A DNA stretch of 38,886 bases from Desulfobulbaceae bacterium. Its GTDB lineage: Bacteria > Desulfobacterota > Desulfobulbia > Desulfobulbales > Desulfobulbaceae. Made by a program: the position numbers and the translations under genes. The DNA lies in contig WFRY01000448.1 in NCBI GenBank assembly GCA_015486315.1, positions 1 to 38,886 of the forward strand, given 5' to 3'. The notes below the pieces were generated by a model. The model did no database searches, was not told the origin of the DNA, and saw only the letters and a list, made by a program, of their open reading frames with translations. This document shows positions 1 through 38,886 of the stretch, piece by piece. How positions within the stretch are numbered: position 1 is the stretch's first letter; the number at the start of each line of letters is the position of its first letter.

Positions 1-651
1 GATACTGATAATCTACAGATACAGCGGCTGCGTAATCGCCGATGTAAAACCATGGCGACCATCCTCTTCCTCTCCCAGGGTGTACCCATGCTGGTGGCTG
101 GTGACGAATTCGGCCGCAGCCAGCAGGGAAATAACAATGCCTGGTGCCAGGACAATGAGATCAGCTGGATAAACTGGCAGCTTGCTGAAAAAAACAAAGG
201 CCTGCTTCGTTTCTTTAAAAAACTCATCAGGCTTCGACGCGACCACCCTGTTTTTCGGCGGGTAGATTTTTTTGAGGTCAGCAGCGGCCCGGATAACCAG
301 CCGCATATGCAGGAAATTCTCTGGCAGGGACTGAAACCGAACGAGCAGGACTGGTCCTATGACTGTCACACCATTGCCTTTTGCCTCAAGGGCTGCGAGC
401 TGCCCGGCAGCGGCGATGCGGATTTTTTTGTCATGCTCAACGGTCATCGTGAGCAGTCGGCAGCCTTTACTGTTCCGGTTATCCCGGCCTCCCGCTCAAA
501 ATGTGTCTGGAAAAAAATCATTGATACGGCCCGGGAATCCCCGGCTGATTTCATAGACCTGAAACCGGCCAAACAGATAGCCGTCAGCGGTGAAGTTACG
601 GTCGCCCCCATGGCTTGCGTGGTACTGCAGTCTCTGCAGACAGTCCGATGA
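1..651 (+). CDS. glgX: Glycogen debranching enzyme GlgX, C-terminal part (5' truncated by window edge)
   Basis: Frame open from base 1; 'TILFLSQGVPMLVAGDEFGRSQQGNNNAWCQDNEISWINW' is typical of GlgX/isoamylase-type GH13. Confidence 0.93.
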   Translation, partial: DTDNLQIQRLRNRRCKTMATILFLSQGVPMLVAGDEFGRSQQGNNNAWCQDNEISWINWQLAEKNKGLLRFFKKLIRLRRDHPVFRRVDFFEVSSGPDNQPHMQEILWQGLKPNEQDWSYDCHTIAFCLKGCELPGSGDADFFVMLNGHREQSAAFTVPVIPASRSKCVWKKIIDTARESPADFIDLKPAKQIAVSGEVTVAPMACVVLQSLQTVR

Positions 652-1178
652 AGAGAACAGACACCCTGTTACTGCTCGGAGATTCCCTTGTTGAATGGGG
701 GGACTGGCCGGAGTTGCTGCCCTCCATCCGGGTAATCAACCGCGGTATTGCCGGAGAACATGTTGAAGATCTTGCCGCCCGGCTGGCAGGAGAACTGGCG
801 ACCATTCCGGACCCCGACCATATTCTGATCATGGCCGGTACCAACAATCTGCTCATGGGTAACCGCTTCTTTCCGGCCATCTTCAAAAGCATGCTGCCCA
901 GGCTGTCTTCACTCTGTCCGGAGGCAGGTATCACCCTCAACTCCATCATGCCCATGTCCCTGCCCGGTCTCCGTCTGGAAACAGAGGAAATAAACGCGGA
1001 GCTGCAGGATGTTGCTCGCCAGGCCGGCTGTCTCTTCCTCAACATGACGGATCCGTTTACCGAGCAATGTCTGCCCATTACCAAACCATGTTTTCTCACG
1101 GACGGAGTCCACCTGTCCACCCTTGGTTATCAGGTTTGGGCAAATGAAATCAGACGACACCTGACCATGTCCTGTTGA
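648..1178 (+). CDS. SGNH/GDSL-family hydrolase
   Basis: ATGA overlap with glgX stop; 'LLLLGDSLVEWGDW', 'MAGTNNL', 'DGVHLSTLGYQVWA' blocks I/III/V of SGNH hydrolases. Confidence 0.88.
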   Translation: MKRTDTLLLLGDSLVEWGDWPELLPSIRVINRGIAGEHVEDLAARLAGELATIPDPDHILIMAGTNNLLMGNRFFPAIFKSMLPRLSSLCPEAGITLNSIMPMSLPGLRLETEEINAELQDVARQAGCLFLNMTDPFTEQCLPITKPCFLTDGVHLSTLGYQVWANEIRRHLTMSC

Positions 1179-1245
1179 CAGAGGAAGGTCAAGTTCTTAT
1201 AACTATTGAGCACAGTGCGATATATTTACATCGCTGCATATAACC

Positions 1246-1263
1246 GTCCCTGAAGGGACGGCT
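1246..1263. other. Inverted repeat/hairpin ccgtccct-ga-agggacgg in leader of the following gene
   Basis: Perfect 8-bp arms, no T-run after it. Confidence 0.6.
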
Positions 1264-1304
1264 AACAAACTTATATCACTATACTTTCACGAGGAGATCA
1301 CATC

Positions 1305-2168
1305 ATGAAGTTTACCTATTGCATTCCGGCCGCCCTGGCCATGGCTCTGCTGCTCAGCGGCCCCGGCATGGCTGAAGAAAAAACACAGGCTGCAGCGACC
1401 GAGTCTCCTGTCGATTTAAACGGAAAACCGATCAAGGGCAAAGCACTTGAGACCATGAATTCCGGGGGATATACATATGTCCTTATTGATGCACCCCAGG
1501 GTAAAATCTGGGTCGCGGTGCCGGAATCAAAAGTTGAGGTAGGCCAGGATGTCATGGCCAATCCGGGCATGGCCATGACGGATTTCAAGTCCAAGACACT
1601 GAACAAAACATTTGACGTGGTCATCTTTTCCTCCGGTCTCGGCGATCCAAACAAACCGTTCAACCCCAAAAAAGGGGCTGCCATGGGTGGCGGCGGTTCA
1701 AGTTTTGCCTCAGCTATGCAGGCTGAGGGTGGTGCTGCAAATCCCCACGGCGGTATGGGCGGGGCAATGGGCAGCGGCGCTGCCGGTGAAGCAGCGCTTG
1801 GCGGCCCATCCGGAGGTTCCGGAACCGCCGTTGTTGCAGCAGCCGACGTGAAGGTTGACAAGGCAAAGGGTGAGAATGCCCAGACCATTGGAGAGTGCTT
1901 TGACAAGGCCGACGAACTGAACAACAAAAATGTTCAGGTTCGCGGCAAGGTCATGAAGGTATCGAAAATGATCATGGGTAAAAACTGGGTCCACATCCAG
2001 GACGGTACCGGTAACCCGATGAAAAACAGCCATGACCTGGTGGTCACCACCATGGCAGAGCCGAAAGTAGATTCGATCGTGATTATCGAGGGAACCCTGC
2101 ATGCAAACAAGGACTTTGGCGCAGGATATAAATATGACGTAATAATCGAGGATGCTGACATCAAATAA
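1305..2168 (+). CDS. Secreted protein with Gly/Ala-rich linker and C-terminal OB-fold (nucleic-acid-binding-like) domain
   Basis: Signal peptide 'MKFTYCIPAALAMALLLSGPGMAEE'; SD 'gaggag'; C-terminus 'VQVRGKVMKVSKMIMGKNWVHIQDGTG...IIEGTLHANKDFGAGYKYDVIIEDA' OB-fold-like. Confidence 0.75.
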   Translation: MKFTYCIPAALAMALLLSGPGMAEEKTQAAATESPVDLNGKPIKGKALETMNSGGYTYVLIDAPQGKIWVAVPESKVEVGQDVMANPGMAMTDFKSKTLNKTFDVVIFSSGLGDPNKPFNPKKGAAMGGGGSSFASAMQAEGGAANPHGGMGGAMGSGAAGEAALGGPSGGSGTAVVAAADVKVDKAKGENAQTIGECFDKADELNNKNVQVRGKVMKVSKMIMGKNWVHIQDGTGNPMKNSHDLVVTTMAEPKVDSIVIIEGTLHANKDFGAGYKYDVIIEDADIK

Positions 2169-2171
2169 CGA

Positions 2172-2327
2172 ATAACCGTTCAGGAGCACCTTATCTCTGT
2201 ACGGTCAGGCCTGGTTCACATAGGAATCACTATAGTTCACAGACCTGATCGAACAGATCTGAAGCACTCCTCAACGGTTAGGATCAGTGATTTTGCGAAA
2301 ATTATGCTTTCACTGCTGAAGAGTTAC
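2172..2327. mobile_element. Diverged MITE-like palindromic element (same family as 22852-23038)
   Basis: Ends ataaccgttcagg...ctgaagagttac; inner inverted repeat TAACCGTTCAGGAG/CTCCTCAACGGTTA; tail hairpin cagtga...tcactg aligned with the 22852-23038 copy. Confidence 0.65.
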
Positions 2328-2350
2328 AATAAAGCGAACCGGCCCTGCTG

Positions 2351-3280
2351 ATGCGCATTGTTATTGCCGGTCCCGGAGCCTTGGGCTGCGTGCTCGCAGC
2401 CCGGATCTTTTCAGTTCTGCAGACCGGCGACGAGCTCACCCTGCTCGACCACCGGCATGAACGGGCCAGGAAATTCAACAACAGCGGCTTTACCCTCGAA
2501 GATCGGGGCAAGGCCGACCATTTCATCATACCTGCAACCGCTGATCCGGCAAAGATCAGCGGTTGTGATCTTTTTTTCCTCTGTACACGAGCCGGGAGTG
2601 TTCCCGAGGCTCTCCGGCAGGCAGAATCCCTGCTCACCCCGTCCACCCTGCTTATCAGTATGCAGCGGGGTATCCGTCATTTGACAACCATCCGGAGCCA
2701 TAAGGCAGTTACCGCTCTGGCCTTGTCCAGTGCGGATGTGCAGCTGAATCCCCGGGGCATGATCTGCTGTCTTGATCCGGGTACAATACAAACAGGTCTG
2801 CTTGCCGGCACGGCTGGAAAGGGGCAGCAACTGAGACCTGCCGCAGACCTGCTCAAACGGGCAGGACTTGAGCCTGAGATAAAACAGAACATGGTCCGGC
2901 AGGCATGGGATCATTTTTTTGTGGACCTGGCAGTCAATGCACTGGCCGCCATCTACCGGCGACCGAACGGCCAGCTGCTCACCTCCTGTTCCGTGCGGGG
3001 TAATATGAAAAAAATAATCAACGAGGCCGTTACCGTGGGCAGGGGTGCCGGAATAGAGCCCGGTTGCGATCCGATAAAAGCAGCCTTTCAATTCCTGCGT
3101 ACGGAAAAAGACAGAACAGCTCCCATGTTTCAGGACATCCTGAACCAGCGGCCTACTGAAATTGATGCCCTCAACGGCACCATTTCTCAAATGGGCAGAG
3201 AGCTGTCCATTCCGACACCGATCAACGACGATATGGTCATGCGGATAAAAACACTGGAGAGCGGCTATCGTGCTCCCTGA
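2351..3280 (+). CDS. panE: 2-dehydropantoate 2-reductase (ApbA/PanE family)
   Basis: 'MRIVIAGPGALGCVLAARI' Rossmann motif; 'NAVTVGRGAGI' and 'PTEIDALNGTISQMGRELSIPTPIND' C-terminal signature. Confidence 0.85.
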   Translation: MRIVIAGPGALGCVLAARIFSVLQTGDELTLLDHRHERARKFNNSGFTLEDRGKADHFIIPATADPAKISGCDLFFLCTRAGSVPEALRQAESLLTPSTLLISMQRGIRHLTTIRSHKAVTALALSSADVQLNPRGMICCLDPGTIQTGLLAGTAGKGQQLRPAADLLKRAGLEPEIKQNMVRQAWDHFFVDLAVNALAAIYRRPNGQLLTSCSVRGNMKKIINEAVTVGRGAGIEPGCDPIKAAFQFLRTEKDRTAPMFQDILNQRPTEIDALNGTISQMGRELSIPTPINDDMVMRIKTLESGYRAP

Positions 3281-3848
3281 CAAAATTGCTCCCGGACTGC
3301 TGGGCTTTGACTTTGACGGGGTTATTGCCGATACTGCGGAAACCTTTATCCGACTGGCCTGTGAAGAGTATGAGCTTTGCGGTATCTGCCCGGAGGACAT
3401 TACCAACTTCGAGGTTGAGCAATGCCTGGATATAGCCCCGGAGATCGTCAACGACATCTTCACCAGGGTGCTGCTCGATTCCGTGGCCACCGGCCTGAAA
3501 CCCATGCCCGGTGCAGTTGAAGTCATTGGAGAGATGGCAGATAAAGCTCACATTACGGTGGTCACGGCCCGGCCTGTTGCAGATCCGGTTCACGACTGGC
3601 TGCAATCCGTTTTCCCAAAATCAACCCTGCCCGCAATCCGGGTGGTGGCCATGGGAGCCCACGACGACAAATCCCGCCATATTCACAAGCAGGGATTGCA
3701 ATATTTTATCGATGACCGGGCGGAAACATGCGTTCAGCTCAATACAACCGGTATTCAACCCATTGTGTTCTCCCAGCCTTGGAATGAAAACAGACACAGG
3801 CTGCCGGTGGTCAACTCCTGGGAGGAAATCAGGGCGTTATGCCTCTAA
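3270..3848 (+). CDS. HAD-superfamily hydrolase
   Basis: GTG start overlapping panE; 'GFDFDGVIADT' motif I, 'VVTARP' motif II, 'IDDRAET' motif IV. Confidence 0.83.
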   Translation: MLPDKIAPGLLGFDFDGVIADTAETFIRLACEEYELCGICPEDITNFEVEQCLDIAPEIVNDIFTRVLLDSVATGLKPMPGAVEVIGEMADKAHITVVTARPVADPVHDWLQSVFPKSTLPAIRVVAMGAHDDKSRHIHKQGLQYFIDDRAETCVQLNTTGIQPIVFSQPWNENRHRLPVVNSWEEIRALCL

Positions 3849-3929
3849 AGTTATCCTGTGTACAGGGTGTGAAGCGCCCATGATTTTGTCACCCTGCAGA
3901 ACAAAATAACGAGGAAGGTAGGTGTAACT

Positions 3930-4352
3930 ATGCAATGTCCGGCATGCGGTGCAGAGGTCCCAGTCTATAAAAATCCTGTCCCCACCGTTGATATCATCAT
4001 CGAGGTTGAGGGCGGCATAGTCCTCATTGAACGGAAAAACCCGCCCCACGGCTGGGCCATACCCGGTGGTTTTGTTGATTACGGTGAGAGTTTTGAACAT
4101 GCCGCAGTACGGGAGGCAAAGGAGGAAACAGGACTGGATGTAACCCTTATACGCCAGTTTCACACCTACTCACAACCAAAGCGCGATCCCCGTCAGCACA
4201 CGGCATCAACCGTGTTTATTGCAACGGCAGAGGGCATCCCCGGGGGAGGCGACGATGCCCTGCAGGCCAGAATTTTTTCACAGGGCAACCTGCCTGAACT
4301 GGTCTTTGACCACCAGGGGATTATAGATGATTACTTCAAGAAAAGGTATTAA
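3930..4352 (+). CDS. NUDIX hydrolase with N-terminal CxxC element
   Basis: '[25 protein letters not shown]' Nudix box; N-terminal '[10 protein letters not shown]'. Confidence 0.92.
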
Positions 4353-4510
4353 AACAACGCCTTTAACGCCGCATACACAACAAGCCCCACACCTATGGAG
4401 CTGTACATGAGCAGTCAGGGGATGCAGTCACTGCCGTAGCGTTTCAGGATCAGGGTAAATGCCGTGATCCCGCAGGCGGCGGCAATGCCGATAAAGATCA
4501 AATCCTTCAT
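4349..4510 (-). CDS. Candidate small membrane selenoprotein: [53 protein letters not shown] (U = in-frame TGA at 4415-4417)
   Basis: Not in ORF track. ATG at 4510 with AAGG SD 7 nt upstream; two hydrophobic helices flank C-I-P-TGA; 7-bp stem-loop AGCUCCA-UAGGUG-UGGGGCU starts 12 nt after TGA. Confidence 0.55.
4383..4402 (-). promoter_or_regulatory. Putative bacterial SECIS-like stem-loop
   Basis: Reverse-strand AGCTCCA TAGGTG TGGGGCT: 7 bp (one G-U), hexaloop containing GGU; can extend by C-G/A-U with one bulged U. Confidence 0.5.
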
Positions 4511-4577
4511 AGGTTCGCCTTGAAAAATGTGACGTCCATACGTTCATCAGGCCGGGTTACGCCCTCTCTGCAATCGG

Positions 4578-6377
4578 TTATGCATAAATTTTCGCATTTT
4601 TCTGCTTTCGCAGCCGAATAATCTTGGGGGTTATCTCAACCAGCTCATCATCATCAATATACGATATGCAGTCTTCCAGGCTCATGTCAAGGGGAGGAGT
4701 AAGAATAACCGCATCATCCGAGCCGGAAGCCCGCATATTGGTCAGTTTTTTCCCCTTGGCCGGGTTGACGACCAGGTCGGCCGGTCGACAGTTCTCGCCG
4801 ATGATCTGTCCCTTGTACAGGTCCTGCCCAGGTCTGATAAACAACGCCCCGCGCTCCTGCAGATTAAACAGGGCAAAGGCCACGCTGGTACAGTTTTCCT
4901 TGACGATCATAGCCCCGTTCTTCCGGCCCTGAAGCTCACCGGCATAGGGGCCCCACTCGGAAAAGACATAGTTCATAACACCCATACCACGGGTATCGGT
5001 CATAAATTCGGAGCGATACCCAAGCAGGCCGCGGGTAGGTATCTTAAAGACCATGCGGGACATCTCGTTTTCCACCTGCATATCGGTCAGTACGCCCTTG
5101 AGCTTACCCAGTTTTTCTATGACAACTCCCTGGTACTGCTCATCCACATCAACCGTTAACTCTTCATACGGCTCAATGGTCTTGCCGTTTTCCTCGCGCA
5201 TGATGACATGGGGACGGGTGACCTGGAACTCATACCCTTCCCGGCGCATCTTCTCAATCAGGATGGAGAGATGCAACTCACCCCGGCCCGACACCCGAAA
5301 ACCGACACCTTCCGTCAACGGCTCTACCTGCAGGGCAACATCGGCCAGGGTCTCCCTGTTGAGGCGTTCCTCAAGATGACGCGATGTGATATATTTTCCA
5401 TCCTGACCGGCAAAGGGCGAGTCATTGGGAATAAAATGCATGGAAATAGTCGGCGGATCAATTTCAATGAGCGGTAGGGGACGAGGATCATCGGGATCGG
5501 TAAAGGTAACCCCGACCGTTACATCATTCATCCCAGCCACGGCAACGATATCACCGGTAGAGGCACTTTCCACCGGTACCTGCTGATCACCGACAAAAGA
5601 AAAAATCTTGTTGATCCGGATGGGTTTCACAGAGCCGTCACGCCGGGCAACGACGATATTATCGTTAATACGCAGGTTCCCGTTCACCAGGCGTCCTATA
5701 CCGAGACGGCCCAGGTATGGAGAGTAATCAATGGTGTTGATCTGCAACTGCAGAGGAGCAGCAGGATCACCGGCAGGAGGCGGGACATGCTTGATAATCA
5801 TCTCCGAAATCAGGTCCATCCCCTTACCCGGCTCATAGGGGTCATTGTGGTCGGCCACCATATAACCTTCTTTGGCCGAACCGTAGACAACAGGAAAATC
5901 CAGGGTGCTGTCCGGTGCATCCAGCCGGCCAAGCAGGTCAAATACCTCATCAACCACCCATTCACAGCGGGCGGCATCTTTATCAATTTTGTTCACCACC
6001 ACCAGGATGGGGAGATCGGCTGCCAAGGCTTTTTTAACCACGAAAAACGTCTGCGGCATAGGGCCTTCCTGGGCATCTACAAGCAGTACAACCCCGTCGG
6101 CCATGCGCAGTACACGTTCCACCTGACCACCAAAGTCGGCATGGCCGGGAGTGTCGATAATATTTATTTTATAATCACCGTAGATATAGGAACCGTTTTT
6201 GGAGGCAATGGTGATGCCGCGTTCACGTTCCAGGTCCATGGAATCCATGAGCCGTTCCGCCACCTGCTGATTATCACGAAACATGCCGCTATGACGAAAT
6301 AGCTGGTCGACAAGCGTGGTTTTACCATGGTCGACATGGGCAATAATGGCAACGTTTCTAATCTTGTCCTGGTCCAT
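4578..6377 (-). CDS. typA: GTP-binding protein TypA/BipA
   Basis: 'NVAIIAHVDHGKTTLVDQLFRHSG', 'RERGITIASKNGSY', 'DTPGHADFGGQVERVL', 'VVNKIDK'; full-length translational GTPase. Confidence 0.97.
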   Translation of the reverse strand: MDQDKIRNVAIIAHVDHGKTTLVDQLFRHSGMFRDNQQVAERLMDSMDLERERGITIASKNGSYIYGDYKINIIDTPGHADFGGQVERVLRMADGVVLLVDAQEGPMPQTFFVVKKALAADLPILVVVNKIDKDAARCEWVVDEVFDLLGRLDAPDSTLDFPVVYGSAKEGYMVADHNDPYEPGKGMDLISEMIIKHVPPPAGDPAAPLQLQINTIDYSPYLGRLGIGRLVNGNLRINDNIVVARRDGSVKPIRINKIFSFVGDQQVPVESASTGDIVAVAGMNDVTVGVTFTDPDDPRPLPLIEIDPPTISMHFIPNDSPFAGQDGKYITSRHLEERLNRETLADVALQVEPLTEGVGFRVSGRGELHLSILIEKMRREGYEFQVTRPHVIMREENGKTIEPYEELTVDVDEQYQGVVIEKLGKLKGVLTDMQVENEMSRMVFKIPTRGLLGYRSEFMTDTRGMGVMNYVFSEWGPYAGELQGRKNGAMIVKENCTSVAFALFNLQERGALFIRPGQDLYKGQIIGENCRPADLVVNPAKGKKLTNMRASGSDDAVILTPPLDMSLEDCISYIDDDELVEITPKIIRLRKQKNAKIYA

Positions 6378-6387
6378 CTCTACTCCT

Positions 6388-6418
6388 GCAAAAAGAAAAA
6401 GGTGCGTAAACGCACCTG
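6388..6418 (-). terminator. Hairpin plus T-tract (terminator or attenuator) just upstream of typA
   Basis: Reverse strand AGGTGCGTTTACGCACCT followed by TTTTTCTTTTT, then SD GCAGGAG. Confidence 0.65.
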
Positions 6419-6585
6419 AAATTCAAAACATTATGGGATGTAATAAACATCGGCCTGCAAAAAATTTTCGACCATAGCGCAGAAATAACAAAAAGACAAG
6501 TAGATTGATACGTAGGGCGGTAACTTGGTGGTATTTACAGCGAAAAGTGAAAACAACGCTCAGGGGACCATTGGGAGCAGCGCTG

Positions 6586-7356
6586 TCAGGGAAGTTTCCG
6601 CACAAAAACCCACTCGTTGTCCGCAGACAGATCAGGCTTGAAATCATATCCGTCTACGGCAAATCTCTGCAGTTGTTCCGGTTGGACGATTCTGTTTTTA
6701 ACAACAAAATCAACCATGGCCCCCCGCGCCCTTTTAGCGTAGATGGCAATGGTTTTCAAGCAACCTTCTTTTTCCTGTTTAAAGGACAGGGTCAGGATAT
6801 TTGCCCGCAGCTCTTTCTTCCGGATAACTTTGAAGTACTCGGCCGAGGCCAGGTTGAGCAGAACCGGCACAGGATCTTCAGCCAGTTGTTCATTAACGGC
6901 CCGGGTAATTCGTTCACCCCAGAAACCATACAGATTCTTTGCCTCATCAACAGCCGGCTTAGCAGCCATTTCCAGGCGATACGGCTGCATTAAATCCAGT
7001 GGACGAAGGATCCCGTACAGGCCGGACAGTATGCGCAGATGGCGTTGGGCATGGACAAGCTGTTCTCCTGAATAATGTGCAACGTCCATGGGATTAAACT
7101 GATCCCCCTGAAACATGAACAGGGCCTGACGGCTGTTCTCAGGAGTAAACGGCAGCTGAAAATCCAGGAACCGTTGATGGTTTACAGCGGCCAGCTTGTC
7201 ACTCATCTTCATCAGGGTTGCAAGCTGCTGTTGATCAAAACTTTTCAACTTCCGGACCAGCTGAGCTGTCTGTTCTATAAAAATCGGCTGGGTGCAGTCA
7301 CCATGGATGGGGACGGCAAAGTCCTGGGTCTTGGAGGGGGAGATGATCAGCAGCAT
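6586..7356 (-). CDS. yaaA: YaaA (DUF328/UPF0246) family peroxide-stress protein
   Basis: 'MLLIISPSKTQDF', 'LYGILRPLDLMQPYRLEM', 'IAIYAKRARGAMVDFV'; start chosen at internal Met of the track ORF. Confidence 0.93.
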   Translation of the reverse strand: MLLIISPSKTQDFAVPIHGDCTQPIFIEQTAQLVRKLKSFDQQQLATLMKMSDKLAAVNHQRFLDFQLPFTPENSRQALFMFQGDQFNPMDVAHYSGEQLVHAQRHLRILSGLYGILRPLDLMQPYRLEMAAKPAVDEAKNLYGFWGERITRAVNEQLAEDPVPVLLNLASAEYFKVIRKKELRANILTLSFKQEKEGCLKTIAIYAKRARGAMVDFVVKNRIVQPEQLQRFAVDGYDFKPDLSADNEWVFVRKLP

Positions 7357-7487
7357 ATGAGCAGTATTTCCTGAGAGTGATGAACTTGTATTTATAACTG
7401 GTCGACCGGTTTGATGAACTACCGGCAGACGAGATCTATGAGACAACCATACCTGATTACGCACAAAACTCAGCCATTAACAAATTT

Positions 7488-7520
7488 CTGGATCCCCGAT
7501 AACAACACTCGGGGATGACG
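7488..7520. repeat. REP-like palindrome ggatccccg...cggggatgac
   Basis: Resembles half-sites of the element at 21580-21603. Confidence 0.4.
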
Positions 7521-7635
7521 AGGCTTGCAACTCCGTTAGATTATAACAACTCAGACTGCTGCCCACTTTTGCCATCTTGTTGGTTCCGGTGTATCCGAGT
7601 CAGGCTTATTTTTGCACGAGGTCTGCTCTCAAAAG

Positions 7636-10152
7636 TCACTTCTTTTTCCTCCGTTTTACCCTGGCCGTCGGTACGGCTTTCCATGGTTCTGCGGGCCAGT
7701 GGTGTTTGGGATAGCGGCCTTTCAGTTCTTTGCGAACCTCAAAATAAGCTGAATTCCAGAAGCCGCGCAGATCGCGGGTCACCTGGACGGGCCTCCGGGC
7801 GGGGGAGAGCAGGTGCAGGACCACCTGGATCCGGCCCCGGCAGACTGTCGGTGTTTCAGCAAGGCCGAACATTTCCTGCAGGCGCACAGCCAGAACCGGA
7901 GGCTGACCGGACTCATACTGCAACTTGACCTTTGATCCGCTCGGCACCCGGATATGGGTCGGCGCGTCACGATCAAGCTGCTGCTGCATTCTAAAATCAA
8001 GTCCCCCAAGCAGAATTTTCTCCACATTCAGGGCACGGCATGCCTTTATACTCTTCACCCCGTGCAGATAAGGTCCAAGCCACTGCTCCAGACCGTCCAG
8101 CAGCCCCTGGTCGGAAAAATCCTGCCAGGGGCCTTCGGGCTGCCACTGTCGCAGACAGCACACCCTGGCCTGCAGCATCCGGGCAGCGGGCGTCCAGTTC
8201 AGCGCATCCGGCCAGAGTTCACGTATCCCGGTTAAAAGGGCTGCAGTCATTGCCGTCAAATCGGGATCAGCACTCTTTTTTTCCTTAACAACCAGTTCCT
8301 GCAGATAGGTACAGCGACGACTGACCACTGACTGCAGGCTACTGTCCCAAAAGACTTCATCACGCTCAGCAAGCGTATCCGCCAATAACTCCAGCACCTC
8401 GTCACGTTCAACAGCTGCAGCCAGATAAATACGCCCGTCACGCCTGCCCGCGTCCAGAGATGCCACCACCAGCCACTCTGAGGCAGCCAGGGCATCATGA
8501 TCCTGTAATCGTCCGCCTCGACCGGATGCCAGCTTATAACCAGGACCTGCCTGCGAACGCCGAAGCGCAACTCTATCCGGATAGGCCAGTGCCAGCAATC
8601 CGCCGGTGGACAACTCTCTATCGCGCACTGATTGATCTCCCTGCAGGCGCTCCCTCAGCTGACGACTCACCCGGTCCACCCGGACGCATCCGCCCGGATG
8701 CCCGCCCATACTGTGGACAGCAGCCATCCCCTGACTGCGAAAACGCTGCAGACAGTACAACCGGTTATCAAGATCAGCCCCCTCACTTGTTAAAAGCACA
8801 TCACGTTCCGAGAGCAACGCTGCCAGATCAACCGCCTGACGCCGGTTTTTTCTGCCTGCAAGGAGTACCATTGCCGCTAATCTGGGGTGCAGGGGAAGGC
8901 CGGCCATTTTGCGTCCCGGTTGTGTTATCATGCCGGATTCATCTATCGCGCCCAGGCGGAGAAGCAGTTCTCTCCCCTGTTGAAAAGAAGACACCGGCGG
9001 CATATCCAGCCAGAAAAGCTGTGCCGGATCCTGTACCCCCCAGTTGGCAAGCTCCAGCGCAAGGGGAGCCAGATCAGCCTGACGAATTTCCGGCAGATCA
9101 TATTGCTGCAACCCGGCGTCAACCCCCATGTTCCACAACCGATAACAGGTTCCAGGACCAAGCCGCCCGGCCCGTCCCGCCCGCTGCTCTGCCGAGGCCC
9201 GGGAGATTCGGACAGTTTCCAGCCGGGAAAGACCGGAGTTACCATCAAAGCGGGGAACCCGTTTCCAGCCGCAGTCAACAACCACCGTGATCCCCTCAAT
9301 GGTGACACTGGTCTCGGCAATGGTGGTCGCTAAAATAATTCTCTGCAGGCCGGTGGGATCAGGACGAATAGCCTGTTCCTGTGCTGCAGCTTTCAGGCTG
9401 CCGTGCAGCGGCCGGACAACAGAACCGTCAAGGCCGGAGAGCAGCCGCTGTACCCGGTTGATCTCCCCGACCCCGGGCAGAAAGACAAGAATATCTCCTT
9501 TTTCCCCGGCCAGTATCCTGTGGAGCGCCCGCGCAGTCATGCGGGAGAGATGATCCGGCCTTGAGGAATCAAACTGCGGTAAAGGAGGAAGGTATTCCAC
9601 TGCCACCGGATACATCCGTCCCTGCCCTCTGATAATCGGAGCACCACCCAACAGCCCGCTGACAGGTTCCGCATCCATGGTTGCCGACATCACCAGCACC
9701 CGAAGATCATCTCGCAGCCCGGAAATCATGTCCAGGCAGAGGGCAAGGGCCAGGTCCGAGTCCAGGCTTCGTTCGTGGAACTCATCAAAGATAACAAGTC
9801 CGATATCCGCCAGTTCCGGGTCCCGCTGCAGCCTGCGGGTAAGGATACCTTCGGTGATCACCTCCACCCGTGTTGCAGATGATACTCTGCGGTCAAAACG
9901 TACCTGGTAGCCCACGGTTGTCCCCACCTTTTCCGCCAACTGCCTGCTCATATACTGGGCAGCGAGACGGGCTGCAATCCGGCGGGGTTCAAGCAGGAGA
10001 ATTTTTTTTCCGCCCAGCCAGGCAGCATTGCGCAACACCAGCGGGACCAGGGTTGTCTTGCCTGAACCCGGCGGGGCCACCAGAACAGCGGAATGATCCT
10101 CTGCCAGGGCCTGTTTGAGCCGGGGAATAATTTCTTCTACGGGGAGGGACAT
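7636..10152 (-). CDS. hrpB: ATP-dependent RNA helicase HrpB
   Basis: 'APPGSGKTTLVPLVL', 'DEFHERSLDSDLALAL', HrpB-type C-terminal region; 838 aa. Confidence 0.95.
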   Translation of the reverse strand: MSLPVEEIIPRLKQALAEDHSAVLVAPPGSGKTTLVPLVLRNAAWLGGKKILLLEPRRIAARLAAQYMSRQLAEKVGTTVGYQVRFDRRVSSATRVEVITEGILTRRLQRDPELADIGLVIFDEFHERSLDSDLALALCLDMISGLRDDLRVLVMSATMDAEPVSGLLGGAPIIRGQGRMYPVAVEYLPPLPQFDSSRPDHLSRMTARALHRILAGEKGDILVFLPGVGEINRVQRLLSGLDGSVVRPLHGSLKAAAQEQAIRPDPTGLQRIILATTIAETSVTIEGITVVVDCGWKRVPRFDGNSGLSRLETVRISRASAEQRAGRAGRLGPGTCYRLWNMGVDAGLQQYDLPEIRQADLAPLALELANWGVQDPAQLFWLDMPPVSSFQQGRELLLRLGAIDESGMITQPGRKMAGLPLHPRLAAMVLLAGRKNRRQAVDLAALLSERDVLLTSEGADLDNRLYCLQRFRSQGMAAVHSMGGHPGGCVRVDRVSRQLRERLQGDQSVRDRELSTGGLLALAYPDRVALRRSQAGPGYKLASGRGGRLQDHDALAASEWLVVASLDAGRRDGRIYLAAAVERDEVLELLADTLAERDEVFWDSSLQSVVSRRCTYLQELVVKEKKSADPDLTAMTAALLTGIRELWPDALNWTPAARMLQARVCCLRQWQPEGPWQDFSDQGLLDGLEQWLGPYLHGVKSIKACRALNVEKILLGGLDFRMQQQLDRDAPTHIRVPSGSKVKLQYESGQPPVLAVRLQEMFGLAETPTVCRGRIQVVLHLLSPARRPVQVTRDLRGFWNSAYFEVRKELKGRYPKHHWPAEPWKAVPTARVKRRKKK

Positions 10153-10188
10153 GGACTGTACCCGTCAGGCCGCAGGCGCTTTCCAGGT

Positions 10189-10246
10189 AAGCGCTTCATT
10201 AACAACACTCTTGACATGATAACACTTTGGAATGCAGGCGTTGCAG
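10189..10246. repeat. Dispersed intergenic repeat, copy A
   Basis: gcgcttcattaacaacactcttgacatgataac...aggcgtt; matches 21337-21391. Confidence 0.6.
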
Positions 10247-10268
10247 AAGCGCTGACATCTCCAACCCC

Positions 10269-11666
10269 TCATTCCCGGCCCCAGCGGGCAAACATCTCGG
10301 TTCGGGCGACTGCAGAACGCCTGAGCACCGGAATTTTGACATCAACGTAATCAATAACCAATGCTTTTTTTCCCTCTGCCGGCCGCATGACCCTGCCCAC
10401 GACCTGAAGCAGACGTCCTTCAAACTTGATGGGAGTGGCCAGCACCAGAGTGGACAGTCCGGAACAGTCAAAACCTTCTCCTATCAGCTGCAGGGTGGAC
10501 AACAGCACCTGTACCTCTCCTCCCTGGACACGGTCGACAATCCGGCTCCGCTGATCCGGGGGTGTGCGGCCGGTGAGCAGTTCTGTTTCAACGCCACTGT
10601 CCTGCAGCTTGTCCGATAATATCCCGCAGTGGGCAACCCGGTCTGAGACCACAAGTACCGTACCGCTATGCCCTTTCAGGATCATGGCCGTAATATCGGC
10701 GGCAATCCGGCTGTTCCGTTCCTCGTTCTTTGCCAGGGCTTTGATCAGCCTGGCATACTCGCCCCGATAACCGTAGGAAAACGCTGTTTCACGCTGGACA
10801 AAATCAGGCCGAACCACAGCACCGCTGTCTGCAAGTATCCTGTCGTCTACGGCATGGACGCGATCCCCCATATAGGTATAGATCAATTTCGTCATCCCAT
10901 CTTCACGACGAAATGCGGTTGCGGAAAGCCCGAGCATATAAAAGGCATCAAAACCGGTGACCACCTCGGTAAACAGACTGGCCGGCACCCGATGGCACTC
11001 ATCAACAATAATCTGGCCGAAATGGGGAGATAACTCCTGCAGCCGTTTGCGGACAGTGTTGACAATTGCCACGGTAATCGACTGCAGATCAAAACGCCCT
11101 CCCCCTGCCTGACCGGCTTTCAGCCCTAAAAAATCGTCAATCCGCTCCATCCACTGGTGCTGCAGTTCCCTGGAATGAACAATAATAATGGTCGGCTGTC
11201 GGCGTTGGGCAATTACATTCAGGGCCATTACAGTCTTCCCGGAACCGGTACCGGCCTCCAACACGCCAAAGGAACGCTGCACCACATCGTGTACAGCCTG
11301 CTGCTGATATGGTCGCAGTTCGCCTGTAAAAGAGATGTCGATCTCAACCAGCTTTCGCCTGTTATCTATAATCTCCGGTATAACACCGAGATGCTTCCTG
11401 CAGAGCTGCACGGCCCTGTTGCCGAAACCGCGGGGAAAAATAAGTGTATCCCCCTGCTCACGGTAAAAATACAACTTGGGTTTAAGCTGCCTGCCGACCC
11501 AGCGGGAATACCGTCTGGCATCCATGTACTTTGGATTATTGACTGTCAACCGGGCGCGGATTGCGGCCTGCAGCCTCTCGGGAGCGCCGCGCAGAAAACA
11601 TTCCGAGCTGATCTCAAGTATGGGTGGTGCTGCAGCCTTGCCCTGTTCTGTAATATCTGCTACCAT
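10269..11666 (-). CDS. DEAD/DEAH-box helicase, XPB/RAD25-like superfamily II
   Basis: 'GVLEAGTGSGKTVMALNVI', 'IIVDECHRVPA', 'LGLSATAFR', 'QVVGRVMRP'. Confidence 0.92.
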   Translation of the reverse strand: MVADITEQGKAAAPPILEISSECFLRGAPERLQAAIRARLTVNNPKYMDARRYSRWVGRQLKPKLYFYREQGDTLIFPRGFGNRAVQLCRKHLGVIPEIIDNRRKLVEIDISFTGELRPYQQQAVHDVVQRSFGVLEAGTGSGKTVMALNVIAQRRQPTIIIVHSRELQHQWMERIDDFLGLKAGQAGGGRFDLQSITVAIVNTVRKRLQELSPHFGQIIVDECHRVPASLFTEVVTGFDAFYMLGLSATAFRREDGMTKLIYTYMGDRVHAVDDRILADSGAVVRPDFVQRETAFSYGYRGEYARLIKALAKNEERNSRIAADITAMILKGHSGTVLVVSDRVAHCGILSDKLQDSGVETELLTGRTPPDQRSRIVDRVQGGEVQVLLSTLQLIGEGFDCSGLSTLVLATPIKFEGRLLQVVGRVMRPAEGKKALVIDYVDVKIPVLRRSAVARTEMFARWGRE

Positions 11667-11764
11667 TTTATCTGCTCAAGCGATGGTATTCCCTGAGCAT
11701 TAATACACAGGTATATCATCGCTGATGCTCTGCTTAGAATTCGGTCAAAAATAACTTCATAGAA

Positions 11765-12649
11765 ATGCCCAATACCCTTGCCCATTTCGGTATCCAGACC
11801 CTGGCCTGCAAGGCCGTCTCCCGTTCGGCGGATGTCAAATGGATCGGCCTGGGCTGCCTGATTCCCGACCTGCCATGGATTGAACAACGGCTGATCCATC
11901 CCCTGAACATAGTCGACCCGATCAACCTGCGGCTGTATGTGATTATCCAGTCCAGCCTGTTCTTCAGCCTGCTCTTTGCAGCAGCGGTCAGCCTGCAGGT
12001 TAAACGCAGCCGGCCACTCTTTTTCCTGCTTGGCTTCAACTGCTTACTCCACCTGCTGCTGGACCCGACCCAGATCAAGTGGGCCAACGGTACTCATCTA
12101 CTGGCTCCATTTTCCTGGCAGCTGACCACCTTTGCCTGGTATTGGCCTGAACAGCTGCCGTCCCTGCTGCTTACCCTGGCAGGCCTGATTATCTTTTCCC
12201 TCTATGCGTGGAAAGATCGGCAGCGGGAGATACTGTTTTTCCGGGACAGAAAACGTCAGAGCGCCGGTTTGCTGTTGTTGGCCATCTACCTGCTGTGCCC
12301 CCTGATCATGCTCAACGAACCACTTGCAGCCGACAATCATTTTACCGCCACCCTGCAAAGCAGCAACCGTACAGGGACCTTCATAGAGATAGATCGCAAG
12401 CCTTACCAGGCTGCAACCCACACCATCATGACCCTGTCGGACGAACAGCTGAAGGTTCAGGGCGACAGGTTACCGGAACATGATGCCAGGCTCTCAATAC
12501 AGGGACATTTTATCGACAACAACACCATACTCATTTCAAAATACCATGTCCACAGTCCCATGCGTGATATCTACTCGAAGATCGGCATCAGCATGCTGAC
12601 GGCAAGCTGGCTGCTTGCACTCTTCGACAAACGTATTAGAATAGTTTGA
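11765..12649 (+). CDS. YdjM/DUF457-like membrane-bound metal-dependent hydrolase family protein
   Basis: 'MPNTLAHFGIQTLACKAVSRSADVKWIGLGCLIPDLPW' His/Asp motifs, multiple TM segments. Confidence 0.75.
   Translation: MPNTLAHFGIQTLACKAVSRSADVKWIGLGCLIPDLPWIEQRLIHPLNIVDPINLRLYVIIQSSLFFSLLFAAAVSLQVKRSRPLFFLLGFNCLLHLLLDPTQIKWANGTHLLAPFSWQLTTFAWYWPEQLPSLLLTLAGLIIFSLYAWKDRQREILFFRDRKRQSAGLLLLAIYLLCPLIMLNEPLAADNHFTATLQSSNRTGTFIEIDRKPYQAATHTIMTLSDEQLKVQGDRLPEHDARLSIQGHFIDNNTILISKYHVHSPMRDIYSKIGISMLTASWLLALFDKRIRIV
12313..12647. repeat. Parent copy of the direct repeat flanking the island
   Basis: Matches 19679-19885 apart from a 128-bp deletion and one substitution. Confidence 0.95.
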
Positions 12650-12765
12650 TTAAAAACAGACAGGGGATTAAGTATCACCTGTGGGTAGATGTAATTCCAA
12701 AAATTATGTAAGCAGTGCCTGATAATTTGTTGGAAAAAAACCTTCAACGGGGTACTATTTATATA

Positions 12766-12783
12766 TTGGTCATTAATGATCAA
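12766..12783. promoter_or_regulatory. Near-perfect 18-bp palindrome TTGGTCATTAATGATCAA upstream of the secreted protein (operator-like)
   Basis: Single non-complementary pair; ~30 nt upstream of the start codon. Confidence 0.4.
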
Positions 12784-12813
12784 TTAACACTATTTTTGCT
12801 GGAGGGTTTGGTG

Positions 12814-13389
12814 ATGCAGGGTAATAAAAAGGCAGACAAGCAAAATGTACCTGAAAGTCAGGAAAGAAGAACGGCAATAAAAAAGATAGCCGTTGGCGTT
12901 GGTGTTCTTGCCGGTTACAGTGTTCTGCCGGAAAAATGGACCCAGCCGATTGTCGGCCAGATTGCCTTACCTGCCCACGCCGCGACGAGCGGGATCATAA
13001 TAAATGACCCGTGCACCGTTACCTTGTTAAGCGGCGACCAGTCAAGCGCCACCGTTACTATCCGGGTGGAAGGTTTTGTTACCCCACCTACAGCCAACCT
13101 GCCGACAACGATTGTAGCCCAGGGCACCATAACGGCTACTACCGCTACAGCAGCAGATGGTACATTTACCGGGGACCTCACCGTCAATGGTGGCCCGGGT
13201 ATCACTTCGGTTTCAGTGGTCACCACTGTTACCGGAGCAGACGGTACAGCAAGCTGTTCAATAGCCATTCCGGCGACACCGACGACTTCCACGACCTCTG
13301 CTCCGGGGACGAGCACGACAACAACTACGACACGGATACCGACTACGCCACCGATGCCCACAGAGATACCAACTACAGGGCTACCTTGA
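12814..13389 (+). CDS. Small secreted protein with twin-Arg-containing leader, 'PEKWTQPIVGQIALPAHAATS' motif and Thr/Pro/Ser-rich tail; candidate substrate of the island
   Basis: SD ggagg at 12801; 'ERRTAIKKIAVGVGVLAGYSVLPEKWTQPIVGQIALPAHA', C-terminal 'TPTTSTTSAPGTSTTTTTTRIPTTPPMPTEIPTTGLP'. Confidence 0.7.
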   Translation: MQGNKKADKQNVPESQERRTAIKKIAVGVGVLAGYSVLPEKWTQPIVGQIALPAHAATSGIIINDPCTVTLLSGDQSSATVTIRVEGFVTPPTANLPTTIVAQGTITATTATAADGTFTGDLTVNGGPGITSVSVVTTVTGADGTASCSIAIPATPTTSTTSAPGTSTTTTTTRIPTTPPMPTEIPTTGLP

Positions 13390-13408
13390 TCCAGGTGACT
13401 TCTCAATA

Positions 13409-13452
13409 GAAAAAAAGAGGTACGATTCTTCTGGATCGTACCTCTTTTTTTA
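13409..13452. terminator. Rho-independent (bidirectional) terminator
   Basis: aaaaaaagaggtacgat-tcttctgg-atcgtacctctttttttat. Confidence 0.92.
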
Positions 13453-13497
13453 TGTCCATCTCACCAACCCATAATTTTACCACCCACCTGAGCAGCA

Positions 13498-15312
13498 ATG
13501 TCTGAAAAATTCCTTTGCTTTGGCGGCCAAACACTGGCAATCCGATATCCGCTCCAGGCAGCCGCTGTCATCGACTTTACCTTTCTTGACTTTGAAGAAG
13601 GGGATGCGAACGATGCAACCACAATTCTTGAAGTCAGATATGATGAAACAAAAAAACGATTTTCTGTAACAGACGATGGAGAAGGGATTGGGGCAAACCT
13701 TAATCAAGGGGACCTTGCCCTGCTGCTTCTGACCAGAAGTACTTATTCACTCGTCCATGATATCAGCGGGGGGTTGGCTGTCCATGGGGCGGCCGTGCAG
13801 AGAGGCGGTAATGCTGTCCTCATACCGGGCAAAAGCGGCCTTGGCAAAAGCATGCTGACGACCTGGCTTCTTGCGCGAGGTTACGGTTACCTGACAGACG
13901 AGTTGGTCTATTTTCCGGATGATACAGATCATTTCAATGCACTTGTCCGACCACTTCACATAAAGCACTCGGGTCAGTCTGTTATTGAGGATTTTACCCC
14001 ACTCCAAAACAGGAAGGATCGTGTCCTCCAAAATAATACCGGCACCCTGTTTTCACATAGGATTTTTCATAATCAATCGACCCGGACCACATCTCAACTC
14101 TCTCTTCTTCTTTTTATAGAATACAATCGACATACTGCTCTTTCTCTTGACGTCATAAGTCCTGCCCGGGCGGCACAACAACTTATGGGCTGTCTCGTCA
14201 ACGGTCGTAATCTTAAACTGCACGGTTTCAGCCAGGTCGCCTCACTTACACGGCAGATCCCTGCTCTGACTCTTCAATACAGCAACCTGGATCAACTTGA
14301 AAACATACTGAAACCGATCATCGATTTTGTGCTTGCTACCGGCTGCAGTCCCTCTTCCCTCCAGGGATTCATCAGAGCTTTTCATCGTCTCACCTCAAAG
14401 CAACCCACTCCGGTCGCAAGCATAAAAGATTCTGCCCCGGTCTTTCCCATTCAAAAAGCTACTCCACTGAAAAAAAGAAAAAAACTTACCATCGGCATGG
14501 CTACCTATGACGATTATGACGGGGTATACTTTTCCAGCCAGGCACTGCGGATGTATCATCCCGAGGTTACCGAAGACAGTGAAATCCTCGTTATAGATAA
14601 CCATCCGGATGGTCCCTGTGGGGAAAGTTTAAAAAAACTTGATGGGTCCATTGAGGGGTACCGCTATCTACCGTTGCAAGACAAACAGGGAACCGCCGTG
14701 AGAGATTATATTTTTCACCATGCTGTAGGTGATTATGTCCTCTGCATGGATTGCCATGTTTTTATTGTTCCCGGTGCCATCAGAAAATTGATAAACTATT
14801 TTGATGCAAATCCAGGTTGTAGAGATCTGTTGCAGGGCCCCATGATCCACGACGACCTGAAGAAACTATCCACCCATTTTGAACCGATCTGGCGGAAAGG
14901 AATGTACGGAACCTGGGGGCATGATCCACGAGGTGAGAACCGGGAAGGCGATTCATTTGAGATTCCAATGCAGGGCCTTGGCGTCTTTGCCTGCAGTAAA
15001 GATGCCTGGCCGGGATTTAATCAACGCTTTCGTGGCTTTGGTGGTGAAGAGGGGTATATCCACGAAAAATTTCGTCAGGCAGGTGGCCAAACCATCTGCC
15101 TGCCCTTTTTGCGCTGGCTTCACCGCTTTGCCAGACCACTTGGGGTTCCCTATCCGATTCAGTGGGAAGATCGTATACGAAATTATTTAATCGGTTTTGC
15201 TGAACTCGGATTAGATATCGAGCCTGTTAAAGAGCACTTCAGTGAGTTGCTTGGTAAAGAGGTTATGAAAAATATTTATGAAAAAATTAAAAACAAAGAA
15301 AGAACTACCTGA
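13498..15312 (+). CDS. Fusion: N-terminal HprK-related P-loop kinase plus C-terminal family-2-like glycosyltransferase
   Basis: 'HGAAVQRGGNAVLIPGKSGLGKSMLTTWLLARGYGYLTDELVYF' (Walker A, TDELV); 'KKLTIGMATYDDYDGVYFSSQALRMYHPEVTEDSEILVIDNHPDG' GT2-like start; 'YVLCMDCHVFIVPGAI'. Confidence 0.8.
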   Translation: MSEKFLCFGGQTLAIRYPLQAAAVIDFTFLDFEEGDANDATTILEVRYDETKKRFSVTDDGEGIGANLNQGDLALLLLTRSTYSLVHDISGGLAVHGAAVQRGGNAVLIPGKSGLGKSMLTTWLLARGYGYLTDELVYFPDDTDHFNALVRPLHIKHSGQSVIEDFTPLQNRKDRVLQNNTGTLFSHRIFHNQSTRTTSQLSLLLFIEYNRHTALSLDVISPARAAQQLMGCLVNGRNLKLHGFSQVASLTRQIPALTLQYSNLDQLENILKPIIDFVLATGCSPSSLQGFIRAFHRLTSKQPTPVASIKDSAPVFPIQKATPLKKRKKLTIGMATYDDYDGVYFSSQALRMYHPEVTEDSEILVIDNHPDGPCGESLKKLDGSIEGYRYLPLQDKQGTAVRDYIFHHAVGDYVLCMDCHVFIVPGAIRKLINYFDANPGCRDLLQGPMIHDDLKKLSTHFEPIWRKGMYGTWGHDPRGENREGDSFEIPMQGLGVFACSKDAWPGFNQRFRGFGGEEGYIHEKFRQAGGQTICLPFLRWLHRFARPLGVPYPIQWEDRIRNYLIGFAELGLDIEPVKEHFSELLGKEVMKNIYEKIKNKERTT

Positions 15313-16528
15313 ACTTTCTATACATGCCGACAGCGAGTCTTTTGACATTCGCTACTCTATTGTTTATCGTTTTTTGGTTATCACCAGCGGGCAGTGAATT
15401 TTCCTTAATATAAATGTTCCAATAAAGTTTAATCCACCAGAAAATATGCATGGGATGACGTACCAATCTGCTCCAGATGTAAGATAGCTGATTCTCTGGG
15501 CTGTAATACATTAACATCCACCATTGGCCGGGAAAAAAGGTATGGTGTAAAATCTCCATCAACCCTTTTTCCCTCTGCTCAGACAGCCGAAAGTGAGGCC
15601 ACCCCGTAAAACGCTCCCCCACCTCTGAAGGGATAGCTCTCTTGTTACAGGGAATAATCTTCAACACCTCGTCATTCCAAGGAGTTATGTAGTGAAACAG
15701 AGGTAATGCCTTGAAAAGTTGCGGATACACTGATTTAATCTTCACCCAGTCTATTTCTTCAAATTTTTCCTCAACAAGGCTGACAATATCAGCCACGGAT
15801 ATCAGCTTGTACGACTCATAGGTCAGAGGTGCATGAAATCCGTGCTGATACAGATGCCAGAGCATTTCCTCGGTTGCAAGCGTATACGCCTTAACTCCAT
15901 CTATATCAAAACTGAGAGCGTCCGGGTAAAGTTCCGCAAAGGGCAGGGGCTGGTAGTAAGGCGGACAGTTGGGAAAAAGGTCGTGGTGCAGTTCAACACA
16001 TACCTGTAAACCGTCAACACTATGATAAAGGGGGGGCAAATGAAAATGATCTTTCGGGATAGCTGCTGTGGATGCCCTGAAACCTTTTTTTTGTAAGAAT
16101 GCATGAGCGCTCTGTACATCTTCTTTGGCGAGCAAAAGATCGATATCGCGCATGGGTCGCAGGCCGGGATCCGGGTAAAGAGTCCGGCAAAGAGCTGCTC
16201 CTTTCAGGACAAGGCTTGGCATACCTTCTTCTTCCAGCAGCTCCAGCATATGGCGAAGGCACTGAACAAGAAGAGTATTTGCCTGTCGATGGCGAAGGCT
16301 TAAAAATCTCAGCCCTCGGAGGAATGAATCCGGCAGCGTTTCCTCAAGGGAAGCAAGGTGCCTGTGTAATAGCGGCCCCATCCCCTGTTCTTCCGCCTTG
16401 CTCAGCAGCAATTCATCCCATTTGCTGAAAGTGGCGCAGGCTGTAACAAGGTTGTGGTGCTGAACCGGATGTTGCCGGACCCTGGCACAGAGGTTTAAAA
16501 TTTGAATATCCGTACTTGTTTTTGTCAC
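15305..16528 (-). CDS. Nucleotidyltransferase family protein (NTP_transf_5-like)
   Basis: 'LVLKGAALCRTLYPDPGLRPMRDIDLLLAKEDV' nucleotidyltransferase core. Confidence 0.82.
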   Translation of the reverse strand: MTKTSTDIQILNLCARVRQHPVQHHNLVTACATFSKWDELLLSKAEEQGMGPLLHRHLASLEETLPDSFLRGLRFLSLRHRQANTLLVQCLRHMLELLEEEGMPSLVLKGAALCRTLYPDPGLRPMRDIDLLLAKEDVQSAHAFLQKKGFRASTAAIPKDHFHLPPLYHSVDGLQVCVELHHDLFPNCPPYYQPLPFAELYPDALSFDIDGVKAYTLATEEMLWHLYQHGFHAPLTYESYKLISVADIVSLVEEKFEEIDWVKIKSVYPQLFKALPLFHYITPWNDEVLKIIPCNKRAIPSEVGERFTGWPHFRLSEQREKGLMEILHHTFFPGQWWMLMYYSPENQLSYIWSRLVRHPMHIFWWIKLYWNIYIKENSLPAGDNQKTINNRVANVKRLAVGMYRKFR

Positions 16529-16571
16529 CAGTCCACACCGTTACTTTGAGATTCAGGACCAGCCATCTCAG

Positions 16572-17228
16572 CTATACTATCGGCTTCTGGATTTCAACAT
16601 CAAACGAATAGCCAAATGTTTCAAAGTCTTCAGCAAACAGGTCCTGTATGATATGAATGCTTTGGGGAGAAGTATAGTGCTCAACAACCGGCATGTCACT
16701 CAACTCCGGATGTCGGTATGTGTTATGATGCTCCAGGCTTGAGGTGATTTTTAACTGCTTTCGAACTGAATCAAGTGACTGTGGCAGCCTTTCAAAATGT
16801 GCTATCCGGTCGCAAACATTTTCACCATCTATTTTTGTGTAACATACCTGGGGAATATAATGCGATCCTTTCAGTACTTTTTTTGATTGAATCTTCCCGG
16901 GAAGCTGTTCGATAAATTGCGTAAAACTTCCAAATTGCCGTTGATGATAGCCATACAGATAGAAGTAGACTGAAACCATACGCGCAAATGGATTACGAAC
17001 AACTGTAAACTTATAATACCGATAGAACAGTTGATCGCCGACCAATCGCCTGATTGTCTCTGCTGTAGCATGCTGTAAGTATATCTTCTCTGTTGCATCC
17101 CAACCAAACATCTTGTCATGGTCTGCGATTCGGAAATCAAGCTCTTCATCGTGCAACATTCTTTCGACAGAGACACCGGCAGTCTTGCCTATGTGTAAAA
17201 AAATCGTTTCCAGATTATGGAAGATCAT
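16572..17228 (-). CDS. Sulfotransferase family protein (Sulfotransfer_2-like)
   Basis: 'IFLHIGKTAGVSVERML' 5'-PSB and 'FTVVRNPFARMVSVYFYLYG' 3'-PB PAPS-binding motifs. Confidence 0.85.
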   Translation of the reverse strand: MIFHNLETIFLHIGKTAGVSVERMLHDEELDFRIADHDKMFGWDATEKIYLQHATAETIRRLVGDQLFYRYYKFTVVRNPFARMVSVYFYLYGYHQRQFGSFTQFIEQLPGKIQSKKVLKGSHYIPQVCYTKIDGENVCDRIAHFERLPQSLDSVRKQLKITSSLEHHNTYRHPELSDMPVVEHYTSPQSIHIIQDLFAEDFETFGYSFDVEIQKPIV

Positions 17229-17402
17229 AGCAAATAGGAGAATTATCGTTCTGGATGAACGCTATGCTGCGAAAAAATCAAAATTGAAAATAAACTGTCA
17301 TTTATCAGATGCATAATCCAGCAAGAAAAATTTTCATGTTCTGGAACATGGAAAGGATACAATAACTAAATTTTGTCCCGGAATTGCCCATGCAATCATT
17401 TT

Positions 17403-18386
17403 TTATAGTTCTCCGTAAGCGATATATTCCTTTACGGGATGAAATATACCTGGCTGCAGAAAATTGTAATTCTGCTTGTGGGCAGATATGGTTGCAGCCA
17501 AATTTTCAGGAAAAGTTTTTATTTCAAGTTGAGTTCTTTGAGCAGTCGTAGCAACACGAAATTCAGAGAACACATCTGCAGAACTTGCCTCTTGAGATAA
17601 AACTTCCAGTGCATGATGCGAAAAAAGTATACTCCCCAATGGCGGTACACCCGCAGCAAATGGTTGCTCAAATGGTGCCAGGCGGGAAATTTCAGCAAAC
17701 CATTGCCAGCCGGGATTATCTTTTTGCAGAAAAAAAGTTCTTGCGGCAACATCCGCGTCCCAAATCTCGCTGTAGGCGACAGCGAGCGGCATGGTGCAAT
17801 GACAATCATATTCCGCCAACACATAACGTTTGGCTGACTTTTTCCGATTGAGAAACCAGGTATAGATTATTCCGTCCATGGATCGCCATGGATTTGAAAG
17901 ATCCCATTTACTTTCAAATAATCCAACATCAACTGTTTCAAGAGGACCTTTCAATCTGGCTGAAAGATTATGTCCCAGAGGAATAACCATTGCCTCTGGA
18001 TTAAAAAAAGTCAAAAGGTCCAGGTGGCGACGGGTTACTGCATCTACCTTATGATATGCAAAAAGGATACACAATTCTGCAGGCTCTGCAGCTTCGACCG
18101 AGGAAACCGGTGGAGTTAAGATCAATCCTCCGGCATTGGCAAGTGCGCGAAAACCATCCACCAAACCAATATCGATAGAGTGACCTGCCTCAGGAAAATA
18201 ATCGTGTAAAATATCTGTAATCTCACCTAAATTTCTCGACCCGTCAGCGAGTTGCCATAACAGAACCGCTGTATCGTTAATATATATTGGATGCACATTG
18301 TTGTTGCGCTCAAGATAAAAAGCATCACCATTTCTCCGGATTGAGCAGCGTTCCGCATGTACAGGAATTGTGTTTTTATGAATCAC
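17403..18386 (-). CDS. PqqD-like N-terminal domain fused to ~230-aa glycosyltransferase-like domain
   Basis: 'NNVHPIYINDTAVLLWQLADGSRNLGEITDILHDYFPEA...GFRALANAGGLILT' PqqD-like; C-terminal 'RYVLAEYDCHCTMPLAVAYSEIWDADV' with acidic motif. Confidence 0.65.
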   Translation of the reverse strand: MIHKNTIPVHAERCSIRRNGDAFYLERNNNVHPIYINDTAVLLWQLADGSRNLGEITDILHDYFPEAGHSIDIGLVDGFRALANAGGLILTPPVSSVEAAEPAELCILFAYHKVDAVTRRHLDLLTFFNPEAMVIPLGHNLSARLKGPLETVDVGLFESKWDLSNPWRSMDGIIYTWFLNRKKSAKRYVLAEYDCHCTMPLAVAYSEIWDADVAARTFFLQKDNPGWQWFAEISRLAPFEQPFAAGVPPLGSILFSHHALEVLSQEASSADVFSEFRVATTAQRTQLEIKTFPENLAATISAHKQNYNFLQPGIFHPVKEYIAYGEL

Positions 18387-18448
18387 GGGCTTTTGAATTT
18401 TGTATTAAAGATGTGGCAAACAGGAAAATATCCAGTGAGCAGTTGCAA

Positions 18449-19321
18449 TTATACTTCTTCTTTTTCTGTGATTTTCCCCATGATTTCAGAAAAAAATTCA
18501 GGGAAAATTGATTCTAAAGTTTTCAAGCTGCCATATCTTACTTGATAGACAGGGGTTTTCCTGCTCAGTTCCGCCAACCAGCTGATTCCATGGCCCCTGA
18601 AATTTCTGGCGTTGACGTAACATTCCATAAGCCTGGAGCAAGCTATACCGCTTGTCAATCTTGTTATTTCCAGACGTGCACCGGCTATAAACTGAGGAAA
18701 CAGGATAAGCGACAGGGGAGGAGAAGCAGTTAAAAAATTCTCATTTAACAGACGATGAGGCAACATAAAGCCATCAGTACCGGTCAAAACTTTTTTTTGA
18801 TCAAAACTCAGTAAAGAAGAAAGAATTGCGGCTGAACCGGTCTTGATTGAGATCGGTCGGGTTAGAGGCTGTATATGAGTATCTTCTTCTGCAATGACCA
18901 CCAGTTCATCTGTCAGATAATTACACCCCATAGCTGTAAGCCAGGCGACCAGCGTACTTTTCCCGCAGCTACTTTTTCCGGGCAGGAGGACACCATTTCC
19001 ATGATAAGCAATCGCTGCCGCATGGATGGCATGACCGGCAGTGTTGTCTGCTATGCTTTGGAAAATGATTTCGTTGATCAGCGTATACGCCAAAGCGTAG
19101 CTGCAATCTCCAAAATAGAGCTTTTTTTCTCCCTGCCAGAGCGACATCATCGGTTTGTTGCCAACAATCACGACATCATACACAGCACGTACGGGAGTGT
19201 CTGTTGTTGTCGGCAGATCAGAACATACAAAATCGACCAGTAAAGCTGCTTCAGGTCCATTGCAGTTAATTGTGACAAATTGGTCACAAAAGCCGATGGT
19301 ACGACTCTCTTGTTCATTCAT
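18449..19321 (-). CDS. HprK-related kinase (stand-alone)
   Basis: 'HAAAIAYHGNGVLLPGKSSCGKSTLVAWLTAMGCNYLTDELVVI'; paralogous to N-terminus of 13498-15312. Confidence 0.82.
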   Translation of the reverse strand: MNEQESRTIGFCDQFVTINCNGPEAALLVDFVCSDLPTTTDTPVRAVYDVVIVGNKPMMSLWQGEKKLYFGDCSYALAYTLINEIIFQSIADNTAGHAIHAAAIAYHGNGVLLPGKSSCGKSTLVAWLTAMGCNYLTDELVVIAEEDTHIQPLTRPISIKTGSAAILSSLLSFDQKKVLTGTDGFMLPHRLLNENFLTASPPLSLILFPQFIAGARLEITRLTSGIACSRLMECYVNARNFRGHGISWLAELSRKTPVYQVRYGSLKTLESIFPEFFSEIMGKITEKEEV

Positions 19322-19592
19322 CAGCAGGGATCAAAGCTCCATTTTCAACCAGAGACTCCAGAGCAGCAATAACATCCTCCCGGATAGTGTCCCTCTGCTC
19401 AGGATATGCCTCTTTAAGAAGGGTGATGATTTCATCGACAGAATGTCCTTTTCCGCACATTTCCCAAACCAGGTAGGCTGTCTCATTGAGATATATTCCT
19501 TTGCTGTTGGAAACGGCGTATAACAAAATTTCATTGTCAAAGGTTTCAACCTTAAATTTAGAGTTCAATGTAAACTTTTGTGAATCGTCCAT
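19314..19592 (-). CDS. PqqD family protein
   Basis: 'NSKGIYLNETAYLVWEMCGKGHSVDEIITLLKEAYPEQRDTIREDVIAALESLVENGALI'; overlaps kinase start. Confidence 0.85.
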   Translation of the reverse strand: MDDSQKFTLNSKFKVETFDNEILLYAVSNSKGIYLNETAYLVWEMCGKGHSVDEIITLLKEAYPEQRDTIREDVIAALESLVENGALIPADE

Positions 19593-19678
19593 GATTTCAG
19601 ACCTATAAAAAGATGTAAAAGAGACAGCTGAATAAATGTAAACGCTTCATTAAGGTAACGTGAAGAAGATAGTTGTTC

Positions 19679-19885
19679 CAACGAACCACTTGCAGCCGAC
19701 AATCATTTTACCGCCACCCTGCAAAGCAGCAACCGTACAGGGACATTTTATCGACAACAACACCATACTCATTTCAAAATACCATGTCCACAGTCCCATG
19801 CGCGATATCTACTCGAAGATCGGCATCAGCATGCTGACGGCAAGCTGGCTGCTTGCACTCTTCGACAAACGTATTAGAATAGTTT
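19679..19885 (+). pseudogene. Truncated duplicate of the 3' end of the 11765-12649 gene (direct repeat, 128-bp internal deletion at a 9-bp microhomology)
   Basis: 207 nt aligns to 12313-12647 with one substitution (T/C) and a deletion between two 'tacagggac' repeats. Confidence 0.93.
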
Positions 19886-19984
19886 AATAATATTTTTAAC
19901 TTCGAGCGACAAAACGGCGCATCATAGTAATGGTGTTATTCATACTCTTCAGCCTCAACTGCTCATTGACCCCGGGGATACACT

Positions 19985-20605
19985 ATGACATTATATATTC
20001 GATGTACACTTCTACTCCTTGCCCTCTGTACCCTCGCCACGAGCTATTCTCCGGTACAGGCAGCAACAAATGCACCGGTTACCATTACTCTGCCGGCTGC
20101 AGCACTGCACCAGACCATCCTCGATATGCTTCCCCTGCCCCTTGAGCAGAACGGCAAAACTTTTCAGGGCACCATTACCGTTGATTCCATCAGCAAACTT
20201 ACAATCAACAACGACCTGATCTCCGTCCAGGGCCAGGTATCGGGCAGGGATATGCAGCTGACGACCAACATCGGCGGACAGGATATTAAACTCAAATTAG
20301 GCAAACTCTCCCTGCCTGTAACCTGTGATATCTCCCTGCGCTTTGATCCTGCCCGAAAGACACTTTTCCTGACCCCGAGATTTCAAGAGCCGACCCATGG
20401 TACGAGCAACTCCGCCAAAACCTTGCTGCCCCTGCTCAACAGTCTGGGCAACAGAGAATACCCGATAAAACTGGACAAAATAAGTCCGTTCAATGCCAAA
20501 ATCGGCTCTAAAACAATCTCTTTCAAAATGGTGCCGCTGGACGTCAGGGCCGGCAGGGATGAAATGATCCTCAAACTGGAACCGATTGCCGGTAAAAGCC
20601 ATTGA
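19985..20605 (+). CDS. Secreted protein of unknown function
   Basis: Signal peptide 'MTLYIRCTLLLLALCTLATSYSPVQA'; beta-rich body. Confidence 0.75.
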   Translation: MTLYIRCTLLLLALCTLATSYSPVQAATNAPVTITLPAAALHQTILDMLPLPLEQNGKTFQGTITVDSISKLTINNDLISVQGQVSGRDMQLTTNIGGQDIKLKLGKLSLPVTCDISLRFDPARKTLFLTPRFQEPTHGTSNSAKTLLPLLNSLGNREYPIKLDKISPFNAKIGSKTISFKMVPLDVRAGRDEMILKLEPIAGKSH

Positions 20606-20683
20606 TTACCACAGATAAGATGGTATCATGGAACGACGGAAGACAAAAAATCCAATCAGCAATATAAGCAAGCGGAGAACAAC

Positions 20684-21025
20684 ATGTCCGATAACTGTCT
20701 TTTCTGTAAAATCAGCAAAGGTGAAATTCCATCTGATAAACTCTATGAAGATGATGAAATTTTTGTTTTCCGGGATATTGCCCCCCAGGCACCTGTCCAC
20801 TTTCTTGTCATCCCCAAAAAACATATCAGCGGACCATCAGCCCTGGCACCCCAAGATGAGCAGTTAATAGGCAGGATGATGCGGGTCGGCAACGAGGTGG
20901 CAAAGAGAGAAGGGGTTGAACAGTATCGAGTGGTCTTCAATAATGGTGAGCAGGCCGGACAGACGGTTTTCCACATCCATATGCACATTTTCGGCGGACG
21001 GAGCATGACCTGGCCCCCGGGTTGA
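20684..21025 (+). CDS. HIT family (HINT-like) protein
   Basis: 'NCLFCKISKGEIPSDKLYEDDEIFVFRDIAPQAPVHFLVIPKKHI', 'QTVFHIHMHIFGGRSM' HIT triad. Confidence 0.95.
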   Translation: MSDNCLFCKISKGEIPSDKLYEDDEIFVFRDIAPQAPVHFLVIPKKHISGPSALAPQDEQLIGRMMRVGNEVAKREGVEQYRVVFNNGEQAGQTVFHIHMHIFGGRSMTWPPG

Positions 21026-21061
21026 GCCCGTTGTCCTTTATCCACAACACAGGAGAAAATC

Positions 21062-21313
21062 ATGGCTATCCAACTGAAAGTAAGAGATAAAAAAACCGCC
21101 AAAGAATTTGAAAAACAGGGAAAGAAGATTCTCAGTCTGGCTAAAAAACAGGGATTGATTGCCATAAACAACCGGGCCAGGATGTTTATTGACGGTCACC
21201 CCAACCGTCGCTGGTGGTTTGCCGACAAGAAAAACAACCTCCTCATCTCGGTAGAATTCGGTCTCTGTGATGATGAGGCGATAACAATGCTGCTGCAGAA
21301 CGTCAAAAAATAG
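21062..21313 (+). CDS. Conserved-looking small hypothetical protein (83 aa)
   Basis: SD aggag upstream, follows HIT gene. Confidence 0.6.
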   Translation: MAIQLKVRDKKTAKEFEKQGKKILSLAKKQGLIAINNRARMFIDGHPNRRWWFADKKNNLLISVEFGLCDDEAITMLLQNVKK

Positions 21314-21336
21314 TTCTTTACCATTCCATGATGGCA

Positions 21337-21391
21337 GGCGCTTCATTAACTCCACTCTTGACTTGATAACGCCTCGGGATGGAGGCGTTTA
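21337..21391. repeat. Dispersed intergenic repeat, copy B
   Basis: gcgcttcattaactccactcttgacttgataacgcctcgggatggaggcgtt; see 10189-10246. Confidence 0.6.
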
Positions 21392-21426
21392 AGGAACAAC
21401 CGGATTGCAGGTCCGCATAAACTACT

Positions 21427-21550
21427 TTAGCTGGTTCAATCTTGTCGATTGAACCGTGGGGTTATAACAAATCAGCTAGGATCGGCGAACTACTCGGCAT
21501 ACGACAGCTTTGTCAGAAACAAGAGGACCAGGCTACAAGCCTGCTCCAGC
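21427..21550. repeat. ~120-bp direct repeat, unit 1
   Basis: ggttcaatcttgtcgattgaacc hairpin + ggttataacaaatcagctaggatcggcgaact... + caggctacaagcctg hairpin. Confidence 0.85.
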
Positions 21551-21575
21551 AAGAGAAGGGTCTCGTCTTTGAATC

Positions 21576-21605
21576 CGTCATCCCCGCGAAGGCGGGGATC
21601 CATTA
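21576..21605. repeat. REP-like element gtcatccccgcgaaggcggggatccat between the repeat units
   Basis: Palindrome ATCCCCGCgaaGGCGGGGAT, a widespread bacterial intergenic repeat type. Confidence 0.75.
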
Positions 21606-21653
21606 CACTGAAAAACAACTGGATTTCAGCTGGATAGTAGTCAAATCCTGCCT

Positions 21654-21778
21654 TTAACCGGTTCAATCTTGTAGATTGAACCTTGGGGTTATAACAAATC
21701 AACTAGGATCGGCGAACTGCTCCGGATAGGACAGCGTTGTCAGAAACAAAAGGAGCAGGCTACAAGCCTGCTCCAACA
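21654..21778. repeat. ~120-bp direct repeat, unit 2
   Basis: Near-identical to 21427-21550; ends with ggagcaggctacaagcctgctcc. Confidence 0.85.
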
Positions 21779-21787
21779 AAAATCAGC

Positions 21788-21830
21788 AAAAAAAATGGCT
21801 GGGCACGCTCTGGTGCCCAGCCATTTTAAT
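21788..21830. terminator. Rho-independent terminator downstream of the USP gene
   Basis: aaaaaaaatggctgggcac-gctctg-gtgcccagccatttt. Confidence 0.85.
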
Positions 21831-21858
21831 TCTGGATGACTGCGTTTGCAGTTACTGG

Positions 21859-22722
21859 TTATGACGTTTTCTCGACAACCAGTACTGCACAGTGGGCACG
21901 GCCGATGACCTTTTCGGTCACATGGCCCATGAGCAGTTTACTCAGCCCCTTGCCCCGGCCTCCTATTATAATCAGATCAACATTTTTTTCCTGGGCAATG
22001 GTGGTGATAACCTCTGTAGGCCGGCCGACAAGTCCCATGGCAACACATTCGACATCGCCGATTTTCCCTTTCATCCGGGCGCAGGCATCATCTGCACGCT
22101 GTTTAGCTATATCAAGATCCGCCTCCCTGGGAGAAACAGAGATCACATAAATCTCTTTCAGCATGGTACAGTTTTCTCCCATGCTGATGGCTTCATCAAC
22201 AGCCAGCCGGCTGGACTCAGAGCCATCTGTTGCAAGGAGAATCTTTTCACCAAACACGGTGGCATCCTTGGGCACGACCTGAACCCGGGGAAAGCCATGA
22301 CCGATAATCTTGGAAGTCATGCTTCCAACCAGCAGTTTCAACAATCCCTTTCGACCATGCCGACCCATGATAATAACATCAGCCTTGTGCTTGTTCGCCA
22401 GCTCAACAAGGGTTTTATCGGGTTGGTATGACTCCTCAACAACGACCTCACACTCAATATCGTGATCAGCGGCTATTTTTTGGATACGTTCTATATACTC
22501 CTGGCTCTCGGTCCGGATGGTCGCAGCCGTGGCATAAGCACCGGTGGCCTGAGAGGCTATTTCCGTATCAATGCCGATGACATTCAGGACAACAAGAGCT
22601 GCTCCACATGCCTGGGCGAAAAAAATCGCCTCCTGCACGGCACCATCCGTATAACCGGAGCCATCGGTTGCAAGAGCTATGGTTTTAATCTTACCCATCG
22701 GGTGCGTACTATTTTCAGTCAT
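21859..22722 (-). CDS. Tandem universal stress protein (two UspA domains)
   Basis: 'IALATDGSGYTDGAVQEAI', 'DVIIMGRHGRKGLLKLLVGS', 'ILLATDGSESSRLAVDEAI', 'LIIIGGRGKGLSKLLMGHVTEKVI'; SD aaggag before ATG. Confidence 0.93.
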   Translation of the reverse strand: MTENSTHPMGKIKTIALATDGSGYTDGAVQEAIFFAQACGAALVVLNVIGIDTEIASQATGAYATAATIRTESQEYIERIQKIAADHDIECEVVVEESYQPDKTLVELANKHKADVIIMGRHGRKGLLKLLVGSMTSKIIGHGFPRVQVVPKDATVFGEKILLATDGSESSRLAVDEAISMGENCTMLKEIYVISVSPREADLDIAKQRADDACARMKGKIGDVECVAMGLVGRPTEVITTIAQEKNVDLIIIGGRGKGLSKLLMGHVTEKVIGRAHCAVLVVEKTS

Positions 22723-22851
22723 ATTATCTCCTTGTCGGTTACATGGCGCAGCAATAAACAATAACAAAAAATCCGTCTGCGCCTATAGCTTCCGGAGGCT
22801 GCCCTCATCACTGCTCAACCTTTCAGACAACCTCCGAATTCATCATTTATC

Positions 22852-23038
22852 GTAACTATTCAGGAGCACCTTACGGAGTCTGCGCTTACCTCTTCGCCCA
22901 TTTAAGCCTGCTCGAGTAGCACAAGTACGCTTCACAGTCTTAAATGAACAGGTAAGCGTAGACTCCGAATCTAAGGCCCTCCTGAACAGTTACAGGACGG
23001 TGGTTTTGCAAATTTTCTGCACCCACCTGAATAGTTAC
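22852..23038. mobile_element. MITE (187 bp) with 13-bp perfect TIRs and 8-bp TSD; IS66-like termini (GTAA...TTAC)
   Basis: TIR GTAACTATTCAGG (22852-22864) / CCTGAATAGTTAC (23026-23038); TSD CATTTATC at 22844-22851 and 23039-23046; internal imperfect palindrome 22852-22993. Confidence 0.85.
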
Positions 23039-23056
23039 CATTTATCTTTATGATGC

Positions 23057-25213
23057 TCAGGCTGCCGGAATACACTCCGTCAACGGACAGCCCTTGCAGC
23101 CTTTCTCCGGCAAATCGGAATTGGTATGAACCTTAGTGACAATATCCTTCACGGCTGACTCCGTATCCGGGTACAGATTTTCCATACCGATCTTATTTAA
23201 AAGGCCGGTCCGTTCCATAACAGCCATAACCTGCCCCTTGACACTGGACATGGCAAAACCGAGTTTTGCAGCCCGCAAACGCTCTACCAGCATGGCAAGC
23301 GCCTCTTCACCCGAGGCATCCATGTCGTTAATCCCCTTGGCATCAAGCAGGATGTAACGAAGATCGGGATGCTCGGTCCTGAACTTGGCTACCTGTTCAT
23401 CAAGATAGCTGGCATTGGCAAAAAACAGGGCACCGTCAAAACGAACAACTGAAATATGACGGCAGCCTTTGAGACGATAATGCTCAGCACTTTTCAGAAC
23501 CTTATCCTCATGCATGGAGAGCTCGGCCACAACCGGGCGCATGGATTTATAGAGGAATACACCCATGGACAGGGCAAAACCAATCATGATTCCCTTGTCA
23601 AGATGGGGAGCAAAATAGAGGGTAACCAGAAAGGTAATGATGGAGATGGCACCGTCATACCACTGGGCCTTCCAGGCGTGGACAAATCCTCTGGTATTCA
23701 CCAGACCGATTACCGCCATCATGATAACTGCGGCAAGGGTTGCCTGGGGAAGATGATAGAGCAGAGGAGTAAAAAAGAGCAGGGTAATAACCACCATTGC
23801 GGAGGTTACCACCGAAGAAATACCGCTGACCGCACCCGCCTGCAGGTTGACGGCTGACCGGGAGAAAGAACCGGAAACAGAGTAGCTTGAACCGATTGAA
23901 CCCAGAATATTACCAAGCCCCTGACCAATCAGCTCCTGGTTGGGATCAAGTTTCTGACCGGTTTGAGCTGCCATGGCCTTGGCAATGGCAATGGCCTCCA
24001 TAAAACCAAGCAGGGAAATAATAATGGCTGTGGGCAACAGTTTAAAAAATGATTTAACCGTCAGCTGAGGTACGGTAAATGTTGGAAGCCCTTCAGGAAT
24101 TTTACCAACAATGGCTCCACCACCCATCAGGGTCAGCTTATTGGGATCAACAACGGAATTTTTCAGTTTTATCCTCCAGGTACCGCCATCGGTTTCAAGG
24201 CCGCCGGGGATAGCATCTTTGGGATAGAAGGTATAATTCTCGCCTTCTTGAACCGCCTCAAATTTCATATGCCTGAGGTCCTTACGGAGGAGATGTGCCT
24301 CCTCCTTGGCATGATCCATTTTAGCGGTCAGAATATTCACCTTCCCCTCTATTTCGAGGACATCCACAGAAGGACCGCCATGTCCTTCGGCTTCTACCTT
24401 GCGCAGTTCATCAATAACCTTACCCAGTTCAGCACGCTGTTGACCATGCTCCTGAATCTGGGCCGTCACCTTATTGAACTCGTTGATTTTTTCTTCAATC
24501 CCGGGTGCCTGCAGGGCGGTAACTGGCACATATGCATCGTTATTAAAGCCGGTAAAGTAGGAGACCAGGGTTGTAATGGCAACGGCAATCAACACGGCGG
24601 GAATCCTCGGATTTATCTTTCGCAGCCCCACCATAATGACTATCGCACTGATACCGTACATCAAGGTGGGAATATGGGTATAATCCATGGCCGATTGAGC
24701 AAGCCGCATCATGGTTCCATAATGATGGGATGCCTTGTCCACGTACACCCCGAAAAACTTGGAAAACTGGGACGAGGCAATGATGATGGCAGCGGCATTG
24801 GTAAAGCCGTTGATAACCGGATGGGAGAGGAAGTTAACCACCATTCCAAGGCGCAGTACGCCAAGGGAGAGCTGGAAGATACCGACCACCAGGGCCAGCA
24901 CAATGGAGTAGGCAATAAATTCAGGAGAACCGGCTGTCGCCAGCGGCTCAAGAGAGGCCGCCGACATAAGCGATACAACTGCCACCGGGCCGGTACCCAA
25001 CTGGCGACTGGAGCCGAACAGCGCCGCAACCATCGGAGGCAGAAAAGCGGCATAGAGACCATAATAAGCAGGCAGTCCGGCCAACTGGGCATAGGCCATG
25101 GACTGCGGAATCAGAACCAGAGCCACGGTGACACCGGCTACCAGATCGAGCTTGAAGATCCCAAAGTTGTAACCCTTGAACCAGAGGAGAAATGGGAAAA
25201 ATTTGTAGATCAT
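23057..25213 (-). CDS. SulP family anion transporter with STAS domain and an inserted coiled-coil region
   Basis: 'GVTVALVLIPQSMAYAQLAGLPAYYGLYAAFLPPMVAALFGSSRQLGTGPVAVVSLM'; C-terminal STAS 'YILLDAKGINDMDASGEEAL'. Confidence 0.93.
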   Translation of the reverse strand: MIYKFFPFLLWFKGYNFGIFKLDLVAGVTVALVLIPQSMAYAQLAGLPAYYGLYAAFLPPMVAALFGSSRQLGTGPVAVVSLMSAASLEPLATAGSPEFIAYSIVLALVVGIFQLSLGVLRLGMVVNFLSHPVINGFTNAAAIIIASSQFSKFFGVYVDKASHHYGTMMRLAQSAMDYTHIPTLMYGISAIVIMVGLRKINPRIPAVLIAVAITTLVSYFTGFNNDAYVPVTALQAPGIEEKINEFNKVTAQIQEHGQQRAELGKVIDELRKVEAEGHGGPSVDVLEIEGKVNILTAKMDHAKEEAHLLRKDLRHMKFEAVQEGENYTFYPKDAIPGGLETDGGTWRIKLKNSVVDPNKLTLMGGGAIVGKIPEGLPTFTVPQLTVKSFFKLLPTAIIISLLGFMEAIAIAKAMAAQTGQKLDPNQELIGQGLGNILGSIGSSYSVSGSFSRSAVNLQAGAVSGISSVVTSAMVVITLLFFTPLLYHLPQATLAAVIMMAVIGLVNTRGFVHAWKAQWYDGAISIITFLVTLYFAPHLDKGIMIGFALSMGVFLYKSMRPVVAELSMHEDKVLKSAEHYRLKGCRHISVVRFDGALFFANASYLDEQVAKFRTEHPDLRYILLDAKGINDMDASGEEALAMLVERLRAAKLGFAMSSVKGQVMAVMERTGLLNKIGMENLYPDTESAVKDIVTKVHTNSDLPEKGCKGCPLTECIPAA

Positions 25214-25360
25214 TATGGTACTCCCTCCTTGAACGAATAAAAAATAATGAAGAACTATTATGGATGAAATTGATTTTTACCGAGACAGGCGTAATTCATA
25301 GCGCTCTTTACCAGAATGTCAAGCGGAAAAGGCTTGAAAATGAATGATGATTCAGTTATT

Positions 25361-25440
25361 GTTTACAAATAAGCCGCAGCTATCGTTTACAAATAAGCCG
25401 CAGCCATTGTTTATAAATAAGCCGCAGTCATTGTGTATAA
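25361..25440. repeat. Tandem repeat, 24-bp unit x3 plus partial
   Basis: gtttacaaataagccgcagctatc / gtttacaaataagccgcagccatt / gtttataaataagccgcagtcatt / gtgtataa. Confidence 0.95.
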
Positions 25441-25542
25441 CTCTCTTAGATGTGAAGAGTTTCACTAAAATGAATTACCTGACTCAACTGCTTGCTCTGC
25501 ATTGTAATTTACAATATTTTTTCTTACGGGAGGTGATTGCCG

Positions 25543-26721
25543 ATGCTCAATAAATACCATGAACCTTATATCCTGAGAAAAGTAGCACCCTTCAAAATTG
25601 ACGACCTCACCCTCCCCTATCCCGAGTTCCTGCCCAGGCTCTATAACTTCTGCATTGAACTCGGTTTCAGAAAAGGGCATATTATGCCGTCCAGGGCTTT
25701 TTGCTCCGATGAAAATCAGGGCCTGCCCATTATTCTGCTTACCAAACATTTCGGCACCTTCCCCTTTAATCATGGACGGGTGGGTGGCCTGCTCGCCGTC
25801 GACCGTCATGGTCCTCATTCTCACCATGGTGACGACCTGGTTATTCTGCAGGCAAGCCATGTCGGCTATGCCCCTGACAGCGGTGAATACGGTACCTATC
25901 GACGCCCGCAGATGTCCGGCAATCACCTTTCCGTATCCTGCGGCAAACTTACCCACGTCATCACCCCCTACCTGGACCAGTATTTATTTGCCCGGGAGCG
26001 AATCTTTCTGCGCAAAGATGATCAGGGGCGCTGCCTGATCACAGTCAAAAATCTTTTCATTGATTTCGGCTCCCATCCTGTGGAGAAAGGACTGGTTCTC
26101 AAACTTTCCAATATTGTGGACCAGGACAACCAGGGGATAATTCATCCCGTAGCAACGGCCAGCACAACCCAGTCCTATGAGGTTTCATTACAGTTTAAAC
26201 AACGGCTTGATGAATCAGGATACCAGTGGCATGGCGGCACCGGTGAAAACATCGGTGACTTACTGACATCAGATCTTTTTTATTTTAAAGAAGACTTTCA
26301 TGAAACCGGTGATTCCGTCCTGTTGGAAAAAAATCTGCTCGAATTCATGCCTGATATCGTCAGCGCCAAATATCCGGCCCTCCGGGTGGCAAAGACCAGC
26401 ATTCAACTTGAATTTGCCAGGGTGGTTCAATCCATACGGATGGAAGAGGCATATAAGAATAGGAATCTTCTCTATGTTTGTGGATTAAATATTGATATTC
26501 CGGAATATGAAGGGTTCCCGCAAACGACTTATTTTGCGCCCTGGGCAGCCCATGTGCAACTCGAAGGCGGTACTCCTTCGAAATATACCCATCCTCTTGA
26601 ACAGGAAGAACTTTTTGCAAAGCTCATGGAACTCAGCGTGGAAAATCCGGATCAATTCGACCTTAAAAAGAGCATCCAGCGTATGCTTGAGGCCCCCCGT
26701 CTGGAGATAAAATCATCCTGA
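25543..26721 (+). CDS. LCIB/C-type carbonic-anhydrase-like protein (tentative)
   Basis: 'SRAFCSDENQG...FNHGRVGGLLAVDRHGPHSHHGDDLVILQASHVGYAPDSGEYGTYRRPQMSGNHLSVSCGKL' resembles the LCIB/C beta-CA core with Cys/His/Cys positions; SD gggaggtg. Confidence 0.5.
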   Translation: MLNKYHEPYILRKVAPFKIDDLTLPYPEFLPRLYNFCIELGFRKGHIMPSRAFCSDENQGLPIILLTKHFGTFPFNHGRVGGLLAVDRHGPHSHHGDDLVILQASHVGYAPDSGEYGTYRRPQMSGNHLSVSCGKLTHVITPYLDQYLFARERIFLRKDDQGRCLITVKNLFIDFGSHPVEKGLVLKLSNIVDQDNQGIIHPVATASTTQSYEVSLQFKQRLDESGYQWHGGTGENIGDLLTSDLFYFKEDFHETGDSVLLEKNLLEFMPDIVSAKYPALRVAKTSIQLEFARVVQSIRMEEAYKNRNLLYVCGLNIDIPEYEGFPQTTYFAPWAAHVQLEGGTPSKYTHPLEQEELFAKLMELSVENPDQFDLKKSIQRMLEAPRLEIKSS

Positions 26722-26835
26722 CAAATTTACGTTTCAAGCCCGTGAGCAGTACCGGGTCAGCGACAGGAAGAGATAAATTTATATTATATTATCAAGTTGT
26801 TATACAGGAGCTGCAGGGTCATTTTAAAAAAATAG

Positions 26836-26864
26836 TTGACATTTTCTGAATAGGCACTCATAAT
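26836..26864 (+). promoter_or_regulatory. Sigma70-like promoter TTGACA-N17-CATAAT
   Basis: Consensus -35 and near-consensus -10 upstream of the Ehr/hyf-like operon. Confidence 0.6.
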
Positions 26865-27082
26865 CTTTTCACTATGTAAGTCGCCTGCCGCGGAAACCTG
26901 CATTCAGGTTGGGCCGTGACCGACGACAGTGGCAGAGTCCTTTCAGGAAAAGCCATTTTCGTGGGTATCATTTACACCACCACTTACCGGTTTGAAGAGC
27001 GTGAAATTCCTGCATGTTTCTCAAACAGGCAAACAGACGATAACCAGGTCTGCCTTCTTATCGATGTAACACACGAGGACGT

Positions 27083-29041
27083 ATGAATACCTTTCTGATA
27101 GCATTACTTATCATTGGAGCCGGTGGAATACAGGCACTTTTTACGTACAGAATGTATCCACTGATGAAAGGAGCTGCGGTTCTAGGCATTATCGCCGGAT
27201 GCGGAATCGGAACGTATGGCGCAGCAATGCGTCTTATCCAGCAGGTCGACCCGGTGATTCTTTCTCTGGACTGGCTGCAGATTTTCACGTTTTCGCTCAA
27301 GATCGACGCTGTTTCAGCTTTTTTTCTTGTGCCGATTTTTACCATCTCGGCAATCGCCGCTCTCTACAGTTTTCAGTATATGCGGGATGCCCAACGACCT
27401 CTGGCTACTGCAGCAAACTATTTCTTTTACGCAATTCTTGTTGTCTCCATGGCCCTTGTTGTCTGTGCAGGCAACCTGATCACCTTTGCCATCACCTGGG
27501 AATTAATGTCTCTGTCCTCTTTCTTCCTGGTTATCTATGATATCCGGAATAAATCAACCCGGGATGCCGGATATCTCTATTTCATGTTTACCCAGGCCGG
27601 GGCTTTGTTCATCTTTGCCGGTTTCGGTTTTATTTACAGCCATACAGGTACCCTGGGTTTTGACGCAATTGCTGCAATTCCTGATTCTGCAAAACTTATT
27701 GCCTTTATCCTTATCCTGATCGGTTGCGGCTCAAAAGCCGGTATCATGCCGCTCCACATCTGGCTGCCCTATGCCCACCCCGCTGCGCCAAGTCATGTTT
27801 CCGCCGTCATGTCCGGGGTTATGATCAAGGTCGGAATTTACGGCATTGTTCGTTTCTATCTGCTGCTTGCGCCGACCAGCGCTCTCTTTGGCCAGATTGT
27901 TATTGTGCTGGGTATTGTCACCGGTATTCTCGGTGTCGTGTATGCCCTTGGTAAACATAATATCAAGAGACTGCTGGCTTACAGCAGTGTTGAAAACATC
28001 GGTATTATCCTGCTCGGCCTCGGAATCGGCATGCTTGGAGTCGCATCCGGCCATAAAACCATGGCAGCCTTTGGTTTTGCCGGCGGCCTGCTCCACGTCT
28101 TAAACCACTCATTTTTCAAGTCACTGCTCTTTCTCGGCGCAGGAGCGGTCATCCAACAGACAGGTACTGCAACTATTGATCAGCTGGGCGGGTTGATGAA
28201 AAAAATGCCCATTACCGGCAGGTCTTTCCTTGTCGGTTCGCTCTCAATATCCGGTCTGCCGCCGTTCAACGGGTTTATCAGCGAATTCCTTATCTATTAC
28301 GGGGCATTCCACGGACTCACACTCCAGGGAGCATCATTTGTTATCACAACACTGGCAATAATCTCACTGGCTGTAATCGGAGGCCTGGCCGCGGCCTTAT
28401 TTACGAAAGTGGTGGGTATTGTTTTTCTTGGTGAACCCCGCACCGACTTTGCAGCAAAGGCATCTGAGGCCGGCGGCATTATGACAGCCTCGCAGCTTAT
28501 CCTGGCCGCGTGCTGTCTTATCATTGGAATCTGGCCTGAGCCCTTTGTCCAGGCCGCATTCCAGGCAAGCCGTTCAATCCCCCTTATTGCAGACTTTGAC
28601 ACCTTGCAGTTCATACCGGTTATAGCCAATATCGCCCGGACTGCGGTTCTGTTTCTGGTCCTGTTCTTTATCGTTGCCGGTATCAGAAAACTTCTCTATG
28701 TCGGCAAAGAGATCACCAGTTCCGGTACCTGGGGCTGCGGGTTCACCCAGCCGACGGTTCGCATGCAGTATACCGGTACCTCGTATGCCGACACTATGGT
28801 TGAATTTTTCAAACCCTTTGTCTGGGTCCAGAAAAATTATTCGGGAATTAATAAAATATTTCCCGGAAAAACAACCTTCAGTTCCCATGTCCACGATACC
28901 TCTGAAATTGGATTAAACACTTTTATTGTCCGTCCGATTCTGTTCCTGCTCGGTAAACTGCGTTGGATTCAACATGGTAATATTCAACTCTATATTGGTT
29001 ACATCGTGCTGGCCGTAGTCGTCATGCTCTTTTTTCTATAG
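27083..29041 (+). CDS. HyfB/NuoL-like proton-pumping membrane subunit
   Basis: 'ITWELMSLSSFFLVIYD', 'GSKAGIMPLHIWLPYAHPAAPSHVSAVMSGVMIKVGIYGIVRF' Proton_antipo_M. Confidence 0.92.
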   Translation: MNTFLIALLIIGAGGIQALFTYRMYPLMKGAAVLGIIAGCGIGTYGAAMRLIQQVDPVILSLDWLQIFTFSLKIDAVSAFFLVPIFTISAIAALYSFQYMRDAQRPLATAANYFFYAILVVSMALVVCAGNLITFAITWELMSLSSFFLVIYDIRNKSTRDAGYLYFMFTQAGALFIFAGFGFIYSHTGTLGFDAIAAIPDSAKLIAFILILIGCGSKAGIMPLHIWLPYAHPAAPSHVSAVMSGVMIKVGIYGIVRFYLLLAPTSALFGQIVIVLGIVTGILGVVYALGKHNIKRLLAYSSVENIGIILLGLGIGMLGVASGHKTMAAFGFAGGLLHVLNHSFFKSLLFLGAGAVIQQTGTATIDQLGGLMKKMPITGRSFLVGSLSISGLPPFNGFISEFLIYYGAFHGLTLQGASFVITTLAIISLAVIGGLAAALFTKVVGIVFLGEPRTDFAAKASEAGGIMTASQLILAACCLIIGIWPEPFVQAAFQASRSIPLIADFDTLQFIPVIANIARTAVLFLVLFFIVAGIRKLLYVGKEITSSGTWGCGFTQPTVRMQYTGTSYADTMVEFFKPFVWVQKNYSGINKIFPGKTTFSSHVHDTSEIGLNTFIVRPILFLLGKLRWIQHGNIQLYIGYIVLAVVVMLFFL

Positions 29042-29050
29042 GAAATTTCG

Positions 29051-29986
29051 ATGGATTTTACTTTTTCTTTTACCTCATTTCTCGCGTTCCTGGTCGCCTT
29101 TGCGCTGGCTCCCCTTTTTATGGGAGTTATCCTGAAAGTAAAGGCTTATTTCGGCGGCAAACAGGGCCCCCCCTGGTTGATCAAATATTATACCCTGATC
29201 AAGCTGCTGCGTAAGGGATCCGTCTATTCAACCAGTACCACCTTTATCTTCAAGCTGGGTCCGGTTGTCTCTTTTGCCACGGCTTTTATGCTGTTGCTCT
29301 TTTTTCCCTTTGCAGGACTTGCGCCCGTACTGTCATTTCATGGGGATGTGGTTATCCTCTTTTATCTGTTGGGCCTGGGACGTTTTTTTACCGTTCTTGC
29401 CGCCCTTGATACGGCCTCACCTTTTGAGGGCATGGGAGCTGCCAGGGAAGTGTTCTTTTCGACCCTGGCCGAGGCCACGGTCTTTGTTATCCTGGCACTT
29501 TTTTTCCGCATCAGCGGCAGCTTAAGCTTTGCCGAATACTTTTCAGGTACTCAGGTCGTTAACCTGTGGTCCTCCTCTGCTGCCATGATATTCCTGGTTC
29601 TGATCGCCCTCTTTATCATTCTGCTGACCGAGAATTCCAGAGTGCCGGTCGATGACCCTGCCACCCACCTTGAGTTGACCATGATCCATGAAGTCATGAT
29701 CCTTGATCACAGCGGGCCTGATCTTGCCCTTATCGAAATGGGGGCATTCCTGAAAATGTTATTTTATGCCTCCTTTATCTCCTGTCTGCTCTACCCCTTT
29801 CATACCGGGTATGCCATAGTCAACATCTTCATTTTTACCATTATCATGACGCTGATTTATGCGGGGATCGGTTTAGTTGAATCTATTACGGCACGCTACA
29901 AGATGCCTCTGGTTCCCAACTTCATCCTGACCTCCTTTGCCCTGGTCTTCTTTGCAACAATTTTAACCATGGAGTTTGTCCAGTGA
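29051..29986 (+). CDS. HyfC/NuoH-like membrane subunit
   Basis: 'LIKLLRKGSVYSTSTTFIFKLGP', 'NSRVPVDDPATHLELTMIHEVMILDHSGPDLALIE'. Confidence 0.92.
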   Translation: MDFTFSFTSFLAFLVAFALAPLFMGVILKVKAYFGGKQGPPWLIKYYTLIKLLRKGSVYSTSTTFIFKLGPVVSFATAFMLLLFFPFAGLAPVLSFHGDVVILFYLLGLGRFFTVLAALDTASPFEGMGAAREVFFSTLAEATVFVILALFFRISGSLSFAEYFSGTQVVNLWSSSAAMIFLVLIALFIILLTENSRVPVDDPATHLELTMIHEVMILDHSGPDLALIEMGAFLKMLFYASFISCLLYPFHTGYAIVNIFIFTIIMTLIYAGIGLVESITARYKMPLVPNFILTSFALVFFATILTMEFVQ

Positions 29987-30639
29987 TACATATATCCAAT
30001 ATACTTCTGGCGCTGATTCTCCTGTCGGTTTTACTTTCCCTACGTTCCAACCGACTCATGGCTCTGGTGAAGCTGATGGCCTTTCAGGGGGTCGTGGTTT
30101 CTGCGGTACCTCTTTTCATTGATACCGCACACGGGATCACCTTTAAGCTTATCATGTTCTTTTTCCTGTTAATCCTGGTAAAGGGCGTCTTGATTCCCGG
30201 GCTGATGTTTATTGCCGTCAAACGGGTGGTGGTCACCAACGAAATCGAGCCCATTATCGGGTATCATGCCTCCCTGTTTGCCGGCTTGATTATAATTGTA
30301 TTTTCCGTATATATAACCAATCATCTTCACTTGGCTATGCTGCCTGCAAGCCATAAAATGCTGCTGGTGAGTGCTATTACGACCATGGGTGCCGGTTTTA
30401 TCCTGCTTCTGACCAGACGTAAGGCAATAACCCAGGTTATCGGCTACCTGATGATGGAGAACGGCATTTATCTCATCGGTACGGCTTTGGCAAAACAGGT
30501 CCACACCCAGTATGTAGTCGAGTTCGCGGTTCTTCTCGATCTCCTGGTAGGTGTTTTGGTTATGGGTATTGTCTTAAATGACATTAATCACACTTTTGAT
30601 GATGTTGACACCGCCCTCCTCGGGCAGCTAAAGGATTGA
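29983..30639 (+). CDS. HyfE-like membrane subunit (NuoK-like)
   Basis: 'IGYLMMENGIYLIGTAL...VEFAVLLDLLVGVLVMGIVLNDIN'; ATGA overlap. Confidence 0.88.
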   Translation: MIHISNILLALILLSVLLSLRSNRLMALVKLMAFQGVVVSAVPLFIDTAHGITFKLIMFFFLLILVKGVLIPGLMFIAVKRVVVTNEIEPIIGYHASLFAGLIIIVFSVYITNHLHLAMLPASHKMLLVSAITTMGAGFILLLTRRKAITQVIGYLMMENGIYLIGTALAKQVHTQYVVEFAVLLDLLVGVLVMGIVLNDINHTFDDVDTALLGQLKD

Positions 30640-30643
30640 AATT

Positions 30644-32074
30644 ATGTTACAACTTACATTTATCCTTCCACTGATCGCAGGAGTTGCCGTCTTTTTTCTT
30701 CCTGTGAACAGAGGAAGATTAATCCTGTTGGCCACGGCTGCTCTCCATGCGATCATCACAGCACTGGAATGGTTCAAGGTAACCGGGCCCCTGCAGACCA
30801 GCTACTTCAGCAACACTCCTGAAGGGATGCTGGTCATGACTATCCTCTCCTTTCTCTTTCTTTTTATCTCTATCTATACGGTTTTTTATATGAAAGAGGT
30901 GGAGATGAGTAAAGAACCAATGTTTAATGCCTCCATGCTGCTCTTTTTAGCCGCCATGTCCATGGTTGCTATTGCCGATCATATTATCATGCTCTGGGTT
31001 GCCGTGGAGGCGACCACCCTGATGAGTGCACCGCTTATCTTTGTCCATCGCTCCAAAGAGGCCCTGGAAGCAACCTGGAAATATGTGCTTATCTGCTCCG
31101 TCGGTATCGCACTTGCCCTGCTTGGCTGCTTCTTTATTATCTTCTCCATGGAGATGAGCAAGGTTCATGTGCCGATCAGCTTCTCATCGTTAAATACGGT
31201 TGCAGCCCAGTTGAATCCGATATGGCTTAAAGCCGGGTTTATTTTCATCCTTATCGGCTATGGGACTAAAATGGGTCTGGCACCTATGCATACCTGGCTG
31301 CCGGACGCCCATAGTGAAGCCCCCAGTCCGGCGTCGGCCCTTCTCTCAGGTGCATTGCTGAACTGTGCGTTTCTTGGCGTGTATCGCTGTCATCAGTTGA
31401 TGTATAAGGCCGGTCTGGGTGATTATTCAAGTAATGTCCTGATTGCCTTTGGACTGGCTTCCATGCTGGTTGCAGCTGTCTTTATTCTCAACCAGACAGA
31501 TTACAAACGAATGCTGGCCTATTCCAGTGTCGAAAACATGGGTATTATCGCAGTCGGTATCGGATTCGGCGGTCTGGCCGCCTTTGGTGCCATGCTGCAC
31601 ATGATTCATCATTCGCTTGTAAAATCTTCACTGTTCCTGTCTTCAGGTAATATACTGCTCGGTTACGGCACAAAGATGATTGACAAAACCGGTGGCATGC
31701 TGCGGTATCTTCCCAAGACCGGCCTGTCCTTTTTTGCCGGGTTTGCCGGAATTTCAGGTTTCCCGCCGTTTGGACTCTTTATCAGTGAATTTCTTATCAT
31801 TATCGGCGCCATCAAGGCCGGTCGTTATGTGGCAATCAGTATCTTTATCTTTTGTCTGATCCTGATCTTTGCCGGTGCGTCACGACTCGTTATGCAGATG
31901 GTCCTCAAGGAACGAGATGATGTTGATATTCAGATTCCGGAATCATGGATGCGTGTTTTTCCCCCGCTTATCCTGTTACTGACATCCCTGGCTCTTGTTA
32001 TCTGGCTGCCGGATTCCCTCTATCAAACAATTCAAAATGCGATTTCATCCATTGGAGGCACAGTGAATGGATAA
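30644..32074 (+). CDS. HyfF-like proton-pumping membrane subunit
   Basis: 'GYGTKMGLAPMHTWLPDAHSEAPSPASALLSGALLNCAFLGVYR'. Confidence 0.92.
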   Translation: MLQLTFILPLIAGVAVFFLPVNRGRLILLATAALHAIITALEWFKVTGPLQTSYFSNTPEGMLVMTILSFLFLFISIYTVFYMKEVEMSKEPMFNASMLLFLAAMSMVAIADHIIMLWVAVEATTLMSAPLIFVHRSKEALEATWKYVLICSVGIALALLGCFFIIFSMEMSKVHVPISFSSLNTVAAQLNPIWLKAGFIFILIGYGTKMGLAPMHTWLPDAHSEAPSPASALLSGALLNCAFLGVYRCHQLMYKAGLGDYSSNVLIAFGLASMLVAAVFILNQTDYKRMLAYSSVENMGIIAVGIGFGGLAAFGAMLHMIHHSLVKSSLFLSSGNILLGYGTKMIDKTGGMLRYLPKTGLSFFAGFAGISGFPPFGLFISEFLIIIGAIKAGRYVAISIFIFCLILIFAGASRLVMQMVLKERDDVDIQIPESWMRVFPPLILLLTSLALVIWLPDSLYQTIQNAISSIGGTVNG

Positions 32075-33590
32075 CCTCCTTAAAATACGAAATGGTCAGA
32101 CCGTTAAACGGTCGGATATACCTGATCTTGAATTTCCTGTTTTTCAAAATACTGTCCTTAAAGCAGTTATTCATAACGGTTTCGTCGTACAATTTTTCGC
32201 CTATGAGGATGAAGAAAAGACGCTGAAACTGCTGACGGTCATTCGATGCGGACAAGATGAACTCTACGTTACCGGATGTTCCCTGTCCGATGAGTATCCT
32301 TCGCTTACTCCGGAGTGTGAAAAGTTTCATATGTTTGAACGGGAAGTCGCCGAGCAGTTCGGTGTTCTCCCCAAGGGACATCCCTGGCTCAAGATGGTAC
32401 GTTACCACGAAAATTATCGGGGCATGGATGATATCTTCGGCAACGACTACAGCCAGGATATTCCTGGCAACTACCCCTATTTTACGGTTGACGGTGAGTC
32501 CATCCATGAGGTTGCGGTCGGCCCTGTTCATGCCGGTATTATCGAACCGGGACATTTTCGTTTTCAATGCGCCGGAGAAGATGTTTTCAGTCTGGAGATT
32601 CAGCTTGGCTACCAGCACCGGGGAGCGGAAAAACTCCTTGAGCAGGCGGGTCAGCCTTTAAACCGGTTACCGGTTATTGCCGAATCCATTGCCGGTGACA
32701 CCGCAATAGGACATAGTCTCTGTCATTCGCAGGCAATTGAATCTCTTGCCGGACTTGAAGTAGAAGAGGAATCAAAACTGGTCCGAACAGTGGCCCTTGA
32801 GCTTGAACGACTTGCCAACCATATAGGTGATTTAGGGGCACTGAGCGGTGATGTTGCCTTTAACCCGCCCCTTAATTATTTCGGCCGGATTCGTGGAGAA
32901 TTTTTAAACCTCAGCCTGACCATGGCCGGTAACCGATTCGGTAAAGGTCTGGTTCGGCCCGGTGGAATCGCCTTTCCTGTACAGGAAGAACAGCAGCGCA
33001 TTATTGTTGATAAGATTCATGATGAAACTCCCGGCATAACCAATGTCTGCGACCTGCTCTTTTCAGCCCATACTGTAATTGCCCGTTTTGAGAATACCGG
33101 AACAGTGCCACCGTCTCTTACTGAAAAACTTGGACTTGTCGGTTACTGCGGCAGAGCTGGTGGTCTTTCCTATGATGCCCGGGTAAGTTTCCCCACCGAG
33201 ATGTATGATCAGGTGGAAGCAAACAGTAATGAGCGAACTGTCGGTGATGTTTACAGTCGTGCCAATGTACGGCGGGAAGAGATTATGCATTCACTGCGGG
33301 TGATACCAAAACTTCTGGCAAAAGAGATTGATGCCCGGCCACTTCCGGTGCCTTCTTCTTATACGCTTGCAGCGGATTCTTTTGTCGTTACCCTTAACGA
33401 GGCCTGGCGAGGTGAGGTGTCTCACTGTATCTTGACCAATAAAGACGGTTCGATCCTACGCTACAAGGTCAAGGATCCTTCATTTCATAACTGGACAGGC
33501 CTGGCCATGTCCCTGCGCAACCAGGGTATATCGGATTTCCCTCTGTGCAATAAGAGTTTTAACCAGTCGTACTGTGGATTTGACCTGTAA
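32067..33590 (+). CDS. HyfG-like large subunit (NuoC-NuoD type) lacking NiFe-site cysteines
   Basis: 'FHMFEREVAEQFGVLPKGHPWLKMVRYH' NuoC-like; 'LGYQHRGAEKLLEQ' NuoD-like; no RxCGxC, no DPCxxC. Confidence 0.88.
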   Translation: MDNLLKIRNGQTVKRSDIPDLEFPVFQNTVLKAVIHNGFVVQFFAYEDEEKTLKLLTVIRCGQDELYVTGCSLSDEYPSLTPECEKFHMFEREVAEQFGVLPKGHPWLKMVRYHENYRGMDDIFGNDYSQDIPGNYPYFTVDGESIHEVAVGPVHAGIIEPGHFRFQCAGEDVFSLEIQLGYQHRGAEKLLEQAGQPLNRLPVIAESIAGDTAIGHSLCHSQAIESLAGLEVEEESKLVRTVALELERLANHIGDLGALSGDVAFNPPLNYFGRIRGEFLNLSLTMAGNRFGKGLVRPGGIAFPVQEEQQRIIVDKIHDETPGITNVCDLLFSAHTVIARFENTGTVPPSLTEKLGLVGYCGRAGGLSYDARVSFPTEMYDQVEANSNERTVGDVYSRANVRREEIMHSLRVIPKLLAKEIDARPLPVPSSYTLAADSFVVTLNEAWRGEVSHCILTNKDGSILRYKVKDPSFHNWTGLAMSLRNQGISDFPLCNKSFNQSYCGFDL

Positions 33591-33620
33591 GAATCAGGAT
33601 AAATATCGAGGCTCAATCAT

Positions 33621-34364
33621 ATGTTAAAAGTTATTAAAAATAGACGGGAACAGGGGTACAGGACCACCAAATATCCCAAGATACCAATCAATCTGTATTC
33701 CCGTTACCGGGGATTACCCACGGTTCATCAGGACTGCGACAAAGAACTTGCCCGAACATGTGCTGAGGCATGTCCCCAACAGGCAATAGACAGCGACAAG
33801 ATGGTTATTGATCTCGGTCGTTGTACATTCTGTGGTCAATGCGAAATACAGTCAGAGGGAAAATTTGTTACCTTCACTAACAACTTTGAATTAGGCACGA
33901 CCAGCAGAGATTCGCTGTACAGCAGTGGTTCCCTGCCTGCCCTTGCTGAACATTCAAAAAAGCATTTCAAGAGTCTCTTTGGCCGATCCCTGCAGCTCAG
34001 GCAGGTTTCCGCTGCCGGCTGTAACTCCTGCGAGGCGGACATAAACGTGCTCGGTACCCCGTTTTTTGATCTGCAGCGCTTTGGTATTGATTACGTTGCT
34101 TCACCCAGGCACGCCGACGGTATACACCTTACCGGTCCGATTTCAAATAATATGAGGGCTGCCGTGCTGACAACCTATGAAGCAATCGCGTCACCCAAGG
34201 TGGTTATTGCCAACGGCTGCTGTGCGATCTCCGGAGGACCTTTCTGGGGCAGTAAAGATATTGTCGGAGACTTGAACAGCCTGATCCCGGTAGATCTTTA
34301 CATTCCCGGCTGCCCTCCCCATCCGATGACCCATCTGCATGCACTTCTGAATTTTTTCAAGTAA
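33621..34364 (+). CDS. Fused HyfH-like ferredoxin domain plus HyfI/NuoB-like small subunit
   Basis: 'CTFCGQCEIQ' ferredoxin motif; 'AGCNSCEADI', 'NGCCAISGG', 'YIPGCPPHPMTHLHAL' N2-type cluster motifs. Confidence 0.9.
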   Translation: MLKVIKNRREQGYRTTKYPKIPINLYSRYRGLPTVHQDCDKELARTCAEACPQQAIDSDKMVIDLGRCTFCGQCEIQSEGKFVTFTNNFELGTTSRDSLYSSGSLPALAEHSKKHFKSLFGRSLQLRQVSAAGCNSCEADINVLGTPFFDLQRFGIDYVASPRHADGIHLTGPISNNMRAAVLTTYEAIASPKVVIANGCCAISGGPFWGSKDIVGDLNSLIPVDLYIPGCPPHPMTHLHALLNFFK

Positions 34365-34424
34365 AAAGCTAAAGTGTAACCGCATCTCTCTGCAGCAATT
34401 GATAGACATACTGCAGAACATAAA

Positions 34425-34458
34425 CAAAAAAAGCCCGGCTTGCGCCGGGCTTTTTTTA
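34425..34458. terminator. Rho-independent terminator after the Ehr-like operon
   Basis: aaaaaaagcccggcttgcgccgggctttttttata. Confidence 0.95.
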
Positions 34459-34554
34459 TACTGCTGTATCCGTAAGCGCTCCATGGTCACGCACAGCAGT
34501 GCGTTCCTGAAACGCTTACATTCAGGGATGTTAACAGTTATCCTATAAATCTGA

Positions 34555-34851
34555 TCATCTTTTTATCTGCACCGCCTTTTCCTGTTTATTAAGAAAAATG
34601 TAGCACGCCGGTAAGGCTAAAAAAAAGGCAGCATAGAGAAGATACTCAATCCCCTTGCAATGCGTATAGTAGTCTCCCAGAGTATGGAGCGGACTGATCC
34701 TGGATGTAGCAATCATGTACTGCCTGGCAAGTTCCGACAGCGAGCCGGCCTGTGACAGACCGCCAACAAATGCTGCTACCGCCCACAATCCTATCAGGGC
34801 CCCAAACCCCAAGACCACTCTACCGGCCACCTTGCTATCCTTTTCAGCCAT
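34555..34851 (-). CDS. Small membrane protein, unknown
   Basis: 'MAEKDSKVAGRVVLGFGALIGLWAVAAFVGGL...LYAAFFLALPACYIFLNKQEK'; SD aggag. Confidence 0.6.
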   Translation of the reverse strand: MAEKDSKVAGRVVLGFGALIGLWAVAAFVGGLSQAGSLSELARQYMIATSRISPLHTLGDYYTHCKGIEYLLYAAFFLALPACYIFLNKQEKAVQIKR

Positions 34852-34909
34852 GATCAATCTCCTGTTTTCAACGTATAGTATCTCTCATCGTGAGACAATC
34901 TTACACTTG

Positions 34910-35107
34910 TTATCCTCCGACAACTGCAGTCCAGAAACCACTGAGTAAACCGCCGATACCGTTATTCCATATTCCCCCTATCAGACAGACGAATCCATAG
35001 ACTCCTATGACAGCAGCGACTCCCATTCCAACAGTTAATGCAAACCTGGAAGCCTCTGCTTTTACGTTCACTCCTGTTTCATTCCTGGTAATTGTTTCTG
35101 TAGCCAA
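34910..35107 (-). CDS. Small membrane protein, unknown (TTG start)
   Basis: SD AGGAGG then TTG; 'ATETITRNETGVNVKAEASRFALTVGMGVAAVIGVYGFVCLIGGIWNNGIGGLLSGFWTAVVGG'. Confidence 0.55.
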   Translation of the reverse strand: MATETITRNETGVNVKAEASRFALTVGMGVAAVIGVYGFVCLIGGIWNNGIGGLLSGFWTAVVGG

Positions 35108-35552
35108 GTTATCCTCCTGTTTTTGTGATATCAATATTTTAATTTTGCATTCCATAATATGTTGCATGAGCTGTGCCAGAAATACACAGACACCAGACAA
35201 AAAATAACACTGTAGGTAACATATTGATTTCAATTAACAAAACATAACCCTTCCTAAAGAAAAACTCCCCTTTACAAGGCGACATACTTGCCGTAAACCA
35301 CAGCATGCAACACAATAATGTTGCATAATTCTACAACTCTGTTCATAAGCGCTCCATGGGAAAAATATCAGGTGATAATAGTTGCCGGATGTTTCCGTAT
35401 AGAGATTGTCAAATTATATAACTCCAGTAATGTAATGGAGCACAGACACTCCGGGGCTGGAAAAAGCGGCAAACCCTGCAATTGCAGAAGTTGTGTCATT
35501 GGGCGCTGAGCGCCGGGGGATGAGTTATATCGAGGAACCGGGGTAAGGAGAT

Positions 35553-37019
35553 TCAGCTATTCCCTTTTCTGAAACTCCAGAAATCAGGGTGCAGCATGGC
35601 GAGGAAGGGGATCAACTCCAGACGGCCGACAATCATATTGACGATAAAGATGATCTTGGTCAGGATGGACAGGCCGCCAAAGCTGCCCATGGGTCCAATT
35701 TCTCCAAATCCAGGACCGATATTACCAATGGTGGCCGCTGTTCCCACCAGACCGACAGCTCCATCTTTTTCAATGATCGTTACGGCCAGGGCTGAGCAGG
35801 TCATCAGGACCAGATAGAAGAGCAGAAAGCCCAAAATCTGCCGCTGAATATCATCGGCCACGCTTTTATTGTCGATTTTAATCGGCAGGATTGCCTTGGG
35901 ATGGATAATCTGGGTTATTTCCCGTTTAAGATACTTATAACCAAACAGTACCCGGATCACCTTCACGCCGCCGCCTGCTGATCCGGCACACCCTCCTACC
36001 AGCATAACAGTAAATATAATTGTCTGGGCAGCAACACTCCAGAGGGCAAAATCAGCAGAAGAAAAGCCGGTCGTGGTAATGATCGATACGATCTGAAACA
36101 TGCTGTCACGAACAGAGTCAAGCAATGCAAACGAACCGCCCGCCATCAGGGCGATACCAAGACATAACGAGCTGACCAGGACTATAAATGAATAAAAACG
36201 AAATTCTTCGCTCTGCATTAATGCCATGGGTTTTCGCTGAAAAAGAACCCGGTACTGGAGGGCGAAGTTACCACCTGCCAGAAACATGAAGCAGGTAATA
36301 ATCCAGGTTACAGCTGTATTATCATAGCCCATGATGGAGAGCGGATTTGGGGAAAAACCACCGGCAGCCATGGTGGAAAAAGTATTGCAGACAGCATCAA
36401 AAAAAGGCATGCCGGCAAAACTGAGCAACGATATTTCCAGCAGCGTTAACAGGACATAGACCAGCCACAATGCCTTGGCCGTGTGGGTGATCCGCGGCGT
36501 GACCTTTTCCTCGGTGGGACCGGGTGCTTCGGCAAAAAACATCTGTCGGCCTGCCACGGCAAACTGCGGCAGGATGGCCACAAACAAAACAATAATGCCC
36601 ATACCGCCCAGCCACTGGCTGAGACTGCGCCAGAAAAAGAAATCCTTTGGATAGAGTGAAAAATCAGTCAGTATCGTTGCGCCGGTGGTGGTGATACCGG
36701 AAACGGATTCAAAATAGGCGTCCACCGGATTCAGGCCGTAAAACAGGTAAGGAATCGCCCCCATGGCAGCGGTCACAATCCAGGCAAGGGAGACAATCAG
36801 GAGCCCTTCATTTCGTTTGATATCGTCAAAATTACGTGAATAACCACCATATCTTCGAAAAAGAAAACCAAGGGTAACTGAAGTACAGGCAGCGGTTGCA
36901 AAGGGGATGATGGAGCTATATTCCTGTTCCACTAAGGCAACAGCAATCGGGGTCAGCATTATGATGCCGAATGCAACCAGAATAAGGCCAAGCCCATTGA
37001 GGATATTGGTTATCTTCAT
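35553..37019 (-). CDS. trkH: TrkH family potassium uptake protein
   Basis: 'VSGITTTGATILTD', 'FSTMAAGGFSPNPLSI', 'STTGFSSADFALW'-type selectivity loops. Confidence 0.95.
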   Translation of the reverse strand: MKITNILNGLGLILVAFGIIMLTPIAVALVEQEYSSIIPFATAACTSVTLGFLFRRYGGYSRNFDDIKRNEGLLIVSLAWIVTAAMGAIPYLFYGLNPVDAYFESVSGITTTGATILTDFSLYPKDFFFWRSLSQWLGGMGIIVLFVAILPQFAVAGRQMFFAEAPGPTEEKVTPRITHTAKALWLVYVLLTLLEISLLSFAGMPFFDAVCNTFSTMAAGGFSPNPLSIMGYDNTAVTWIITCFMFLAGGNFALQYRVLFQRKPMALMQSEEFRFYSFIVLVSSLCLGIALMAGGSFALLDSVRDSMFQIVSIITTTGFSSADFALWSVAAQTIIFTVMLVGGCAGSAGGGVKVIRVLFGYKYLKREITQIIHPKAILPIKIDNKSVADDIQRQILGFLLFYLVLMTCSALAVTIIEKDGAVGLVGTAATIGNIGPGFGEIGPMGSFGGLSILTKIIFIVNMIVGRLELIPFLAMLHPDFWSFRKGNS

Positions 37020-38368
37020 CAGACAAACATGGCCTTAATTGCCTCGGCATCCTCTGCCATGGTAAAAATTTTCAACTGATCCCCCGGCAGCAGAGCAGTT
37101 TCACCATTGGGAACAATAAGACGTCGCCGCCTCTTGACCACACCGATAATCGCCCGGGCCCCGAATTTCATATCCATCACTTTAGTTTCCGGAAAGGTGT
37201 CGGGCAGCGTCAAGCGCAGCACCTCCCCCTGACCTCCCTCCACCAGGGCCAGGATATCCACATCGCGGGCCTGAACCCGGTTAAGGAGTTCTGTCAGGGC
37301 AGACTCTCTGGGGGAAACCACTACATCAATACCGACCCGCTCAAAGAGTTGCGCGGTCCGGGCATTACTCACCCTGGTGATTATTCTGCGGTCCGTGCCG
37401 AGCTGCTTTACAAGCTGCTTGACAAGCAGAGAACAGAGCAGATTTTTTTCATCATTGTTGGTAATGCAGACAATAACATCGGCATCACCAATTGATTCAC
37501 CCTCAAGAAGTTCCAGGTCGGTACCGTCACCGTGCAGAATAAGACTCTTCTGCAGCTTATCGGCTAAGAAAACACAACGGGCCTTATCATGTTCAATAAT
37601 CTTTACCCTGATTCCCGCCCCTTCAAGCTGCTGAGCCAGCATCAGGCCAACACTTCCTCCGCCGATAAGGACAGCACTTTTCATGCTGTCGGCTGATTGA
37701 AAAATTGTTGCAGCCAGGGTATCCAGGGCCTGGCCGGTACCCATGAAAATGACTTTATCATCCTCCTGTATTACGGTGGAACCGTCCGGAATAAAGAGAT
37801 TATGATCCCGGGTTATACCAACGATGAGTACATGTTTTGGAAACGAACAGTCCATGACCCGGCAGTTACGGAGAATGGAATCTTCCTTGATCCGGTATTC
37901 AAACAACTTTGCCCGCCCCTCGGCAAAATATTCTACGTCAATGGCATCGGGGACAGAAATAATACGGAAAATATCCTGGGTCAGCAGCTGTTCCGGCCAG
38001 ATAATGGTATCGATATCATACCTTGTATGATATCGATACTGTTTTGGCGATACAAGGTTTCGGTAGAGTTCCATGGTACGGATAAAACAGATCGTCTCAA
38101 TGTCCACAATCTTTTTGACCGTCCAGCAGGCAACGATATTGGCTTCATCAAGCTCTGCGCAGGCGATAAACAGTTCGCAGTTTTTTAAATTCGCCTGCTC
38201 CAGGGCATCGACATCCGCGCCGCTGCCGTTGATAAAACTGATATCCAGACTGTTAAACCTGTCCGGCAATTTTTCCAGATCATCTATTACAGTAACACTG
38301 TGTTCCTGGTACAGTCGCAGAGCAACCATATAGCCCAGTTCAGTAACGCCGTAAATGAGGACATCCAT
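37019..38368 (-). CDS. trkA: Trk system potassium uptake protein TrkA
   Basis: Two Rossmann TrkA-N and two TrkA-C-like domains; overlaps trkH start. Confidence 0.95.
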   Translation of the reverse strand: MDVLIYGVTELGYMVALRLYQEHSVTVIDDLEKLPDRFNSLDISFINGSGADVDALEQANLKNCELFIACAELDEANIVACWTVKKIVDIETICFIRTMELYRNLVSPKQYRYHTRYDIDTIIWPEQLLTQDIFRIISVPDAIDVEYFAEGRAKLFEYRIKEDSILRNCRVMDCSFPKHVLIVGITRDHNLFIPDGSTVIQEDDKVIFMGTGQALDTLAATIFQSADSMKSAVLIGGGSVGLMLAQQLEGAGIRVKIIEHDKARCVFLADKLQKSLILHGDGTDLELLEGESIGDADVIVCITNNDEKNLLCSLLVKQLVKQLGTDRRIITRVSNARTAQLFERVGIDVVVSPRESALTELLNRVQARDVDILALVEGGQGEVLRLTLPDTFPETKVMDMKFGARAIIGVVKRRRRLIVPNGETALLPGDQLKIFTMAEDAEAIKAMFV

Positions 38369-38433
38369 ACCGCACCCTTCCCTTTTTTACCGTTTTGCGA
38401 GGAGCTTTTCCCTGCATAACCGAGGCATATAAT

Positions 38434-38488
38434 AAAAAAACAAATAGAGCAACCGCCAAGATAGACGGTTGCTCTATTTGTTTTTTTT
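38434..38488. terminator. Rho-independent terminator between trkA and the small ORF at 38547
   Basis: aaaaaaacaaatagagcaaccg...cggttgctctatttgtttttttt, 15-bp arms. Confidence 0.95.
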
Positions 38489-38546
38489 CGGGTGAGACTT
38501 TACCTGAAAATCCGATTCAGGTAAAGATGATGTTTTCTTTATCTTC

Positions 38547-38810
38547 TCAGGCCTGCAGGCGGGGACGATTTGCCTGTTGACGACGACGCTGCTCAAGCCG
38601 CTGATCATCTGTAATCGTCGGCTGAGTATCCATACTGCCGGCTGCGTCGGTTCCAAGAAGATCCGAGGTCTTAAAGAAACAGTACCAGTCGTCACGGGTG
38701 GTCTGTGTTGTGTTCTCCTTTCCCCTGCTTATACGCTCGACAGTGGTAGACAGCAGATGGAAGGCTCCGATAAATCCGACGGTTGATGCAAACATTGTTA
38801 AAGGTTCCAT
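38547..38810 (-). CDS. Small hypothetical protein with one N-terminal hydrophobic helix
   Basis: 'MEPLTMFASTVGFIGAFHLLSTTVERISRGKENTTQTTRDDWYCFF...'; SD aggaga upstream. Confidence 0.55.
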   Translation of the reverse strand: MEPLTMFASTVGFIGAFHLLSTTVERISRGKENTTQTTRDDWYCFFKTSDLLGTDAAGSMDTQPTITDDQRLEQRRRQQANRPRLQA

Positions 38811-38886
38811 TATATTATCTCCTGTTTATATTTTAAAATTTTATTTTTTATAAAGGTATTTACTGTAAGCGTGAACAGTGCAGGTC

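Follow-up and report, generated by a model that had tools for sequence, protein, structure and literature searches.

RRE domains are known from small natural-product peptides, for which they act as adaptors. Among characterised systems, those nearest to the gene island described here are the LPP RiPPs and the phosphorylated lasso peptides (PMC13381572, PMC9266682). The LPP (linear polyphosphorylated peptide) RiPPs, described from Bacillota (Popov et al. 2026, PMC13381572), share with the island a discrete RRE, an HprK-like kinase, an NTP transferase and a [Y/W]xxP leader motif followed about 15 residues later by signal-peptidase-type cleavage, as well as a hydroxyl residue at core position +3 and variable cores. 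In this Bacillota system, Ser3 of LppA is the phosphorylated residue, and the kinase, LppK, phosphorylates Ser3 but not an S3T variant. The motif, as [Y/W]xxPx[hydrophobic], was defined as the one bound by lasso- and LPP-type RREs of the PqqD fold (PMC13381572). Phosphorylated lasso peptides of the paeninodin/pseudomycoidin type have in common with the island a WxxP leader with W at -15, a PqqD-fold B1 protein, an HprK kinase and an NTP_transf-like protein, and in pseudomycoidin the same kind of gene set hexosylates phospho-Ser. The DUF2063/DUF2282 RiPPs (PMC12710340) also have a precursor with an export signal peptide, but theirs is a Sec signal in which no RRE motif is defined, and other enzymes serve it.

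The island occupies positions 12650-19678 of the window, the whole stretch of 38,886 nucleotides from a Desulfobulbaceae bacterium that was analysed, and every gene that the initial annotation listed there is an open frame. Its features are as follows.

12814-13389, plus strand: client (putative substrate), in which an RRE-binding motif lies within a Tat-type signal peptide, and which also has a beta-like domain and a tail rich in Thr and Pro (ORF calls; leader model E 5.9e-23)
12865-12870, plus strand: twin arginine (RR) of the client signal peptide, kept in leader alignments
12937-12954, plus strand: WTQPIV, predicted RRE-binding motif of the form [Y/W]xxPx[LVIAFY], with W at -15 and P at -12
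12973-12981, plus strand: AHA, signal peptidase I site within a conserved LPAHA, cleavage predicted after 12981
12988-12990, plus strand: Ser at mature position +3, predicted phospho-acceptor, with LppA Ser3 as precedent
13276-13386, plus strand: Thr/Pro-rich tail (12 Thr in 20 residues), predicted O-glycosylated (sulfated) region
13410-13452, plus strand: intrinsic terminator between the client and HprK-GT genes (-26.9 kcal/mol, z -7.0)
13498-15312, plus strand: HprK-GT fusion, with an HprK-like kinase domain at aa 1-288 and a GT27/GT60-like GT-A domain at aa 328-597 (14479-15288)
15305-16528, minus strand: NTP_transf_5 nucleotidyltransferase-like protein of the PsmN/LppN type (PF14907, 144.9 bits, cut-off 31.2)
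16572-17228, minus strand: sulfotransferase (PF03567, Sulfotransfer_2, 50.6 bits, cut-off 22) with the PAPS-type motifs HIGKTAG and RNPFARMVS
17403-18386, minus strand: RRE (PqqD-like) N-terminal domain fused to a domain of about 220 aa without a family match
18449-19321, minus strand: stand-alone HprK-like kinase
19314-19592, minus strand: discrete RRE of the PqqD fold (PF05402, 58.3 bits, cut-off 23.4)

The genes hold up as real and form one set; the discrete RRE gene and the start of the stand-alone kinase gene overlap by 8 bases, and the neighbourhood recurs in other genomes far above chance. The two HprK-like proteins, the nucleotidyltransferase, the sulfotransferase and the Thr-rich secreted protein of the initial annotation are all present. 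The kinases match PF07475 at E 2.5e-5 (13498-15312, with the motif HGAAV..GNAVLIPGKSGLGKSMLTTWL..YLTDELV) and 1.6e-4 (18449-19321, HAAAI..GNGVLLPGKSSCGKSTLVAWL..YLTDELV), and the secreted protein, which is the likely substrate, probably starts at ATG 12814, preceded by GGAGG. Of the two PqqD-like domains, the discrete one holds without qualification, while the N-terminus of 17403-18386 scores below the Pfam cut-off (16.7 bits), yet its relatives within the order (Desulfobulbales) are RREs of this system (best E 1.6e-8). The glycosyltransferase (GT) fusions come down to one, the second half of 13498-15312 (GT2, 33.8 bits); the C-terminal half of 17403-18386 found no match to the GT family in a profile comparison, and its AlphaFold model, built without homologues, reached pLDDT 34. 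By eye, YVLAEYDCHC in 17403-18386 looks like YVLCMDCHV, and no GT claim is made for this C-terminal half.

By definition the island is not an HPr-rel-A, LPP or lasso system. It has the discrete RRE, HprK-like kinase and NTP transferase that define LPP loci, and none of its genes encodes an SpI-like peptidase or MsbA-like transporter, neither of which recurs at related loci either. The LPP leader pattern YxxPxVLxHQxIxFETxxS is not matched, since W replaces Y and the later part differs, with the hydroxyl residue at +3 retained. Unlike LPP leaders, that of the island amounts to a complete Tat signal peptide; clients reach about 420 residues and are numerous and scattered within a genome, and systems of the island's kind, which lie outside Bacillota, add a GT27/60-like GT, GT25 and a sulfotransferase. 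In contrast to the phosphorylated lasso peptides, the product is an exported protein whose predicted kinase site lies near the mature N-terminus and not at a C-terminal Ser, and no gene for a macrolactam cyclase or B2 peptidase is found in the island. The discrete RREs are nevertheless of the lasso type, being PqqD winged-helix proteins related to solved RRE-leader complexes: the family profile matches the lasso RRE TbiB1 (5v1u) at 1.3e-8 and LppB (9x8z) at 1.6e-6. Residues equivalent to LppB N33, Y60 and D70 are invariant in 25/25, Y/F in 25/25 and D/E in 23/25 RREs, respectively, and the pocket Phe F74 is not conserved in island-type RREs.

The decisive element, which the initial annotation overlooked, is the combination of an RRE-binding motif and a Ser at +3 in the client's Tat signal peptide region. 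In 97 distinct clients, collected with a leader model that stops at AHA, W(-15)xxP(-12) is present in every case, always with W and never Y, and Ser or Thr stands at +3 in 97/97, compared with 12% in signal-peptide-like ORFs used as controls and 20% within cores. The twin arginine is invariant in an alignment of 16 leaders and nearly so among 72 clients, 17 of which match the generic TAT model (E<0.01). The client has the twin arginine and hydrophobic region of a Tat substrate, and TatC is encoded in 12/12 genomes, the host of the island included. NCBIfam and Pfam hold only the generic Tat model and no dedicated model of this leader, and a literature search, with subscription literature outside its coverage, found no account of such a leader tag. 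When the exact LPAHA leader was used as a DNA pattern, it retrieved the window copy only; the second copy came from reading another contig (C196) and from the profile. About half of the clients have Thr at +3; given that LppK is inactive on the S3T variant, the kinases described here must differ or another enzyme must act on these clients.

The pairing of this leader with the kinase is well supported and extends to three bacterial phyla or more. Matches to the leader occur in 44 of 245 Desulfobulbales genomes and beyond the order, and in the genome-by-genome comparison within Desulfobulbales the kinase is present in 38/40 leader genomes versus 3/205 others (P 1.4e-38). In one class of Chloroflexota the corresponding figures are 16/18 and 2/231 (P 3.6e-21), and in 14/16 leader and kinase share a contig and lie about 3 kb apart or less. 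The set of PqqD, HprK, NTP_transf_5 and client recurs in Desulfobulbales, Gammaproteobacteria, Chloroflexota and Oricola, one genome contains 20 leader proteins and Desulforhopalus singaporensis DSM 12130 has 10 leader matches, and 25 of 37 kinase genes have a client nearby, the remainder having none. The 70 neighbouring proteins were also searched for a peptidase or exporter dedicated to the system, and no Pfam family recurred in more than three of them.

The island probably encodes a system that modifies Tat-exported proteins under the guidance of their leader, in which the kinases and the NTP_transf_5 protein act on Ser/Thr at +3 and the GT and sulfotransferase on a mucin-like Thr tail. The proposed scheme, in which the binding, the site of phosphorylation, the sugar, the sequence of steps and a cell-surface role are inferred and for which the only biochemistry comes from Bacillota peptides, would run as follows. 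The discrete RRE (19314-19592) would bind WTQPIV in the c-region of the client signal peptide and offer the HprK-like kinases the stretch that immediately follows the later point of cleavage. The kinases would phosphorylate Ser at +3, and the NTP_transf_5 protein would next cap or glycosylate this phosphate. The GT27/GT60-like domain would initiate O-glycosylation of the Thr-rich tail, and the resulting glycan would be a target of the sulfotransferase, sulfate on the product being only probable. Every modification step would be cytoplasmic and precede export. Tat carries proteins already folded and modified, and would export the modified client, after which ordinary signal peptidase I would cut behind AHA, and the mature protein would carry both the modified N-terminus and the mucin-like tail.

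An unlikely alternative is an LPP-like RiPP system without a mucin-like part, in which kinase and NTP transferase act on the leader-proximal Ser, the GT and sulfotransferase are passengers or act on polysaccharide, and the product is a phosphorylated exported protein. The commonest locus type, accounting for the majority, is indeed PqqD-HprK-NTP_transf_5 alone with a client lacking a Thr tail, and LPP and paeninodin clusters are likewise located among polysaccharide genes. However, the GT is fused to a kinase or an RRE, and Thr-rich clients occur in 12/12 GT-linked genomes versus 3/26 with the kinase only (P 1.7e-7), a comparison from which the L126 loci (kinase with Thr runs) were set apart because their kinase gene is cut by the contig end. 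Moreover, in the HprK-GT fusion the GT domain is far better conserved than its kinase (69% versus 35%). Further fusions are HprK-GT2-GT25-sulfotransferase (L120), PqqD-GT2-GT25 (L227) and GT32-PqqD-GT2-GT25 (L233), and the sulfotransferase of the window is of the same family as the domain fused in L120, the two being only 27% alike over 89 residues.

The features of the GT domain itself are part of the case for protein O-glycosylation. DxH, which is reported in place of DxD for the polypeptide Ser/Thr O-glycosyltransferase families GT27 and GT60, is present in 16/16 HprK-fused domains, and the top 16 PDB chains matched by the model (pLDDT 81) are all ppGalNAc-T, i.e. mucin-initiating GalNAc-transferases, with RmlT only about ten-fold weaker in E at a TM of about 0.6, GT-A models matching many GTs. 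With GT27/GT60 the domain shares this best fold match, the GT-A fold, DxH, C-His-like and xED-like motifs and association with a Thr-rich acceptor. It differs in being bacterial, cytoplasmic and fused to a kinase or RRE, and in its sequence: Pfam calls it GT2, a sequence search found TarP and not GalNAc-T, and no characterised GT27/GT60 member, solved GalNAc-Ts included, was matched among PDB sequences up to E 10.

Less probable than the LPP-like alternative is that the HprK proteins are not kinases of the client but ATP-driven RRE partners or regulators of capsule synthesis, with the leader only a lineage-specific Tat signal. HprK-fold proteins could lack kinase activity, but the exact RRE motif, its spacing and the +3 hydroxyl are kept in the leader across phyla, and the kinase genes follow the leader genome by genome. 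The HPr-rel-A system (TIGR04352/TIGR04353) named by the initial annotation, which also combines HprK-like and PqqD-like proteins, is very improbable and at the curated cut-offs excluded, as TIGR04352, the best NCBIfam match of both kinases (E 2e-21 and 76.1 bits for 13498-15312, E 2.5e-23 and 82.6 bits for 18449-19321), has a cut-off of 200 bits and the PqqD protein matches TIGR04353 (PqqD_rel_X) at only 13.6 bits (E 0.098, cut-off 35 bits).

The leader-guided system retains the core of the initial annotation, namely that sulfated glycans are directed to protein and that the Thr-rich secreted protein is the substrate; gene content and its recurrence, the invariant leader motif, kinase co-occurrence, the link of GT to Thr-rich clients and the fusions of GT with RRE and sulfotransferase are observed, and from them we infer the chemistry. 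There is about an even chance that, in at least three phyla, a RiPP recognition motif embedded in a signal peptide serves as a general tag by which many exported proteins of a genome are sorted and modified, and that one branch of this is a pathway of mucin-type O-glycosylation and sulfation that runs in the cytoplasm under RRE guidance and is initiated by a bacterial GT27/GT60-like enzyme. Here the RRE and kinase set goes with a tag that whole proteins carry within their Tat signal peptides. As this pairing recurs across phyla, the long-obscure HprK/PqqD/NTP_transf_5 neighbourhood now has testable substrates and would become a substrate-defined protein-modification system with predicted proteins, residue and cleavage site. 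Should the GT act in the predicted way, bacteria would have their own counterpart of mucin-type O-glycosylation, sulfation included, and the short, portable leader that directs it could be used to engineer glycoproteins in E. coli.

The island lies in a 3.75-Mb genome of 485 contigs, probably that of a member of Desulfobulbales to judge from its relatives, between helicase genes on one side and a HIT/universal-stress/SulP stretch on the other. Its G+C content is 0.447 (13490-19600), compared with 0.538 in the left flank and 0.481 in the right flank. The gene content claimed by the initial annotation is present, except that of the GT fusions one was verified (HprK-GT) and a second was not. The elements are:

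12814-13389, + strand: ORF of the client, a Thr-rich secreted protein with a leader (Tat-type signal peptide with WxxP motif and predicted AHA cleavage site)
13410-13452, + strand: strong intrinsic terminator (z -7), directly after the client and before HprK-GT
13498-15312, + strand: HprK-GT, downstream of the terminator
19314-19592, - strand: RRE
18449-19321, - strand: kinase
17403-18386, - strand: RRE-X, its C-terminal half without a family match
16572-17228, - strand: sulfotransferase
15305-16528, - strand: NTP_transf_5

Strong terminators often separate the gene of an abundant precursor from those of its enzymes. The RRE and kinase frames share 8 bases, and the genes from RRE to NTP_transf_5 apparently form a single operon.

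Across the leader/mature junction the client reads ERRTAIKKIAVGVGVLAGYSVLPEKWTQPIVGQIALPAHA followed by ATSG. A second locus of the same genome (contig C196) encodes PqqD, HprK and NTP_transf_5 together with a secreted protein whose junction is DRRQVLKKFAVGTAALAGCSVLPETWTSPVLKFAALPAHA followed by VTSG. In a divergent third (C310; L007:6709-9703), PqqD and HprK are fused, and NTP_transf_5 is accompanied by a Tat-like secreted protein from whose leader WxxP is absent. A fourth NTP_transf_5 gene (L011, on C413) lies in a glycosyltransferase setting that has neither kinase nor leader. Trp at -15, Pro at -12 and Ser/Thr at +3, counted from the AHA cleavage, occur in 97/97 distinct clients gathered from fetched loci, a phylogenetically non-independent sample covering Desulfobulbales, Gammaproteobacteria, Chloroflexota and one alphaproteobacterium. 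The leader model ends at AHA, ahead of +3, and 12% of signal-peptide-like control ORFs (n=33) have Ser/Thr there; mature starts include ATS, VTS, QTS and QTT. Because RR is conserved in the leaders, 17/72 clients weakly match the Tat model and TatC was found in 12/12 genomes, export is probably by Tat. One client with this leader has a beta-propeller-like core of ~420 residues (L044:7228-8727). An internal AHA after an amphipathic stretch (ILDMFAGPAHA, IIDKLISPAHA, AEAMVPSAHA; L136, L137, L141, L152, L153, L156, L157, L131 and others) occurs in 12/96 mature cores vs 0.9 expected in shuffles, and could be an internal processing site.

The check for a recurring neighbourhood proposed in the initial annotation came out positive: in a genome scan with the kinase, many of the 41 loci have PqqD, kinase and NTP_transf_5 adjoining a leader-bearing protein. 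In the order (245 genomes), a strong leader occurs in 40 genomes, a strong kinase in 41 and both in 38 (P 1.4e-38); among 249 of a Chloroflexota class, for which the kinase profile included Chloroflexota sequences, the counts are 18, 18 and 16 (P 3.6e-21), with leader and kinase on one contig within ~3 kb in 14 of the 16. The leader was found in 7/369 genomes of a gammaproteobacterial class. Since its copies reach 20, 14 and 10 per genome and are scattered, one machinery seemingly serves many clients. Three leader proteins are grouped at one kinase module in a same-family genome that consists of one contig (L131:5661-13329). Around 37 kinase genes with flanks, PqqD is near 27, NTP_transf_5 near 31 and a client near 25; the exceptions include a Rheinheimera/Alkalimonas branch. 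In L035-L046 (Rheinheimera, Alkalimonas and Aestuariibacter relatives) kinase and NTP_transf_5 are adjacent, and RRE and leader client were not detected.

The HPr-rel-A identity first suggested was rejected, as the island lacks the defining features of that system. By their defining features it belongs neither to the LPP nor to the lasso peptides, yet it resembles LPP and paeninodin machinery. WTQPIV and WTSPVL both match [Y/W]xxPx[LVIAFY], the motif bound by lasso and LPP RREs (PMC13381572), and the paeninodin-type leader PbaA has the same W-15 numbering. The RRE profile search matched the lasso RRE TbiB1 best (1.3e-8) and LppB next. In LppB an Asn fixes the proline kink and an Asp holds Tyr-16 (PMC13381572); their counterparts are invariant (25/25 RREs) and D/E (23/25), respectively, and F74 of LppB is not conserved among these 25. 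LppK phosphorylates Ser3 of the LPP core AQS.., right behind the cleavage site (PMC13381572), and in pseudomycoidin the kinase phosphorylates Ser, the hexose then coming from the NTP_transf-like PsmN or from a host enzyme after PsmN. Given these precedents, our best inference is that the client would be phosphorylated at +3 and then capped; the chief misfit is that LppK does not accept Thr (PMC13381572).

Pfam assigns the HprK-fused GT domain to GT2. The 16 best PDB chains against its model (pLDDT 81, pTM 0.83; 12-sequence alignment) are polypeptide GalNAc-transferases, with other GT-A enzymes close behind. DxH, present in 16/16 GT proteins, is reported in a GT-A survey for GT27 and GT60, both polypeptide Ser/Thr O-glycosylation families (PMC7185993). 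Clients beside the GT have at least 7 Thr within some 20-residue stretch in 12/12 genomes vs 3/26 for kinase-only ones (P 1.7e-7), and at a cut-off of 8 the counts are 11/12 vs 1/26; the thresholds were picked on the same data, and P was similar across four of them. Such Thr-rich clients include ones with poly-Thr tails or (APTTTS)n repeats. Fusions (HprK-GT2-GT25-sulfotransferase in L120, PqqD-GT2-GT25 in L227, GT32-PqqD-GT2-GT25 in L233) connect the GT, RRE/kinase and sulfotransferase parts. The window sulfotransferase contains HIGKTAG and RNPFARMVS, which fit the usual PAPS-binding motifs. Judged from these enzyme families, the client would carry sugar, phosphate and sulfate.

The system would work like LPP/paeninodin machinery retargeted to Tat-exported proteins, to which the window version is predicted from sequence to add mucin-like glycosylation and sulfation.
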